Part shown: positions 1 to 64,000 of the stretch, one piece after another
Numbering within the stretch: the stretch's first letter is position 1
Layout of the letters: each line of letters begins with the position of its first letter
NCBI RefSeq assembly: GCF_030296015.1
Contig: NZ_AP027368.1
Coordinates: 4,016,839 to 4,080,838, forward strand
Source: Ferrimonas sp. YFM
GTDB taxonomy: Bacteria; Pseudomonadota; Gammaproteobacteria; Enterobacterales; Shewanellaceae
DNA: 64,000 nucleotides
Reading direction: 5' to 3'
Position numbers and translations under genes: made by a program
Notes under the pieces: generated by a model
Database searches by the model: none
Told to the model about the DNA's origin: nothing
The model's input: the letters and a program-made list of their open reading frames with translations, nothing else

Positions 1-1
1 C

Positions 2-1147
2 GACGTAGCCCGTATCGATGGCTCCAGCATGGCGGTATTCCAGGAGGGTCAGGGTAACCAGACCAACTTCACCAGCATTGCCGACGTTAATGATTCTCGC
101 ATCACCGCCGATCAGGTCGGAGACGGCAACACCATCAACTTCTCCGAAGTGACCGGTGTGGACAGCTCCACCCTGGAAGCGTATCAGCAAGGCAACAGCA
201 ACACCGTGAACTTTGCCAGCGCCACCAACCTGACCGACAGTGTGGTGACCGCCGAGCAGATGGGCAACAGCAACAGCATCAGCGGCAGCCTGAGTGGCCT
301 GAACAACACCACTGTCACCTCCTTCCAGGGCAGTGAAGAGGATGCAGAGCCCAGCACCAACAACCAGGTAACCTTTGCCATTCGCGATGCCAGCAACAGT
401 GAATTTGCCACCGAGCAGCTGGGCAAAGACAACACCATCGATGTTGACATCATCAGTGCCGATGAGGTGACCTACAACCTGACTCAGGATGGCGAAGGCA
501 ACCGCATCGACTACGCCAGCTCCTGGTTCTCCTCCAACATCGACCTGACCGTCGATCAGACCGGTAAAACCAACGTCACCTATGTCTACGCCGACGGCCG
601 CGACACCACAGTGGACATGATCCAAACCGGCGAGTCCAACCGCGGTGTTGTTCGCTCCAGCGCCAGCGGCTCCGACCTCGATACCGTACAAAATGGTGGG
701 TTTAACAACCTGGATCTGCTGATTGGCGGCGACGACATGACTGCCCGTCTGGTTCAGCTGGGCTACCGAAACACCCTGACCGGTGACGACGGCAGCCTGA
801 GCGTCAGCGGCAGCGGCCACACCCTGGACCTGGTGCAAAATGGCGACGACAACGTTCACACCAGTGACGTAGCCGGTAACGGCAACACCCTGGACACCTG
901 GCAGCTGGGTGATGAGAACCAGTTGACCAGCAGCCAGAGTGGTGACGGCCTCATCGCGTACGGTTACCAGATTGGTGACAGCAACGAGCTGAGCGTGACT
1001 CAGACCGGTGAAAACAACGAAAGCTACGTACTGCAGATTGGCACCGACAACAGCGCCATCGTTACCCAGGCGGGCTTCGGCAACTTCGCCGATGTCTCCC
1101 AGGGCGGCATTGGCAACAGCGCCACCATCAGCCAGATGAAGCCTTAA
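2..1147 (+). CDS. Curlin-repeat (CsgA/CsgB-like) amyloid protein, 5' end outside window
   Basis: The reading frame is open from base 2 with no stop, and the residues before the first internal Met already fit the repeat, so the true start lies upstream of the window. The visible 381 or so residues are made of about 17 units of roughly 20-24 residues, each carrying Gln-x-Gly-x-x-Asn (for example QVGDGN, QQGNSN, QLGKDN, QIGTDN), the pattern of curlin strands in CsgA and CsgB. CsgA has five such units, so this protein is several times longer. It is rich in Asn, Gly, Ser, Thr and Asp and almost free of Cys and Lys, as expected of a secreted functional amyloid or adhesin. A CsgD-like regulator lies convergently downstream. 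Export through a CsgG-type pore is inferred; no csgEFG genes are in view. Confidence 0.8.
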   Translation, partial: DVARIDGSSMAVFQEGQGNQTNFTSIADVNDSRITADQVGDGNTINFSEVTGVDSSTLEAYQQGNSNTVNFASATNLTDSVVTAEQMGNSNSISGSLSGLNNTTVTSFQGSEEDAEPSTNNQVTFAIRDASNSEFATEQLGKDNTIDVDIISADEVTYNLTQDGEGNRIDYASSWFSSNIDLTVDQTGKTNVTYVYADGRDTTVDMIQTGESNRGVVRSSASGSDLDTVQNGGFNNLDLLIGGDDMTARLVQLGYRNTLTGDDGSLSVSGSGHTLDLVQNGDDNVHTSDVAGNGNTLDTWQLGDENQLTSSQSGDGLIAYGYQIGDSNELSVTQTGENNESYVLQIGTDNSAIVTQAGFGNFADVSQGGIGNSATISQMKP

Positions 1148-1161
1148 ATTCATCACCCATT

Positions 1162-1189
1162 AAAAAAGGGAGCCTCGGCTCCCTTTTCT
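1162..1189. terminator. Bidirectional intrinsic terminator
   Basis: A 10-bp perfect stem (1164-1173 with 1178-1187) has loop CTCG, with an A-run on the left and a T-run on the right. It sits between the convergent curlin-like and CsgD-like genes and can serve both. Confidence 0.8.
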
Positions 1190-1203
1190 GTTTTCACCCT
1201 GGC

Positions 1204-1833
1204 TCAGTTCAAGCCCAGCTTGCTCACCAGTTCCACCCGGTTGCGGGTCTCGGTCTTGCGGAAGATGGAGGCCAGGTGCGCTTTCACCGTGTACTCGCTG
1301 ATAAACAGCTCCCGGGCGATCTCCTTGTTCCTGGCCCCCATGGCCACCAGCCGTACCACACTCTGCTCCCGGTTGGTCAGCTTCTCCTGCTCCTGGCGCT
1401 TCTGCAGCTGAATCTGGCTGCCGATCATCCGGGTCACCGCCTTCTCCAGGGTCGCCCGGGAGAACCACAGTTCCCCCTGCATCAGGGCCCGTAATGCGGA
1501 CAGGGTCATATCCACCCGCTCCTCCTGGAACAGCAGTCCCTTGAGGCCCAGGGTCAGCAGTTGCACCGAGTCTACCTGAGACTCTCTGACGTCGTAAAGC
1601 ACCATGGCGCTCTGGGGCAGCATGACCCGGGCCCAGTCGGGCAGTCCACTGGTGCCGATTCCGCCCTGCCAGGGCACCAGAGTCAGAGTTTGGGGATCCG
1701 CATCGGGCTCAGGCAACAGCGGATCGTCGATGGTGTGGATCTCCACCGGAATCCCCAGGGTGGCGCACAGCATGGGCAGAGAGCTGGGCAGCTCCCCGCT
1801 CTGATAGAAGAGAATTTTGGAATAGGGGGTCAT
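1204..1833 (-). CDS. csgD: CsgD-like LuxR-family transcriptional regulator
   Basis: The C-terminal ~60 residues form a LuxR-type helix-turn-helix (LTNREQSVVRL, then NKEIARELFISEYTVKAHL), very close in wording to E. coli CsgD. The N-terminal ~140 residues look like a degenerate receiver domain without a clear phospho-acceptor Asp pocket, also as in CsgD. I chose the ATG at 1831-1833 because AAGGAA lies 5 bases before it; a GTG five codons upstream is possible. The length (209 aa) matches CsgD (216 aa). Its position facing a curlin-repeat gene supports a role in activating curli and biofilm genes. The csgD symbol is inferred from domain and context, since other LuxR regulators share this fold. 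Confidence 0.72.
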   Translation of the reverse strand: MTPYSKILFYQSGELPSSLPMLCATLGIPVEIHTIDDPLLPEPDADPQTLTLVPWQGGIGTSGLPDWARVMLPQSAMVLYDVRESQVDSVQLLTLGLKGLLFQEERVDMTLSALRALMQGELWFSRATLEKAVTRMIGSQIQLQKRQEQEKLTNREQSVVRLVAMGARNKEIARELFISEYTVKAHLASIFRKTETRNRVELVSKLGLN

Positions 1834-1993
1834 AGGCATTCCTTGCACTCAAGCTGCCGAACATCCGTTGCCCGACATGACCGTAACGACCCCAACCTAT
1901 AGGCTTAGCAGAGAAAGTTCAAGAAAGTGAACGCAGATCAACAGCATGCACAAACAACTTAGATGCATCTCATAAGCCACCCTTGGGGATGGC

Positions 1994-3076
1994 CTACTCC
2001 ACGTAGCGATATTGCACCCGGGCGGTGGTGCTGCACAGCAGTTCATAGGGGATGGTGGACGCGCACTCGGCGACCTCTTCCACCGGCAGGCCCTCTCCCC
2101 ACAGCACCACGGCATCCCCCACCTGAACCGGATCGTCACCGATCTCCACGGTGATCATGTCCATGGAGACACGACCCGCCAGGGGGTAGCGCTTGCCGTT
2201 GATCAACACCGGGGTACCGCTGACCGCGTGGCGGGGGTAGCCGTCCCCGTAGCCCATGGCGATCACCGCCAGGCGGGTGTCCCGACTGGCACGCCAACTC
2301 TGGCCATAGCCCACGGGATCGCCCGCCTTGTGCTCGCGCACCGCCAGCACCGCGGTTTTCATGGTCATCACAGGTTTCAACTCATAGTCTTCCGGGCGAC
2401 CGGCGATCATCGGCGAGCCGCCGTACAGCGCCAGGCCGGCACGCACCCACTGCCCGTGGGATGCGGGCCAGGCAAGCGTCCCGGCGGAATTGGCCAGGGT
2501 GCGCTCCCCCGGCAGACTCTTGGTCAACTGATTGAACAGGGCGATCTGCCGGGTGGTTTCCGGGTTCTCCGCCTCATCGGCCACGGCGAAGTGGGTCATG
2601 AAGTTGATCTCACCCTGGATGTTGTCCAGGGCCCGCAGGCGCTGATACAGGGCTTCGAACTGATGGGGCTGAACCCCGAGGCGGTGCATGCCGGTGTCCA
2701 GCTTCAGCCAGATGCGTACCGGCTTGCTGAGGGCGGCGCGCTCCAGTATCGCCACCTGTTCACTGTCGTGAATGGCCACCTCCAGATCGTGGCTGGCCGC
2801 CAGTTCCAGATCCTCTTCGGAGAACACCCCTTCCAGCAGCAACATCCGAGCGCCGATCCCTTCCCGTCGCAGGCACAGCGCCTCCTCCAACCTGGCCATG
2901 CCGAAGCCATTGACGCCGGCGTCATCCAGCCATCTGGCCAGGGTCGTCAGGCCATGGCCATAGGCGTTGGCTTTGACCACCGCCATGATCTTTGCACCGG
3001 GCGCCAGTTGGCGCAGCCGGCCCAGGTTGTGCAACAGGGCACTTCGGCTGATCTCAGCCACAGGGGAAAATCGCAC
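1994..3076 (-). CDS. alr: Alanine racemase, PLP-dependent
   Basis: Interconverts L- and D-alanine for peptidoglycan. The PLP-binding lysine is Lys35 in AVVKANAYGHG, and the second catalytic base, a Tyr in VGYGQSW, lies near residue 253. The C-terminal beta domain carries RVSMDMITV. The 360-aa length is normal for the family. The start is a GTG preceded by AAGGA, which overlaps the end of dnaB 9 bases upstream, so the two genes are probably translated from one mRNA. The dnaB-alr order is the same as in E. coli. Confidence 0.96.
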   Translation of the reverse strand: MRFSPVAEISRSALLHNLGRLRQLAPGAKIMAVVKANAYGHGLTTLARWLDDAGVNGFGMARLEEALCLRREGIGARMLLLEGVFSEEDLELAASHDLEVAIHDSEQVAILERAALSKPVRIWLKLDTGMHRLGVQPHQFEALYQRLRALDNIQGEINFMTHFAVADEAENPETTRQIALFNQLTKSLPGERTLANSAGTLAWPASHGQWVRAGLALYGGSPMIAGRPEDYELKPVMTMKTAVLAVREHKAGDPVGYGQSWRASRDTRLAVIAMGYGDGYPRHAVSGTPVLINGKRYPLAGRVSMDMITVEIGDDPVQVGDAVVLWGEGLPVEEVAECASTIPYELLCSTTARVQYRYVE

Positions 3077-3085
3077 TGCAGATCC

Positions 3086-4486
3086 TTACTCGTCGTACTC
3101 GAAACCGCCGCCGGCATAGTTGTCAAAGCGGGAGAACATCCCCTGGAAGGTGAGAGGCACCTTGCCAATGGGGCCGTTCCGCTGCTTACCGATGATGATC
3201 TCGGCGGTGCCCTTCTCGGCGGTATCCGGGTGATATACCTCATCCCGGTAGATAAACATAATCAGGTCGGCATCCTGCTCGATGGAGCCGGATTCACGAA
3301 GGTCGGAGTTCACCGGGCGCTTGTCGGCCCGTTGCTCCAACGAACGGTTAAGCTGGGACAGGGCAATCACCGGTACATTCAGCTCCTTGGCCAGAGCTTT
3401 GAGGGAGCGGGAGATCTCGGCGATCTCCAGGGTCCGGTTATCGGCCAGGGCCGGCACCTGCATCAGCTGCAGGTAGTCCACCATGATCATGGAGAGGCCT
3501 CCGTGTTCACGGGCGATTCGCCGGGCACGGGAACGCACTTCCGTCGGAGTCAGGCCAGAGGCATCGTCGATGTACATCTTGCCCTGTTCCATCATCAGCC
3601 CCATGGTGCTGGAGACCCGGGCCCAATCCTCGTCATCCAGTTGACCGGTACGGATCTTGGTCTGGTCCACCCGGCCCAATGAGGCGAGCATACGCATCAT
3701 GATCTGCTCCGAGGGCATCTCCAGGGAGAAGATCAGCACCGGGTGGTCCTCATTCATCGCTGCCGCTTCACACAGGTTCATGGCGAAGGTGGTCTTACCC
3801 ATGGAGGGACGGGCCGCCACAATGATCAGATCCGAGGGCTGGAATCCGGCGGTCATCTTATCCAGATCAGAGAAGCCACTGGAGACCCCGGTCACCCCGT
3901 TATGGGGGTTGGAGTAGAGCTGTTCGATCTTATCGACCGTCTTCTCCAGGATGCTCTTGATGTTTTCCGGCCCCTCGTTGGCGTTGGCCCGGCTTTCGGC
4001 GATCTTGAATACCTTGGTTTCCGCCAGATCCAGCAGAGCGGCAGAATCCCGCCCTTCCGGGTTGAAACCGGCGTCGGCGATGTCGTTGGCCACCTTGATC
4101 ATCTCCCGCACCACCGCCCGTTCACGGACGATTTCGGCATAGGCGACGATGTTGGCGACACTTGGAGTGTTACGAGATATGTCAGACAGATAGGGGATGC
4201 CGCCGACGTTTTCCAGCTCTCCCTGACGGCTCAGCTCCTCTGAGACCGTCACCAGATCCAGCGGGTGTCCCCCCTCCAGCAGCAGGGACATGGCGGCGAA
4301 GATATACTGATGGCTACGGCTGTAGAAGTCCTCTTTGACCACTCGCTCAGCCACCTGGTCGAACACATCGTTGTTCAACATCAGGCCACCTAGGACCGAC
4401 TGTTCCGCCTCAATGGAGTGCGGAGGTATCTTCAGTTGGTCGACCGTTTTCTGCTGCCCGCTTTCGCGCTGGCGTGTTTCTGCCAT
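3086..4486 (-). CDS. dnaB: Replicative DNA helicase DnaB
   Basis: Hexameric 5'-3' helicase that unwinds DNA at the replication fork and recruits DnaG primase. The N-terminal primase-interacting domain covers about residues 20-130. The RecA-like motor carries Walker A (ARPSMGKTTFA), Walker B (MIMVDYLQLM) and an arginine-finger region near RESGSIEQDAD. I set the start at the Met of MAETRQRES (4484-4486); the frame is open for 35 more codons, but that extension would run into the divergent peptidase gene and is not family-like. The resulting 466 aa compare with 471 in E. coli. There is no intein in the motor domain. Confidence 0.96.
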   Translation of the reverse strand: MAETRQRESGQQKTVDQLKIPPHSIEAEQSVLGGLMLNNDVFDQVAERVVKEDFYSRSHQYIFAAMSLLLEGGHPLDLVTVSEELSRQGELENVGGIPYLSDISRNTPSVANIVAYAEIVRERAVVREMIKVANDIADAGFNPEGRDSAALLDLAETKVFKIAESRANANEGPENIKSILEKTVDKIEQLYSNPHNGVTGVSSGFSDLDKMTAGFQPSDLIIVAARPSMGKTTFAMNLCEAAAMNEDHPVLIFSLEMPSEQIMMRMLASLGRVDQTKIRTGQLDDEDWARVSSTMGLMMEQGKMYIDDASGLTPTEVRSRARRIAREHGGLSMIMVDYLQLMQVPALADNRTLEIAEISRSLKALAKELNVPVIALSQLNRSLEQRADKRPVNSDLRESGSIEQDADLIMFIYRDEVYHPDTAEKGTAEIIIGKQRNGPIGKVPLTFQGMFSRFDNYAGGGFEYDE

Positions 4487-4580
4487 GTTAAACCCGTTAC
4501 ACTCGGAACTTATAGTTGATAAGATTGCCCCTTTCCGGGCGCCAGCCCAGACAGGATTCATAATAATAAAGGGATCTCCC

Positions 4581-6785
4581 ATGCCAACCAAAGTTTCTTC
4601 TTCGGTATCAGCATTGGCGCTGAGCCTCTCCCTGGCGATGCCCGCCCTGGCGAACGAGGGCCAGTGGCTGCCAATGCAGATGCCGCAACTGGCGGATGAG
4701 CTGAAACAAGCCGGTATCCGTCTGCCAGCGGATCAGCTGGCCGATCTGAACCAGTATCCAATGAATGCGGTGGTGGGGCTCGGCTATTGTACCGCCTCCT
4801 TCGTCTCACCCAAAGGCCTGGTGGTCACTAACCATCACTGCGCCTACCGGGGCATTCAGTTTAACAGCAACGAAGAGCACAACTACCTGGATGATGGCTT
4901 CCTGGCCACCTCCATGGATAAGGAGCCCTCTGCCGGCCCCCAGGAACGCCTCTACGTTACTGACAAGATTGAAGATGTGACCGACAAAGTGTATGCCGGA
5001 ACCACCGACGAGATGGACGGCTACCAGCGCTATCACACCATCCAGGGCAACCGTAAAGCCCTGCTCAAGGAGTGCGAGTCCAACGACAACTATCGTTGTC
5101 ACGTTCGCAGCTTCCACGGCGGCAAGAAGTACTATCTGCTTCGCCAGCTGATGATTCGTGACGTTCGCCTGGTGTATGCCCCACCTCAGAGCGTCGGCTC
5201 CTACGGCGACGACATCGACAACTTCGAGTACCCCCGTCACAGCGGTGACTTCACCTTCCTGCGTGCCTATGTGGCCCCGGACGGCTCACCGGCCGCCTAC
5301 AGCGAAGAGAACGTGCCCTACCAGCCCAAGAGCTTCCTCAAGGTCAACGCCAGCGGCGTTCGCGAAGGGGACGGCGTTCTGGTGGCCGGTTATCCAGGCC
5401 GCACCAGCCGCCACAAGCTGCTGAGCGAGCTGGAGTTCGCCTCCGACTGGCAATACCCGGTGGCCGCCAAACGCTACCAGCACCATATTGATCTGATCGA
5501 TCAGTACGGGATGGACGATGGCGTCATCAAGATCGCCTACGCCGGCACCAAGGCCAGCCTGGCCAACCGCATGAAGAAGCTCAACGGCCTGCTGGACGGC
5601 TTCCGCAAGACCGACATCCCCGCCATCAAGGGCAGCAGTGAGCAGGCGTTCATCGACTGGCTGAAGGCCGATGCCAAGCACGCCAATCAGCTGGCCAAGG
5701 TGGATGAACTGCAGCAGAAGCTGGCCAAGCAGCGCGACTACAAGCAGCGCGCCTTCTACTTCGAAAACGCCCAGTCCAGTGCCATGCTGAGCACAGCCAA
5801 TCGCCTCTACAAGCTGGCGAACGAGCGTCAGAAGCCGGACGCGGAGCGTGAAGAGGGCTATCAGGAGCGTGACATGAAGATGCTCCAGGGTCGCCTCAAC
5901 CGTCTGTCTCGCAGCTACGACTCCCGTATGGACCGGGCCCTGTGGCAGACCGACATCGACGCCTACCTGGGCCAGGACAACCGTACTGCGGCCCTGGACA
6001 AGGCCTTGGAGACTCTGGATCTGGATCAGGCCTACGCCAACACCGAGCTGCATGACGGCGCCAAGCGTCTGGAGTGGATGACCCAGCCGGTCGACGCCTT
6101 CAAAGCCAGCAATGACCCCTTCATCCAGATGGCCGTGGCTCTGTATGACGCCAACGAAGCCAACCGCAAGGAGCGCCAGACCCTGGCCGGTGAGATCACC
6201 GCCGCCCGTCCCGCGGTAATGGATGCCCTGCTGGAGTGGTACGACAGCCGCAACCAGCCTGTGTACCCTGACGCCAATGGCACCCTGCGCATCAGCTATG
6301 GTGTGGTGGATGGTTACCAGTCTGCCGACGCCCTCTACAAGCAGCCCTTCACCAAGCTGGAAGGGATTGTGGAGAAGCACACCGGCGTCTACCCCTTCAA
6401 CGCCCCTGAAAAGGTGGTCAAGGCGATCCAGGCCAAACGCTACGGCAGCTTCTTCCAAGAGAGCCTGAAGGCCGATAACCAGGCCTGGTACTGCGCCATC
6501 TTCTCCTGTCCTGAAGCCCGTGATGCTCACTTCGGCTCGGTGCCGGTGAACTTCCTCTCCAGCGTTGACACCACAGGCGGCAACTCAGGTTCCCCCATCC
6601 TCAACGGTGACGGCGATCTGGTGGGCCTGAACTTCGACTCCACCTATGAGTCCATCACCAAGGACTGGTACTTCAACCCGGAAATCACCCGTGCGGTGCA
6701 CGTGGATTTCCGCTACGTACTGTGGATGATGGAGCAGGTCGACAGCGCCAACAACCTCCTTAACGAGCTGACCCTGGTGGAGTAA
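4581..6785 (+). CDS. S46-family dipeptidyl-peptidase (DPP7/DPP11-like), exported
   Basis: Serine exopeptidase that releases dipeptides from peptide N-termini in the periplasm. The start at 4581 follows AAAGGGA and gives a signal peptide ending near ALA-NEG (about residue 25); an upstream in-frame extension lies over the dnaB promoter and was rejected. The catalytic elements are the His pair in TNHHC (85-86), the Asp cluster in YGDDIDNFEYP (about 210-213) and Ser669 in GGNSGSP. The length of 734 aa is typical. The residue after GLNFD, Ser687, sits where I recall DPP7 has Gly and DPP11 has Arg in the S1 pocket, so specificity cannot be read off directly. The gene is monocistronic with its own terminator. 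Confidence 0.93.
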   Translation: MPTKVSSSVSALALSLSLAMPALANEGQWLPMQMPQLADELKQAGIRLPADQLADLNQYPMNAVVGLGYCTASFVSPKGLVVTNHHCAYRGIQFNSNEEHNYLDDGFLATSMDKEPSAGPQERLYVTDKIEDVTDKVYAGTTDEMDGYQRYHTIQGNRKALLKECESNDNYRCHVRSFHGGKKYYLLRQLMIRDVRLVYAPPQSVGSYGDDIDNFEYPRHSGDFTFLRAYVAPDGSPAAYSEENVPYQPKSFLKVNASGVREGDGVLVAGYPGRTSRHKLLSELEFASDWQYPVAAKRYQHHIDLIDQYGMDDGVIKIAYAGTKASLANRMKKLNGLLDGFRKTDIPAIKGSSEQAFIDWLKADAKHANQLAKVDELQQKLAKQRDYKQRAFYFENAQSSAMLSTANRLYKLANERQKPDAEREEGYQERDMKMLQGRLNRLSRSYDSRMDRALWQTDIDAYLGQDNRTAALDKALETLDLDQAYANTELHDGAKRLEWMTQPVDAFKASNDPFIQMAVALYDANEANRKERQTLAGEITAARPAVMDALLEWYDSRNQPVYPDANGTLRISYGVVDGYQSADALYKQPFTKLEGIVEKHTGVYPFNAPEKVVKAIQAKRYGSFFQESLKADNQAWYCAIFSCPEARDAHFGSVPVNFLSSVDTTGGNSGSPILNGDGDLVGLNFDSTYESITKDWYFNPEITRAVHVDFRYVLWMMEQVDSANNLLNELTLVE

Positions 6786-6800
6786 TCCTCGGGTTCAACG

Positions 6801-6830
6801 AAAAAGGCGCACTCAGGTGCGCCTTTTTTT
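6801..6830 (+). terminator. Intrinsic terminator after S46 peptidase gene
   Basis: A 12-bp perfect stem (6801-6812 with 6817-6828) has loop TCAG and ends in a run of T, 15 bases after the stop codon. Confidence 0.85.
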
Positions 6831-6897
6831 GGTCCGCGGCTGTGCTCTGGGCGTACTTCAAAGGAGTTCACCGAACAGGCTTAGCCAAGGAGACACC

Positions 6898-7134
6898 ATG
6901 AATCGGCCCAAACTACTCATCACCGCCCTGTTAGGTTCCTTTACCATGGGGCTCATCATGTCCGCCGCCCTGACCACCATCCATACCGGCTTCGACGCCA
7001 ACTGGACGCTGCGCTGGGGGGAGAGCTTTCTGATGGCCTGGCCTCTGGCCTTCCTCCTGAGCCTGACGGTGATGCCCAGGGTGGCCGAACTGGCCGGCTC
7101 TCTGATCTCAGAGCCCGTACGCAGGACCAAATAG
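6898..7134 (+). CDS. DUF2798 small inner-membrane protein
   Basis: A 78-aa protein with two predicted membrane helices, about residues 8-28 and 44-64 (GSFTMGLIMSAALTTI and FLMAWPLAFLLSLTVMP). The N-terminal PKLL, the Trp-containing middle and the helix-breaking Pro near the end fit DUF2798. The start at 6898 is fixed by AAGGAGA seven bases upstream; a longer frame back to 6817 would begin inside the preceding terminator. No function is known for the family. It is flanked by terminators on both sides and so is probably a single-gene unit. Confidence 0.75.
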   Translation: MNRPKLLITALLGSFTMGLIMSAALTTIHTGFDANWTLRWGESFLMAWPLAFLLSLTVMPRVAELAGSLISEPVRRTK

Positions 7135-7141
7135 CAGACAT

Positions 7142-7172
7142 AAAAAAACACCGCCCGGAGGCGGTGTTTTTC
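7142..7172. terminator. Bidirectional intrinsic terminator (DUF2798 gene / rplI)
   Basis: ACACCGCC (7148-7155) pairs with GGCGGTGT (7160-7167), extended by A:T pairs, with A and T runs on the two sides. It lies between the convergent DUF2798 gene and the rpsF-rplI operon. Confidence 0.82.
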
Positions 7173-7195
7173 AATCTTCCGGCTAATGCGGCAGA

Positions 7196-7645
7196 TTACT
7201 CAGCAACAACGTTGATCTTAACGTTGGTGCTAACTTCGCTGTGCAGAGCGATAGCGATGTCGAATTCGCCAGTGTTGCGCAGAGCGCCTTCAGGCAGACG
7301 AACTTCAGACTTGGCTACTTCAACGCCAGCAGCAGTGATCGCGTCGGCGATGTCACGGGTACCGATGGAACCGAACAGCTTGCCTTCGTCACCGGCCTTG
7401 GAGGCGATAACTACGGCTTCCAGAGCGGCCAGTTTCTCGGCGCGAGCTTCAGCAGCAGCCAGCTTGTCAGCGATGTTCTTTTCCAGATCAGCGCGACGAG
7501 CTTCGAACTCAGCGATGTTGGCTTGATTAGCGAATACCGCTTTGCCTTGAGGCAGCAGGTAGTTACGAGCGTAACCAGATTTAACGGTTACCTTGTCACC
7601 CAGACCGCCCAGCTTGGCAATTTTATCCAGCAGAATAACTTCCAT
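7196..7645 (-). CDS. rplI: 50S ribosomal protein L9
   Basis: 149 aa. The N-terminal RNA-binding lobe begins [17 protein letters not shown] and contains the family signature around [22 protein letters not shown] long charged connecting helix (about 45-75) follows, then the C-terminal lobe. It is the last gene of the rpsF-priB-rpsR-rplI operon, 42 bases after rpsR, and is followed by an intrinsic terminator. Confidence 0.98.
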
Positions 7646-7687
7646 TACCTTTTCCTCTACTTTTAAAGGGTTAACCTAATGCCGAAC

Positions 7688-8235
<548 letters not shown>

Positions 8236-8240
8236 AACGA

Positions 8241-8639
8241 TTACTCGGCCTTGGCTTCCTCAGCAGCAGGTGCAGGAGCAGGCTTGGCTTCGCGACGCTC
8301 TTCACGCTCACGACGCTCTTCCTTGGCTTTGGCCATAGCGGAAGGCTCGGTGATAGCGCCTTTGGTGCGGATTACCATGCTGCGGATAACGGCATCGTTG
8401 AAGCGGAAAGCAGTTTCCAGCTCTTCGATGGCTTCAGCGGTAGCTTCAGCGTTAACCAGAACATAGTGAGCCTTGTGCAGCTTCTCAATTGGGTATGCCA
8501 GCTGGCGACGGCCCCAGTCTTCCAGACGGGTTACAGAACCACCATCTTTACCGAGGGTAGCGGTGTAACGCTCGATCATGCCAGGAACCTGTTCACTCTG
8601 ATCAGGGTGAACCATAAATACGATTTCGTAATGACGCAT
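8241..8639 (-). CDS. rpsF: 30S ribosomal protein S6
   Basis: 132 aa, starting [25 protein letters not shown], with a beta-alpha-beta ferredoxin-like fold followed by an acidic/basic Ala-, Glu- and Lys-rich tail from about residue 100. The tail resembles the part of S6 that is glutamylated by RimK in E. coli, although here it ends EEAKAE rather than EE. First gene of its operon; the leader hairpin and promoter are listed separately. Confidence 0.98.
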
Positions 8640-8661
8640 TATTGATCCTTACGGTTATTCA

Positions 8662-8692
8662 GCCTCTTGCAGGCTCAGCCGGACCTGGAGGC
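8662..8692 (-). promoter_or_regulatory. Candidate S6:S18 autoregulatory leader hairpin of rpsF
   Basis: In the untranslated leader of rpsF, GCCTC-CAGG pairs with CCTG-(CAA)-GAGGC, leaving a 10-base apical region that contains CCG. Known rpsF leaders carry a hairpin with a CCG element that mimics the 16S site for the S6:S18 complex. Position and the CCG agree, but the exact bulge geometry is uncertain. Confidence 0.4.
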
Positions 8693-8728
8693 AAGGAACA
8701 AAAAGGGTTTCGGCTGATTAGCCGGCGC

Positions 8729-8757
8729 ATATTACAGTAAATGGCCATTCCGGGCAA
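8729..8757 (-). promoter_or_regulatory. Sigma-70 promoter of the rpsF operon
   Basis: On the minus strand, TTGCCC (8752-8757) and TAATAT (8729-8734) are separated by 17 bases and followed by a GC-rich discriminator (GCGCC) typical of growth-rate-controlled ribosomal promoters. The predicted leader is about 85 nt. Confidence 0.65.
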
Positions 8758-8914
8758 GAAGAAAGGAGGACGCAGTGGGCGATTTTTCACTGTAATTTCG
8801 TGGGCGACGTCAGTTCATCGCCAGCTTCCACTGATGGCGGGGGCGGAGTACACTGTGTCTCTGCTACTGGCCCGCAACGGGCCCATCCCATAATGACAAG
8901 AGTGCACAAACACA

Positions 8915-9661
8915 GTGTTAAAGACACCCTATTGGCTGCCCATGCTGCTCATCGCTCCCCAGGCCCTGGCTCTGGTGCCGCCGGAGTACAAGGAACCGGA
9001 GGATCGCCTCGACGCCGAGGTGGAGCTGGGCCTGCAATACACCTCGGGCAACACCGAGTCCAGCAACTTCAACAGCCGGGGAAAACTGGTCTATGACGGC
9101 GACGCCGCCAAGCACGAAACCGTGCTCAAGGCCTACTTCGCTTCAGACAACCAGAGTGCCACCGCAGAGCAGTACACCGTCGAATACCAGCTCGACTACA
9201 AACTGAGTGGCAGCAACTATCTCTATGGCCGTAGTGAATTGATTTGGGACAGATTCGGCTCCTTCACCCAGCAGCAGATCTACTCGGCGGGTTACGGTTC
9301 CACCCTGATTGACCGTCGCCACACCAAGCTGTCACTGGAAGCGGGTGGCGGTTACCGTTTCAACGAAGCCAATCTCACCGACGACGATGCGGATCAGAGC
9401 AGCTCCACCGACGAAGGGATTGCCCGTTTCTCCGGAAAGTTTGAGCAGCGGCTTCACGAGTACACCACCTTCAACGCTGAGGGAGCGGTGGAAACCGGTA
9501 ATCGCAATACCGTCGCCACCCTGAAGATGTCCATCCGTAATCAGTTGTGGGCGGACCTGGCCCTGAAGATCGGCACCGACATCAAGTTCACCGACCGGGT
9601 ACCGGAGAACAGCGAACGCACCGACATCATCTCCACGGTCAATCTGCTCTATACCTTTTAG
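8915..9661 (+). CDS. DUF481 (YdiY-like) outer-membrane beta-barrel protein
   Basis: 248 aa starting at GTG, with a signal peptide ending about ALA-LVPPE. The rest alternates polar and hydrophobic residues in strands (LGLQYTSGNTESSNF, LVYDGDAAKHETVLKAYF, YQLDYKLSGSNYLYGR) and ends in Phe (NLLYTF), as outer-membrane barrels do. The TSGNTE phrase near the first strand is typical of DUF481. A hairpin GGCCCG-CAA-CGGGCC lies at 8869-8883, just upstream. The gene is convergent with rlmB. The TAG stop is the first three bases of an inverted-repeat element, so the last codons may have been changed by its insertion. Function in this family is not established. Confidence 0.82.
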   Translation: MLKTPYWLPMLLIAPQALALVPPEYKEPEDRLDAEVELGLQYTSGNTESSNFNSRGKLVYDGDAAKHETVLKAYFASDNQSATAEQYTVEYQLDYKLSGSNYLYGRSELIWDRFGSFTQQQIYSAGYGSTLIDRRHTKLSLEAGGGYRFNEANLTDDDADQSSSTDEGIARFSGKFEQRLHEYTTFNAEGAVETGNRNTVATLKMSIRNQLWADLALKIGTDIKFTDRVPENSERTDIISTVNLLYTF

Positions 9662-9775
9662 GGCGTGTTGACCTTTGCTGAGTATTTTTGCGCCAGCATC
9701 CAGCCACTAAGGCCTCGATGTATCAACATTGTGCCCAAAATGAATGGGTACCTAGACTGAGCAAAGCGCCCTAGA
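9659..9775. repeat. MITE-like inverted-repeat element
   Basis: The left arm TAGGGCG...CTTTGCTGAG (9659-9682) is matched in reverse complement by CTGAGCAAAGCGCCCTAG at 9757-9774, apart from a 6-base interruption in the left arm and one base near the end. The intervening 75 bases contain no coding frame. Size, terminal inverted repeats and an intergenic position suggest a non-autonomous transposable element or its remnant. No matching transposase is in the window. Confidence 0.45.
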
Positions 9776-9795
9776 GACTCAGCAGACAGAACAGC

Positions 9796-9823
9796 AAAGG
9801 GCGCCCCAGGGCGCCCTTTATCG
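9796..9823. terminator. Bidirectional intrinsic terminator (DUF481 gene / rlmB)
   Basis: AAAGGGCGCC (9796-9805) pairs perfectly with GGCGCCCTTT (9810-9819) around the loop CCAG. It lies 19 bases beyond the rlmB stop on the minus strand. Confidence 0.75.
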
Positions 9824-9837
9824 TTTGCGAGCCGGAG

Positions 9838-10575
9838 TTAGCCCCGGCGCTGACGCACCGCTTCAAACAGGCACACCCCGGTGGCCACCGACACGTTCAG
9901 GCTGGTCACCACCCCGGCCATGGGGATGGAAATAAGCTCGTCACAGTGCTCACGAGTCAGGCGACGCATCCCCTTGCCCTCGGCGCCCATAGTGATCGCC
10001 AGAGGACCGGTCAGCTTGGCCTGATAGAGGTCGTGGTCCGCCTCCCCCGCGGTGCCGACAATCCATATGCCCCGCTCCTGCAGTTCACGCATGGTGCGCG
10101 CCAGGTTGGTCACCTGGAACAGGGGGATGTTCTCGGCCGCGCCCACCGCCACCTTGCGCACCACAGGGCCCAGGCTGGCAGAGCGGTCCCGGGGCACAAT
10201 CACCCCATGAACCCCAGTGGCGTCGGCGCTGCGCAGACAGGCGCCCAGGTTGTGGGGATCGGTCACCCCGTCGAGGATCAGCAGCAGCGGTGTCTCGACT
10301 CCGTCGAGCAGGGCCGCCAGTTCCGCCTCCCCTTTTACCGGGGCAGGTTTGGCTGCGGCCACCACACCCTGATGCTGGGGGGACGCCGCTTTCTCATCCA
10401 GGGCCTTTCGCGCCGCCGGCTGGCAGCTGATGCCGTTCTGCTTGGCCAGTTGCAGGATCTTGTGCAGGCGCTCATCGTCCCGACCCTTGAGCAGCCAGAT
10501 AGATTTCACTCGCTCAGGCTCAGACTGCAACAGCGCCTCCACCGCGTGGAGGCCAAACACCATCTCTTGTTTCAT
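9838..10575 (-). CDS. rlmB: 23S rRNA (guanosine-2251-2'-O)-methyltransferase
   Basis: 245 aa. An N-terminal L30e-like substrate-binding domain (about 1-75, [10 protein letters not shown]) is followed by a SpoU/TrmH trefoil-knot methyltransferase with motif 1 [22 protein letters not shown], motif 2 at [15 protein letters not shown] and motif 3 at [20 protein letters not shown]. Methylates G2251 in the ribosomal P loop using SAM. Its ATG overlaps the rnr stop (TAATG), so it is translationally coupled to rnr, as in related bacteria. Confidence 0.97.
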
Positions 10576-13034
10576 TACTGCTTATTCCGCTTCTTACTCT
10601 TCTTGGCCGGAGTGTCCCGACCCGCTGTCTGTTTCTGTGAGGCTTTGCCCCGGCCGCCGGATTTGGCTTTGCCACTCTCCTTGCCGCGGCCTGACTTGCC
10701 TTTGCCCTTGCCGTCTCCGGCTTTGTAGGGGCCCTTCTGAGGCTGCTTGTCGGCGGGCTTCTGAGGCTGTTTCTGGGCCTGTTTACGGCTGGATTTGGCT
10801 TTGGCCTTCATCTTCTTGCCGACGCCCTTCTCCTCCACCATGCCCAGCTCAATCTGACGATCGTCCAGCTTCACCGACAACACCTTGACCCGAACCTCAT
10901 CGCCGAGACGGTAGCGCTTACCGCTGTGCTCGCCGTAGAGCCCCTGGCGGACCGCATCAAAGTGGAAGTAGTCATTCTCCAGGCTGGAGATGTGCACCAG
11001 GCCGTCGATGTGATAGCTGTTGAGGCGCACAAAAAGGCCAAAACTGGTGACGCCGCTAATCACCGCGTCGAAGGTGTCTCCCACATGGTCCTGCATAAAC
11101 TCACACTTGAGCCAGTCGGACACATCCCGGGTAGCGTCGTCGGCACGGCGCTCGGTCAGGGAGCAGTGATCCCCCAGCTCTACCAGCTGCTGGGTATCGT
11201 AATGCAGCGCCGCCCCATCCTGGCTGCGGCCCTTCATCTTGTCCATCGCCTTCTTGATCAGCCCCTGGTCCTTGACCAGCAGGGAGCGGATCACCCGGTG
11301 CAGAATCAGATCCGGGTAGCGACGAATGGGAGAGGTAAAGTGGCTGTAACCCTGCAGAGCTAGGCCGAAGTGGCCCAGATCGTCGGGGCTGTAGACCGCC
11401 TGCTTCATGGAGCGCAGCACCATGGTGGTGACCAGCTCGGCGTCACCCCGCCCCTCCAGAGAGGAGAGCAGCTTGGCGATGTCCGCCGGCGACGGCTTCT
11501 CACCACCGCCCAGCTGCAGCCCTTGCTGGCCCAGGAAGTCTCTCAGAGACTTGAGCTTGGACTCGCCCGGCCCTTCGTGGATCCGGTAGAGGGTCTCACC
11601 CTTGTGCTTCTTGACGAACTTGGCGGCGGCCACGTTCGCCAGGATCATGCACTCTTCGATCATCTTGTGGGCGACGTTACGCTCACGGGGCACGATCTGC
11701 TCGATACGGCGATCGGCGTTAAAGATAAACTGAGTTTCCGTGGTTTCCAGCACCAGGGCGCCGCGCTTCACCCGAGCCTGATCCAGGGCACCGTAGAGCT
11801 TGTGCAGCTCCTCCAGGTGAGGCAGCACCTCGGCATAACGCTCGCGCAAACGCTCATCGCCGTCGAGCATGGCCGCCACCTTGGTGTAGGTCAGGCGGGC
11901 GTGAGAGTGCATCACCGCGGGATAGAACTTGAAGCCGGAGAGATTGCCCGCCTTGGAGACGGTCATCTCCGCCACCATGCACAGACGATCCACCCCGGGG
12001 TTCAGGGAGCAGAGGCCATTGGAGAGCTTCTCCGGCAGCATGGGGATCACCTGAGCCGGGAAGTAGACCGAGTTACCCCGTTTAATCGCTTCATCGTCCA
12101 GTGGCGTGCCGCTGCGCACATAATGACTGACGTCGGCGATGGCCACCCACAGGCGCCAGCCGCCACCGCGCTTCTTCTCACAGTAGACCGCATCGTCAAA
12201 GTCACGGGCGTCTTCACCATCAATGGTCACCAGAGGCAGCTTACGCAAGTCGATGCGACCCTGCTTGTCCTCTTCGCTGACCTCGTCGTCAATTCCTTCC
12301 ACCTGCTTAAGCAGGGCTTCGGGCCACTGGTGGGGCAGATCGTGATTGCGCAGGGCGATGTCGATCTCCATACCGGGATCCATCTCGTTGCCCAGCACTT
12401 CGACCACCTTACCTCTGGCGTGGGTGTGCCGACCGGGTCGCTGCACCAGCTCAACAGACACCACCTGGCCGAGGCGGGCCCCCATACGATCGCCTTCATG
12501 AATCAGGATGTCCTGGCTGATGCGCCTGTCGTCGGGCACCACGAAGCCGACACCGTCTTCGGTGAAGTAACGGCCGATAATCATCGGGTTTCTCGGTTCC
12601 AGTACCCGGACGATGCGCCCTTCCTGGCGACCACGGCGATCGTGACGATCTCCCTGAGCCATCACTCGGTCCCCGTGGAGCACACTGTGCATGGTGCGCT
12701 CGGTCAGGAAGAGATCCTGGCTGCCATCATCGGGGCGGAAGAAGCCGAACCCATCCCGGTGGCCAAGCACCGTGCCGGTGAGCAGGTCCATCTTTTCCGG
12801 AATGCCATAGCGTCCTTTGCGGGTGTACACCAGCTGTCCGTCACGCTCCATGGCGCGCAGGCGACGCATCAGGGCGATATACTGCTCGCCCTCCAGGCCC
12901 AGTTCCGCCGCCAGTTCATCGCGGCCAATCAGGCCACGGCCGTCAGCGATCAGCTGCAGCAGGTATTCACGGCTGGGAATGGGGTTTTCGTACTTCTCAG
13001 CCTCACGCTGATAATGGGGATCGTTTTTATCCAA
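10575..13034 (-). CDS. rnr: Ribonuclease R, 3'-5' exoribonuclease
   Basis: 819 aa. In order: an N-terminal winged helix ([11 protein letters not shown] onward), two cold-shock domains, the RNB catalytic domain (about 265-590, with the acidic cluster [16 protein letters not shown] that binds Mg2+), an S1 domain (about 645-730) and a long Lys/Gln/Gly-rich basic tail (735-819). Degrades structured RNA, including rRNA fragments and non-stop mRNA. The start is TTG: an in-frame stop lies two codons upstream and the next residues align with the known N-terminus ([16 protein letters not shown]), so no ATG is available. The weak start fits a protein kept at low level. Confidence 0.96.
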
Positions 13035-13086
13035 TAGTTAAATTCTCGTAGAAAAAAGGGGGATTTAGCTTCAAGTATACCGACAA

Positions 13087-13716
13087 TCAACGGTACTTAT
13101 CTTGAAATTTCTGATCCGCTCGGATGGCCGCAACGGTGCGGGGCGGGATCAGAGGCTCCAGCTGGGTCAGCAGGGAACGGGCGGTTTGCCTGTCCTCTTC
13201 GTGCTGGTACACCTCTTCAAACAGCCAGCGGTAAGCCTGGGGATAATCCCTGGGGGCTCCATGGCCTTTGATGTACATGCGCACCAGGTCGAACCGGGCG
13301 CGCAGGTGGCCCTGTTCCGAGGCAAGCTTATAGTAATGAATCGCCAGGTCGTTGTTCACCAGAGTGAACTTGCCTATGCGGTAGTAGCGGGCCAATTGCT
13401 CCAGGGCATCGGGCAAACCCGACTCCGAAGCGGTTTCCAGATAGTAGTAGCCTTCGCGAACGTCCTCTTCCACGCAGACGCCGTACATCAGCATGTCGGC
13501 CCACAGCATCTGGTAGGCGGGCTCCTTGAGCACCTTGGCGTGCGCCCGGACATCCTCGACCAGCTGACAGTCATCCCGGCGCATCTGAGCCAGGTGGGTG
13601 TTGTCCCGAATCATCTGCAACAACGCATCCTGCGAGTACAGCTCCACCGCCTGCAGTTCCGCACGGGCAGGAGCCATCATCATCAGGGTTGTGAGCAGCA
13701 GCAGTATTCGTCTCAT
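13087..13716 (-). CDS. motX: Sel1-repeat flagellar motor protein MotX
   Basis: 209 aa with a signal peptide (MRRILLLLTTLMMMAPARA) and Sel1-like helical repeats across about residues 65-175 (ADMLMYGVCVEEDVREGYYYLETASESGLPDALEQLARYY and the next unit). MotX is a periplasmic T-ring protein that, with MotY, anchors the Na+-driven PomAB stator. The assignment rests on length, Sel1 architecture and the rnr-motX-purA order known from Shewanella and relatives. It replaces the nsrR gene found here in enterics. A generic Sel1 protein is the alternative. Confidence 0.82.
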   Translation of the reverse strand: MRRILLLLTTLMMMAPARAELQAVELYSQDALLQMIRDNTHLAQMRRDDCQLVEDVRAHAKVLKEPAYQMLWADMLMYGVCVEEDVREGYYYLETASESGLPDALEQLARYYRIGKFTLVNNDLAIHYYKLASEQGHLRARFDLVRMYIKGHGAPRDYPQAYRWLFEEVYQHEEDRQTARSLLTQLEPLIPPRTVAAIRADQKFQDKYR

Positions 13717-13796
13717 ACTTGGGTTATCGGCCCGGGTTGTTCAATCTGTAGTCCAACATAGCATAACGGGGCCAGTTGGCCCCGTCACTATCGCTG

Positions 13797-15125
<1,329 letters not shown>

Positions 15126-15157
15126 CTAGCAAAACAGCCTGAGCAAAACAGCCGTTA

Positions 15158-15343
15158 TTAAGAAAAAATGTACAGAATTACCGCACCCGCAGTCACCAGG
15201 GCGCCACCGATGCGGCGCAACATGGCGTCGGGCTGGCGGCTCATCTCTGAGACCGCAGCACGCCACTGACGCGGCAGAAAGGCCGGCCCAATCCCCTCCA
15301 TCAACAACAGCAAACCCAGGGCCAACAACCAGGATTCAGACAT
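15158..15343 (-). CDS. yjeT: DUF2065 (YjeT) small membrane protein
   Basis: 61 aa with two hydrophobic helices (about 4-22 and 45-60) and a short basic loop. The phrase LLLMEGIGPAFLPRQWR is the DUF2065 signature. The ATG at 15341-15343 has AAGGAGA nine bases upstream. Position between hflC and purA is the same as yjeT in E. coli. The function is unknown; because a terminator separates it from hflC it may be driven with purA. Confidence 0.88.
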   Translation of the reverse strand: MSESWLLALGLLLLMEGIGPAFLPRQWRAAVSEMSRQPDAMLRRIGGALVTAGAVILYIFS

Positions 15344-15374
15344 AACTCACTCTCCTTGAAGAACATTTCCCATT

Positions 15375-15408
15375 AAAGAAAAAGCCCGGCAGTGAGCCGG
15401 GCTTTTCA
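15375..15408 (-). terminator. Intrinsic terminator after hflC
   Basis: AAAAGCCCGGC (15380-15390) pairs with GCCGGGCTTTT (15396-15406); on the minus strand it is followed by TTTTTCTTT. It lies about 15 bases after the hflC stop and ends the hflKC part of the operon. Confidence 0.82.
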
Positions 15409-15420
15409 AACTGACAGGGA

Positions 15421-16305
15421 TCAGTTGGCCTTGTTGGTGCCCTTCATATACTGGAAGAACTCGGAGTCGGGAGAGACCACCAGTACGTCCTGTTTGCTGT
15501 TGAAGGATTTAGCATAGGCGTCCAGGCTGCGCATAAAGCTGTAGAACTCCGGCGCCTGATTGTAAGCATCGGCGTAGATCTTGGCCGCCTGAGCCTCACC
15601 CTGACCTCGCAGGGTTCGGGCAGTCTTCTCAGCTTCCGCCAACATTACCGTCACCTTGGCATCGACTCCGGCTCGAATGACCTCCGCCTTCTCGCGACCT
15701 TGGGAGCGATGCTCCTTGGCCACGGCGATACGTTCGGCGCGCATACGATCGTAGATGGACTGACTCACTTCGCGGGGCAGGTTGATCTGCTTAACCCGGA
15801 CGTCCACCACCTTGATGCCCAGTTCCAGGGCACTGTCGGAGGCGGCCTTCAGGGCTTCCTGCTGCAGCTCATCACGGCTGCCGGATACGATCTCGGAGAT
15901 GGTACGGGAACCGAACTCACTACGCAGGCCGTTGTTGATCTTACTCTGCAGCAGCGCTTCCGCCTGCAACTGGTTACCGCCGGAGGTCGACAGGAAGAAG
16001 CGTTCGAAATCGATGATGCGCCACTTCACGTAGGAGTCCACCATCAAATCTTTCTTCTCTGAGGTCACGAAGCGGTCAGCAGGCGCATCCAGAGTCAGGA
16101 TACGGGCATTCAGACGCAGTACCGAGTCGATGACCGGCACCTTGAAGTGCAGACCTGGTTCATACACCAGGGTAACGCCGTCTGCGTCCTTGGCGATCTT
16201 ACCGAAACGCTTCACGATGCCGCGCTCGCCTTCACTGACCACGAACAGGCTGGAGAGTCCCAGGAAAAACACCAGGACCAGAGTGACAATAGCTACGGGT
16301 CTCAT
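15421..16305 (-). CDS. hflC: HflC, SPFH-domain subunit of the FtsH modulator complex
   Basis: 294 aa. One N-terminal membrane helix (about 4-22, VAIVTLVLVFFLGLSSLFVV) leads into a periplasmic SPFH/band-7 domain (VSEGERGIVKRFGK to about residue 200) and a coiled coil rich in Ala/Glu/Lys. HflC and HflK form a cage around the FtsH protease and restrain its proteolysis of membrane proteins. It starts 3 bases after the hflK stop, so expression is coupled. Confidence 0.96.
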   Translation of the reverse strand: MRPVAIVTLVLVFFLGLSSLFVVSEGERGIVKRFGKIAKDADGVTLVYEPGLHFKVPVIDSVLRLNARILTLDAPADRFVTSEKKDLMVDSYVKWRIIDFERFFLSTSGGNQLQAEALLQSKINNGLRSEFGSRTISEIVSGSRDELQQEALKAASDSALELGIKVVDVRVKQINLPREVSQSIYDRMRAERIAVAKEHRSQGREKAEVIRAGVDAKVTVMLAEAEKTARTLRGQGEAQAAKIYADAYNQAPEFYSFMRSLDAYAKSFNSKQDVLVVSPDSEFFQYMKGTNKAN

Positions 16306-16308
16306 GGC

Positions 16309-17436
16309 TTAGTTCCTCCCCTGACGAATGCTGCCGCCACGGCTGTTGGAGCTGCGGTTGTTGTTAAAGGTGGACGAAGGCACAGAGCTGCTGTCGTTCA
16401 CCTGAGTGGACCCGGTGCGGGGCGCACTCTTGCCGGAGGAGCGCTCGATGATCTTATCCAGAGGCAGGTAGAACATGGAGCCGTTGCCCTCGGTATCCAC
16501 CATCACCTTGGAGGTGTTGCCGAACACCTTCTCCATGGTCTCCAGGTAGAGACGCTCGCGGGTGACTTCAGGGGCCGCTTCGTACTGAGGCAGCAGCTGA
16601 ACGAACCGGGCCACTTCACCCTCGGCTTCCAGGGTGACACGCTCACGATATGCGGTGGCGTCCTGCTCCATACGCTGCACCTGACCACGAGCCTCAGGCT
16701 CAACGGCACGGGCATAGGCTTCCGCTTCACGCACGAAACGCTCTTCATCCTCTTGAGCGGAGATGGCGTCATCGAAGGCGTCCTTCACCTCTTCCGGCGG
16801 ACGGGCAGGCAGTAAGTTGACGTCGACCACGGTCAGACCCAGGCCGTAGGGCTCAATGATCCCCTCCAGCTCGACGCGGGTGTCCTGACGGACCTGCTCA
16901 CGGCCGGTGGTCAGAATGTCATCCATGGTGGTGTGGCCCACAACGTAGCGCAGGGCACTGTCCATCGCCTCGTTGAGAGACTCATCCGGATTGGTCACGT
17001 TGAACAGGTAGGCACGAGGGTCGGTGATGCGGTACTGAACCTTCATCTGCACCGCCACCACGTTTTCGTCCATGGTCAGCATCATGCCGGAAGCGGGCAG
17101 CTCACGGATATTGTTGACGTTCACCGGAGTCACCTCATCGATGAAGGTGGCTTTCCAGCCCAGACCAGGCTCAACCAGCTCATAGTACTGACCAAAACGC
17201 AGCACCACGCCGCGCTCCGCTTCCTCAATCTTGTAGAAACCGGACAGGCCCCATACCGCGGCCAGCAAAAGGGCACCGATACCGACGGCGGCGCCGCTCA
17301 GGCCTCCGCCACGGTTACCACCAAAGCGCGAGGACAGCTTGCGGAACACCTGATCCAGGTCCGGAGGACCCTGATCATTGCCACCGCGATTCCCCCAGGG
17401 GTCATTTCCCTTATTTCCAGGCTCATTCCAGGCCAT
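16309..17436 (-). CDS. hflK: HflK, SPFH-domain subunit of the FtsH modulator complex
   Basis: 375 aa. A Gly/Asn/Asp-rich cytoplasmic N-terminus (MAWNEPGNKGNDPWG) precedes a membrane helix (about 50-70), the SPFH domain starting EEAERGVVLRFGQY, a coiled-coil region, and a Ser/Asn/Arg-rich C-terminal tail. Partner of HflC in the FtsH-bound membrane microdomain. The hflX-hflK-hflC order is standard. Confidence 0.96.
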   Translation of the reverse strand: MAWNEPGNKGNDPWGNRGGNDQGPPDLDQVFRKLSSRFGGNRGGGLSGAAVGIGALLLAAVWGLSGFYKIEEAERGVVLRFGQYYELVEPGLGWKATFIDEVTPVNVNNIRELPASGMMLTMDENVVAVQMKVQYRITDPRAYLFNVTNPDESLNEAMDSALRYVVGHTTMDDILTTGREQVRQDTRVELEGIIEPYGLGLTVVDVNLLPARPPEEVKDAFDDAISAQEDEERFVREAEAYARAVEPEARGQVQRMEQDATAYRERVTLEAEGEVARFVQLLPQYEAAPEVTRERLYLETMEKVFGNTSKVMVDTEGNGSMFYLPLDKIIERSSGKSAPRTGSTQVNDSSSVPSSTFNNNRSSNSRGGSIRQGRN

Positions 17437-17542
17437 GTAGTTCTCCGTTATATCTTATCGGGACCAGGTGGAAACGTCCGCCGTATGCGGTCATTACGCC
17501 CCTGCCGATAGCTTAGAGGTTTAACGCTAATTTATCAGGCAA

Positions 17543-18829
17543 TTACTGGATGATAAAGTGCTCTAGCTTCCCTTGCGAAGCCTTCACCTGTCTACGCCAC
17601 TCCGATTCCGGAAGGGAGATCGCCACCAGGCAGTTCCCCTCCTCATCATATTGACTGCTCTGAACCGCGCTAAGTTCAAAGAAGACGTTGAGCCACTTGT
17701 GCTCATCTGGCGGTAGTTTTAATGATAGTTCAACTATTTGCCGCCCGAGAAGGTCGCTGAGTGCCTCAAACAGGAACTCCTGACCCAGGTCTGCCTGAGC
17801 AGACACCCACACCCGCACCGGTCGACCCTGGTCGTCCCGGTCGATGCGCGGCACCGCGTCCTCCAGCAGGTCCACCTTGTTGTAAACCAGCAACTGTGGA
17901 ATCTCGTCGGAGTCAATCTCCTTAAGAACCCGATGAACCTCTTCGATATTCTCGACGGCTCGCTGGTCATGGGCATCCACCACGTGCAGAAGCAGGTCCG
18001 CTTCCCGGGTCTCCTGCAGCGTCGCCTTAAAGGCCGCCACAAGATCGTGGGGCAGGTGTCGGATAAAGCCAACGGTGTCCGCCAGCACGGCTGGGCCCAC
18101 CTGGTCTATCTCGATCCTGCGCAAGGTGGGATCCAGGGTGGCAAACAGCTGATCAGCCGCATAAACGCCTGAGTTGGTCACCAGATTGAACAGGGTCGAC
18201 TTACCCGCATTGGTGTACCCCACTAGGGACACCGTCGGAATCTCACGGCGAGCCCTGGAGCGACGCCCCTGTTCCCGCTGCTTCGCCACCTTCTCCAAAC
18301 GTCGGAGGATGGTTTTAATACGTTCGCGCAGCAAACGCCGATCGGTTTCAAGCTGAGTTTCGCCCGGTCCCCTCAGACCAATACCCCCTTTCTGACGCTC
18401 CAGGTGGGTCCAACCCCGTACCAGACGGGTGGAGAGATGGCGCAACTGTGCCAACTCGACCTGCAACTTACCTTCGTGGGTACGCGCCCGCTGGGCAAAG
18501 ATGTCCAGAATCAGGCCGGTGCGATCTAGCACGCGACACTTCATCAGGGCTTCGAGGTTTCTCTCCTGGGCCGGAGAAAGGGCGTGGTTGAAGATCACCA
18601 CATCGGCCTGTTCCGCCTGGACCAGAGCCGCGATCTCTTCTGCCTTACCGGCACCACAGAAATATTTGGGATGGGGGGAGGATCGAGCCCCGGTAACGAC
18701 TCCGCAGGCATCAACACCTGCGGAGGAAACCAGTAATTGCAGCTCTTCCAGATCTTCTCGTTCTCCCTCTCGGGAGAAGTTCAGATGAACAAGTACAGCG
18801 CGTTCGCCTGCCTCATACCGCTCAAACAA
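17543..18829 (-). CDS. hflX: Ribosome-associated GTPase HflX
   Basis: 428 aa. The N-terminal HflX subdomain (to about 190) includes the glycine-rich RQKGGIGLRGPGETQLE, followed by the G domain: G1 GYTNAGKSTLFN, G2/switch I around LFATLDPTLR, G3 DTVGFI, G4 YNKVDLL. Splits stalled 70S or 100S ribosomes, especially in heat stress. It begins 17 bases after hfq and is probably cotranscribed. Confidence 0.96.
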   Translation of the reverse strand: MFERYEAGERAVLVHLNFSREGEREDLEELQLLVSSAGVDACGVVTGARSSPHPKYFCGAGKAEEIAALVQAEQADVVIFNHALSPAQERNLEALMKCRVLDRTGLILDIFAQRARTHEGKLQVELAQLRHLSTRLVRGWTHLERQKGGIGLRGPGETQLETDRRLLRERIKTILRRLEKVAKQREQGRRSRARREIPTVSLVGYTNAGKSTLFNLVTNSGVYAADQLFATLDPTLRRIEIDQVGPAVLADTVGFIRHLPHDLVAAFKATLQETREADLLLHVVDAHDQRAVENIEEVHRVLKEIDSDEIPQLLVYNKVDLLEDAVPRIDRDDQGRPVRVWVSAQADLGQEFLFEALSDLLGRQIVELSLKLPPDEHKWLNVFFELSAVQSSQYDEEGNCLVAISLPESEWRRQVKASQGKLEHFIIQ

Positions 18830-18846
18830 GCAGACTCTCCTGGCTG

Positions 18847-19107
18847 TTAACCCTGATTTTGATCCTGTTGATTATAACCGCTCTGCTGGTTCTGGTTCAT
18901 GTTGAATGGACGACCTGGAACCACAGTGGAGATGGCGTGCTTGTAAACCATCTGGCTCACAGTGTTCTTCAATAGAATCACAAACTGATCGAAGCTCTCA
19001 ATCTGTCCCTGCAGCTTAATACCGTTTACCAGATAAATAGATACTGGTACCCGTTCACGACGCAATGCGTTCAGAAACGGGTCTTGTAAGGATTGCCCCT
19101 TAGCCAT
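18847..19107 (-). CDS. hfq: RNA chaperone Hfq
   Basis: 86 aa. Sm1 and Sm2 motifs are intact: [15 protein letters not shown] at the N-terminus with Gln8 (proximal face), [10 protein letters not shown], and YKHAIST near residues 55-61. The C-terminal tail is short (about 20 residues, Asn/Gln-rich), shorter than in E. coli. Matches small RNAs to mRNAs. A 97-base gap before it on the minus strand (19108-19204) is AT-rich and may hold its own promoter. Confidence 0.98.
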
Positions 19108-19204
19108 AATGATTCCTTAACTAAAATATTCTAATTGCTTTTAATAAATACTGTTCTGCAAGCAACATCTAACTGAGCTGTTGGTAGTTATAGCCTATGT
19201 AAAG

Positions 19205-20131
19205 TTAGATGGCGAGTCCCCTTAACAGTTTATCTACATTGCCTGCAGACTCTGACGTCAGCCATTGCAGATCGGACCAGCTCCTCAACCAGGTTATCTG
19301 CCTCTTTGCCAGCTGCCTGGTAGCAGCTATCCCCTTCTGCGTCATCTGTTCGTAGTCATCTTCACCTGCCAGGAAAGACCACACCTGGCGATAACCTACG
19401 CAGCGGATGGACGGCAGACCCGGGTGCAGATCGCCTCGTTGATACAACCGACGCACCTCATGCTCGAAGCCCGCCTCAAGCATCAGGTGGAATCGTTGCT
19501 CGATTCTCTCATGCAAGCGCTGTCTCTGCTCCGGAGCAATGGCGAACTGGCTGACTTGATACGGTAAAGGGTCACTTTTGCGCTTGGTCAGCTCTGTCAG
19601 AGTTTCGCCACTAATTCTATAGACTTCCAGAGCCCGCGACAATCGTTGCGGATCGTTGGGGTGGATTCTCTCAGCGGCAACCGGGTCGATCTCTGACAGC
19701 TGACGGTGCAATTCGGCCCAGCCGAGGCTTTTCGCCTCCTCTTCGATCTTCTGCCGAATCGTCGCATCCGCAGAGGGGAGCGGGGACAGGCCTTCCAGCA
19801 GGGCCTTGTAATAGAGCATGGTGCCGCCCACCAGCAGGGGAATGCGGCCTGCGGCGGTGATCTGGGCCATCTCCTTCAGGGCGTCGGCACGAAAGTCGGC
19901 GGCGGAGTAGGCTTCTGCCGGATCCAGGATGTCAATCAGCCTGTGAGGCGCCAGCGCCAGCTCTTCGGCACTGGGCTTGGCGGTGCCGATGTCCATCTCC
20001 CGATAGATCATCGCCGAATCGACGCTGATCAGATCGCAGGGCAGCCGCTGACACAGCTCAATGGCCAGATCGGTCTTGCCAGACGCCGTGGGCCCCATCA
20101 GGAAGATGGCCGGGGGCAAAGTGGTGCTCAT
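19205..20131 (-). CDS. miaA: tRNA dimethylallyltransferase
   Basis: 308 aa. Adds dimethylallyl to A37 of tRNAs that read UNN codons. The P-loop is [11 protein letters not shown] (about 13-23), followed by [17 protein letters not shown] (substrate loop) and the C-terminal RCVGYRQVW and [16 protein letters not shown] that contact tRNA. Starts 1 base after the mutL stop. The mutL-miaA-hfq order is universal in gammaproteobacteria. Confidence 0.97.
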
Positions 20132-20132
20132 A

Positions 20133-22001
20133 TCAGGACTCCAGCTCGGAACGCCAGGGCAGTGCCCGGCCCCGGCTGGTCATTAATCTCTCTATGTCGG
20201 CGCCAGGCAGGGCCTGCAGCCGGTGCCACAGCGCCTCGGGGTCGGCCGGCTCAGCTTCCGCCTGATCCGCCAGCCAGGCCACCAGGGCTTCGCTGTTGGG
20301 GGACTCCCCGGCCGGGAAAGAGGCCAGCCACTGCAACAGCTCCGGCACCACCTGTGCCAGGTTGGCCTGACGCAGCATCGCCGGTACCTTGCGAATGATC
20401 AGCCTCTGCTTCTGCTCGGCCAGTTCCAGCCCCAGGCGCTTGAGCAGGCCCTGCTGCAGTTCCAGCACCCCATCCCAGGCATCGATTCTGGGCACGGACA
20501 CCGGCAATAGCAACGGCTGTCCCACCAGCCCCTGTGGCAGTCGTTCCGCCAGCTCCAGGCGCAGTACGGCACTGGCCAGGGCGGCAAGGGGCAGCAATCT
20601 TAGTTGATCCCCCCGCCCAAATAAAGCGACGCGCTCATCCAGCTGAGTCAGCCAGCGCCATACCGATGCGTCCGCGGCCGGCCTGGCCTCGGGCTCCGGA
20701 GCCGATTCGGTGCGCATCAGCTCACCATAGTTGCTGACCGCATTGCGGCTCGGGGCCGGTTGCAGCGGTGGTGGGGTATAGCCCCCTCCCGAAGAAGCCG
20801 GCCTGCCAGCGGGCCTGGATCCAACATAGCCGCCATAACCCGCGGCCGGAGCCTCGAAACTCGTCGGCGCAGAGCGCGGCGACGACACCTCATAGCCTGA
20901 ACCGCCCTGAGGCGCCGCCCCCCCGGTCCCGACAGGGGCAGGCTGAGACACAGGAGCAGGCTCAACATAGGGTTCCGCAGACTCCTGCAGGGAGAGCGAT
21001 CCCTGAGTCAGCTGCGCCACCGCATCACTGAGCCCCTGCAGGATAAAGTCGTGCACATAACGGGCCTGATGGAAGCGCACCTCATGCTTGGCCGGGTGCA
21101 CGTTGACGTCCACCTCCTGGGGGGGCAGCTCCAGGTGGAGCACATAACCGGCATCCAGTTGCTGGCCGTGAAGCTCCAGCGCCTGACGCAGTGCATGATT
21201 GACCAGGCGATCCCGGACCACCCGGCCATTGACGTAGAAGTACTGCACCTCGTTGAACTGCTGATGACCATCGCCTATGCCCAGATGGCCATGAAGCTGT
21301 AACTGGTCATTGCCGGCACTGATGGCCAGGGCGGCCTCGGCAAACCGGTTGCCACAGATGGCGCCCAGTCGCTGCTGGTGCTGACGCTCGGTGCGCGCCG
21401 GGCGGTACTGCCTCACCTGTTTGCCGTTGTGGCTCAGGGTGAAGTGCACCGTGGGCTTGGCCAGGGCGATGCGCCTAAGCTGCTCATCGATGTGGTTAAA
21501 TTCGGTCTTATCGGCCCGCAGGAACCGCCGGCGCGCCGGGGTATTGAAGAACAGATCCTCCACCTGCACCGTGGTGCCCACCGGATGGGCGGCGGGCTGA
21601 AGTTTCACCGCCATCTCCCGCCCCTCGGCGTAGGCCTGCCACCCCTGGTCCTGGTCCTCTGTGCGAGAGGTCAGGGTCAGCCTGGAGACCGAGCTGATGG
21701 AGGCCAGCGCCTCTCCGCGGAACCCGAAACTGAGGATGCTCTCCAGATCTTCGAGACTGGCCACCTTGGAGGTGGCATGACGGGAGAGCGCCAGGGACAG
21801 CTCCTGTTCGGCGATGCCAATACCATTGTCCCGGATCACCATCGCCTTGCTGCCGCCGCGTTCGATCTCGATGTCGATGCGGCTGGCGCCGGCGTCCAGG
21901 CAGTTCTCAACCAGCTCCTTAATCACGGAAGCGGGTCTCTCCACGACCTCGCCGGCCGCGATCTGGTTAGCCAGTTGCGGCGGCAGTATCTGAATCGGCA
22001 T
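20133..22001 (-). CDS. mutL: DNA mismatch repair protein MutL
   Basis: 622 aa. The N-terminal GHKL ATPase (1-330) shows [32 protein letters not shown] and [13 protein letters not shown] Pro/Gly/Ser-rich linker (about 345-435) follows, then the dimerization domain. I see no endonuclease motif of the DQHA type, in line with species that use MutH for strand cutting. Couples MutS recognition to MutH and UvrD. Confidence 0.97.
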
Positions 22002-22010
22002 AAGGGGTCC

Positions 22011-23333
22011 TCAGAGACGGGGAATGGTCAGGGTCTGGCCAATTTGAATGTTGTCAGACTTCAACTTGTTGGCACTGCGAATCGCCGCCACACTGACCCG
22101 GTATTGCTGGGCGATGCGCGACAGAGAGTCTCCCCGCTTCACCTTGTGAGTGCGGGTCTGGGCCAACAGGGCATCCCTGGGAGGGTTCTCGGTGAAATAG
22201 GCTTTCACCGTTTGATGGATGGCACCGGCCATCTTGTTCTGATAGGCACTGCTGCGCAGCTTCTTCTCCTCATTGGGATTGGAGATAAAGCCGGTTTCAA
22301 TCAGCAGGCTGGGGAAATCCGGGGACTTGAGCACCGCCAGGCTAGCGTGCTGTGGGCTCTTCTTGTGCAGCTTGGTGATCTTTCCGATGCGCCTGAGCAT
22401 CTGGTCGGCGATCGCCTGACTCTCCACCATGGAGTTTTCCCGGGCCAGATCCAGGAAGGTGCGCTGAAGGTGCGGATCCGCGCCACCACTGGCGGAGATC
22501 ACCTCACCAATGCCCCGAAGCTCTGAAAGCTTGTCATCTTTTTCCAACCAGCGACCCATCTCGGAGTTGGCTCGTCGCTTGGAGAGCACCCACACCGACG
22601 CCCCCTGGGGCTGAGGCGAGGTAAAGGCATCCGCATGGATGGAGAGCAGCAGGTCCGCCCGCTTCTTCCGCGCCAGTTCGGAGCGGCGATCCAGAGAAAC
22701 AAAGTAGTCGCCGGTGCGCACCATAAAGGCCTCAAAGCCCGGGGTGGCGTTGAGTTTGTCCCTGAGCTTGCGGGCGATGGGCAGCACCACGTTCTTCTCA
22801 TAGGTGCCGGATGGGCCGATGGAACCCGGGTCCTTGCCCCCGTGGCCTGCGTCGATGGCGATCACCACATTGCGAGCCGGTGTGCTTTTACTGCTTTTGG
22901 CTGAAGTCGCCTTGCCTGCGGGAGCCGCCAGCAGATCGATCACCAGGCGGTGACCATAGTTGCCCTTGGGACCCAGCTTAAACACCTTGTGGGAAGCAGG
23001 CTGCTTCAGATCCAACACCAGGCGCAGGGTGCCGCTTTTGGGAGGGTTGCTGAGGCGGATGCGTTTCAGCTGGGACGAGGTGAACTTCAGAGAGGAGAGC
23101 TTGGTGTTCAGCTTACCGCCCTTGAGGTCCAGCACCAGCCGCTCCGGGCCATCCAGGCGGAAACTGTTGTAGCTGGGAGACGCAGACAGGTCCAGCACCA
23201 CTCGCGTCCGCTCCTTGTCAGGCCAGATGCGAATGGTGTCGATGTTGTTGGCCCATGCCAGGCCGGGAATCACCCCCAAACACAGCGTCAGTCCAAACAG
23301 GACCAACAGCCGACGTCCCCAGTCTCTTATCAT
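22011..23333 (-). CDS. amiB: N-acetylmuramoyl-L-alanine amidase (AmiB-type) with AMIN and LysM domains
   Basis: 440 aa. A signal peptide (cleavage near AWA-NNI) is followed by an AMIN domain (about 30-130) for septal targeting, the Amidase_3 zinc domain (about 155-375) with metal ligands in IDAGHGGKDPG and LLSIHADAF and the catalytic Glu in LIETGFISN, and a C-terminal LysM (HKVKRGDSLSRIAQQYRVS onward). Cleaves septal peptidoglycan for daughter-cell separation and is normally activated by an EnvC-like protein. Ten bases before mutL. Confidence 0.95.
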   Translation of the reverse strand: MIRDWGRRLLVLFGLTLCLGVIPGLAWANNIDTIRIWPDKERTRVVLDLSASPSYNSFRLDGPERLVLDLKGGKLNTKLSSLKFTSSQLKRIRLSNPPKSGTLRLVLDLKQPASHKVFKLGPKGNYGHRLVIDLLAAPAGKATSAKSSKSTPARNVVIAIDAGHGGKDPGSIGPSGTYEKNVVLPIARKLRDKLNATPGFEAFMVRTGDYFVSLDRRSELARKKRADLLLSIHADAFTSPQPQGASVWVLSKRRANSEMGRWLEKDDKLSELRGIGEVISASGGADPHLQRTFLDLARENSMVESQAIADQMLRRIGKITKLHKKSPQHASLAVLKSPDFPSLLIETGFISNPNEEKKLRSSAYQNKMAGAIHQTVKAYFTENPPRDALLAQTRTHKVKRGDSLSRIAQQYRVSVAAIRSANKLKSDNIQIGQTLTIPRL

Positions 23334-23336
23334 CGG

Positions 23337-23792
23337 TTATAGCTGTTCCAGTAGTGCCTCGCCCTTGATGGTATGGCTACTGAGTGTCGCACTCCGCCCA
23401 TCCCCTTGATAGCTTAGGGTAATGGTTAGATCCGCCGGGGGCAATACGCCCTGACCTCGATTCGGCCACTCCACCAGGCAAAGGGAGCGGTCTGTGAAAT
23501 AGTCCCGTATCCCCATAAACTCCAGCTCTTCCGGATCCGCCAGGCGGTAGAGGTCGAAGTGATAGACACTCACCTGACTCAGTTCATAGGGCTCCACCAG
23601 GGTATAGGTGGGGCTTTTCACGTGCCCTTGATGACCCAGGCCCTGAATCAATGCCCGTGACAGGGTGGTTTTTCCAGCGCCCAACTCTCCCTCCAGGTGG
23701 ATCACCATGGGCGGATTGATCAGCTTGGCGAGTTCGGCCCCCAGGGCCAGGGTATGACTGTCGTTATCCAGGATCCGGGTGTATTGCCTCAT
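23337..23792 (-). CDS. tsaE: tRNA t6A biosynthesis ATPase TsaE
   Basis: 151 aa P-loop protein with Walker [14 protein letters not shown] (about 37-49), PTYTLVEPY and the conserved CLVEWPNRG. With TsaB and TsaD it completes threonylcarbamoyl-A37 formation on ANN-reading tRNAs. It follows nnr by 5 bases and precedes amiB by 3, within the superoperon. Confidence 0.97.
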
Positions 23793-23797
23793 TCAGT

Positions 23798-25294
23798 TCA
23801 CTCTTGCGGGTTGACCAGTTGTCGGATGTAGGGCATCAAATCCGATGCCAGCATGCCTCGCTGGCCCCCTTCCGCCGCCATATCCGCAGCCTCTCCGTGG
23901 AGGCAGACACCGCAGGCAGCGGCGTCAAGCAGTGGCAGTCCCTGGGCCAGCAGGGACGCGATTATACCAGACAAAACGTCTCCGCTGCCCCCTGTCGCCA
24001 AACCTGGGTTGCCCACCGGCGCCACCAGCATGGACTCACCGTCATAGATCAGGGTACCGGCCCCTTTGAGCAGCACCACGCCGCCGTAGCGCTCCTGCAG
24101 CTCCCGCACCGCCTTGAAGCGATCCCGCTGGACATCCACGGTCTCAACCCCAAGCAATCGGGCCGCCTCGCCAGGATGGGGCGTCAGCACCCAGTCATCC
24201 CGTTTCAGCGGGTTTTTGGCCAGCAGATTCAGGGCATCGGCGTCCATCACCAGAGGACGCTCGGAGTTCAGGGCCACCCGCCACATGTGGTAGGCCCAGT
24301 CACCGCTGCCCAGGCCAGGACCACAGAGTACGACCTGTCCCCAGCTGACCCTCTGGTACACCTCCATATCGGCGATGTCGCTGCCCCAGAGCATCAGCTC
24401 GGGCCGTCCAGCCTGAATCAGCGGCAGGTTTTCATAGCGGCTGATGATGCTCACCAGGCCAGCGCCACTGCGCAGGGCCGCTTCCGAGGCCAGACGCACC
24501 GCGCCGGGCATGCCGTGGTTACCGCCAATCACCGCGATGCGCCCGTGATCCCCTTTGTGGGAATCAGGCTTCCTGGGCCCCAGGTAGTGCAGGTAGTCGG
24601 CGAACCCCACCTTGGAGGCGTCACAACGCACCTGAGACGCCATGGCGTCGCCAATGGCCAGAGGGGCCAGCACGATATCACCGCAGCACCCCACTGCCAT
24701 CCCGGTCAGCAGGCCCTGCTTCACTCCTACGAACGTCAGGGTGACATCCGCCTGAACCACCGCCTCTGCCACATAACCGTTGTCGCCATTGAGGCCGGAG
24801 GGCAGATCCAGAGCCAACACCTTGGCACCGCTGTCATTGATGGCGGTGATCATCTCCAGAAACTCCGGACGCAGATCCCCTTCAAAACCCGTACCCAGCA
24901 GGCCGTCGACAATATGACTGGCCCCTGCCAGGCGACAGGCTTCTGCGACTTCGAATCGGCCGCCGGCATCCATGAACTGCTGCTGGGCAATCTTGGCGTC
25001 CCCCTTGAGCAGGCGCTCAGGTTGAATCTGCAGGACGCGAACCGTCAGGCCCTCAGCCAGAGCATTTCGAGCCAGAACATAGGCATCACCGGCATTGTTG
25101 CCCCGGCCACAGACCACGGTCAGTTCGGAGGCTTCTGGCCAGCGCTCACGAAACAGTTGCCAAGCCCGCAGCCCCGCCTCCTCCATCAGAGACCACATCA
25201 GCACCCCGTGCTGCTTGGCCAGAAGGGGCTCCCATTTCCTTACCGTTGCACCGGAAAACAGGGTTGAGGGTAGTGCCGCCGTTGCCTTACGCAT
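23798..25294 (-). CDS. nnr: Bifunctional NAD(P)HX epimerase and ADP-dependent dehydratase
   Basis: 498 aa. The N-terminal YjeF_N epimerase (about 1-225) has VVCGRGNNAGDAYVLAR and DLPSGLNGDNG. The C-terminal ribokinase-like dehydratase (about 235-498) has PRKPDSHKGDHGRIAVIGG, LTPHPGEAARLLG, VLLKGAGTLI and the catalytic NPGLATGGSGDVLSG. Repairs hydrated NAD(P)H. First gene of the conserved superoperon. A terminator hairpin lies only 23 bases upstream of its start, so its promoter is either very close or reads through that hairpin. Confidence 0.95.
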   Translation of the reverse strand: MRKATAALPSTLFSGATVRKWEPLLAKQHGVLMWSLMEEAGLRAWQLFRERWPEASELTVVCGRGNNAGDAYVLARNALAEGLTVRVLQIQPERLLKGDAKIAQQQFMDAGGRFEVAEACRLAGASHIVDGLLGTGFEGDLRPEFLEMITAINDSGAKVLALDLPSGLNGDNGYVAEAVVQADVTLTFVGVKQGLLTGMAVGCCGDIVLAPLAIGDAMASQVRCDASKVGFADYLHYLGPRKPDSHKGDHGRIAVIGGNHGMPGAVRLASEAALRSGAGLVSIISRYENLPLIQAGRPELMLWGSDIADMEVYQRVSWGQVVLCGPGLGSGDWAYHMWRVALNSERPLVMDADALNLLAKNPLKRDDWVLTPHPGEAARLLGVETVDVQRDRFKAVRELQERYGGVVLLKGAGTLIYDGESMLVAPVGNPGLATGGSGDVLSGIIASLLAQGLPLLDAAACGVCLHGEAADMAAEGGQRGMLASDLMPYIRQLVNPQE

Positions 25295-25316
25295 TACTGA
25301 ATCTTGCCTCCATCAG

Positions 25317-25350
25317 GGGAAAAAAAACGGTCAGGAAGCCCTGACCGTTT
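25317..25350 (-). terminator. Intrinsic terminator upstream of nnr
   Basis: AAACGGTCAGG (25325-25335) pairs with CCTGACCGTTT (25340-25350). On the minus strand it is followed by eight T. It most simply ends the transcript of the hypothetical gene at 25470-25925. Confidence 0.78.
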
Positions 25351-25469
25351 CTTATGTCATTGGTTAGCCGGAATCATCACTACTGTGATCTGTATCCGCT
25401 CAAGGTTAATGATAGGTACCCCAACATCCCTCGAGCTTCCAGTCTAATCGAACCCGGCTTTGATCGGTG

Positions 25470-25925
25470 TCAAATATCGTCCATGCGCAGCGTGTTGTGG
25501 ACGAATCTCTGCTGACGAATCCGCTCGGCAGCCAGCACCGCTTCCAGGGCGGATTGAGTCTCCATATGCTCGGATTGCTCCAGGGCCAGATGCAGCAGAC
25601 CCAGCACCTTGTTATCCAGATCCAGAGCCAGATTCATCACCGTATGCTCATCGGCACCGCCCTCGAGCACCACGCCGTTGCACTCCTCGATGATGTCATC
25701 GTAATCCAGACGCTTAAACCAGGTATCCAGCACGCCATCAGACGCTTCCTCGATATACTGATCCATCTTCTCGGCCACCTCGAGCTGGTGGGTCCGTAAG
25801 TACTCCAGCAGCAGCTTAACCCGGGATGAGTCGGCCTGATGGTCCAGGCGGTCATACAGCTTGCTCATCGCCACCCGGCACTGTGACACGTATTCGAGCA
25901 GCTCTCGCATCTGTTTAAAGCGCAT
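25470..25925 (-). CDS. Conserved-looking hypothetical helical protein
   Basis: 151 aa from the ATG at 25923-25925, which has GGAGAG seven bases upstream; a longer frame to 26012 lacks such a site. The sequence is nearly all amphipathic helix (MRFKQMRELLEYVSQCRVAM, LLEYLRTHQLEVAEKMDQYIEEA, VMNLALDLDNKVLGLLHLAL) and rich in Glu, Leu and His. The Glu/His spacing is reminiscent of a four-helix or ferritin-like bundle, but I see no clear paired ExxH motifs and do not recognise a family. It is monocistronic with its own terminator. It occupies the position between the tRNA-Gly cluster and nnr where E. coli carries queG, but does not resemble QueG. Confidence 0.7.
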   Translation of the reverse strand: MRFKQMRELLEYVSQCRVAMSKLYDRLDHQADSSRVKLLLEYLRTHQLEVAEKMDQYIEEASDGVLDTWFKRLDYDDIIEECNGVVLEGGADEHTVMNLALDLDNKVLGLLHLALEQSEHMETQSALEAVLAAERIRQQRFVHNTLRMDDI

Positions 25926-26122
25926 AGGATCTCTCCACAAATTCAAGCGTTTGATCTTAGGTATAGCCTCATTATGGTGACTTTGTACAAAAGATATTTT
26001 GAACGCCATCACCCTTTAGTGATCTGGGATCACACACAGTATTCTGGAGGCTGTGACCCTGGTCCTATCTACAGACAAAGCAATCCCCTGAAAACAGGTT
26101 AACTTCATTCAAAGGAGGGGGG

Positions 26123-26190
26123 CGCTCTGCCGGTCGACAGCCCTGAACCCCAAACGCCAAAAAGCCGTCCGAAAGCATGGCTTTTTCTAA
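26123..26190 (-). repeat. Most decayed tRNA-Gly/terminator unit
   Basis: GCGCTCTGCCGGTCGACAGCC and the following CCTGAACCCC resemble the D-arm side of the neighbouring tRNA remnants, and are followed by a broken copy of the AAAAAGCC...GGCTTTTT hairpin (26158-26188). It reads as the oldest of three tandem degenerate units. Confidence 0.4.
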
Positions 26191-26194
26191 TTTG

Positions 26195-26271
26195 CAGCGC
26201 CGCACGAGGTTCCCCGTGGTTTAGCAGAGAGTGTGACCTCAACCCTTCAAGGTTGCGCTCTGCCAGCTGAC
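26195..26271 (-). pseudogene. tRNA-Gly remnant A
   Basis: Shares the T-arm side (GCACGAGGTTC), GTGACCTCAACC, AAGGTTGCGCTCT and CCAGCTGA with the intact tRNA-Gly genes, but has an insertion after GGTTC, an altered anticodon loop (CTTCAAG instead of CTTGGCAAG) and no 5' acceptor strand. It cannot fold as a tRNA. Confidence 0.65.
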
Positions 26272-26292
26272 GGCTCTATAACCCAGACGCAA

Positions 26293-26318
26293 AAAAGCCA
26301 TCCCGAGGGATGGCTTTT
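26293..26318 (-). terminator. Duplicated terminator hairpin in the tRNA tail
   Basis: AAAAGCCATCC (26293-26303) pairs with GGATGGCTTTT (26308-26318), loop CGAG. It is a near-copy of the hairpin at 26424-26451 and lies between the two tRNA remnants. Confidence 0.6.
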
Positions 26319-26325
26319 CTAATTT

Positions 26326-26403
26326 GCAGCGCCGCACGAGGTTCCCCGTGGTTTAGCAGAGAGTGTGACCTCAACCCTTCAAGGTTGCGCTCTACCAGCT
26401 GAC
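26326..26403 (-). pseudogene. tRNA-Gly remnant B
   Basis: Almost identical to remnant A over about 75 bases, with the same insertion (around CCCGTGGTTTAGCAGAGAG) and the same lost anticodon bases. A and B therefore arose by duplication of an already damaged tRNA together with the downstream terminator (unit about 131 bp). Confidence 0.65.
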
Positions 26404-26420
26404 AGTCCTGAACCCCAGAC

Positions 26421-26454
26421 GCAAAAAAGCCATCCCGAAGGATGGCTTTTTCTA
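26421..26454 (-). terminator. Terminator of the tRNA-Gly operon
   Basis: A 12-bp perfect stem (26424-26435 with 26440-26451), loop CGAA, is followed on the minus strand by six T. It lies just after the last intact tRNA-Gly gene. Confidence 0.8.
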
Positions 26455-26457
26455 ATT

Positions 26458-26533
26458 TGGAGCGGCACACGAGGTTCGAACTCGTGACCTCAACCTTGGC
26501 AAGGTTGCGCTCTACCAGCTGAGCTAGTGCCGC
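26458..26533 (-). tRNA. tRNA-Gly (GCC), copy 6 in transcription order
   Basis: 76 nt including an encoded CCA. The acceptor GCGGCAC/GTGCCGC, D-arm, anticodon stem CAACC-TTGCCAA-GGTTG with anticodon GCC, and T-arm CGAGTTCGAACCTCG are all intact. This is the last intact copy before the decayed tail. A 5'-half fragment separates it from the next copy. Confidence 0.97.
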
Positions 26534-26574
26534 TTAATTCTGTGGACTCTGCCGAGTGTCTCACGGGCGAAAAG

Positions 26575-26615
26575 AAGGTTGCGCTACTTTCTACCCTGCA
26601 CTGAGCTAGTGCCGC
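26575..26615 (-). pseudogene. 5'-half fragment of tRNA-Gly
   Basis: GAAGGTTGCGCT, CTACC, and CTGAGCTAGTGCCGC match the acceptor/D-arm half of tRNA-Gly with an 8-base insertion; the T-arm half is missing. It sits between intact copies, in the spacer that is 179 rather than 97 bp from copy to copy. Confidence 0.65.
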
Positions 26616-26636
26616 TTCGTTTTAAGCTTTAAAAAT

Positions 26637-26712
26637 TGGAGCGGCACACGAGGTTCGAACTCGTGACCTCAACCTTGGCAAGGTTGCGCTCTACCAGCTG
26701 AGCTAGTGCCGC
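26637..26712 (-). tRNA. tRNA-Gly (GCC), copy 5
   Basis: 76 nt, identical to the other intact copies, anticodon GCC, CCA encoded. The spacer to the next copy is 21 bases with a short AAGCTT-containing motif shared by all spacers. Confidence 0.97.
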
Positions 26713-26733
26713 TTCGTTTTAAGCTTTGAAAAT

Positions 26734-26809
26734 TGGAGCGGCACACGAGGTTCGAACTCGTGACCTCAACCTTGGCAAGGTTGCGCTCTACCAGCTGAGC
26801 TAGTGCCGC
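26734..26809 (-). tRNA. tRNA-Gly (GCC), copy 4
   Basis: 76 nt, identical to the other intact copies, anticodon GCC, CCA encoded. Confidence 0.97.
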
Positions 26810-26829
26810 TTCGTTTAAGCTTTGAAAAT

Positions 26830-26905
26830 TGGAGCGGCACACGAGGTTCGAACTCGTGACCTCAACCTTGGCAAGGTTGCGCTCTACCAGCTGAGCTAGT
26901 GCCGC
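26830..26905 (-). tRNA. tRNA-Gly (GCC), copy 3
   Basis: 76 nt, identical to the other intact copies, anticodon GCC, CCA encoded. The spacer before copy 4 is one base shorter than the others. Confidence 0.97.
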
Positions 26906-26926
26906 TTCGTTTTAAGCTTTGAAAAT

Positions 26927-27002
26927 TGGAGCGGCACACGAGGTTCGAACTCGTGACCTCAACCTTGGCAAGGTTGCGCTCTACCAGCTGAGCTAGTGCC
27001 GC
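26927..27002 (-). tRNA. tRNA-Gly (GCC), copy 2
   Basis: 76 nt, identical to the other intact copies, anticodon GCC, CCA encoded. Confidence 0.97.
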
Positions 27003-27023
27003 TTCGTTTTAAGCTTTGAAAAT

Positions 27024-27099
27024 TGGAGCGGCACACGAGGTTCGAACTCGTGACCTCAACCTTGGCAAGGTTGCGCTCTACCAGCTGAGCTAGTGCCGC
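27024..27099 (-). tRNA. tRNA-Gly (GCC), copy 1 (promoter-proximal)
   Basis: 76 nt, anticodon GCC, CCA encoded. First gene of the array. The array lies just downstream of orn on the same strand, as the glyV-glyX-glyY cluster does in E. coli. Confidence 0.97.
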
Positions 27100-27148
27100 A
27101 TAATTTTCTTTTGCGCTTTTCCCGAGTTGTCTCAGGAAGCGAGGGCGC

Positions 27149-27176
27149 ATTATAAGCGAAATTAGAGCCTCTGCAA
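27149..27176 (-). promoter_or_regulatory. Stable-RNA promoter of the tRNA-Gly array
   Basis: On the minus strand, TTGCAG (27171-27176) and a perfect TATAAT (27149-27154) are 16 bases apart and followed by the GC-rich discriminator GCGCCCTC, the pattern of stringently controlled rRNA and tRNA promoters. It lies between the orn stop and tRNA copy 1. Confidence 0.85.
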
Positions 27177-27205
27177 CCCCCAGCCGCCAAATTTGGTTTA
27201 AGTGG

Positions 27206-27751
27206 TCAAATTTTAAAAACTTCGGACCTGTAGTAGGCCAATTCGGCAATGGATTCGCGGATATCATCCAGGGCCAGGTGAGTGCCCTGCTTCTTAAAAC
27301 CACCAAGGATTTCAGGCTTCCAGCGACGGGTCAGCTCCTTCACCGTACTCACGTCCAGGTAGCGGTAGTGGAAGTAGCGCTCCAGGTCAGGCATGTAACG
27401 GTAAAGGAAGCGCCTGTCCTGACCCACGCTGTTCCCACAGATAGGCGAAGCTCCCTCAGGCACCCACTGTTTCAGAAACTCGATGGTTTGACGTTCCGCC
27501 TCAGCGGTGCTGATGGCACTCTCCTTCACTCTCTTAGTCAGGCCACTTTCACCGTGAGTACGGGTGCACCACTCATCCATCTTGGCCAGTTCGTCGTCAC
27601 TCTGATGAATGGCCAGCATCGGCCCCTCCGCCAGCACATTGAGCTGGGCGTCGGTAACTATGGTGGCGATCTCGATGATGCAGTGCTGTTCCGGGTCCAG
27701 CCCAGTCATCTCAAGATCAATCCAGATCAGGTTGCTTGGGTCCGCTGCCAT
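27206..27751 (-). CDS. orn: Oligoribonuclease
   Basis: 181 aa DEDDh 3'-5' exonuclease that degrades di- to pentaribonucleotides, including pGpG. Catalytic residues are in [10 protein letters not shown] (Asp and Glu), [12 protein letters not shown] (Asp) and [11 protein letters not shown] (His and Asp). Divergent from rsgA across 119 bases, the same arrangement as in E. coli. Confidence 0.97.
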
Positions 27752-27870
27752 GGGTGATTTCCCTCAAATCCAGTATTTTTGATGCATTAAGTAGTATGAT
27801 AACCCTTTTACTTCTCCCCCTGCCACGGTCCCTACAGAGGCCCGCGGCCTGAGACAGAGTTTATTCACGC

Positions 27871-28920
27871 GTGAGCAAAGGCAAAAAGAGACTGACCAAA
27901 GGACAGATTCGCCGAGTCAGAGCGAATCAGCAAAAGCGACTGAAACGCCAGGAGCCCGAATGGGACAGTGATCAACTGGGATCCCAGGAGTTGGGGCGAG
28001 TCATCAGCCGCTACGGCCAGCATGCCGACATCGAAGCCCCGGACGGCAGCGTCCACCGCTGCAACCTTCGACGCACCATCGACAGCCTGGTCACAGGTGA
28101 TGAAGTGGAGTTTCGCCTGGGCAAAGAACACCTGCATGGGATCAGTGGTATCGTCGAAGCGGTTCACCCCAGACGCAGCGCCCTGACCCGACCCGATTAC
28201 TACGATGGCGTAAAGGTAGTGGCCGCTAACATCGACCAGATCTTCATCGTCTCTTCGGTGCTGCCTGAGCTGTCCAGCCAGATCATCGACCGCTACCTGG
28301 TGGCGTCCGAAGACACCGGCATTCCGCCGGTTCTGGTGCTCAACAAGATCGACCTGCTGGACGATGAGGGCCGTGAGCTGGTGGATGAGATCCTGTCTCC
28401 CTACCGGGAGATCGGCTACCCCATCTTCCTGCTCAGCAGCCACACCGGCGAAGGGGTGGAGGAACTGCGTCAATGGCTGAAAGATAAAGTCAGCATCTTC
28501 GTCGGCCAGTCCGGTGTCGGCAAATCCTCCCTGATCAACGCGCTGATGCCAGACACCGAGCTGGATGTGGGGGCGGTCTCTGAGGTCTCTGGCCTGGGGC
28601 AGCACACCACCACCACCGCCAAGCTGATCCATTTCCCGGAGGGGGGCGATCTCATCGACTCCCCCGGGGTACGGGAGTTTGCCCTGTGGCATCTGGAGAC
28701 CGAGCGGGTCACCTGGGGCTTCAAAGAGTTTCGGGAATGGATGGGCAGTTGCCGCTTCCGTGACTGCAAACACATGGATGATCCCGGCTGCGCCTTGCAA
28801 GAAGCCGTAGAACAGGGAAAAATCAGCCAACAACGTTTTGATAACTACCACAGAATTTTAGAAACCATGGCCACAGATCGACCCACTCGCCAGAGCAGCG
28901 ATCCCATGGACAGGAAATAG
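27871..28920 (+). CDS. rsgA: Small-subunit biogenesis GTPase RsgA
   Basis: 349 aa, GTG start. A basic N-terminal tail, an OB-fold (about 40-110), a circularly permuted G domain in the order G4 (NKIDLL), G1 ([12 protein letters not shown]), G3 (DSPGVREF), and a C-terminal Cys/His zinc knuckle ([14 protein letters not shown]). Acts in late 30S maturation around the decoding centre. It precedes psd by 12 bases. Confidence 0.97.
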
Positions 28921-28932
28921 AAAGGAAGAACC

Positions 28933-29799
28933 GTGTCTTTGGACAAACTTAAAGTGAACCTGCAGTACATCCTGCCCAAGCACGCCCTGTCGCGCCTGGT
29001 GGGCAGCTTTGCCGCCTCTCAGGCGGGCCCGCTGACCACAGCTTTCATCAAGTGGTTCATCAAGCAGTACAAGGTCAATATGGATGAGGCGCTGCACAGC
29101 GATCCCCGCTCCTATAAGACCTTCAATGACTTCTTTACCCGTCCCCTACGCCCTGGCGTCCGGCCCATCGCCGAAGGCGACGACCTGGTGATTCAGCCCG
29201 TGGACGGCAAGGTCAGTCAGTTGGGCCCCATCAAGGATGGTCGACTGTTCCAGGCCAAGGGGCATGAGTACAGCCTGCACACCCTGCTGGCCGGCACCAA
29301 AGAGGATGAAGCGAAATTCACCGACGGTGAATTTGCCACTGTGTACCTCTCCCCCACCGATTACCATCGCATCCACATGCCCATGGCCGGCACCCTGCGC
29401 AAGATGATCTATGTGCCCGGCGACCTGTTTTCGGTGAACCCGCTGACCACAGAGAATGTGCCTGGCCTGTTCGCCCGTAACGAACGTGTGGTCTGTATCT
29501 TCGATACTGACAAGGGACCCATGGCGATGATCCTGGTGGGCGCCACCATTGTGGCCAGCATTGAAACCGTCTGGGCAGGCACCATCACTCCGCCTACCGG
29601 CCCCTCTGTGTTCAGCTGGGACTACCCAGCCGAAGGCGAGAATGCCATCAGCCTGGAGAAAGGGGCTGAACTGGGCCGCTTCAAGCTTGGCAGCACCATC
29701 ATTGCCCTGTTCGGCAAAGGGATGCTGGAGGAGTTTGACGACGACTTCCACGCCGGTGCCGCCACTCGCCTGGGCAAACCCATGGCCAAGCTGGACTGA
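28933..29799 (+). CDS. psd: Phosphatidylserine decarboxylase proenzyme
   Basis: 288 aa, GTG start behind AAAGGAAG. Forms phosphatidylethanolamine at the inner membrane. Self-cleavage occurs in KLGSTII between Gly253 and Ser254, giving the pyruvoyl group; Asp91 (PVDGKVS) and His148 (DYHRIHMP) complete the processing site. The C-terminal alpha chain is about 35 residues. Forms an operon with rsgA. Confidence 0.97.
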
Positions 29800-29810
29800 C
29801 ACCAGCATAA

Positions 29811-29848
29811 GATTCAGGGAGAGGCCGGCGCGCCTCTCCCCTGAATCG
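29811..29848. terminator. Inverted repeat after psd, possible terminator
   Basis: GATTCAGGG-AGAGGC and GCCTCTCCCCTGAATC pair with one bulge around CGGCGC. There is no long T-run, so it may act as a partial terminator or as an mRNA-stability hairpin between psd and the transporter gene. Confidence 0.45.
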
Positions 29849-29875
29849 CTTTCCCAATCACTAAAGGGCGAATCC

Positions 29876-30766
29876 ATGAACTCTAAGGGTCAATCCGCCC
29901 TGATGTCACCGCTGCTGCAGCTGCATCTATCCATACTGCTGTTTGGCGGTACCGCCCTGTTCTCCGCCCTGATCCCCCTGCCCGCCACAGAGATCACCGC
30001 CTATCGAGCCGCCATCGCCTCCCTGGTGCTGGGCTCTCTGGTGCTCTACCGTCGCGGCCACCTGAAGCTGATGCGCTACCGCGACTACGGGGTGATCACT
30101 CTGCTGGGGATCATTGTCGGCCTGCACTGGGTCACCTACTTTGCGTCTATGCAGGCTTCCAGTGTCGCCATAGGCATGATCTCCTTCTTCACCTACCCGG
30201 TGATGACGGTGATTGCCGAACCCCTGTTCAACAAGCAGTTGCCCAAGGCCGCCGACCTGCTCAGCGCCATGGTGGTGCTGGCCGGCATCGCCCTGTTGGT
30301 ACCCACCCCTTCGCTGTCAGACAACCTGACCCAGGGCGTGGCCCTTGGCATCATCTCTGCGGCCCTGTTTACCGCCCGCAACCTGATTCAGAAGCGCTGG
30401 TTCAGCGGCTATGACGGCCCCACCACCATGGCCTACCAGACCGGAGTCGCCGCCCTGATGTTGCTGCCGTTTTGCAGCCAGCCCCCCACCGACCTGGATG
30501 GCTCAGGTTTGGGACTACTGCTGTTGCTGGCCATCGTGTTCACCGCCCTTCCTCACGCCCTGATGTCCCAGTCTCTGAGGCACCTGGCGGCCAAGACCGT
30601 CAGCCTGGTGGGTTGCCTCCAGCCACTCTACGGCGTCAGCCTGGCGGCACTGGTCCTGGCGCAGTGGCCAGATGCCCGGACCCTGGCCGGAGGCGTGCTG
30701 GTGGTGTGTGCCGCCCTGTTCGAAACCCACCAGCAGAGCCGTGCCCAGGGGAAAAAGGGTCGTTAA
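29876..30766 (+). CDS. EamA/DMT-family inner-membrane transporter
   Basis: 296 aa with about ten hydrophobic helices in two EamA repeats (HLSILLFGGTALFSAL to ALLVPTP, then GVALGIISAALFTARNLIQKRW to the end). The conserved Pro/Thr/Glu residues after the fourth helix (SFFTYPVMTVIAEPL) fit the family. Exports or imports small metabolites; the substrate cannot be told. The ATG at 29876 is preceded by AAAGGG; longer upstream frames overlap psd and were rejected. It is inserted between psd and the MscM-like gene, which are adjacent in E. coli. Confidence 0.85.
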   Translation: MNSKGQSALMSPLLQLHLSILLFGGTALFSALIPLPATEITAYRAAIASLVLGSLVLYRRGHLKLMRYRDYGVITLLGIIVGLHWVTYFASMQASSVAIGMISFFTYPVMTVIAEPLFNKQLPKAADLLSAMVVLAGIALLVPTPSLSDNLTQGVALGIISAALFTARNLIQKRWFSGYDGPTTMAYQTGVAALMLLPFCSQPPTDLDGSGLGLLLLLAIVFTALPHALMSQSLRHLAAKTVSLVGCLQPLYGVSLAALVLAQWPDARTLAGGVLVVCAALFETHQQSRAQGKKGR

Positions 30767-30906
30767 AGCCCTTAATGGAGGAGACTGGAGCGCCGTTCCG
30801 TCGGCCACTTTGCTCCGAATGGGGAAAATTCGCATAAATGCACACACCGCCCTAGTGCTGAGACCCCAATCTCCGCTACCATTTGATGCAGCCCTAACTG
30901 CCTCAG

Positions 30907-34083
<3,177 letters not shown>

Positions 34084-34104
34084 TCCACAAACAAGGATGG
34101 GTTC

Positions 34105-34827
34105 ATGTTAGTGATTGCGCATCGAGGAGCCAGCGGCCTGGCACCGGAGAATACCCTGGCCGCCATGGAGAAAGCCCTGGAACTGGGCGCCTGCGCCATC
34201 GAGCTGGATGTGCACAGGGTGGAGCAGGATCTGGTGGTGATCCACGATCGCTGGCTGCAAAGGCACACCGACGGCCATGGTCTGGTGCATCAGTCGACCC
34301 TGGCCCACCTGGCCAGCCTGGACGCCGGCAATGGGGAGCGGGTGCCCACCCTGTGGCAGGTACTCACCCTGGTGGCGGGCCGCTGCGACATCAACATAGA
34401 GCTGAAAGGGCGCGGAACCGGTGAACTGCTGGCCCCTGTGCTGGAGCGAGCCATCACCGAACTGGGCTACAAGGGCACTCAGTTTCTGGTCTCCTCCTTC
34501 AACCACCCGCAGCTGGCCAGAATGAAGGCCGCCCTGCCTTGGGTGAAGATAGGTGCCCTCACCACCAGTTGCCCCCTGAACTACGCCCAGTTTGCCGAAG
34601 AGATGGGGGCATTCTCCGTCCACATGGACGTCAATTTCGCCGAACCCGAATTCATCGCAGACGCCAAGGCCCGGGGTCTGAAGGTGTACGTGTACACCGT
34701 GGATGAAGCGGAAGACATGATAGAGCTGCAACATCAGGGCGTCGACGGCGTCTTCTCCAACCTGCCAGACAAGGCCAGGGGCATTCTCGGCAATGATCGC
34801 CGTGGCCCGGGAGAGGCCTGGCAATGA
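34105..34827 (+). CDS. Glycerophosphodiester phosphodiesterase
   Basis: 240 aa GDPD TIM barrel. Signature residues: IAHRGASGLAPENTLAA (catalytic His and Arg, Glu), ELDVHRVEQDLVVIHD (metal-binding Glu and Asp, second His), and INIELKG. No signal peptide, so cytoplasmic (UgpQ-like). Hydrolyses glycerophosphodiesters from phospholipid turnover to glycerol-3-phosphate. It overlaps the next gene by 4 bases (ATGA), so the two are coupled. Confidence 0.92.
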   Translation: MLVIAHRGASGLAPENTLAAMEKALELGACAIELDVHRVEQDLVVIHDRWLQRHTDGHGLVHQSTLAHLASLDAGNGERVPTLWQVLTLVAGRCDINIELKGRGTGELLAPVLERAITELGYKGTQFLVSSFNHPQLARMKAALPWVKIGALTTSCPLNYAQFAEEMGAFSVHMDVNFAEPEFIADAKARGLKVYVYTVDEAEDMIELQHQGVDGVFSNLPDKARGILGNDRRGPGEAWQ

Positions 34828-35735
34828 CCACCCTGGCCCTGCTGACCTCGAACAATGAAGCCTATCAACACCTGATGGCTCAAACCTCTTTGCCAGGCCT
34901 TACCCTGGAGAACGACCCCGCCAACGCAGAGATCTGGCTGGCAGACCCGGACCAGGCGGCCAAGGCTCTGCAACACTGCCCTGCCCCCACCTGGCTGGCC
35001 AGCACCTTTGTCGGGGTCAATCCGCTGCTGTCCCCCGGCCTGCCCAGTGGCTACCCACTGACCCACATCAAGGGGATCTTCGGCCCCTTGATGGCGGAAT
35101 ACGTAGTGGGACACCTGCTGAGCCTGTACCGGGACCTGCCCCGGCTGAGGGTGCAGCAACAACAACAGGAGTGGAAGCCGTTCGGCTACACCAGCCTGCG
35201 CCACCAAACCATGCTGATTCTGGGTACGGGTGACATCGGCCAGGAGGTGGCCAGAGTCGCCACAGCCTTGGGCATGAATACCCTGGGCGTCAGCCGCAGT
35301 GGTGCCGCCGCCGCCCACTTTGACCAGGTCTATCCGGTCTCCCGGCTCCATCAGGCACTAGGCCAGGCTCAGGTGGTGGTGGGTGTGCTGCCGGATACAC
35401 CGGACACCCGGGGCTTAATTGACGAATCAGCCCTGACGCAGCTGCCTGCGGGCGCCATCTTGATCAACGTTGGCCGGGGAACCCTGATCAAGGATGACGC
35501 CTTGCTCAACGCCCTGGGCAGCGGGAGAGTGAGTCATGCGGTGCTGGATGTGTTCCAACAGGAACCTCTGCCACGGGCACACCCCTTCTGGCACCATCCC
35601 AGAGTGACCCTGACGCCTCACGTGGCCGCCACCAGTTTTCCTGAGCAGGTATGGCAGCAATTCACCGACAACCTTTCCCGCTTTCAACGGGGGGCTCCCC
35701 TGGCCCACCTTTTTGACTGGAGCAAAGGCTACTGA
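34824..35735 (+). CDS. D-2-hydroxyacid dehydrogenase, NAD(P)-dependent
   Basis: 303 aa. The Rossmann dinucleotide motif is LGTGDIGQEVA (about 132-142). The catalytic Arg is in NVGRGTLI, Glu in FQQEPLP and His in LTPHVAAT. The N-terminal substrate domain is short, as in GhrA-type glyoxylate/hydroxypyruvate reductases. The exact substrate is not readable from sequence. Its 3' end overlaps the convergent DUF6494 gene by 7 bases. Confidence 0.88.
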   Translation: MTTLALLTSNNEAYQHLMAQTSLPGLTLENDPANAEIWLADPDQAAKALQHCPAPTWLASTFVGVNPLLSPGLPSGYPLTHIKGIFGPLMAEYVVGHLLSLYRDLPRLRVQQQQQEWKPFGYTSLRHQTMLILGTGDIGQEVARVATALGMNTLGVSRSGAAAAHFDQVYPVSRLHQALGQAQVVVGVLPDTPDTRGLIDESALTQLPAGAILINVGRGTLIKDDALLNALGSGRVSHAVLDVFQQEPLPRAHPFWHHPRVTLTPHVAATSFPEQVWQQFTDNLSRFQRGAPLAHLFDWSKGY

Positions 35736-35941
35736 TCCCTGAGCGAGAGCAGCCCCTCCACCCGCTGCTCCAGCTCCAGGGAGTCCACTTCCAGAGTCAT
35801 GGTGACCTTGATGGCAACGGTGTCCGATAACTTGTCGGCCTGTTCCAGAATGCTGTGCTCCAGGGTCTGGTGTGACTTGATTCCCACTTCTTTGAGAAAC
35901 CGTCTAATTGACTGATTTAGCAATTCTTTATCCACACTCAT
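35729..35941 (-). CDS. DUF6494-like small protein
   Basis: 70 aa. MSVDKELLNQSIRRFLKEVG, a helix with SHQTLEHSI, and a C-terminal strand pair (AIKVTMTLEVDSLELEQRVEG) match my recollection of the DUF6494 pattern (N-terminal xxMSIRKFLKxVGxTSQ..., C-terminal VxMTL...). The ATG at 35939-35941 has GAGG nine bases upstream; a GTG three codons earlier has poorer spacing. The function is unknown. It overlaps the end of the hydroxyacid dehydrogenase gene on the other strand. Confidence 0.68.
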   Translation of the reverse strand: MSVDKELLNQSIRRFLKEVGIKSHQTLEHSILEQADKLSDTVAIKVTMTLEVDSLELEQRVEGLLSLRDQ

Positions 35942-36036
35942 TTTCAGCACCTCTCACTATAAAAGATCGACTTCACATATTTTTATAACAACAAAACCTA
36001 ACTATTGCCGATTTAACAGCCAAAAGTAATTGGACA

Positions 36037-36058
36037 TGATAATCGTTCGCATTTATTA
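36037..36058 (+). promoter_or_regulatory. Possible Fur-type operator upstream of bfd
   Basis: TGATAATCGTTCGCATTTATTA keeps the left half-site TGATAAT and an AT-rich but imperfect right half. The 30 bases between it and bfd contain TTATTATG, a possible -10 region. Iron control of bfd is expected; the site itself is imperfect. Confidence 0.4.
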
Positions 36059-36088
36059 TGAGCCCAGTTCAACAGAAGGGTTGTCACC

Positions 36089-36280
36089 ATGTACGTTTGC
36101 ATTTGCCACGCCGTCACCGAAAAACAGGTCCGCCAAGCGGTGGACGACGGCGCTACCGACGTGAAATCACTCAAGCAGAAGCTGGGTGTGGGTAGTGAAT
36201 GCGGCCGCTGCATTCAGGCAACCCTGGAAGTGATTCAGGCTCAGACAGACGCCCAGCCACGCTACTACGAAGTCGCCTGA
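36089..36280 (+). CDS. bfd: Bacterioferritin-associated ferredoxin
   Basis: 63 aa with the [2Fe-2S] ligand pattern Cys4-x-Cys6 and Cys38-x2-Cys41 ([20 protein letters not shown]). Reduces the haem of bacterioferritin to release stored iron. It stands directly before bfr, its partner. Confidence 0.95.
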
Positions 36281-36369
36281 CACTGACCCATCCCCCCTCT
36301 CCAGCCCTTTTTGACAGGGGCTGGAGCGCTTCTATGCTTAATCGTTGTCCCCACAAAAAGAGCACAACG

Positions 36370-36843
36370 ATGAAATCTGATCCGAAAGTCATTACCCACC
36401 TGAATAAGGTGCTGTTCAACGAACTCATCGCCATCAATCAGTATTTCCTTCATGCCCGTATGTACAAGGACTGGGGCCTGAAGCGGATCGCCGACAAGGA
36501 ATACGATGAGTCCATCGACGAGATGAAGCACGCCGACAAGCTGATCGAACGGATCCTGTTCCTGGAGGGGCTGCCCAATCTGCAGAGCCTGGGGAAGCTG
36601 CGCATCGGTGAGAACACCAAGGAGATGCTGGAGTGCGACCTTGCCCTGGAGATGGACGCCATCGGAGATCTGAAGGAAGCGATCGCCTACTGCAAATCGG
36701 TGCGCGATTATGTCAGCGGCGAACTGCTGGACGACATCCTCGAGGATGAAGAGGAGCATGTGGACTGGTTGGAGACCCAGCTGGAACTGATCGACAAGGT
36801 GGGCATCCAGAACTATCTGCAAACCCAAACCATCGACGAATAA
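36370..36843 (+). CDS. bfr: Bacterioferritin
   Basis: 157 aa from the ATG at 36370 (upstream in-frame codons belong to the intergenic region). All dinuclear-iron ligands are present: Glu18, Glu51, His54, Glu94, Glu127, His130, and the haem ligand Met52. Each matches E. coli Bfr numbering exactly, so this is a full ferroxidase-active subunit of the 24-mer. Lies 89 bases after bfd. Confidence 0.97.
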
Positions 36844-36852
36844 CAGGCTTCG

Positions 36853-36885
36853 TAAAAAAAGAGAGAGCGGCCATCGACCGCTCTT
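36853..36885 (-). terminator. Terminator of the metal-uptake operon
   Basis: AGAGCGG (36864-36870) pairs with CCGCTCT (36878-36884); on the minus strand a CTCTC stretch and seven T follow, just past the permease stop. It marks the permease as the last gene of its operon. Confidence 0.72.
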
Positions 36886-36891
36886 CTGTCT

Positions 36892-37677
36892 CTAGGCGCT
36901 GTGCTGCGCTTGGGGCAGTTCGCCGCCTCGCGCCAGGGTGAGCCTCACCAGGGCACACACCACAGCCAGGGTGCAGACTATGGTGGCTCCTGAGGGCAGA
37001 TCCCAGGTGGCCGATGCCCACAGTCCCAGCAGGTAACCGGTCAGGCCGGCACCATACCCCAAAACCAGAGCCTTGGTGCCCTTCAGCCGGTTCACCGCCA
37101 GCGCCGGCAGGATCAGGCTGGAGAACACCAGGTAGACTCCCACCAACTGCACAGAGAAGGTGATCATAAGGGCAAACAACGGGTAGAAAGCGCGGCCACT
37201 GAGCAGCGCCGGACGCCACAGCAACAACCCCAGCACCAGGGCGGTGCACAGGCCAGGCAGCTTGAGCGCGGGCCAGTCGGTCCAGAGGATCTGCCCGGAG
37301 AGCAGCTGCTTCAGCAGTTCGCCGCCATGGGGGTCCTTGGCCAGCAACAACATGGCCGCCACCGCCGACAGCACATAGAGGCAGCCAATCATCGCCTCAA
37401 GCTCCGCCTTGGCGTGCTTCTCCAGCAGGGCAATCAGGCCTGCGCCAACCAGAGCGAACAGCAGTGGCATCCACAGACCAGAGCCGGCCAGGTGCGCCAG
37501 CTCATGATGAGTGGATGCGAATACCGCCCCCAATGCGGCGATCTGTGCGATCGCCAGATCGATAAAGATGATCCCCCGGGCCAGCACCTGCCGCCCCATC
37601 ACCACGTGGCTGGCCAGCACCAGGGTGCCCGCCGCCAGTGCAGGCAACAGAATACTGAACATGGTGAGATCAAACAT
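36892..37677 (-). CDS. Metal ABC transporter permease (ZnuB/ABC-3 family)
   Basis: 261 aa with about seven or eight membrane helices. The ABC-3 pattern is visible in LVLASHVVMGRQVLARGIIFIDLAIAQIAALGA near the N-terminus and LVGVYLVFSSLILPALAV (coupling region) near residue 190. Start chosen at the Met of MFDLTMFSIL (37675-37677), overlapping the end of the binding-protein gene by 8 bases, so translation is coupled. No ATP-binding subunit is encoded in this operon or elsewhere in the window; an unlinked ZnuC would have to supply it. Zn(II) or Mn(II) is the likely cargo. Confidence 0.86.
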   Translation of the reverse strand: MFDLTMFSILLPALAAGTLVLASHVVMGRQVLARGIIFIDLAIAQIAALGAVFASTHHELAHLAGSGLWMPLLFALVGAGLIALLEKHAKAELEAMIGCLYVLSAVAAMLLLAKDPHGGELLKQLLSGQILWTDWPALKLPGLCTALVLGLLLWRPALLSGRAFYPLFALMITFSVQLVGVYLVFSSLILPALAVNRLKGTKALVLGYGAGLTGYLLGLWASATWDLPSGATIVCTLAVVCALVRLTLARGGELPQAQHSA

Positions 37678-38581
37678 CGTTGCTCTCCAGAGTCTCCAGC
37701 AGCAGCCTGATGTTGGTGTCATACAGCTGGAACAGATCGTCTGCCTCCTCGACACCAGGGCCGAAAGGCAGCTGCAGCACGGGGATCTTGGCTCTCTGTC
37801 CCAGCCACTGGGCACCGCGGCCATCCTGATAGCCGGTGTAGATCACCGCCATGATGGGGGTGGACTCGGTGAGCTTCAGCAGCTGTGCCAGGTGACCTGT
37901 GGTGGGCGGCAGCCCCGGCTTTGGTTCAAGGTCTCCCGCCTGTTCCATGCCCAGCCAGTCAAACAGATACTGGAAGCTGGTGTGGTAGGCGATCACCTTC
38001 TTGCCCTTCAGAGGCGCTGCAGCGGCTTCCCAACGAGTGGTCGCCTGGGACCAGCGCTGGCTGAAGTCCGCCAGGTTAGCCTGGTAGTCACTCTGATGTT
38101 CCGGGTCTAGCTCCACCAGCTTGGCGGTCACCGCTTCGGCGACGGACAGCATCCGCTGTGGGGAGAAGTGGAAGTGAGGGTTACCGCCGGCATGCACATC
38201 GCCCATGGAGCGGTCGACTTTATCCAGCTTGCCCAGGGTGTCCACATACTCGGCAGCATAGAGCATGCCCGGCTGTCCATCACGAACCTTGCGGTTGTTG
38301 GCCTTCATCTGCAGCATCGGCAGCCAGCCCACCTCCAGTTCGGCGCCAGCACAGATCGCCAGATCCGCACGTCGCAGTTTGGAGATCAAACTGGGCCTGG
38401 CCTGCACGTGGTGAGGATCCTGCAGAGCGGTGGTGGCACTGGAGACATTGGCCTCCGGCGCCAGCTCCTTGGCCAGAGCGGCGTACTCCGGCTCACAGGT
38501 AAAGATATTGAGCGCCCAGGCTTGGGGCGCTGCAAGCAGCGCCGCCAGCACGGGCAGGGTCCATTTAGAACTGGTGCGCAC
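37670..38581 (-). CDS. ZnuA-like periplasmic metal-binding protein
   Basis: 303 aa with a signal peptide ending AWA-LNI. Cluster A-1 fold; probable metal ligands are the His in DPHHVQARPS (about 57-58), the His in GGNPHFHFSP (about 136-138) and the His in IAYHTSFQY (about 200), a triad expected for zinc. It lacks the long His-rich loop of E. coli ZnuA, having only VHAGGNPHFHF. The start overlaps the upstream outer-membrane gene by 17 bases. Confidence 0.86.
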   Translation of the reverse strand: MRTSSKWTLPVLAALLAAPQAWALNIFTCEPEYAALAKELAPEANVSSATTALQDPHHVQARPSLISKLRRADLAICAGAELEVGWLPMLQMKANNRKVRDGQPGMLYAAEYVDTLGKLDKVDRSMGDVHAGGNPHFHFSPQRMLSVAEAVTAKLVELDPEHQSDYQANLADFSQRWSQATTRWEAAAAPLKGKKVIAYHTSFQYLFDWLGMEQAGDLEPKPGLPPTTGHLAQLLKLTESTPIMAVIYTGYQDGRGAQWLGQRAKIPVLQLPFGPGVEEADDLFQLYDTNIRLLLETLESNDV

Positions 38582-39746
38582 CGTGAGCTCCTAATGCCAT
38601 AACGAATTGCAGAGTCAGGATCTGGTCGTCCTTGGAGCCAAACAGCTCATCATCCTGATGGGTGTACTGCAAGCGAACGGTAGAGAAGTGGCTGTTGTGC
38701 CAGGCGACCATCACCTCGGTCTCCTTCAGTTTGCCCTCTTCGAAGTGCAGGTGGTGCTCGCCATCATGCTCCTCTTCGTGGCCCATGGAAGCGGTCAGCT
38801 CGCCATAGCGCACACCGGCAGACCAGTTGGGATTGAACTGATACACACCAGACACATACCAGCCCTTGTAGTCGGCAGGCAGATTCTCTTCGCCACCGGC
38901 CTCCTCGAAGGGCTTGTCCATCAGCATATATTCTGCGGACAGAGTCAGGAAGTTGTTCTTGTAGTTACCGTTGGGCGCCCATTTATAGACGGCATCCAGG
39001 CTGTAGAGATCACGGCCGGTCAGAGACGCACTGTGGCTGTGGCCGGCGTGGGCGTCACCCTCATCGGCGTGCTCCTCGTGCTCCTCCTCTTCATGCTCTT
39101 CATGGTGGCCCTGACCGTTTTCGTTGCGCAGCCAGGAGAAACCCAGCTGCCAGCTGTGGTCAGTGCCCCAGTCGCCACCCAGCTTGGTGTACAGGTGATA
39201 AACGCCCACACTTTCCAGTTCAGACTCTTCGATGCCTTCCGCTTGCAGGCTGTCACCGGAGAAACCTTCGGCACCCAGTACCCAGTAGGTCTCGGTGGGG
39301 GCTACCCAGTTCAGACGCAGACCGTCATCGAAATAGTGACCGCCCAAGAAGGCGCGGTAGATGGCAGGACGCTCTACGAAGGAGTCGGAGTGAGGGTGCT
39401 GGCTGTTCAGGTAACCCAGGTCAGACAGGAAACGACCGCCGCGGATGGAGAGGCCACCAGGCAGACCCATAGTCTGGATGAAAGCTTCCTCCAGCTCCAC
39501 CTCGGTGTCACCGTCGTGGGTTTCCAGCACTGTGGTCAGCTTGCCGTAGAACTGATCGTCGATGGCGCCACTGATGGCCAGTTCGGTTTCACCCAGGCCA
39601 AGACCGTCTTCACGGCTACCCAGGGCGCGATCGCCATCCTGGTAGTAACCGTCCAGTACGACGCTGATGGCAGGGTTGTTGGCCGCAAACACGGAAGCAG
39701 AAGCGCAGGCCAGAACCAGGCCCGCGGTAACAGCATTCAGTTTCAT
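38565..39746 (-). CDS. Outer-membrane beta-barrel protein with His/Glu-rich loops, probable metal porin
   Basis: 393 aa. Signal peptide (ending VFA-ANN), then a porin-like barrel of alternating strands (GLSIRGGRFLSDLGYLNSQ; SWQLGFSWLRNEN; NFLTLSAEYMLMDK; GWYVSGVYQFNPNW; VRLQYTHQDDE) ending in Phe. Two loops are extreme in His, Glu and Asp: about 221-247 (GHHEEHEEEEHEEH...HAGHSHS) and about 330-345 (GHEEEHDGEHHLHFEEG). These look like metal-collecting surfaces. No TonB box or plug domain is visible, so it is not a classical TonB receptor. Overlap with the ZnuA-like gene ties it to metal uptake. AGGAAC precedes the start. Confidence 0.82.
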   Translation of the reverse strand: MKLNAVTAGLVLACASASVFAANNPAISVVLDGYYQDGDRALGSREDGLGLGETELAISGAIDDQFYGKLTTVLETHDGDTEVELEEAFIQTMGLPGGLSIRGGRFLSDLGYLNSQHPHSDSFVERPAIYRAFLGGHYFDDGLRLNWVAPTETYWVLGAEGFSGDSLQAEGIEESELESVGVYHLYTKLGGDWGTDHSWQLGFSWLRNENGQGHHEEHEEEEHEEHADEGDAHAGHSHSASLTGRDLYSLDAVYKWAPNGNYKNNFLTLSAEYMLMDKPFEEAGGEENLPADYKGWYVSGVYQFNPNWSAGVRYGELTASMGHEEEHDGEHHLHFEEGKLKETEVMVAWHNSHFSTVRLQYTHQDDELFGSKDDQILTLQFVMALGAHGAHQF

Positions 39747-39833
39747 TGTTCTTTGTTCCTAAAAATCGCATAGGGTCACGCCCACCACGGGACATGACGG
39801 AAAAAATAAAAATATATTTTTGGATATAACGAC

Positions 39834-40112
39834 TTAGGACAAAGGAGGGCCGCGAATGACGCAGCGCCGCTGTGGCCCAACCTGAGGCTTGCACGTATCT
39901 ACAGGAATGGGTTGCGGATGAACCGACGGCAGAAGCGCCTTGGGCAGAGAGGGAGTCAGGGCCTTGGCCTGATGATCCCCGTGGAAGCACCAGGCACACT
40001 GAACCAGATCCTGGTGAACATCGAAGTGATAAACAGCATGAGCCGGGGCCGCCAGTGACAGGACCAGCACCCAGAGCACCATCAACTTTGTCAGAAGGGT
40101 CCTGAAGCTCAT
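39834..40112 (-). CDS. Small exported Cys/His-containing protein of the metal operon
   Basis: 92 aa. A signal peptide (MSFRTLLTKLMVLWVLVLSL, cleaved near AHA-VYH) is followed by HFDVHQDLVQCAWCFHGDHQ, a CxxC with five His within 20 residues, then a Pro-rich tail with two more Cys. This may be a periplasmic metal chaperone; it loosely recalls DUF2946-type proteins. No good ribosome-binding site precedes the ATG. It is first in line on the minus strand before the outer-membrane gene, 87 bases away across an AT-rich stretch. I am moderately sure it is a gene. Confidence 0.55.
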   Translation of the reverse strand: MSFRTLLTKLMVLWVLVLSLAAPAHAVYHFDVHQDLVQCAWCFHGDHQAKALTPSLPKALLPSVHPQPIPVDTCKPQVGPQRRCVIRGPPLS

Positions 40113-40143
40113 GCAATTTTGAATTTGACTTAATTGAGGCCAT

Positions 40144-40156
40144 GTTAGCCGCTAAC
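40144..40156. promoter_or_regulatory. Palindrome upstream of the metal-uptake operon
   Basis: GTTAG-CCG-CTAAC, flanked by AT on the left and GAT on the right, lies 32 bases before the first gene. Position suggests an operator (Zur would be the expected regulator), but half-site spacing differs from the usual Zur box. Confidence 0.3.
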
Positions 40157-40229
40157 GATGACACCCACAAGTCAGTAACAGGGGGGCAACTGCAATCGAA
40201 AGCGTAAGAAAAAATGTTCTTGGGTCAGC

Positions 40230-41210
40230 TCACGCCCTGGAAACGGGGAAGGCGGTCACCGCATCGATGTGATTCTCCCCAAGGGCCAGCATGATCAGGC
40301 GGTCCACTCCCAACGCCACCCCGGCACAGTCCGGCAGTCCCGCAGCCAATGCCCGAATCAGCCGGTGGTCGATGGGGCGCTCGGGCAATCCCGCCAGCGT
40401 CCGCTTGCTATTGTCCAGCTCAAAACGGCGCAACTGCTCGTCGGCGTCACTGAGTTCGTGGAAACCGTTGGCCAGCTCTATGCCTTTAAAGTAAACCTCA
40501 AAGCGCTCCGCCACTCTCTTGTCAGAGGGGCTGATGCGGGCCAATGCCGCCTGACTGGCAGGGAAGTCAAACACGAAGCAGGGACGCTCTTGGCCAATCA
40601 CCGGCTCCACCACCATGGAGAACAGCAGCTGCAACAAGGTATCGACGTCTTCCTCTATATCGGCGATGTCACCCAGGCCATGCTCCCGGCAGCAGAACTT
40701 GAGGGCCTCCAGGTCCGCCGCCAGGGGATCCAACCCGGTCACCTGGACAAACGCCTGCTGGTAGGTCAGTCGCTCCGGTTCGGCGCAGTTCAGCACCACC
40801 TGCAGCAGCTGCGCCATCTCATCCATCAGCTGATGATGGTCGAAGCCGGGGCGGTACCACTCCAGCATGGTGAACTCCGGGTTGTGGTGCCTTCCCGCCT
40901 CCTCGTTCCTGAAGCTCTTGCACAGCTGATAGATGGCGCCGCTGCCGGCGCACAGCAGCCGCTTCATGTGAAACTCGGGAGAGGTCATCAGGTAGAGGGG
41001 CACCCCATCGGCGGCACCAGGCCCCACAAAGCGGGTGTCGAAGCTGTGCAGGTGCAGATCGGTCGTGGCCGCCCTGGAGAGAGCCGGGGTATCCACCTCC
41101 ATCACGTCGCGCTGGGCAAAGAACTGGCGGATGCTGGCCATCAACCGGGCTCGCTGCCTGAGGTTTGCCAGGGGGGCCGTAGGTTGCCAATCTTGGCTTA
41201 AAGTCGCCAT
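40230..41210 (-). CDS. epmA: EF-P lysine lysyltransferase EpmA (PoxA/GenX)
   Basis: 326 aa, a class-II lysyl-tRNA-synthetase catalytic core without the anticodon-binding domain. Class II motifs: motif 2 [22 protein letters not shown] and motif 3 [15 protein letters not shown]. Attaches (R)-beta-lysine to Lys34 of EF-P. Start at the Met of MATLSQDW, with GGAGA five bases upstream; two earlier in-frame Met codons are poorer. It lies downstream of efp with a terminator between, so it has a separate or read-through transcript. Confidence 0.95.
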
Positions 41211-41220
41211 GGGAGTCTCC

Positions 41221-41256
41221 ATAAACAAAAACAGTGGGCCATGGCCCACTGTTTAT
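41221..41256 (-). terminator. Terminator after efp
   Basis: A 12-bp perfect stem AAACAGTGGGCC/GGCCCACTGTTT (41229-41240 with 41243-41254) with only AT between arms, so the real loop opens to CATG or wider. On the minus strand TTTTTGTTTAT follows. Confidence 0.8.
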
Positions 41257-41276
41257 CTCACAAGCGTCTGCCGTGA

Positions 41277-41849
41277 TTACTTGGTGCGAACACGCTCAAC
41301 GTATTCACCGGTACGGGTATCCACTTTCACCATCTCACCGATCTGGATGAACAGAGGTACACGCACCACGGCGCCAGTGGACAGGGTGGCAGGCTTGCCG
41401 CCGGTGCCCTGGGTGTCGCCCTTCAGGCCGGGATCGGTCTCGGTCACTTCCAGAGTCACGAAGTTGGGCGGAGTCACCACGATGGGGTTGTCGTTCCATA
41501 CGGTGATGGTGCAGACATCCTGCTCCACCAGCCACTTCTCGGCGTCACCCACAGCCTTGGCGTCGGCCGCGATCTGCTCAAAGGTGTCGTTGTTCATGAA
41601 GTGCCAGAACTCACCGTCGTTGTACAGGTAAGCCAGGTCATGATCCATTACATCCGCCGCTTCCACGGATTCGCCGGACTTAAAGGTTTTCTCCAGCACC
41701 TTGCCGGTAAGCAATTTGCGGATTTTTACGCGGTTAAAGGCCTGGCCTTTGCCAGGCTTTACAAACTCGTTCTCAATGATGTTGCACGGCTCGCCATCCA
41801 GCATTATCTTTAGGCCGGAGCGAAATTCGTTCGTTGAGTAAGAAGCCAT
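41277..41849 (-). CDS. efp: Translation elongation factor P
   Basis: 190 aa, KOW-like and two OB domains. The modified residue is Lys34 in VKPGKGQAF, as in E. coli, consistent with epmA and epmB beside it. Relieves ribosome stalling at polyproline. Start at MASYSTNEF; five residues can be read upstream, but GGAAGAGA precedes the shorter start. Divergent from epmB across 41 bases. Confidence 0.97.
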
Positions 41850-41890
41850 TATTTTCTCTTCCAACAGGTCGTTTTGACGTCTAACGGTAA

Positions 41891-42904
41891 ATGATAACCC
41901 GAAATTCCCTGAATTTGCACGACTGCTGGCAACAGGAGTTGGCGCAAGCCTATACAGATCCCAAACTGCTCCTCGAAGCCCTGGATCTTGACCCAGAAAG
42001 CTTCGCCGAAGAGATAGCGGCTCGCACCCTGTTTCCCATGCGGGTTCCCCGCCCCTTCGTGGCCGCCATGGAGAAGGGCAACCCCAGAGATCCGCTGCTG
42101 CTGCAGGTGCTCCCCGCAGCCAGAGAGTTTGACCAGATAGCCGGATACGGTCCTGATCCTCTGGAGGAGCAGGAGGCGGCGGTACCCGGCATACTGCACA
42201 AATACCGAAGTCGCGCCCTGCTGATGCTCAAGGGGGGCTGTGCGGTGAACTGCCGTTACTGTTTCCGGCGTCATTTCCCCTATGGGGAGAACCAGCTGAG
42301 CGGGTCGGCGATGGATCAGGCGCTGGACTACCTGGCATCGGACAGCCGACTCAATGAAGTGATCCTGTCCGGGGGCGATCCCCTGATGGCCAAAGATGTG
42401 CATCTGCAGAGGCTGGTGGAACGCCTGGAGGCCTTGCCGCACCTGAGCCGACTGCGGATTCACTCCAGATTGCCGGTAGTGCTGCCCGCCAGGCTGACCT
42501 CGGAGCTGGGGCAACTGCTCGCCAGCACCCGTCTCAAGACGGTACTGGTGCTGCACATCAATCATCCCAATGAGATCACCCCAGAGTTAAGGGAAGGGCT
42601 GAGCAGCCTCAGTCGGTCCGGGGTGACCCTGCTGAACCAGTCGGTCCTGCTCAAGGGAGTGAACGATTGCGCCGATGTCCTGAGTCAGCTCAGCGAGGCA
42701 CTGTTCGATGCCGGGGTCCTGCCCTACTACCTGCACCTGCTCGATAAGGTTCAGGGCGCCGCCCACTTCGATCTGCCTGAATCCAGGGCCTGGGCGTTGA
42801 TGGCACAGCTGCTCGAAATCCTGCCAGGCTTCCTGGTGCCGCGGCTGGTGAGAGAGGTCGGAGGGCGCAACAGCAAGACCCCGGTGGATCTGCACTTGGC
42901 CTGA
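41891..42904 (+). CDS. epmB: EF-P beta-lysylation protein EpmB (lysine 2,3-aminomutase type)
   Basis: 337 aa radical-SAM enzyme with the [4Fe-4S] motif Cys117-x3-Cys121-x2-Cys124 ([13 protein letters not shown]), [10 protein letters not shown], and the PLP lysine region near LLKGVND. Makes (R)-beta-lysine for EpmA. It lacks the C-terminal extension of clostridial lysine aminomutases, as EpmB does. Confidence 0.95.
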
Positions 42905-42942
42905 GGGGTACAATCCCGCCAGATTTGGAAGGAGAACCAACT

Positions 42943-43482
42943 ATGTCACTGCTTTGGGTCACCGACATCTGGGGCCAGCACGCCAGCCTGAAGGGCCAGA
43001 TAGAGAGCCTCAGCCAACACGCCGGGGAGTGTCAGCTGCTTGACCCCTATGCGGGTCAGCCATTTGCGTTCAACGATCAGCAGCAGGCCTACGATTACTT
43101 CCTGTGCCGCTGCAGCAAGCCCGGCTATGCGGACAAGCTGGAAGCCTGGCTGGACGCTCACCAGGAACCGGTCACCCTGCTGGGCTTTTCCGCCGGGGCC
43201 AACGCCATCGCCACTCTGCTGAGCCGCCGCAGCTTCCCCCAGGTTCAAAAAGCGATCCTGGTCTACGGCAGTGAACTGCCCCAGTTGGACGGGTCTCTGC
43301 CAGTGGAAACCCACCTGCTGTTGTGTCAGGAGGATGCAGGCGCCGACAAACTGGCTCAGGCCCAGTGGCCCGCCAGCATTCACCTGACCGAGGCACCCCA
43401 CGGCTTTATCAATCCCAGGGCACCGGCCTACGACGCCGGCCAGGCCGACAAAGCCTGGGACTGGATCCAGCAAAGACTCTGA
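42943..43482 (+). CDS. Small alpha/beta-hydrolase, dienelactone-hydrolase type
   Basis: 179 aa from the ATG at 42943 (AAGGAGA seven bases upstream). The nucleophile elbow is LLGFSAGANAIA (Ser83) and the catalytic His is probably in EAPHGFINP. The acid may be the Asp in LCQEDAGAD. No signal peptide. The substrate is unknown. It follows epmB by 38 bases on the same strand but has no evident functional link. Confidence 0.8.
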   Translation: MSLLWVTDIWGQHASLKGQIESLSQHAGECQLLDPYAGQPFAFNDQQQAYDYFLCRCSKPGYADKLEAWLDAHQEPVTLLGFSAGANAIATLLSRRSFPQVQKAILVYGSELPQLDGSLPVETHLLLCQEDAGADKLAQAQWPASIHLTEAPHGFINPRAPAYDAGQADKAWDWIQQRL

Positions 43483-43490
43483 TCTGGTTG

Positions 43491-44324
43491 TCAGTTGGCA
43501 GGGCAGCGGCTCTGCCAGCAGTCGGTCACCTTGAGTCCCTGCTCCCTGAGCAGGGCCACCACACTCTCTTCGCCCACCAGGTGACCGGCACCGACCACCA
43601 CGAACACTGGCCCCTTTGTGTCCCCCAACCAGGAGATCAGAGTGTCTCTCATCCCCTGATTGCGCTTGACCATCAACGCCTCCCAGGCTTCAGGCTCTTC
43701 GGCGATATCTTCGAAAGTCAGCTTCGCCAGCAGGTCGTGATCACCGCTGCGCCAGGCATTCAGCAGCGGCCCGACGTCCATAGGCTCCATTGCCCCCTCC
43801 AGCATCGCCTGCTGAGTGGCATCGGACAGGCCATCGAACACCCGCATCTGCAACAGCATCCCCTCCAGCTCCCACAGAGGTTTCTGACCCCGGCGCTCAC
43901 TGAAGTAGGCCTCAACCCCCTGGGCAGACTGATACCCCGCGCGAGCCATCTCCGCCATCAGCAGCTGTGAGCTCAGGATCCAGGGAGCCAGATTGGGGTC
44001 GCACAACATGCCCCGCTCGCCGCAGTAGGTCGCCAGCTTGCGGGAGAGGCTGTCTGGGAGGGGGGATTTGGCGTAGAGAAAGGGCTGAATCTGTTGGGCA
44101 ATCTTCGGGTCCTGGGTGTCCGCTTCCAGAGCCAGTACGACAGACGTGCTGAAGGCCTGCTCTATCTGCTCGGCAAAGGGGTAAAAGTCCTTCTGCCCCA
44201 CATGAACCGACCCCAGCAACCAGGCTTGCCCCTCGGCGCCCTGTACATGGAAGAAGGGAGGCTTGTCATCTGGGGCCGCGTAAGCCAGTGTGGTAAACAG
44301 CAGCAGGGATAACAACAGTCGCAT
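43491..44324 (-). CDS. TraB/GumN-family protein (YbaP-like)
   Basis: 277 aa with a signal peptide (MRLLLSLLLFTTLAYA). The two family motifs are LLGSVHVG (about 37-44) and VVVGAGHLVGEESVVALL (about 245-262), each with the conserved His, plus a conserved Glu in LALEAD. The family resembles Tiki-type metalloproteases; bacterial function is not settled. Convergent with the hydrolase gene. Confidence 0.86.
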   Translation of the reverse strand: MRLLLSLLLFTTLAYAAPDDKPPFFHVQGAEGQAWLLGSVHVGQKDFYPFAEQIEQAFSTSVVLALEADTQDPKIAQQIQPFLYAKSPLPDSLSRKLATYCGERGMLCDPNLAPWILSSQLLMAEMARAGYQSAQGVEAYFSERRGQKPLWELEGMLLQMRVFDGLSDATQQAMLEGAMEPMDVGPLLNAWRSGDHDLLAKLTFEDIAEEPEAWEALMVKRNQGMRDTLISWLGDTKGPVFVVVGAGHLVGEESVVALLREQGLKVTDCWQSRCPAN

Positions 44325-44490
44325 GATCTCTCCAAAACTAGGGGCTAAAACGGCTTTTCTTCATCAGATGAAACCGGATAATAGGGCGCTGGGACGTGAC
44401 GACCCTTGCCGACGGCCAGAGCCAGATTAACGGCAACAGGATGTCACGGCCCAATCGATACTAACTTTTCACAGCAAGGATTTGGAGTCT

Positions 44491-44808
44491 ATGTCCTACA
44501 ACCAGGTGATCGCCCAGTTTAAAGCAACCTTTCAGCAAGCCTACCGCCAAGTGGTTGATGCCGATGCCATGCTGGAGCAGTTGCGTCAGGAGGGGCATGG
44601 GAAATTTGAGTCCGTTTTTCCAGAAGGCCAGGGATTTACCACCAAGGCCAACCGCTTTATGCCCTACCTGGAAGAGGTGGTCGGTGAATTCGACCAGTTT
44701 GAGGCAGCCCCCAGCACCGAGAAATTGCCCCCACTGGTGCAGAAACTGGAACTGCTGCTCTCTACCCTGACCCAGTTTCGCGAGTCGATGAAGAGCGCAG
44801 GTAAGTAA
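44491..44808 (+). CDS. Hypothetical protein, helical
   Basis: 105 aa from the ATG at 44491, with AAGGA ten bases upstream; a TTG three codons earlier is possible. Predicted mostly helical (VIAQFKATFQQAYRQVVDADAMLEQL, LPPLVQKLELLLSTLTQFRESM), acidic, without Cys, signal peptide or membrane segment. I do not recognise a family. Convergent with the VOC gene 25 bases downstream. Confidence 0.65.
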   Translation: MSYNQVIAQFKATFQQAYRQVVDADAMLEQLRQEGHGKFESVFPEGQGFTTKANRFMPYLEEVVGEFDQFEAAPSTEKLPPLVQKLELLLSTLTQFRESMKSAGK

Positions 44809-44833
44809 GCGCTCACAACAAACCTAGAGCCGG

Positions 44834-45685
44834 TTAAATAAGGGACCAGGCGAACCCGTCCGGGTCGACCCAACGGTCGCCGCTCTCCCAGCGTACGCCC
44901 CATTGAGCCAGTTCCGACTTCAGCTCTTTGGGGAGCGCGCCCGACACCCCAAGTCCATCAAACCCCCTCTCCGGCCCATTGTGGTATCGGAAGCCAGGCA
45001 ATGACTCTGTTCCCTGGATATGCTGCAACTCCAGCAGGGTATAGGAGCGCTGCCAAAGCCACTCCCTGTTGGCCACAGCCTCCAATCCCGGCTCCGGCAG
45101 GGCGCTGTCGTCGTAGCCAAGGAAATAGAGGGTCATGTTACGCTCGGGCACAGGCTGCCGGGACAGCAGCCGCATCCCCATGGCCTGCTGATAGAAAGCC
45201 AAAGAGAGTCCGGGGTCCTTCACCCGAACCGTCGACAGCAGCATCGAGGGCGCAAAACTGGCAAACTCACGCTCCCCCTGAGGCTCAGCTGCCACACCAA
45301 AGGTTCTCTGAACCAGCTCTATGCAGTAACCGTCCGGGTCGGTGAAGTGACACAGGGTCGCAACCTGAGGCACCTCGAATGGCTCCCCGGTGGCCACCCC
45401 CATGCGTCGCAGTGCCCACATCGCCCCCGGCACCGAGTCCACCGCCAGTGAAAACTTCCAGTAACCCTCGGCAGGGTTGGGCTGCACTGCCACCGCCAGA
45501 GGAGCCATCTCCTCGATCAGCACCAGCGACGCTTGCCCAGGGCCATAACTCAGAGTGGCACACTGCCGGCCGTTGATTGACTCCAGAGAGACCAGGGCCA
45601 TGGCGAGTTGATTCTGATAAAACGCCAGACTGCGGGACAGGTTTGAGACCCTGAGCCGATGCTCCTCAATCTTCATCTGCAACAT
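44834..45685 (-). CDS. Two-domain VOC (glyoxalase/dioxygenase fold) protein
   Basis: 283 aa made of two vicinal-oxygen-chelate modules: about 5-130 (HRLRVSNLSRSLAFYQNQLAMAL, ending TDPDGYCIELVQ) and about 145-283 (STVRVKDPGLSLAFYQQAMGM, ending VDPDGFAWSLI). A metal-ligand pattern (His at the start, Glu in the end strand) is present in module 1 and weaker in module 2. A lyase or ring-cleaving role cannot be told apart from sequence. The start at 45685 or three codons later is uncertain. Confidence 0.78.
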   Translation of the reverse strand: MLQMKIEEHRLRVSNLSRSLAFYQNQLAMALVSLESINGRQCATLSYGPGQASLVLIEEMAPLAVAVQPNPAEGYWKFSLAVDSVPGAMWALRRMGVATGEPFEVPQVATLCHFTDPDGYCIELVQRTFGVAAEPQGEREFASFAPSMLLSTVRVKDPGLSLAFYQQAMGMRLLSRQPVPERNMTLYFLGYDDSALPEPGLEAVANREWLWQRSYTLLELQHIQGTESLPGFRYHNGPERGFDGLGVSGALPKELKSELAQWGVRWESGDRWVDPDGFAWSLI

Positions 45686-45713
45686 CCTCTGTATCCACCC
45701 CTCTCTTTATACA

Positions 45714-45745
45714 ACAAAAAAGCCGGAGTCATCGGACTCCGGCCT
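45714..45745 (-). terminator. Terminator after DUF3016 gene
   Basis: GCCGGAGT and ACTCCGGC pair around CCGATG (minus strand), followed by six T. It lies about 20 bases past the stop. Confidence 0.78.
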
Positions 45746-45763
45746 TTGAGATACTCAGTGTGT

Positions 45764-46303
45764 CTAGCGTCGAGCTGCCAGGGGCTGAGGCAGATCCCGC
45801 TTGGCCCAGTTCTTGATCATGGTCGTTTCATAGCGCAATGAATCACTGGAGTAGCTCGCCCTGGTGGATCCACGCTCGAAGTTGAGATCCTTAATTTTCA
45901 CCGTGTCGCCATCCAACTGATTGCCACTGGCATCCTGCAGGCTCCAGCTGAACTCAATCATTGGGGGATAGACGCTCTTAACGATACGGATGTCATTGGC
46001 CGCCGCGCCGAAAGAGGGGCGAACGTCCCCGGCCAGGTCTAAGTTGGTCACTGTTATCACCAACTTCTCACCATCATTGAGCAGCGGCTTCAGAGATTTC
46101 TGAAACTCCTTACCCAAAGTGGCAAAGACATGGTTTTCAAACCTGTCCTGACGCCCTGAACTGGCACGAACATCTCGGTAATCGTCAGGACTTTGCCATA
46201 CCACGGTCACCGGACCGTCTTGTGTTGGCCACTCCTGCGCATCGGACTGCGCCGTTGCCCATGGGCTCATCACCAATAACATCAGCCAGGCAAAAGCTCT
46301 CAT
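45764..46303 (-). CDS. DUF3016 exported protein
   Basis: 179 aa from the ATG at 46301-46303, behind GGGAGC. A signal peptide (MRAFAWLMLLVMSPWATA) is followed by the DUF3016 domain with VVWQSPDDYRDVRAS, LVITVTNLDLAGDVRP and the C-terminal LRYETTMIKNW. The function is unknown. A CRP-like site lies 90 bases upstream, so catabolite control is possible. Confidence 0.82.
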   Translation of the reverse strand: MRAFAWLMLLVMSPWATAQSDAQEWPTQDGPVTVVWQSPDDYRDVRASSGRQDRFENHVFATLGKEFQKSLKPLLNDGEKLVITVTNLDLAGDVRPSFGAAANDIRIVKSVYPPMIEFSWSLQDASGNQLDGDTVKIKDLNFERGSTRASYSSDSLRYETTMIKNWAKRDLPQPLAARR

Positions 46304-46392
46304 AGTGCTCCCCTCGTTCGGAATCAAACTGGTTCATTCATTGGTTTAGAGGGGTGTGAGTAAAAATAATTCAATGAGAACATCTAAATATT

Positions 46393-46408
46393 CGTGATTC
46401 AGATCACA
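46393..46408. promoter_or_regulatory. CRP-type binding site upstream of DUF3016 gene
   Basis: CGTGATTCAGATCACA differs from the consensus TGTGA-N6-TCACA only at the first base. Located about 90-105 bases before the DUF3016 start, a usual activation distance. Confidence 0.6.
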
Positions 46409-46575
46409 AAGATTATCTAATGCACCATTTTTAGCATAGCTTTAATGCCCTGACGTATCCGACTTAACCTCTAAGGAGAGCGTCGGGCCAATGCCAAAGC
46501 TCTTAATACTGAGCCTTGGGCAGCAGACAGGACGCCGCTCGGCAGAGCGGCTCCCTATACGACGCAATGGCCGAC

Positions 46576-47430
46576 TCAGGCCAATCCGCGCTCGACGGCG
46601 ACAGCCAGTGACTGGCTCTTGCGGCCAAGCAAGCGCTCCAGGTCGCCGCCGTCATCGAACAGCCAGCCATTGGCGGCGTGAGCCTCGGCATCGGCCAGGG
46701 CAGCGGCAAAGCCTTCTGGCAGACCCGCGCCCACCAGCACGCCGGTGAACTCTGACTGGGACATGGGAGCAAACTCCACCTTTTTGCCACTCTGCCTGGC
46801 CAGCTCCTCAGCGAACTCCGCCAGGGTAAAGGCCTGGCTGCCCGCCAGTTCGTACACCTTGCCCGCCTGATTCTCTTCCGAGGTCAGCACCACCGCCGCC
46901 GCCTCGGCGTAATCTTCCCGAGCCGCCGTAGCCAGACGACCTTCTGCGGCCGCACCGGCCACGGCGCCCATCTCCACCAACCCTGGTGCCTGAGCACTGT
47001 AGTTCTCCGTGTACCAGCCGTTACGCAGCATCACCGCCGCAATCCCGGACTCTGCAATCATCTGTTCGGTGACCTTGTGTTCACCGGCCAGGGCCAGTGG
47101 CGAGCGGTCGGCCTTGAGAATACTGGTGTAAGCCAGCAGTTTCACCCCAGCCTCCCTGGCCGCCTCGATCACTGCCTTGTGCTGAGGCACGCGCTGGCCC
47201 ACCTCGCTGCCGGAGATCAGCAGCAGTTTGTCTGCGCCTGCCAGGGCAGGTGCCAGAGTCTCTGGACGGTTGTAGTCCGCTTGGCGCACCTCGATGCCCT
47301 GCTCTTTCAGATCCTCTGCCTTCTCTGGGGTACGGACCAGGGCGATAAGCTGCCCGGCCGGCACACGCTTCAACAGGGATTGAATCACGAGGCAGCCCAA
47401 TTGGCCGTTGGCTCCGGTGATGGCGATCAT
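46576..47430 (-). CDS. qorB: NAD(P)H:quinone oxidoreductase, QorB-type atypical SDR
   Basis: 284 aa, close in wording throughout to E. coli QorB (286 aa): MIAITGANGQLG (NADP-binding), LLLISGSEVGQRVPQHK, LLAYTSILKAD, LRNGWYTENY, VYELAGSQAFTLAEFAEELARQSGKKV. Reduces quinones. Divergent from a LysR gene, the usual sign that the regulator controls it. Confidence 0.9.
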   Translation of the reverse strand: MIAITGANGQLGCLVIQSLLKRVPAGQLIALVRTPEKAEDLKEQGIEVRQADYNRPETLAPALAGADKLLLISGSEVGQRVPQHKAVIEAAREAGVKLLAYTSILKADRSPLALAGEHKVTEQMIAESGIAAVMLRNGWYTENYSAQAPGLVEMGAVAGAAAEGRLATAAREDYAEAAAVVLTSEENQAGKVYELAGSQAFTLAEFAEELARQSGKKVEFAPMSQSEFTGVLVGAGLPEGFAAALADAEAHAANGWLFDDGGDLERLLGRKSQSLAVAVERGLA

Positions 47431-47536
47431 AGGATTCTCCTTGGAAATTTAAGTCTGTCATATCGATGTGTCAGCCAGTATCGGCAATAATGATTGTCAC
47501 CACTAGACGACCCTTCCCGAATGGAGCGCACCGATT

Positions 47537-48433
47537 TTGAGTACAATCAATTTCTCCCAATTGAAGCCGCTGGCGATCTTCTCCCTGGTGGTGGAGAGCG
47601 GCAGCTTCGCCGCCGCCGCCCGCAAGCTCAACACCAGTCGCTCACGGGTCAGCGAGCAAGTCTCCGGGCTGGAGGAAGCCTTGGGCATTCGTCTGATCCA
47701 GCGCTCGACCCGGCAACTGGCGGTAACCCCGGAAGGGGATCGCATCTATCAGCTGGCCCGGACCCTGCCGGAAGTATTAAACGACGTGGAAGCCATAGGT
47801 CAGCCCGCCGTCCCCAGTGGCCGGGTGGCCCTGACCGTCACCCACGATGTGGGCATCAAACACCTGGCACCGGTGCTGGAGGGGTTTTGCCAACGCTATC
47901 CGCAGATCCAGCTGGACCTGGTGGTCAGCGACCAGCCCCTGGACTTGATTGGCGAGCAGATCGACCTGGGGATTCGTATCGGCTTTCCCAAAGACGACTC
48001 CCTGGTGGCCAGGGTGCTGCACCAAGAAGCGTTTTCCCTCTACGCCAGTCCAGCCTATCTGACGCAGCATGGCACCCCAGCCAGTGCCACCGACCTGGAA
48101 CAGCACAGGTGGATCACCCTGTTCCAATCCGGCTCGGATGGAGCACAGCACCTGATACACCAGGACAACAGCCTCACCATTCGCCCGACAAACTTCTTCC
48201 GCACCAGCTCTCCACTGATGATGCAGCAGATGATCTGCGACGGTCTGGGCATGGGCTGTCTGCTGCCGGTAACCGTCAAGCAGGAGTTGGCCGATGGCAG
48301 GCTGGTTCAGGTGATGCCGGAGATAGGCAGTGAACGGCTGGTTTTCACCCTGCTCTACCCCTCCCGACGGCAGATCCCCCAGCGGGTGCGCTGCCTGATT
48401 GATTATCTGCTGGAGGCGAAGTTGTTCGGCTAG
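47537..48433 (+). CDS. LysR-family transcriptional regulator
   Basis: 298 aa. The N-terminal winged helix (about 8-65: LAIFSLVVESGSFAAAARKLNTSRSRVSEQVSGLE) and the periplasmic-binding-fold effector domain (about 90-295) are complete. The start is TTG (47537), the only sensible in-frame start before the conserved helix. Faces qorB across 106 bases and probably controls it and itself; the effector is unknown. Confidence 0.9.
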   Translation: MSTINFSQLKPLAIFSLVVESGSFAAAARKLNTSRSRVSEQVSGLEEALGIRLIQRSTRQLAVTPEGDRIYQLARTLPEVLNDVEAIGQPAVPSGRVALTVTHDVGIKHLAPVLEGFCQRYPQIQLDLVVSDQPLDLIGEQIDLGIRIGFPKDDSLVARVLHQEAFSLYASPAYLTQHGTPASATDLEQHRWITLFQSGSDGAQHLIHQDNSLTIRPTNFFRTSSPLMMQQMICDGLGMGCLLPVTVKQELADGRLVQVMPEIGSERLVFTLLYPSRRQIPQRVRCLIDYLLEAKLFG

Positions 48434-48557
48434 AGCCAGGCCGGGTCGGTTGTCAGCGCATCCTCACGGCGCTATGTTGCAGACAAGGGCCAGTGACGAC
48501 CCCTGCGCATCGCTCATAGGCAGAGCGATCGCTGTCCTTTAGGGAGAACCCCATACC

Positions 48558-48998
48558 ATGAGCACCTCAAGCCACTATCAGAAGCTGGTCAGCATGTACG
48601 CTGCCGCCCCGATCAATGCCCTCTATCGACCCACCATGGAGGTCGCCGAGGGCAGTGCAACCATAGAGATCGAGCTGTCCGAGCAGTACCACCACTCCGC
48701 CGGCGGAGTGCACGGCTCTGTCTATTTCAAGATGCTGGACGACGCCGCATTCTTCGCCGCCAACTCCCTGGAGCCGGAGTTCTTCGTGCTGACCACCTCC
48801 TTCACCACCTATCTGACCCGGCCGGTGGCCAATGGCAAGATGCGAGCGGTGGGCAAGGTGGTCAACCGCAACAAAACCCAGTTTATTGCCGAGTCCGTGG
48901 TCTACGACAGCGAAGGCAGGGAGTTAGGCCGGGGCAACGGCATCTTTGTCAGGGGCAAATTCCCTCTGGCGGAAGCCAGGGGGTATGCCGAAGGTTAA
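48558..48998 (+). CDS. PaaI-type hotdog thioesterase
   Basis: 146 aa hotdog fold with the conserved HHSAGGVHGSVYFKMLDDAAFFAANS (His-Gly and the Asp of the hotdog helix) and TYLTRPVANG. Hydrolyses an acyl- or aryl-CoA; the substrate is unknown. AGGGAGA precedes the ATG. The leader contains a 7-bp hairpin (48509-48515 with 48523-48529). Confidence 0.85.
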   Translation: MSTSSHYQKLVSMYAAAPINALYRPTMEVAEGSATIEIELSEQYHHSAGGVHGSVYFKMLDDAAFFAANSLEPEFFVLTTSFTTYLTRPVANGKMRAVGKVVNRNKTQFIAESVVYDSEGRELGRGNGIFVRGKFPLAEARGYAEG

Positions 48999-49015
48999 CT
49001 CGCCAAAGCCAAGCA

Positions 49016-49047
49016 CAAAAAAACGGACGCCTTGGCGTCCGTTTTTT
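49016..49047. terminator. Bidirectional terminator (thioesterase gene / groEL)
   Basis: AAACGGACGCC pairs with GGCGTCCGTTT around TT, with A and T runs on both flanks. It is shared by the convergent transcripts. Confidence 0.85.
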
Positions 49048-49071
49048 CATGGAGGTCGGTAGACCGGCAGA

Positions 49072-50739
<1,668 letters not shown>

Positions 50740-50758
50740 TCAGAATCTACAGAGTGAC

Positions 50759-51049
50759 TTATTCTACGATGGCCAGGATGTCGGCCTCAGACATGATCAG
50801 GACCTCTTCACCGTCCACTTTCTCAGTCTTAACGCCATAGCCTTCGTTGAAGATAACAACGTCGCCTACTTTCACGTCCAGAGGCTTCACTTCACCGCTG
50901 TCCAGGATGCGACCATTACCCACGGCCATAACTTCGCCACGGGTGGACTTTTCCGCTGCACTGCCGGTCAGTACGATGCCGCCTGCGGACTTGGACTCAA
51001 CCTCGGTACGCTTAACGATTACCCGGTCATGCAATGGACGAATCTTCAT
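50759..51049 (-). CDS. groS: Co-chaperonin GroES
   Basis: 96 aa, starting [14 protein letters not shown], with the mobile loop [22 protein letters not shown] (about 16-35) that docks on GroEL. First gene of the heat-shock operon. Confidence 0.99.
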
Positions 51050-51127
51050 CTCTGATGTCTCCTAAAAGGTTCCGTCTAAAACCAAATCTTCAATAATATG
51101 TGCGGCCTGCGCCGCCAGATGATTTTC

Positions 51128-51162
51128 AATATGGGGCCGATGGTTCAAAACACAAGGGCGAG
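51128..51162 (-). promoter_or_regulatory. Sigma-32 (RpoH) heat-shock promoter of groESL
   Basis: On the minus strand, CTCGCCCTTGTG (51151-51162) matches the -35 box CTCNCCCTTGAA except for the last two bases, and CCCCATATT (51128-51136) matches CCCCATNTA except the last base. The spacer is 14 bases. The leader is about 70 nt. No CIRCE repeat is visible. Confidence 0.85.
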
Positions 51163-51305
51163 GGCAAAATTTTTTTGCTCAGCCCCCGGTAAAAAAGATG
51201 CCACAGAGGCCCGGATTTTACCTCTGCCTCTTTGCGCTGGCCCCCGGGCCACTGGTACCATGCCCTCCCGACGACTCCGTCCCCAACCTAGATGTGACTT
51301 ACCGG

Positions 51306-52664
51306 ATGTATGATAAGCACGGCCTTTTGACCGCTCCCATAGGCAGAGTTCTGCTGCGTATGAGCCTACCCAACCTCCTGGGTGTACTGAGCCTGCTGTT
51401 CTACCATCTGACCGACACCTTCTTCATCAGTCGCCTGGGCACCGAGCCCCTGGCGGCCATCTCCATGACCTTCCCGGTCACCCTGGTGGTCTCCTCCATC
51501 GCCCTGGGCATGGGCGCAGGCATGAGCGCCCATATGGGCCGGCTGCTGGGTCAGGGGGATCTGCCCCAGGCCAGGAGCTTCCTGACCCACGGTTTGTTGC
51601 TGGCAATGTTGATCGTGGTGGTGATCGCCCTGGCGGGTGCCCTGACCATCCGGCCGCTGTTTGCCCTGATGGGGGCCGAACCGGCGATGCTGGAGATGAT
51701 CTGCGACTACATGCTGGTGTGGTATCTGGGCATCGGCCTGCTGGTGCTGCCCATGGTGGGCAACCAGGCGCTGCGCGCCACCGGCAACACCCGCACCCCG
51801 GCGATTGTCACTGCCGTGGCCGCCCTGGTGAACGCGGTGCTCGATCCATTGTTTATCTTCGGCATCGGCCCCTTCCCGCGGATGGAGATGCAGGGCGCCG
51901 CCATCGCCACCGTGCTCTCCTGGCTGATCACCTTTGTCGTGGCCGCCTGGATGCTGGGATGGCGCTACCGCCTGATTGCCGCCCCCTGCCAACGCTTATT
52001 GGAGCACTGGCGGCGGTTGCTGCACATCGCCCGCCCCGCTGCAATCTCCAACCTGCTGAACCCCCTGGCCAACGGCCTGATCCTGGCGATTCTGGCCCGA
52101 ATCGACACCCAGGCGGTGGCCGCCTTCGGTGCAGGCACCCGAATCGAAGCCCTGATGCTGGTGGGGGTGACCGCCCTGTGCGGCTCGCTGATGCCCTTTA
52201 TCGCCCAGAACCTGGGCGCCGGTCAGTACCTGCGCGCCAAGGAAGCCCTGATGGGCAGTATCCGTTTCGTGATTGTGCTGCAACTGGGCTTATACCTGCT
52301 GATCTGGCCCTGGCTGGGCGAGATTGCGGCGATATTCAGTCAGGATCTGACGGTTCAGGGGTACCTCATCTGGTACCTGCAGGTGCTGCCTCTGGCCTAT
52401 GGCCCCCTGGGCGTGGTGATCCTGTTTGTCCTGGCCCTCAACGCCTATCACAGGCCGATGACCGCCCTCTCCCTGAATGCGGTGAGGCTGTTTCTGATGC
52501 TGATCCCCATGACCATGGTGGGCGCCTGGGCGTTCGGGGTGAAAGGGGCCTTTATCGGTGTCGCCATGGCCAACCTGATGATGGGTGCCGCCTGTTATCA
52601 CCTGGCCACCCGGGTGTGCGAACCCGACTCCCTCACCGAGGCGCACAGCTCGCCTCTGGACTGA
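51306..52664 (+). CDS. MATE-family multidrug/cation antiporter
   Basis: 452 aa from the ATG at 51306 with about twelve membrane helices in two halves (each with a MatE core: FYHLTDTFFISRLGTEPLAAIS; and AGTRIEALMLVGVTAL in the second). Longer upstream codons run into the groES promoter region and are not MATE-like. Exports drugs or metabolites with Na+ or H+; the substrate is unknown. A hairpin follows its stop. Confidence 0.88.
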   Translation: MYDKHGLLTAPIGRVLLRMSLPNLLGVLSLLFYHLTDTFFISRLGTEPLAAISMTFPVTLVVSSIALGMGAGMSAHMGRLLGQGDLPQARSFLTHGLLLAMLIVVVIALAGALTIRPLFALMGAEPAMLEMICDYMLVWYLGIGLLVLPMVGNQALRATGNTRTPAIVTAVAALVNAVLDPLFIFGIGPFPRMEMQGAAIATVLSWLITFVVAAWMLGWRYRLIAAPCQRLLEHWRRLLHIARPAAISNLLNPLANGLILAILARIDTQAVAAFGAGTRIEALMLVGVTALCGSLMPFIAQNLGAGQYLRAKEALMGSIRFVIVLQLGLYLLIWPWLGEIAAIFSQDLTVQGYLIWYLQVLPLAYGPLGVVILFVLALNAYHRPMTALSLNAVRLFLMLIPMTMVGAWAFGVKGAFIGVAMANLMMGAACYHLATRVCEPDSLTEAHSSPLD

Positions 52665-52676
52665 ACGTCAGGCATA

Positions 52677-52704
52677 GAAAAGCCGCCCCGAGGGGCGGCT
52701 CTGT
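52677..52704 (+). terminator. Hairpin after MATE gene
   Basis: AGCCGCCC (52681-52688) pairs with GGGCGGCT (52693-52700), loop CGAG. The T-run is poor, so termination may be partial. Confidence 0.55.
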
Positions 52705-52782
52705 CACATCGGATTCAAACGCTAACTCGAACCCTGGTGAACCCGGACAGTTGACCACAGAGGCGCAAGGCACTCAAGAACT

Positions 52783-53331
52783 TCAGTCATCCTTTCTCTC
52801 ATACTCGCCTTCGATGGTGGTGTTACCACCGCGATCCCGGTTGTCCTGACGCTCGAAAGGGCGCTGTTCACCGAACGGGGACTGCTGGTCGCCAAAGGGG
52901 GATTGCTGCTCATCGAAGGGGCGCTGTTGGTGGAACTGGGTGTGGAAGCCAAACCCCTGCTGCTGAGTGGCGATATGCACCTGGGCACGGCTCATCAGCC
53001 AGGTGGCCAGCTTGCGGCGGGTAAAGGGAGTCAGCACCAACAGGCCAAAGAGGTCGGTAACAAAACCCGGGGTCACCAGCAGTACGCCGGCCACCGCCAG
53101 CAACATGGCTTCCATGATCTGAGTTCCGGGCATCTCGCCCCGGGCCATGCGGTTACGCACCTCCATCATGGTGCTCAGCCCCTGGCTACGAACCAGGGAG
53201 GCCCCCAGGGCCGCGGTCAGCAGCACCAGCCCTATGGTGGGCCAGGCGCCCAGAGTGGTGCCGACCTGCACCAGGACGGAGATCTCGATGATCGGCATCA
53301 CCGCGAAGAGTAAAAAGAGATAGAAAACCAC
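52783..53331 (-). CDS. fxsA: FxsA membrane protein
   Basis: 182 aa, GTG start with GAGG just upstream. Three or four helices (FYLFLLFAVMPIIEISVLVQV; PTIGLVLLTAALGASLVRSQG; MEAMLLAVAGVLLVTPGFVTDLFGLL) are followed by a Gln/Phe/Arg-rich cytoplasmic tail with three QSPFG-like repeats. Overproduced E. coli FxsA relieves phage T7 exclusion by F. It lies near groESL as in other gammaproteobacteria. Confidence 0.92.
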   Translation of the reverse strand: MVFYLFLLFAVMPIIEISVLVQVGTTLGAWPTIGLVLLTAALGASLVRSQGLSTMMEVRNRMARGEMPGTQIMEAMLLAVAGVLLVTPGFVTDLFGLLVLTPFTRRKLATWLMSRAQVHIATQQQGFGFHTQFHQQRPFDEQQSPFGDQQSPFGEQRPFERQDNRDRGGNTTIEGEYERKDD

Positions 53332-53548
53332 ACCTGCCTCACAAATTCTGTCTGGTTAAGAAACTCAAATGGGGGTGACCCGGTCTATTTTCAAGTCAGC
53401 CTTCATGGGCTGTTACATTTATCGATGCAGCACCGGGATGGATCCAGTAAAGTAGCGGTCTCAATCGATACAGGCGGGTGTTGCCCGCAAGGGTTCGCCG
53501 ACGAGCGATTCGCCCCCCTACGGACATGATTGGAACAACACACAGACA

Positions 53549-55321
53549 ATGATGAAAAGACTTTTTGCCCTGGCCCTGATGCTCACCTTGAGCAGCACAG
53601 CCTTCGCCCAGTTCTCCTTTCTTAATCAGGAGCCTGAAGTTCTCCCGGTAGACCAGGCGTACCTGTTTAACTTCTATCAGCAGGACAACAAGCTGGAGCT
53701 GACCTGGGAGATGCCCGAGCAGGGATACTACCTCTACCAGGAGCGTTTCACGGTCAAGATCGAGGGCAACGCCAAGGTTGGCGACTTTGTCTACCCCGAA
53801 GCCACCTCTCACTTCGACGATTTTTTTGGTGAGCAGCCGGTCTACTTCGACCGGGTGACCCTGGCACTGCCCATTCTGGAAGCCGCAGACAACACCGAAC
53901 TGACCATCACCTACCAGGGGTGTCTGGACAAGGTGCTGTGCTATCCGCCCACCCGCCAGAAGGTGCTGCTCTCCGCGGTGGCTGCCAACGACGGTTTGAT
54001 TGCCACCCCGGCAGCGCCTGCCGCCACCCTGGGCACTGCGGCTACGGAGCAAGACAGCCTGGCGGCCCTGCTCTCCGGCGGCCATCTGGGCCTGGTGATT
54101 CTGACCTTCTTCGGCCTGGGGATTCTGCTGGCCTTCACCCCCTGTGTGTTCCCCATGTACCCCATTCTCACCGGCATCATCGCTGGCCAGGGGGAGAAAC
54201 TCTCCACCGGACGGGCCTTCGCCCTCTCCATGACCTATGTGCAGGGGATGGCGATCACCTACTCCGCCCTAGGCCTGGTGGTGGCGTCTGCCGGCCTGAA
54301 ATATCAGGCCGCCCTGCAGCATCCCGCCATTCTGATCGGCCTGGCCATCCTGTTTGTGGTGCTCTCCCTGTCCATGTTTGGGGTATACAACCTGCAACTG
54401 CCTGACTCCTGGCAGAACAAGCTGAACCAGGCGTCCAACTCCCAGAAAGGGGGCTCCTTCACCGGCGTACTAGTGATGGGCCTGATCTCCGGTCTGGTGG
54501 CCTCCCCCTGCACCACCGCCCCTCTGTCCGGCGCCCTCATCTACGTGGCCCAAAGTGGTGATCTGATGCTCGGTGGCCTGGCCCTGTACGCCCTGTCCAT
54601 GGGTATGGGCGCCCCACTGCTGCTGCTGGGCACCTCTGGTGGCAAACTGCTGCCCAGGGCCGGGGCCTGGATGGAGATCATCAAACACGTCTTCGGCTTC
54701 CTGCTGATCGCGGTGTCCATCGTGATGCTGACCCGCATCTGGAGCGGTCTGGTGGCAGACCTGATGTGGAGCCTGTGGGGCCTGGCCCTGGTGCTCTACC
54801 TGCTGAAAGAGAACCGCAATACCCGTCAGGGCATAGGTCAAAGCGCCCGTTACCTGGTACTGGGTGCCCTGATGATGGGCTCTCTCGGCTATGGTGGCTT
54901 CAGCGTGGGCTACGCCCTCTACAGCGACAAGATCGCCGAGGCCGGCGGCGCCCATCACGAGGTGGAGTTTATCCGGGTGAAGAGTCTGACGGATGTGGAG
55001 CGGGAAGTGGCCAAGGCCGCGGCCGCCGGCAAGCCGGTAATGCTGGATCTCTATGCGGACTGGTGTGTGGCCTGTAAGGAGTTCGAGGTTAAGACCTTCC
55101 CCAAACCTGAAGTGATGAAGCGCACCGATCAGATGGTGCTGCTGCAGGCAGACATGACCGCCAACGACGACCTGGATATCGAGATCCAGGAGCACTATCA
55201 GGTGCTGGGCCTGCCCACCATCCTGTTCTTCGATCGTCAGGGCAATGAGCTGAGCCGTCAGCGGGTCACCGGCTTTATGAACGCCACCCGCTTCGCCTCA
55301 CACCTGGACGGGGTACTGTAA
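53549..55321 (+). CDS. dsbD: Thiol:disulfide interchange protein DsbD
   Basis: 590 aa. Signal peptide, then the periplasmic alpha domain with its Cys pair (CLDKVLCYPPT), eight membrane helices with one Cys each in AFTPCVFPMYP and VASPCTTAPLSG, and the C-terminal thioredoxin domain with WCVACKEFE. Passes electrons from cytoplasmic thioredoxin to DsbC, DsbG and CcmG. All six redox Cys are present. Confidence 0.97.
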   Translation: MMKRLFALALMLTLSSTAFAQFSFLNQEPEVLPVDQAYLFNFYQQDNKLELTWEMPEQGYYLYQERFTVKIEGNAKVGDFVYPEATSHFDDFFGEQPVYFDRVTLALPILEAADNTELTITYQGCLDKVLCYPPTRQKVLLSAVAANDGLIATPAAPAATLGTAATEQDSLAALLSGGHLGLVILTFFGLGILLAFTPCVFPMYPILTGIIAGQGEKLSTGRAFALSMTYVQGMAITYSALGLVVASAGLKYQAALQHPAILIGLAILFVVLSLSMFGVYNLQLPDSWQNKLNQASNSQKGGSFTGVLVMGLISGLVASPCTTAPLSGALIYVAQSGDLMLGGLALYALSMGMGAPLLLLGTSGGKLLPRAGAWMEIIKHVFGFLLIAVSIVMLTRIWSGLVADLMWSLWGLALVLYLLKENRNTRQGIGQSARYLVLGALMMGSLGYGGFSVGYALYSDKIAEAGGAHHEVEFIRVKSLTDVEREVAKAAAAGKPVMLDLYADWCVACKEFEVKTFPKPEVMKRTDQMVLLQADMTANDDLDIEIQEHYQVLGLPTILFFDRQGNELSRQRVTGFMNATRFASHLDGVL

Positions 55322-55324
55322 CCA

Positions 55325-55417
55325 TTACCCCAACCACACCAGCGCCTGGGCCAACAACCCGGCGCTGGTGATCAGCGCCAACCCCATCCAAAGATAGCTC
55401 CATCTCAGTTTCAGCAT
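55325..55417 (-). CDS. Possible 30-aa single-span membrane microprotein
   Basis: ATG at 55415-55417, with GGAGGG six bases upstream (a strong ribosome-binding site), and TAA at 55325-55327. It would encode MLKLRWSYLWMG followed by a hydrophobic stretch (LALITSAGLLAQALVWLG), that is a basic N-terminus and one helix. It ends three bases from the dsbD stop on the opposite strand. I do not recognise it, and the call rests on the start site and the hydropathy. Confidence 0.42.
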   Translation of the reverse strand: MLKLRWSYLWMGLALITSAGLLAQALVWLG

Positions 55418-55444
55418 CACGCCCTCCCTCTGTGGATAATCAGA

Positions 55445-55552
55445 TTACCGCCACCGCCCCAAGGCGGCCGCGTACAGCGTTCTCTGATAGTTCTGACCAA
55501 GCCGTTCGTTAAAAGTGTCGTAAGAGTTTGTAAAGGTCTTGATAACGACCAC
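55445..55552 (-). CDS. Possible 35-aa ORF upstream of the membrane microprotein
   Basis: GTG-started frame (55550-55552) ending in ...RTLYAAALGRWR-stop; its stop is 27 bases before the next small start. Codon choice looks coding-like (VVIKTFTNSYDTFNERLG), but there is no ribosome-binding site. It may instead be the end of a longer frame with an unclear start. Low confidence. Confidence 0.22.
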   Translation of the reverse strand: MVVIKTFTNSYDTFNERLGQNYQRTLYAAALGRWR

Positions 55553-55597
55553 TTGAATGGCGGTCTCTGCGAAGCCCGGCAAAAGGGGCCAGTACGC

Positions 55598-55627
55598 AAA
55601 AAGCCCCACATTCCGATGCGGGGCTTT
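55598..55627 (-). terminator. Terminator after Lon N-domain gene
   Basis: On the minus strand AAAGCCCCGCAT pairs with ATGTGGGGCTTT around CGGA, with one G:T pair, followed by TT. Just past the stop of the gene at 55660. Confidence 0.72.
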
Positions 55628-55659
55628 CTCTGACGACCGGTGTGAATATCTGGTTTCGG

Positions 55660-56241
55660 TCAGGCCAGATTCTCCGGCTGAATAATGAGTGACAGGATAA
55701 ATCTCAAGGTACGGGTGCAATCCGGTGCCCGGAGCAGCTCCTGGGTGTCCTGCTCCAGCAAGGGCAATATCTCCAGCCAACGCTGACCCACCCAGCAGGC
55801 GTCCTCCAGTTGGCACTCCCCGTAGAGCTCGCCCAGTTCAGGGCGGACCTCAAACAGGCGCTCCAGGGCTTCGCCGAGCAGTTCAAACCTCGCGGGCATC
55901 GGCAGTGAGGGCCAGTTGTTCATCACCAGGCCCTGGCCCATCCATACCCCGTCGGCTTCGGCCCAGGCCTCAGACACCTTGAACCGGCGACAGCCTTCGA
56001 CGATCAGGCTGAGGCAACCGTCTTCCAGCTGGTGAAAATCGATGATATTAACGACGGCCGCGATGGGGTAACAGGGCAGTTCATCGTCCTCCCGCTGGAC
56101 GCAAACCACCAGAGGCAACTGATTGTGATAATGCTCGGCCACCACCCGGTGTTGACCAGGGGTCACCATGCGAAGCTCTTTGCGCCCCTGCGGCAGCACC
56201 GGGCTGTCGATGGGCAGCAGGGCGACGGTCATTCTGTGCAT
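55660..56241 (-). CDS. Lon substrate-binding-domain protein (stand-alone LON N-domain)
   Basis: 193 aa, with GGGAGG five bases before the ATG. It consists only of a LON N-domain (PUA-like beta domain about 1-115: VALLPIDSPVLPQGRKELRMVTPGQ...YPIAAVVNIIDFHQLEDGCLSLIVEGCRRFKV) plus a helical bundle ending LRFILSLIIQPE. There is no ATPase or protease domain. Function of these stand-alone proteins is not known. Confidence 0.84.
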   Translation of the reverse strand: MHRMTVALLPIDSPVLPQGRKELRMVTPGQHRVVAEHYHNQLPLVVCVQREDDELPCYPIAAVVNIIDFHQLEDGCLSLIVEGCRRFKVSEAWAEADGVWMGQGLVMNNWPSLPMPARFELLGEALERLFEVRPELGELYGECQLEDACWVGQRWLEILPLLEQDTQELLRAPDCTRTLRFILSLIIQPENLA

Positions 56242-56365
56242 ACACCCTCCCAGCCGGAGTTGTCACCCGTCTCAACTGAGGTTTGCATATGCTGCGATCA
56301 CCTCTGAATCTGCGGGCTTTCCACTAGTTTAGACCCAGATTCAGCGGTGGGGGTTCATTTGTTGA

Positions 56366-56566
56366 TCAGGCAGCCAGGGGGGCGGCTTGAGCCCTGCGCT
56401 GCTCCAGCCGCTTCCACACCTTGTCGTGGAAATAGAAGGCAACGGTGTTCACCAGAGGCTCAATCACCGCCACGGCGCCGCCGATGGCCCAGCTGCCGGT
56501 TAACAGATACACCAGAACGAAGGCGATGGAAAAATGCATGATGGCAAAGGTCAGAGTCTTCAACAT
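56366..56566 (-). CDS. DUF2061 small membrane protein, probably iron-regulated
   Basis: 66 aa with two helices (FAIMHFSIAFVLVYLLTGS and GGAVAVIEPLVNTVAFYFHD) and the DUF2061 phrase EPLVNTVAYFFHEKVW. A strong Fur box lies 31 bases before the ATG, over the likely promoter. The role is unknown; iron control is inferred from the operator. Confidence 0.85.
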   Translation of the reverse strand: MLKTLTFAIMHFSIAFVLVYLLTGSWAIGGAVAVIEPLVNTVAFYFHDKVWKRLEQRRAQAAPLAA

Positions 56567-56596
56567 TGGGGTATCTCCGTATTGGATTTGATTTAA

Positions 56597-56611
56597 TGAT
56601 AATAGTTATCA
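56597..56611. promoter_or_regulatory. Fur box
   Basis: TGATAATAGTTATCA is a 7-1-7 palindrome with one mismatch from TGATAATNATTATCA, flanked by AA and TT. It lies between the DUF2061 gene start (56566) and the patatin stop (56643), so DUF2061 is the target. Confidence 0.8.
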
Positions 56612-56642
56612 TTTACAACAAAAGCCAATAATTGCGAATGCC

Positions 56643-57686
56643 CTAATCGATCGCCTCAATATCCAGGGGATGCTCCCCCCTCACCATCGCCTCAAACGCC
56701 TGAGCCAACTGCTCTCCGGCCTCGGCCACCTGATGCCAGCGCTGCTGTCGCTCATCGGTAGGCAGGGCCTTAAAATCATTACGATCCGGAATCTTTGCTC
56801 CCGGCAGGCTGGCGATGAACTCCTCGGAGGGCACCAGCATCACGACTTTGTCGAAGTTGTCACCGGCCCGGCGGCCCTTGAGTGATTTGTCGAACCAGCC
56901 CGGCAGCGCATAGGGGTGAAAGTGGGGATAAAGCACCAGCCCGCCTCGCCTGAGTACCGGCAGGTCCAGGTGGTAATCGGTGAGGCCACCGTCCATGTAG
57001 CGACCGGCGGAGGCGCCCTGGATATCCACTTCCCCGGGTGACAGCAGAGGGATGCTGCCGGTGGCCAGCAGCACAGCCTCCATATTCTCCTCGGTCAGCG
57101 CACCGTGGTGGGTCACCAGCTCCCCAGGATCGTAAAACCCCTGATGCTCGGCAGAAAACAGCCAGCGCTCCCACTGATGCTGAATCAGGGGGCGACTGAC
57201 CAGATTGAGCCCCGCCGTTAACGCCAGGCTGACCCCCTGCAGCAGAGGTCGGCGGGTACGCTGCCCTTTCCAACGACAGGCAATTAGGTTCAGCACCCGG
57301 TTGGGCTGCTGCAGCAGGGCCCCATAGCCCTGCTCCCCGGCCAGGGCACGCATGATGGTAACGCAGTTATTTCTCACCACCTCTTCGGTGGGGCGAGTCT
57401 CATACACCTGGCCTATGTAGGCATGCTGCAGGCGCCGGTGAGCCTGATCCGCATCGGGGTGGCACAGGGCCGCGCAACGCCAGCCGCCGGAGGAGGTCCC
57501 CAGCAGCTGCATCTTCTGATCCCTTGGGATCCAACGTGTCATCAGGGCCCGGTCCAGGCCGGCCATGGGCAACCATTTCGGGCCTCCGGATGCCGCGATA
57601 AATCGATCGAACAGTGCAGTTTCCCAACCATGTTCAGAGAGTTGCCGCCGGGCTTCGGCCCCGGCCAGTATGCGAAGTGGAGTCAA
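56643..57686 (-). CDS. Patatin-like phospholipase
   Basis: 347 aa. The catalytic dyad is Ser65 in LGTSSGGW (GxSxG) and the Asp of YMDGGLTD (about 231); the oxyanion loop is ASGGPKW (about 32-38). No signal peptide; the fold is the bacterial patatin type. The start is TTG; no ATG is available in frame nearby, and AGGAT lies upstream. Hydrolyses acyl lipids; target unknown. Confidence 0.84.
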   Translation of the reverse strand: MTPLRILAGAEARRQLSEHGWETALFDRFIAASGGPKWLPMAGLDRALMTRWIPRDQKMQLLGTSSGGWRCAALCHPDADQAHRRLQHAYIGQVYETRPTEEVVRNNCVTIMRALAGEQGYGALLQQPNRVLNLIACRWKGQRTRRPLLQGVSLALTAGLNLVSRPLIQHQWERWLFSAEHQGFYDPGELVTHHGALTEENMEAVLLATGSIPLLSPGEVDIQGASAGRYMDGGLTDYHLDLPVLRRGGLVLYPHFHPYALPGWFDKSLKGRRAGDNFDKVVMLVPSEEFIASLPGAKIPDRNDFKALPTDERQQRWHQVAEAGEQLAQAFEAMVRGEHPLDIEAID

Positions 57687-58085
57687 TATGAGGATCCTGT
57701 TAGCCCTGTGGTGGGCGCGACTGTGCCCAGCTCATTGGGGATAGAAAATATCAGAAGTTGTTAAAATTTAGAACAATGTGGCCTTTTACCCTGCTGAGCT
57801 TCCGGCCAGCACCAGACTCTCAGATACCGAGACGATTCTGCCCTGTATCAGGGGCCAAAGTCAGCAGCTTTCACCTCCCGCACCGCCTTGGAGCCGAACA
57901 AAGTCGGGCAGGAGTTCACTTTCTGGTAACAAAATGGTAAAACGTGATCCATGTCGCAGTTCGGGCCCACACAACAATCACAAGGCCCGGTTCCGGTCTG
58001 GCAGGACAGCCACCGGAGCGCGACACGGGGCGCCCCGGCTGTCACGGGGCACCACTCGCGCAGTAATGAAGGAAGGAGTATCTGT
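57687..58085. other. Non-coding region before DUF2057 gene
   Basis: Four hundred bases without a credible gene: the frames here lack ribosome-binding sites and family-like composition. It holds the divergent promoters of the patatin and DUF2057 genes, and a CRP-like site at 57943-57958. Confidence 0.6.
57943..57958. promoter_or_regulatory. Possible CRP site upstream of DUF2057 gene
   Basis: CGTGATCCATGTCGCA has two mismatches to TGTGA-N6-TCACA, about 130 bases before the ATG. Weaker than the site at 46393. Confidence 0.3.
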
Positions 58086-58505
58086 ATGCGCTTACGCTCT
58101 CTGGCCACCCTGGCCGCCACTCTGCTACTGACCGCCACCGCATCCGCCAGCACACTGCAACTGCCCAAGGGCTTCTACGCCACCAATGTGAACGGCCAAC
58201 AGGTGTCCGCCTTTGACTCCAGCCTGGATCTGGGACAGGGCAAGCAGGTCGTCACCCTGAGATACGCCAACCCCCATAGGATTCATCCTGAGCACCATGA
58301 AATGGTGGTCTCTGGCCCCATCTACGTGGTCTTTGACGCCGACGGCAACACCGACTATCAGCTCAGTGCCGATCTGCCCATGGCTCTGAACCAGGCGAAA
58401 TCCTACGCCCGCAACCCCAAGTTCGACCTGACATCCGATGGCCTGGTCATCGCCCATCAGGCCTACCTGGGCCAGGGTGCCATTGCCCGGCTGCTGACCG
58501 ATTGA
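58086..58505 (+). CDS. Short DUF2057 (YccT-like) exported protein
   Basis: 139 aa from the ATG at 58086 with AAGGAG eight bases upstream. Signal peptide ends ASA-STL. The domain opens LQLPKGFYATNVNGQQVSAF and continues VTLRYANPHRIHPEHHEMVVSGPIYVVFDADG, matching DUF2057. Family members are usually about 200-220 aa, so this copy is about a third shorter, lacking the C-terminal part. It has a clean stop and no frameshift signs. Confidence 0.75.
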   Translation: MRLRSLATLAATLLLTATASASTLQLPKGFYATNVNGQQVSAFDSSLDLGQGKQVVTLRYANPHRIHPEHHEMVVSGPIYVVFDADGNTDYQLSADLPMALNQAKSYARNPKFDLTSDGLVIAHQAYLGQGAIARLLTD

Positions 58506-58604
58506 TGCCACAGGGCGGCCCAACCGGGCCGCCTCGCCTCACTCAAAGCTGAATCTCACAGGGTGGGGCTGATATACTCTCTGTTTTCCCTGCGGTAGTT
58601 CGCC

Positions 58605-59024
58605 ATGCTGACCCTGTCCAATCGTCTCACCATTCCCGCCTCCGAACTGGAGTTCCAGGCGATCCGCGCCTCGGGCCCGGGGGGACAGAACGTCAACAAG
58701 GTCTCCACGGCCATCCAGCTGATCTTCGACTATCGCCGCTCCCCTACCCTCCCCGACCACTATAAAGAGGGGCTGGACAGGCTCTCCCACCCCAACATCA
58801 CCCCCGGGGGCAAAATTCTCATCAAGGCGCAGCAATTTCGCAGCCAGGAGATGAATCGCCAGGACGCCCTGGACCGCTTACAGGCCCTGCTGAAGAAAGC
58901 CGCCTTTCGTCCCAAGACCCGTCACGCCACCAAACCCACCAAGGCCAGCGTCCGTCGCCGACTGGACGGCAAAAGCCGCCAGAGTCAGCGCAAGCAGATG
59001 AGGCGCTCACCTCCGAAAGAGTAA
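58605..59024 (+). CDS. arfB: Alternative ribosome-rescue factor ArfB (YaeJ)
   Basis: 139 aa with the GGQ motif at 26-28 (ASGPGGQNVNKVSTAI) that hydrolyses peptidyl-tRNA, and the basic tail (KSRQSQRKQMRRSPPK) that enters the empty mRNA channel. It lacks the codon-recognition domains of RF1/RF2. Frees non-stop ribosomes. Confidence 0.95.
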   Translation: MLTLSNRLTIPASELEFQAIRASGPGGQNVNKVSTAIQLIFDYRRSPTLPDHYKEGLDRLSHPNITPGGKILIKAQQFRSQEMNRQDALDRLQALLKKAAFRPKTRHATKPTKASVRRRLDGKSRQSQRKQMRRSPPKE

Positions 59025-59265
59025 ACCAGCGCGGCGTTTGGCCTTTTTGCGGATTATCGGTCAATTCTCCTTCAACCTGGAGGTCCCGCCGTCGCTATTA
59101 ACACTGTGGGCAACACACGTGATTAGACCAGTAAAATGCTGCCATTTTCGTTGATGTAGTTATAATGGCTGTCACTGGAATTCAAGGGTGTGAAACTGTG
59201 GCGAATTTTGGTGTCTAACGATTTACACTGAATATGCACACACGTTCGCAGAGGATAGGCGCAAA

Positions 59266-59727
59266 ATGTCGAAGCAAAAGCGAATCTTGCTGGTCAATGG
59301 TCCCAACCTGAACATGCTGGGACGGCGCGAACCAGGCCATTACGGCTCGATGACCCTGGATGAGATCGTTACTGGTCTGACCAAAGTCGCCGAAGATCAT
59401 CAGGTTAGCCTTAGCCATATCCAGAGCAACTCCGAAGCTGAACTGATCGATGCCATCCACGCCAGTGACGTGGATTTCATCATCATCAATCCCGCCGCTT
59501 TTACCCACACCAGTGTGGCCTTGCGGGACGCCATTCTGTCGGTTTCCACCCCCTTTATTGAAGTACATCTGTCAAATGTCCACGCCCGGGAGCCTTTCAG
59601 GCACCACTCCTATTTTTCCGATGTAGCGGTAGGAGTTGTTTGCGGTCTGGGCGCGGACGGATACCAATTTGCACTGCAAAGTGCGGTTAATTACTTGAAT
59701 CGTGCGGACGAGTACGAGCGCAGCTGA
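59266..59727 (+). CDS. aroQ: 3-dehydroquinate dehydratase, type II
   Basis: 153 aa. Catalytic Tyr26 in [11 protein letters not shown], the lid Arg21, the Asn in [17 protein letters not shown] and the His in [18 protein letters not shown]. Third step of the shikimate pathway. Stands 14 bases before accB, as commonly seen. Confidence 0.97.
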
Positions 59728-59741
59728 ATAAGAGAACCACT

Positions 59742-60206
59742 ATGGATATTCGCAAAATCAAGAAACTGATCGAACTGGTACAGGAATCTGGCATCGCCGA
59801 GCTGGAGATCGCCGAAGGGGAAGAGTCCGTACGCATCAGCCGCACCGGCAACGCGCCTGTGGCCGCTTCCTACACTGTCGCTGAGGCCCCAATGGTCGCA
59901 GCCCCTGCACCTGTGGCTGCCGCTGCAGCACCTGCGGCCGCCCCTGCTGCCGAAGCGGCTCCTGCCATCTCCGGTCACGCAGTGAAGTCTCCCATGGTAG
60001 GCACCTTCTACCGTTCCCCAAGCCCGGCGGCCAAGCCCTTCGTTGAAGTGGGCGACACCGTGGCTGTGGGTGACACCCTGTGCATCATCGAAGCGATGAA
60101 GATGATGAACCAGATCGAAGCCGACAAGGCCGGTGTGGTTAAGCAGATCCTGGTGGAAAACGGCGATTCCATTGAGTTCGACGAGCCGCTGTTCATCATC
60201 GAGTAA
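59742..60206 (+). CDS. accB: Biotin carboxyl carrier protein of acetyl-CoA carboxylase
   Basis: 154 aa. An N-terminal helical part, an Ala/Pro-rich flexible linker (about 47-76) and the biotinyl domain (about 80-154), with the biotin site Lys120 in EAMKMMN. Carries CO2 in fatty-acid synthesis. The accB-accC operon is complete here. Confidence 0.98.
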
Positions 60207-60216
60207 GGAAGTCACT

Positions 60217-61566
<1,350 letters not shown>

Positions 61567-61582
61567 GTGGCCACGGCTCAAT

Positions 61583-61613
61583 GAAAAAGAGGACCTCAGG
61601 GTCCTCTTTTTTG
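61583..61613. terminator. Bidirectional terminator (accC / chemoreceptor)
   Basis: AAAAGAGGACC (61584-61594) pairs with GGTCCTCTTTT (61599-61609), loop TCAG, with A and T runs on the flanks. Confidence 0.85.
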
Positions 61614-61628
61614 TGCCTGGGCGGCGAG

Positions 61629-63305
61629 TTAGATCTTAAACTGGCCCACCAGCTGCCGCAGCTGCTGGCCGGAGAGGCCAAGTCGCTCTGAGACCCGGGC
61701 CGACTGTTCACTGGTGTGCACCAGCTCGCCGACGATGTCGCGAATGGCCACCATGTTGCGGTTGATCTCCTCGGTTACCGAGCTCTGCTGGGTGGCTGCG
61801 GTGGCGATCTGACTGGTCATGTCGTTGATCTCATTGACCGCACCGGATACCGCATTGAGACTGGTGGTGATCTCCGATGAGGAGCCCACGGTTCTCTCGC
61901 AGTTTTGCTGGCTGTTGCTCATGGTGTCCACCGCCTTGGAGACCGACTGATGCAGCTCATCCAGCATCTCTTTGATCTCCAGGGTGCTGGTCTGGGTGCG
62001 GCTGGCCAGCTGACGTACCTCATCCGCCACCACGGCGAAGCCCCGCCCCTGGTCTCCGGCTCTTGCCGCCTCGATGGCCGCATTCAGTGCCAGCAGATTG
62101 GTCTGATCGGCGATGTCGCCGATGACTCCCAGTACGCTGTGGATCTTGGTGGACTGCTCGTTGAGGCGGTCGATGTGCTGAGACGCCAGGTCCACCTCAT
62201 CCACCAGGGCGTTGATGGAAGACACCGAGTGTCCCACCTTGTCCTGGGCCGTGCCGGCATCATCGGCGGCGGCCTGAGTGGCACCGGCCATCTGATTGGC
62301 GTTGCCTGCAATCTCCGCCGCCGCCATGCTCATCTCGGTCACCGCGGTGACCACCTGCTCGGTTTCATCGTCGTGGACCGACAACTGACGGCTGATGGTG
62401 GCGGTCTGGTCGTTGATGCTGTCTACGGCCATCCCCACCTGCTCCGTGGCCTCGGCCACCTCACTCATGGTCTGCTGCAGCTTGGAGGTGAAACGGTTGA
62501 ACGCCTCACCCAATTGGGCAATCTCATCCTGCCCCTTCACATCCAGGCGCTTGGTCAGATCACCCTCTCCCTGAGCAATCTCCTGCAAGCTGAGCAACAT
62601 GGCGTTCACCGGCGCCACGGTGCGCCGGGACACATACAGGATGGCGAGCACCGCCAGCACCAGAATCCCCAGGGCCAGCACCGAGGTGGTCAGGGTCTCT
62701 TTGTCGGACATCGCCTGGGCGTCGCCTCTGAAGGCGGCCACTGCCGAGTCAATTTCATCCACGTAGACCCCAGTGCCCAGCAGCCAGCCATATTCATTCA
62801 GAGGTTCAACATAGCTGATCTTCTCCACCAGCCCGGTGGCACCCGGTTTCTGATAAAAGTAGGACGCGGTGCCGCCTCCGGCCTTGGCCGCCTTCACCAG
62901 CTCCGCAATGAAGGGGGTACCATTGGGATCCTTCAGGTGCAGCTGATTCTGCCCCTTGGTCTGAGGCTTGAGACCATGAAACTGCACCGTGCCTTCCAGG
63001 TTGTAGACAAAGAAGTAGCCCCCGTCACCGAAAGTCACCTTGCTCAGGGTCTCCTCCACCACCTGAAGAGGCGATCTGTCCGGCTGGGCCTGAATCTGGT
63101 TGCGCACCGACGCCAGGGCAATGGTCACCGCATCTTTCACCTGCTTCATCTTCTGGGCGCGCAGATCCTGGGTAAAGGTGTCTACCTGTTGATCCAGCGT
63201 CTGATTTTTAAAATAGATGGAGCCGGAAAACACCACCACCAGGGTCAACACCAAAGGCACCAGGGCAAGCATCAGCATCTTGCCCATCAATCCAAGTCGA
63301 CTCAT
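61629..63305 (-). CDS. Methyl-accepting chemotaxis protein with Cache sensor
   Basis: 558 aa. Membrane helix (about 10-32), a periplasmic single Cache domain (about 35-185, with [19 protein letters not shown] and [13 protein letters not shown]), second helix (about 205-228), HAMP (about 228-285) and the signalling domain with hairpin tip [40 protein letters not shown]. No obvious CheR tether at the C-terminus (ends VGQFKI). The ligand is unknown; single-Cache receptors often sense carboxylates. Confidence 0.94.
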
Positions 63306-63684
63306 TCAACCTCTCCTGACTCGAAAAATGAGAATCCCACAACAGCAATCCCGAACTGCGGCCACCATGTGACCGGCATCACCTTGCTAGTTATCACGAA
63401 CAGGATTCACTTCTCAATTGGGATTTCGGCTGAGGACGGTGTATCGGCGCACTTTCGATGATGAGTCGAGGCTGGGTAGCTAACGGAATGAGGGCTAGCC
63501 GGGCACAGAAACGAAACTTTTTCGTTTTTTATCAGACCATTACGTTGCCCAGAGCGTTAGTTGTGGCTAATTTATTGATTACTAATACAAATTCGCCTTA
63601 GTGGACGATTGCACCGGGAATAAATGACACCTTAGTCGCAATCAGGGGACAGGCCGCCGCACGGCAGCCTGCCTCCCACAGAGG
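63306..63684. other. Intergenic region between chemoreceptor and symporter genes
   Basis: About 380 bases without a credible gene. It carries an AT-rich palindrome AAACGAAA-CTT-TTTCGTTT (about 63509-63528) followed by T, possibly a weak terminator, and a GC-rich hairpin at about 63650-63670 past the symporter stop without a T-run. Confidence 0.5.
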
Positions 63685-64000
63685 TTAGGCTGACGCCGGC
63701 GCCAGAGACTCCGTCTCCTCAACCTCGCCTTCGGAGTGGGCGATCACCGTGGTCGCCACCAGATCTCCGGAGACGTTCACCACGGTGCGGGCCATGTCCA
63801 GCACCCGGTCGATACCGGCCACCAGAGCCACCCCCTCAAGGGGCAGCCCCACGGAGGTGAGCACCAGGGTCAGCATCACCAGGCCGGCACCGGGGACCCC
63901 GGCGGTGCCTATGGAGGCCAGCGTCGCCGTAGCGATGATGGTGAGGTACTGCACCAGAGTCAGGTCCACACCGAACAGCTGCGCCACAAACAGGGCACAC
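63685..64000 (-). CDS. Dicarboxylate/amino-acid:cation symporter (SDF family), C-terminal part
   Basis: The frame runs off the window edge (residues before the first Met read ...CALFVAQLFGVDL), so only the last 105 or so residues are present. The SDF signatures ASIGTAGVPGAGLVMLTLV (HP2 hairpin) and GIDRVLDMARTVVNVSGDLVATTVIA (TM8, substrate and Na+ ligands Asp/Arg/Asn) are intact. Transports glutamate, aspartate or C4-dicarboxylates; GltP, DctA and SstT types cannot be separated from this part. Confidence 0.9.
   Translation of the reverse strand, partial: CALFVAQLFGVDLTLVQYLTIIATATLASIGTAGVPGAGLVMLTLVLTSVGLPLEGVALVAGIDRVLDMARTVVNVSGDLVATTVIAHSEGEVEETESLAPASA

Follow-up and report, generated by a model that had tools for sequence, protein, structure and literature searches.

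A zinc-linked operon of Ferrimonas with a histidine-rich outer-membrane barrel and a putatively ATP-independent, ABC-3-derived permease

The closest described systems and the Ferrimonas operon

Passages of PMC9817125 and PMC3794297 describe the cluster znuBII-znuAII-omr of Vibrio parahaemolyticus (VP_RS21420-21430, with ZnuAII being Vpa1307), and passages of the former report the same cluster in V. campbellii. In these passages it is presented as a second ZnuA/ZnuB pair with a "TonB-dependent" receptor, in a species that also has ZnuABC. According to the same sources, zinc depletion induces the Vibrio homologue 283-, 543- and 1034-fold (PMC9817125), with zinc induction and a depletion phenotype also given in PMC3794297, and deletion of its binding protein alone caused no growth defect in one strain (PMC9817125) and a growth defect in another (PMC3794297). 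Vibrio also has ZrgABCDE, a zinc importer under Zur control that includes a small DUF2607 protein (part of PMC9817125). It differs from the Ferrimonas genes described here in having a DUF2796 binding protein and an ATPase.

We analyzed a window of 64,000 nucleotides (the whole stretch of DNA) from Ferrimonas sp. YFM, a marine bacterium, together with its genome, a single contig of 4.66 Mb. We found an operon of four genes, all on the minus strand, that is closed by a terminator:

39834-40112, minus strand: small exported Cys/His protein (92 aa, open reading frame)
38565-39746, minus strand: outer-membrane beta-barrel with two His/Glu-rich loops and no plug domain (393 aa)
37670-38581, minus strand: ZnuA-type substrate-binding protein (303 aa; PF01297 match)
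36892-37677, minus strand: ABC-3-derived permease, by alignment without its coupling helix (261 aa; PF00950 match and alignments)
38565-38581, minus strand: 17-nt overlap between the end of the barrel gene and the start of the binding-protein gene, read from the sequence
37670-37677, minus strand: 8-nt overlap of binding protein and permease, ATGTTTGA, read from the sequence
37192-37215, minus strand: site of the permease deletion of about 19 residues (residues ~155-161), placed by alignments
36864-36884, minus strand: intrinsic terminator stem followed by CTCTTTTTTT, with a T-rich tail to about 36854
40144-40156, plus strand: palindrome GTTAGCCGCTAAC upstream of the operon, found as a match in the window

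A gap of 87 nt separates the small gene from the barrel gene, and the binding protein starts with GTG at 38581, preceded at 7 nt by AGGAG. The permease frame is open up to 37824, with ATG at 37677 as its likely start. The open reading frames, overlaps, Pfam matches and terminator bear out the sequence-only reading, which had described overlapping or adjoining genes on one strand without an ATPase gene among them.

The barrel, binding protein and permease correspond to the same three genes as znuBII-znuAII-omr. Gene order and binding-protein sequence tie them to the Vpa1307/ZnuAII family through the V. campbellii locus L161, whose binding protein contains AHGNPHVQFA and whose barrel ends in GAHGAHAF. 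Both peptides are encoded by primers printed in the relevant part of PMC3794297 (translated by eye and followed by peptide search), and a third primer peptide, DKQDPHYVQAR, differs from L161 in its first residue. The permease in the window is 44.6% identical to that of L161. Whereas V. parahaemolyticus is also described as having ZnuABC, the Ferrimonas trio is the only ZnuA-type system that we found in the genome.

Across Gammaproteobacteria, and on one Campylobacterota plasmid, we found the trio without an ATPase gene, and the family permease is present in 90 of 369 sampled gammaproteobacterial genomes. The three genes stand together in 38 of 40 stretches from relatives and are intact in 37 of 40 stretches from across the class, while a short reading frame with R(A/G)PP near its end precedes the barrel in 33 of 34 loci inspected by eye (the window and L044-L076; in L057 the ending is QGPP). 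This linkage supports the earlier suggestion of a dedicated metal route from the outer to the inner membrane.

No cognate ATPase found, and a coupling segment missing by alignment

High-affinity ABC metal import is taken to need ATP. ZnuABC, MntABC and PsaABC, ABC-3 importers of "cluster A-I", have in common with the Ferrimonas system a ZnuA-family three-histidine binding protein and an ABC-3 permease. The Ferrimonas system differs from them in having no ATPase or coupling segment, in its linked barrel, and in the metal triad of its permease, where D-H-D has become L-Q-E with a new D alongside. Membership of the permease in ABC-3 is clear from its PF00950 score (40.7 bits against a cut-off of 20.1), and it is the one true ABC-3 permease in the genome, the other two PF00950 matches being FecCD permeases.

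According to the sequence-only reading, the absent ATP-binding subunit had to come from another locus or be a shared one. We found no ZnuC above the cut-off of the NF007090 model in the Ferrimonas genome, where the ZnuC model has 75 matches, pieces counted; by our reading of the neighboring genes, its best match (114.6 bits) lies in a nos cluster, and we rejected it as an orphan ZnuC in favor of NosF. A second rejected candidate, the 653-aa two-domain frame L010, scores highest as a whole protein (205 bits, custom profile) among the leading loci of the ZnuC search, and we read it as ABC-F type, not a transporter ATPase. The best ABC-3-ATPase-like domain match (167 bits) adjoins a FecCD gene and is the partner of that permease. 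Thus, no ABC-3-type ATPase was found in the operon or among the genome's best first-look candidates (the best 44 or best 37 per genome were scored here and in the other carriers).

We consider it highly improbable that the operon is an ordinary ZnuABC whose ATPase gene was missed or degraded, despite Pfam families that are those of ZnuA and ZnuB. This reading is already contradicted: the genome is one contig, the family permeases share one deletion, and an ATPase adjoins the permease (within 1.5 kb) in 1 of 81 stretches, namely L145, where it is of the PotA/PhnT2 type and accompanies a truncated lone permease. ATPases lie 3.2-4.3 kb from the permease in four further stretches (L121, L124, L080 and L082). 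These neighbors were sought with a broad profile, as a ZnuC-only profile overlooks the ATPases of canonical operons.

We found that the permease itself has changed where a motor would dock. Between two anchor glycines lie exactly 71 residues in all 36 different ABC-3 permeases that are canonical or linked to an ATPase (an ATPase gene adjoins 34 of them, the stretches of L181 and L182 have none, and the identical L176 and L189 are counted once), and in none of the 81 family permeases. The spacing in the family ranges from 47 to 68, with 47-56 in 77 permeases and 64-68, without the usual motif, in one clade of four. By profile alignment, the segment missing from the window permease corresponds to the coupling helix region of FecCD (BtuC-fold) permeases, and alignments indicate that each of the 81 family permeases either has lost the coupling helix or keeps a degenerate form of it. 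The AlphaFold model of the permease was too poor to test the loss of the helix (pLDDT 43). The passages of the published Vibrio accounts at hand mention neither a lost helix nor ATP independence.

These data bear on whether the permease could use an ABC ATPase encoded at another locus (of the ZnuC, MntB or FecE type), docking through a different surface. An ABC-3-type ATPase is encoded elsewhere in 42 of 109 carriers, where sharing is possible; V. parahaemolyticus has znuC (in part of PMC9817125), and the matches to the ZnuC model in Ferrimonas offer further candidates. These ATPases were assigned by neighborhood and not by the 233-bit line, since PsaB scores 194.9 bits; in six carriers, ATPases at 183-199 bits lie within complete binding protein-ATPase-ABC-3 permease operons. 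However, we saw no ABC-3-type ATPase among the candidates scored in the other 67 carriers (32 of the 40 relatives and 35 of 69 additional genomes of the class), including Ferrimonas, and the segment that is intact in 36 of 36 comparison permeases is missing or degenerate throughout the family. We therefore regard borrowing as rather unlikely, and the earlier expectation of a subunit elsewhere or shared, like that of an orphan znuC, is not supported. Since both the motor gene and the piece that contacts the motor have been lost, zinc import through the permease probably proceeds without ATP consumption.

Binding-protein-dependent secondary transport exists in the TRAP and TTT transporters, and BioY, a solitary ECF S-component, is an ABC-associated membrane part that works without a motor. 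The permease folds of BioY, TRAP and TTT are unrelated to ABC-3, and to our knowledge motor-free operation of this kind is not known for ABC-3 metal permeases.

Conserved pore residues and ATPase-bearing sister systems

In the window permease, Q44 and E93 replace the histidine and second aspartate of the D-H-D triad. Across the family the histidine is Gln in 80 of 81 permeases, the second aspartate is Glu in 80 of 81, and the first is shifted by one place. The triad histidine is essential in MntC (as given in part of PMC8487065), and a permease without it could have lost transport. We asked whether the protein might serve as an anchor, docking site or sensor, with the barrel and binding protein loading the periplasm or feeding another importer, such as a ZIP-like one; the Ferrimonas genome encodes a divergent ZIP-like protein that scores below the Pfam cut-off. 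Several polar or charged residues are strongly conserved, including D225, and the family-specific H23, D39, Q44, E93, H116, E119 and W131 are nearly invariant (73-80 of 81 permeases). These residues point to a maintained path and not to decay. Furthermore, the Gln/Glu pore positions and SPHG occur together with the coupling segment and an ATPase in the sister systems L185 and L189, which indicates that the pore change need not mean lost transport. A permease that no longer transports is, in our view, unlikely.

The sister systems (L185, L189 and L199) retain an ATPase and the 71-residue segment, unlike the trio. L185, and partly L189 and L199, have the same binding-protein subfamily, and L185 also has the same barrel family, in the order barrel, binding protein, ATPase, permease. 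Such systems are rare: two among 369 class genomes, with L199 found by chance and no others in the order of G400 (5 genomes) or on plasmids. The family permeases, L185 and L189 form one branch of the tree (support 100/99). Within it, support is weak (90/61; binding protein 67) for a single origin of the ATPase-less family to the exclusion of the sisters. Because the sisters keep ATPase and helix together, the motor and its contact site seem to have gone together.

The metal, the outer-membrane barrel and the proposed relay

The binding protein scores 136.5 bits with PF01297 (cut-off 29). H57, H136 and H200, equivalent to H60, H143 and H207 of ZnuA, are invariant in 78 of 78 family members (those over 225 bits), all of which have Glu219 and a gap at ZnuA Asp279, so that by alignment the fourth ligand of ZnuA is missing. 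Zur boxes (0-1 mismatch) upstream of the operon in some relatives (L078, L079, L080, L082, L135 and L161) indicate Zur control there. A Zur box occurs in 1 of 37 class loci and, within two mismatches, in none of 33 same-family loci; at three mismatches, Zur-like sites occur in 4 of the 33 against 0.7 expected from the rate elsewhere. These boxes, together with the published zinc induction of the Vibrio homologue, point to zinc as the metal of the operon.

In Ferrimonas itself we found no clear Zur box and no Zur, the sole FUR-family regulator being Fur. Nor did we find what the earlier reading took as the contrary case, another complete znuABC with its own Zur box; a genome search turned up a single ZnuA-family gene (37670-38581). 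The palindrome GTTAGCCGCTAAC, considered as a candidate Zur box, has one match in the window against 0.11 expected, a count reached by 10 of 100 shuffles, and is loosely kept with one mismatch in the closest species and two in the next. A de novo search for dyads upstream of the operon found nothing clear above background. The lack of a Zur match in the genome, the missing fourth ligand, and a bfd and a ferritin-family gene that adjoin the operon convergently would suit manganese or iron as the main Ferrimonas metal in the same architecture. The three-histidine site, the Zur boxes of relatives and, for the Vibrio homologue, both its zinc induction and its phenotype on zinc depletion (parts of PMC9817125 and PMC3794297) argue against this, and we consider it quite unlikely.

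The barrel is present in a single copy and has a signal peptide, by eye, and a C-terminal Phe; its family alignment ends in GAHGAHQF. In the window barrel, the richest stretch of 25 residues contains 19 H/E/D, whereas none of 200 shuffles exceeded 14, so the two extreme His/Glu loops of the earlier reading are not a product of chance. In the family, 18 of 24 members exceed all of their own shuffles, 4 tie and 2 fall below. A Pfam scan (E 1) found no plug or TonB-receptor family in any of the 24, upholding the earlier description of a non-TonB barrel. With a length of 378-425 residues (masked letters removed from one), the family has neither the plug nor the size of a TonB-dependent receptor, at odds with the label omr. 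Weak porin-like matches (E up to 1) were to Porin_4 (13), BBP2 (4) and Porin_O_P (2), the best at 1.7e-5; the window barrel itself is below all Pfam cut-offs, and its AlphaFold model (pLDDT 29) was too poor for use. The small protein has a signal peptide, by eye, CAWCFHGDH and a C-terminal RGPP. It has no Pfam match and is perhaps a distant relative of DUF2946, as PF11162 matches four of its relatives at 12.5-24.3 bits, one of them above the cut-off of 23.7.

We consider it likely, from these comparisons of sequence, that the operon encodes an uptake relay for zinc, or a closely related divalent metal, that stands outside the ABC world and has an ATP-independent permease. We also lean, somewhat less firmly, towards a fuller account that would amount to a new mode of binding-protein-dependent transport: an ABC importer permease dispensed for good with its ATPase and coupling helix and turned into an ATP-independent, secondary transporter of zinc, supplied by a dedicated His-rich barrel in the outer membrane, and a sister system driven by ATP still survives. 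We infer the direction of transport, its energy source, the metal in Ferrimonas and the roles of the barrel and small protein. The barrel would collect metal at the surface and admit it into the periplasm, perhaps helped by the small Cys/His protein. The ZnuA-type protein would bind the ion by its three histidines and dock on the permease, which would move it across the inner membrane without an ABC ATPase, driven by membrane potential, proton exchange or cytoplasmic sinks.

If this is true, the ABC-3 fold can transport without ATP across a widespread family, and the helix-bearing sister and helix-less family form a natural before-and-after pair. The barrel would be an outer-membrane partner in zinc uptake without a TonB-receptor domain, which puts the name omr of the published Vibrio gene in doubt. 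Our data also caution that an "orphan znuC" should not be assigned to operons of this kind.

ATPase genes in the genome of the window

The four genes of the minus-strand operon, their overlaps and the terminator agreed with the sequence-only reading when checked by open reading frames, Pfam and sequence reading; the permease gene itself stood, but its start did not and is now placed at 37677. The genome of Ferrimonas sp. YFM is a single contig of 4.66 Mb, and a scan of genome contigs for the permease gave matches in four Ferrimonas species, F. futtsuensis being the closest (98%). At 36000-36843 of the window, bfd and a ferritin-family gene (PF00210) are convergent toward the operon, with a Fur-box-like AT-rich stretch seen by eye ahead of bfd.

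The missing ATPase had been proposed to be encoded elsewhere or shared, a proposal that our searches do not support, as they returned no partner of the right type in this genome. Genome searches found one gene for PF01297 and three places for PF00950. Since two of these three are FecCD permeases by Pfam, the permease of the window is the sole ABC-3 permease of its genome, and the PF00950 search found no second one. None of the 81 candidates scored with the ZnuC model, all that there were, rose above the cut-off. A further profile (A3), built from 19 ATPases adjoining canonical (ordinary) ABC-3 permeases or those of sister systems (related, ATPase retained), reached 167 bits at most among the best 44 of 114 candidates, and the gene with that score adjoins a FecCD permease (L205). 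A complete, separate operon of binding protein, ATPase and ABC-3 permease is found in some Ferrimonas genomes (L191-L195, five genomes) and also at L196.

Distribution of the trio and of ATPases

The sequence-only reading had raised co-occurrence in other genomes as a check, and the trio of barrel, binding protein and permease proved to be linked. The family permease, i.e., an ATPase-less permease related to that of the window, was present in the genomes of 40 of 60 relatives, and the trio lay side by side in 38 of these 40 stretches; of the two exceptions, L081 lies at a contig end and L083 is a second, unrelated system. Family-profile matches of at least 145 bits occurred in 90 of the 369 genomes sampled across the class (counted by hand from the listing), while canonical ABC-3 permeases score at most 61 bits and three further genomes contain broken permease pieces (70-106 bits). 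The trio was intact in 37 of the 40 class-wide stretches fetched. L148 carries the trio with a broken barrel, the binding-protein frame of L152 is broken with no barrel match, and L145 contains a lone truncated permease copy (5675-6313, C-terminal half) that looks like a decaying remnant. The barrel gene of L078 (5685-7175) has a long masked run (N) within its His-rich loop. The trio was also found in V. campbellii (L161) and, in a different phylum, on a plasmid of Sulfurovum mangrovi (L162), where its genes are annotated as hypothetical protein, zinc ABC transporter substrate-binding protein and metal ABC transporter permease.

Among the 81 family permeases compared, two of which (L140 and L081) have under 1.5 kb of sequence visible to one side, only L145 has an ABC ATPase frame within 1.5 kb, and this ATPase beside the truncated permease is of the PotA/PhnT2 type. 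Four more have ATPase frames 3.2-4.3 kb away: znuC within a complete znuABC (L121), a 209-bit frame interrupted by the stretch end (L124), and frames scoring 132 bits (L080) and 79 bits (L082). The trio is an ATPase-free unit.

We surveyed ATPases in the 60 relatives and in 70 of the 90 class carriers, the genome of the window among them. ABC-3-type ATPases occurred in 8 of 40 carriers among the relatives, two above 300 bits (G051, G057) and six at 183-199 bits confirmed by gene neighbours (G001, G004, G006, G007, G013, G036). The class set had them in 34 of 70, 28 by score (above 233 bits) and six at 199-207 bits, all neighbour-checked. Combined, 42 of 109 carriers had such an ATPase and 67 did not, counts that include many close kin and several draft genomes. 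These 67 had no ATPase match above 180 bits among the best 44 or 37 candidates scored per genome, and four checked matches at 167-179 bits were FecCD partners.

The coupling segment and sister systems

Alignment to E. coli ZnuB shows that some 19 residues are missing from the family at one 21-residue stretch. We measured this segment as the residues between two conserved glycines, which number 52 in the permease of the window. The 81 relatives have 52 residues in 65 cases, 51 in six, 49 in two, 68 in three, 64 in one, and 53, 50, 47 and 56 in one each, compared to 71 in all 23 + 11 + 3 canonical and sister rows (36 distinct permeases, L176 and L189 being the same gene). An ATPase gene adjoins 34 of these 36; L181 and L182 have no ATPase in the fetched stretch, yet they retain the 71 residues and the motif. 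A divergent ATPase-less clade (L141-L144) has a segment of 64-68 residues, filled without the canonical motif, which is perhaps an intermediate. Profile comparison aligned the canonical motif with LDEASAQSLGV in a FecCD permease (91% probability), a segment that we take to form the coupling helix in the BtuC fold. Coupling helices link the membrane and ATPase parts in this importer family, according to the portion of PMC11779740 available to us. Our alignments indicate that the coupling segment is absent from the family.

Sister operons are rare and share the binding-protein subfamily of the family. L185 (G400) encodes on one strand, in order, a barrel scoring 128.8 bits on the family profile, a binding protein (177 bits), an ATPase (241 bits) and a permease whose segment is 71 residues long. 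L189 (G341, at a contig end) and L199 (G111, barrel not seen) contain binding protein, ATPase and a permease with the same segment length. A tree of 60 permeases (36 family rows, L185, L189 and 22 canonical), with coupling columns excluded, joined the family with L185 and L189 at 100/99, apart from the canonical permeases, and placed the ATPase-less rows on one branch at 90/61, with a long-branch warning. A tree of binding proteins (27 from the family, 23 canonical and L185) agreed, with support of 100 for the joint branch and 67 for the ATPase-less branch; both trees were built without L199. The simplest story would be that ATPase and coupling segment were lost jointly, once, although the trees are no proof of this.

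Metal and pore residues

In Vibrio, operons of this type have already been described as zinc systems. In the sections of PMC9817125 available, znuBII, znuAII and omr rise 283-, 543- and 1034-fold in zinc depletion, V. campbellii is named as a carrier of the cluster, a znuAII single mutant grows like wild type, and at 30 uM TPEN znuAII zrgA double mutants show poorer growth than the zrgA mutant. The available part of PMC3794297 describes induction by TPEN, a growth defect upon deletion in another strain, and function that depends on His69 and His148, altered together. Within the excerpts of open-access literature consulted, we found no statement that the Vibrio-type permease lacks a coupling helix or is ATPase-independent. 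Judged on family members, including the V. campbellii relative of the V. parahaemolyticus protein, the label "TonB-dependent" does not fit the barrel family.

Zur boxes with 0-1 mismatch lie ahead of the operon in 5 of 75 loci (L078, L079, L080, L082, L135), and two lie ahead of it in L161. Sites with up to 3 mismatches numbered 13 in 54 kb upstream versus 32 in 1,057 kb elsewhere; none within 2 mismatches was found in the 33 loci that share the window's family. The only FUR-family regulator in the genome of the window was identified as Fur. This genome also encodes a divergent ZIP-like protein of 256 aa with His-rich loops (C1:4600016-4600264; L089 1255-2025, plus strand), which scores 19.5 bits to PF02535, under the 35.1 cut-off, and is a possible second zinc route.

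In the binding proteins, the three ZnuA histidines are present in every one of the 78 family members; the fourth ligand, Asp279, faces a gap and Glu219 is present in all 78 and in L185. For the permease, MntC requires Asp47, His51 and Asp94, as stated in the accessible part of PMC8487065. The His position is Gln and the second Asp position Glu, each in 80 of 81 family permeases, and Asp39, adjoining the first Asp position, is likewise present in 80. Family-specific residues are His23 (77/81), His116 (73/81), Glu119 (75/81) and Trp131 (80/81). We read this conservation of family-specific pore residues as suggesting a working protein under selection rather than one in decay.
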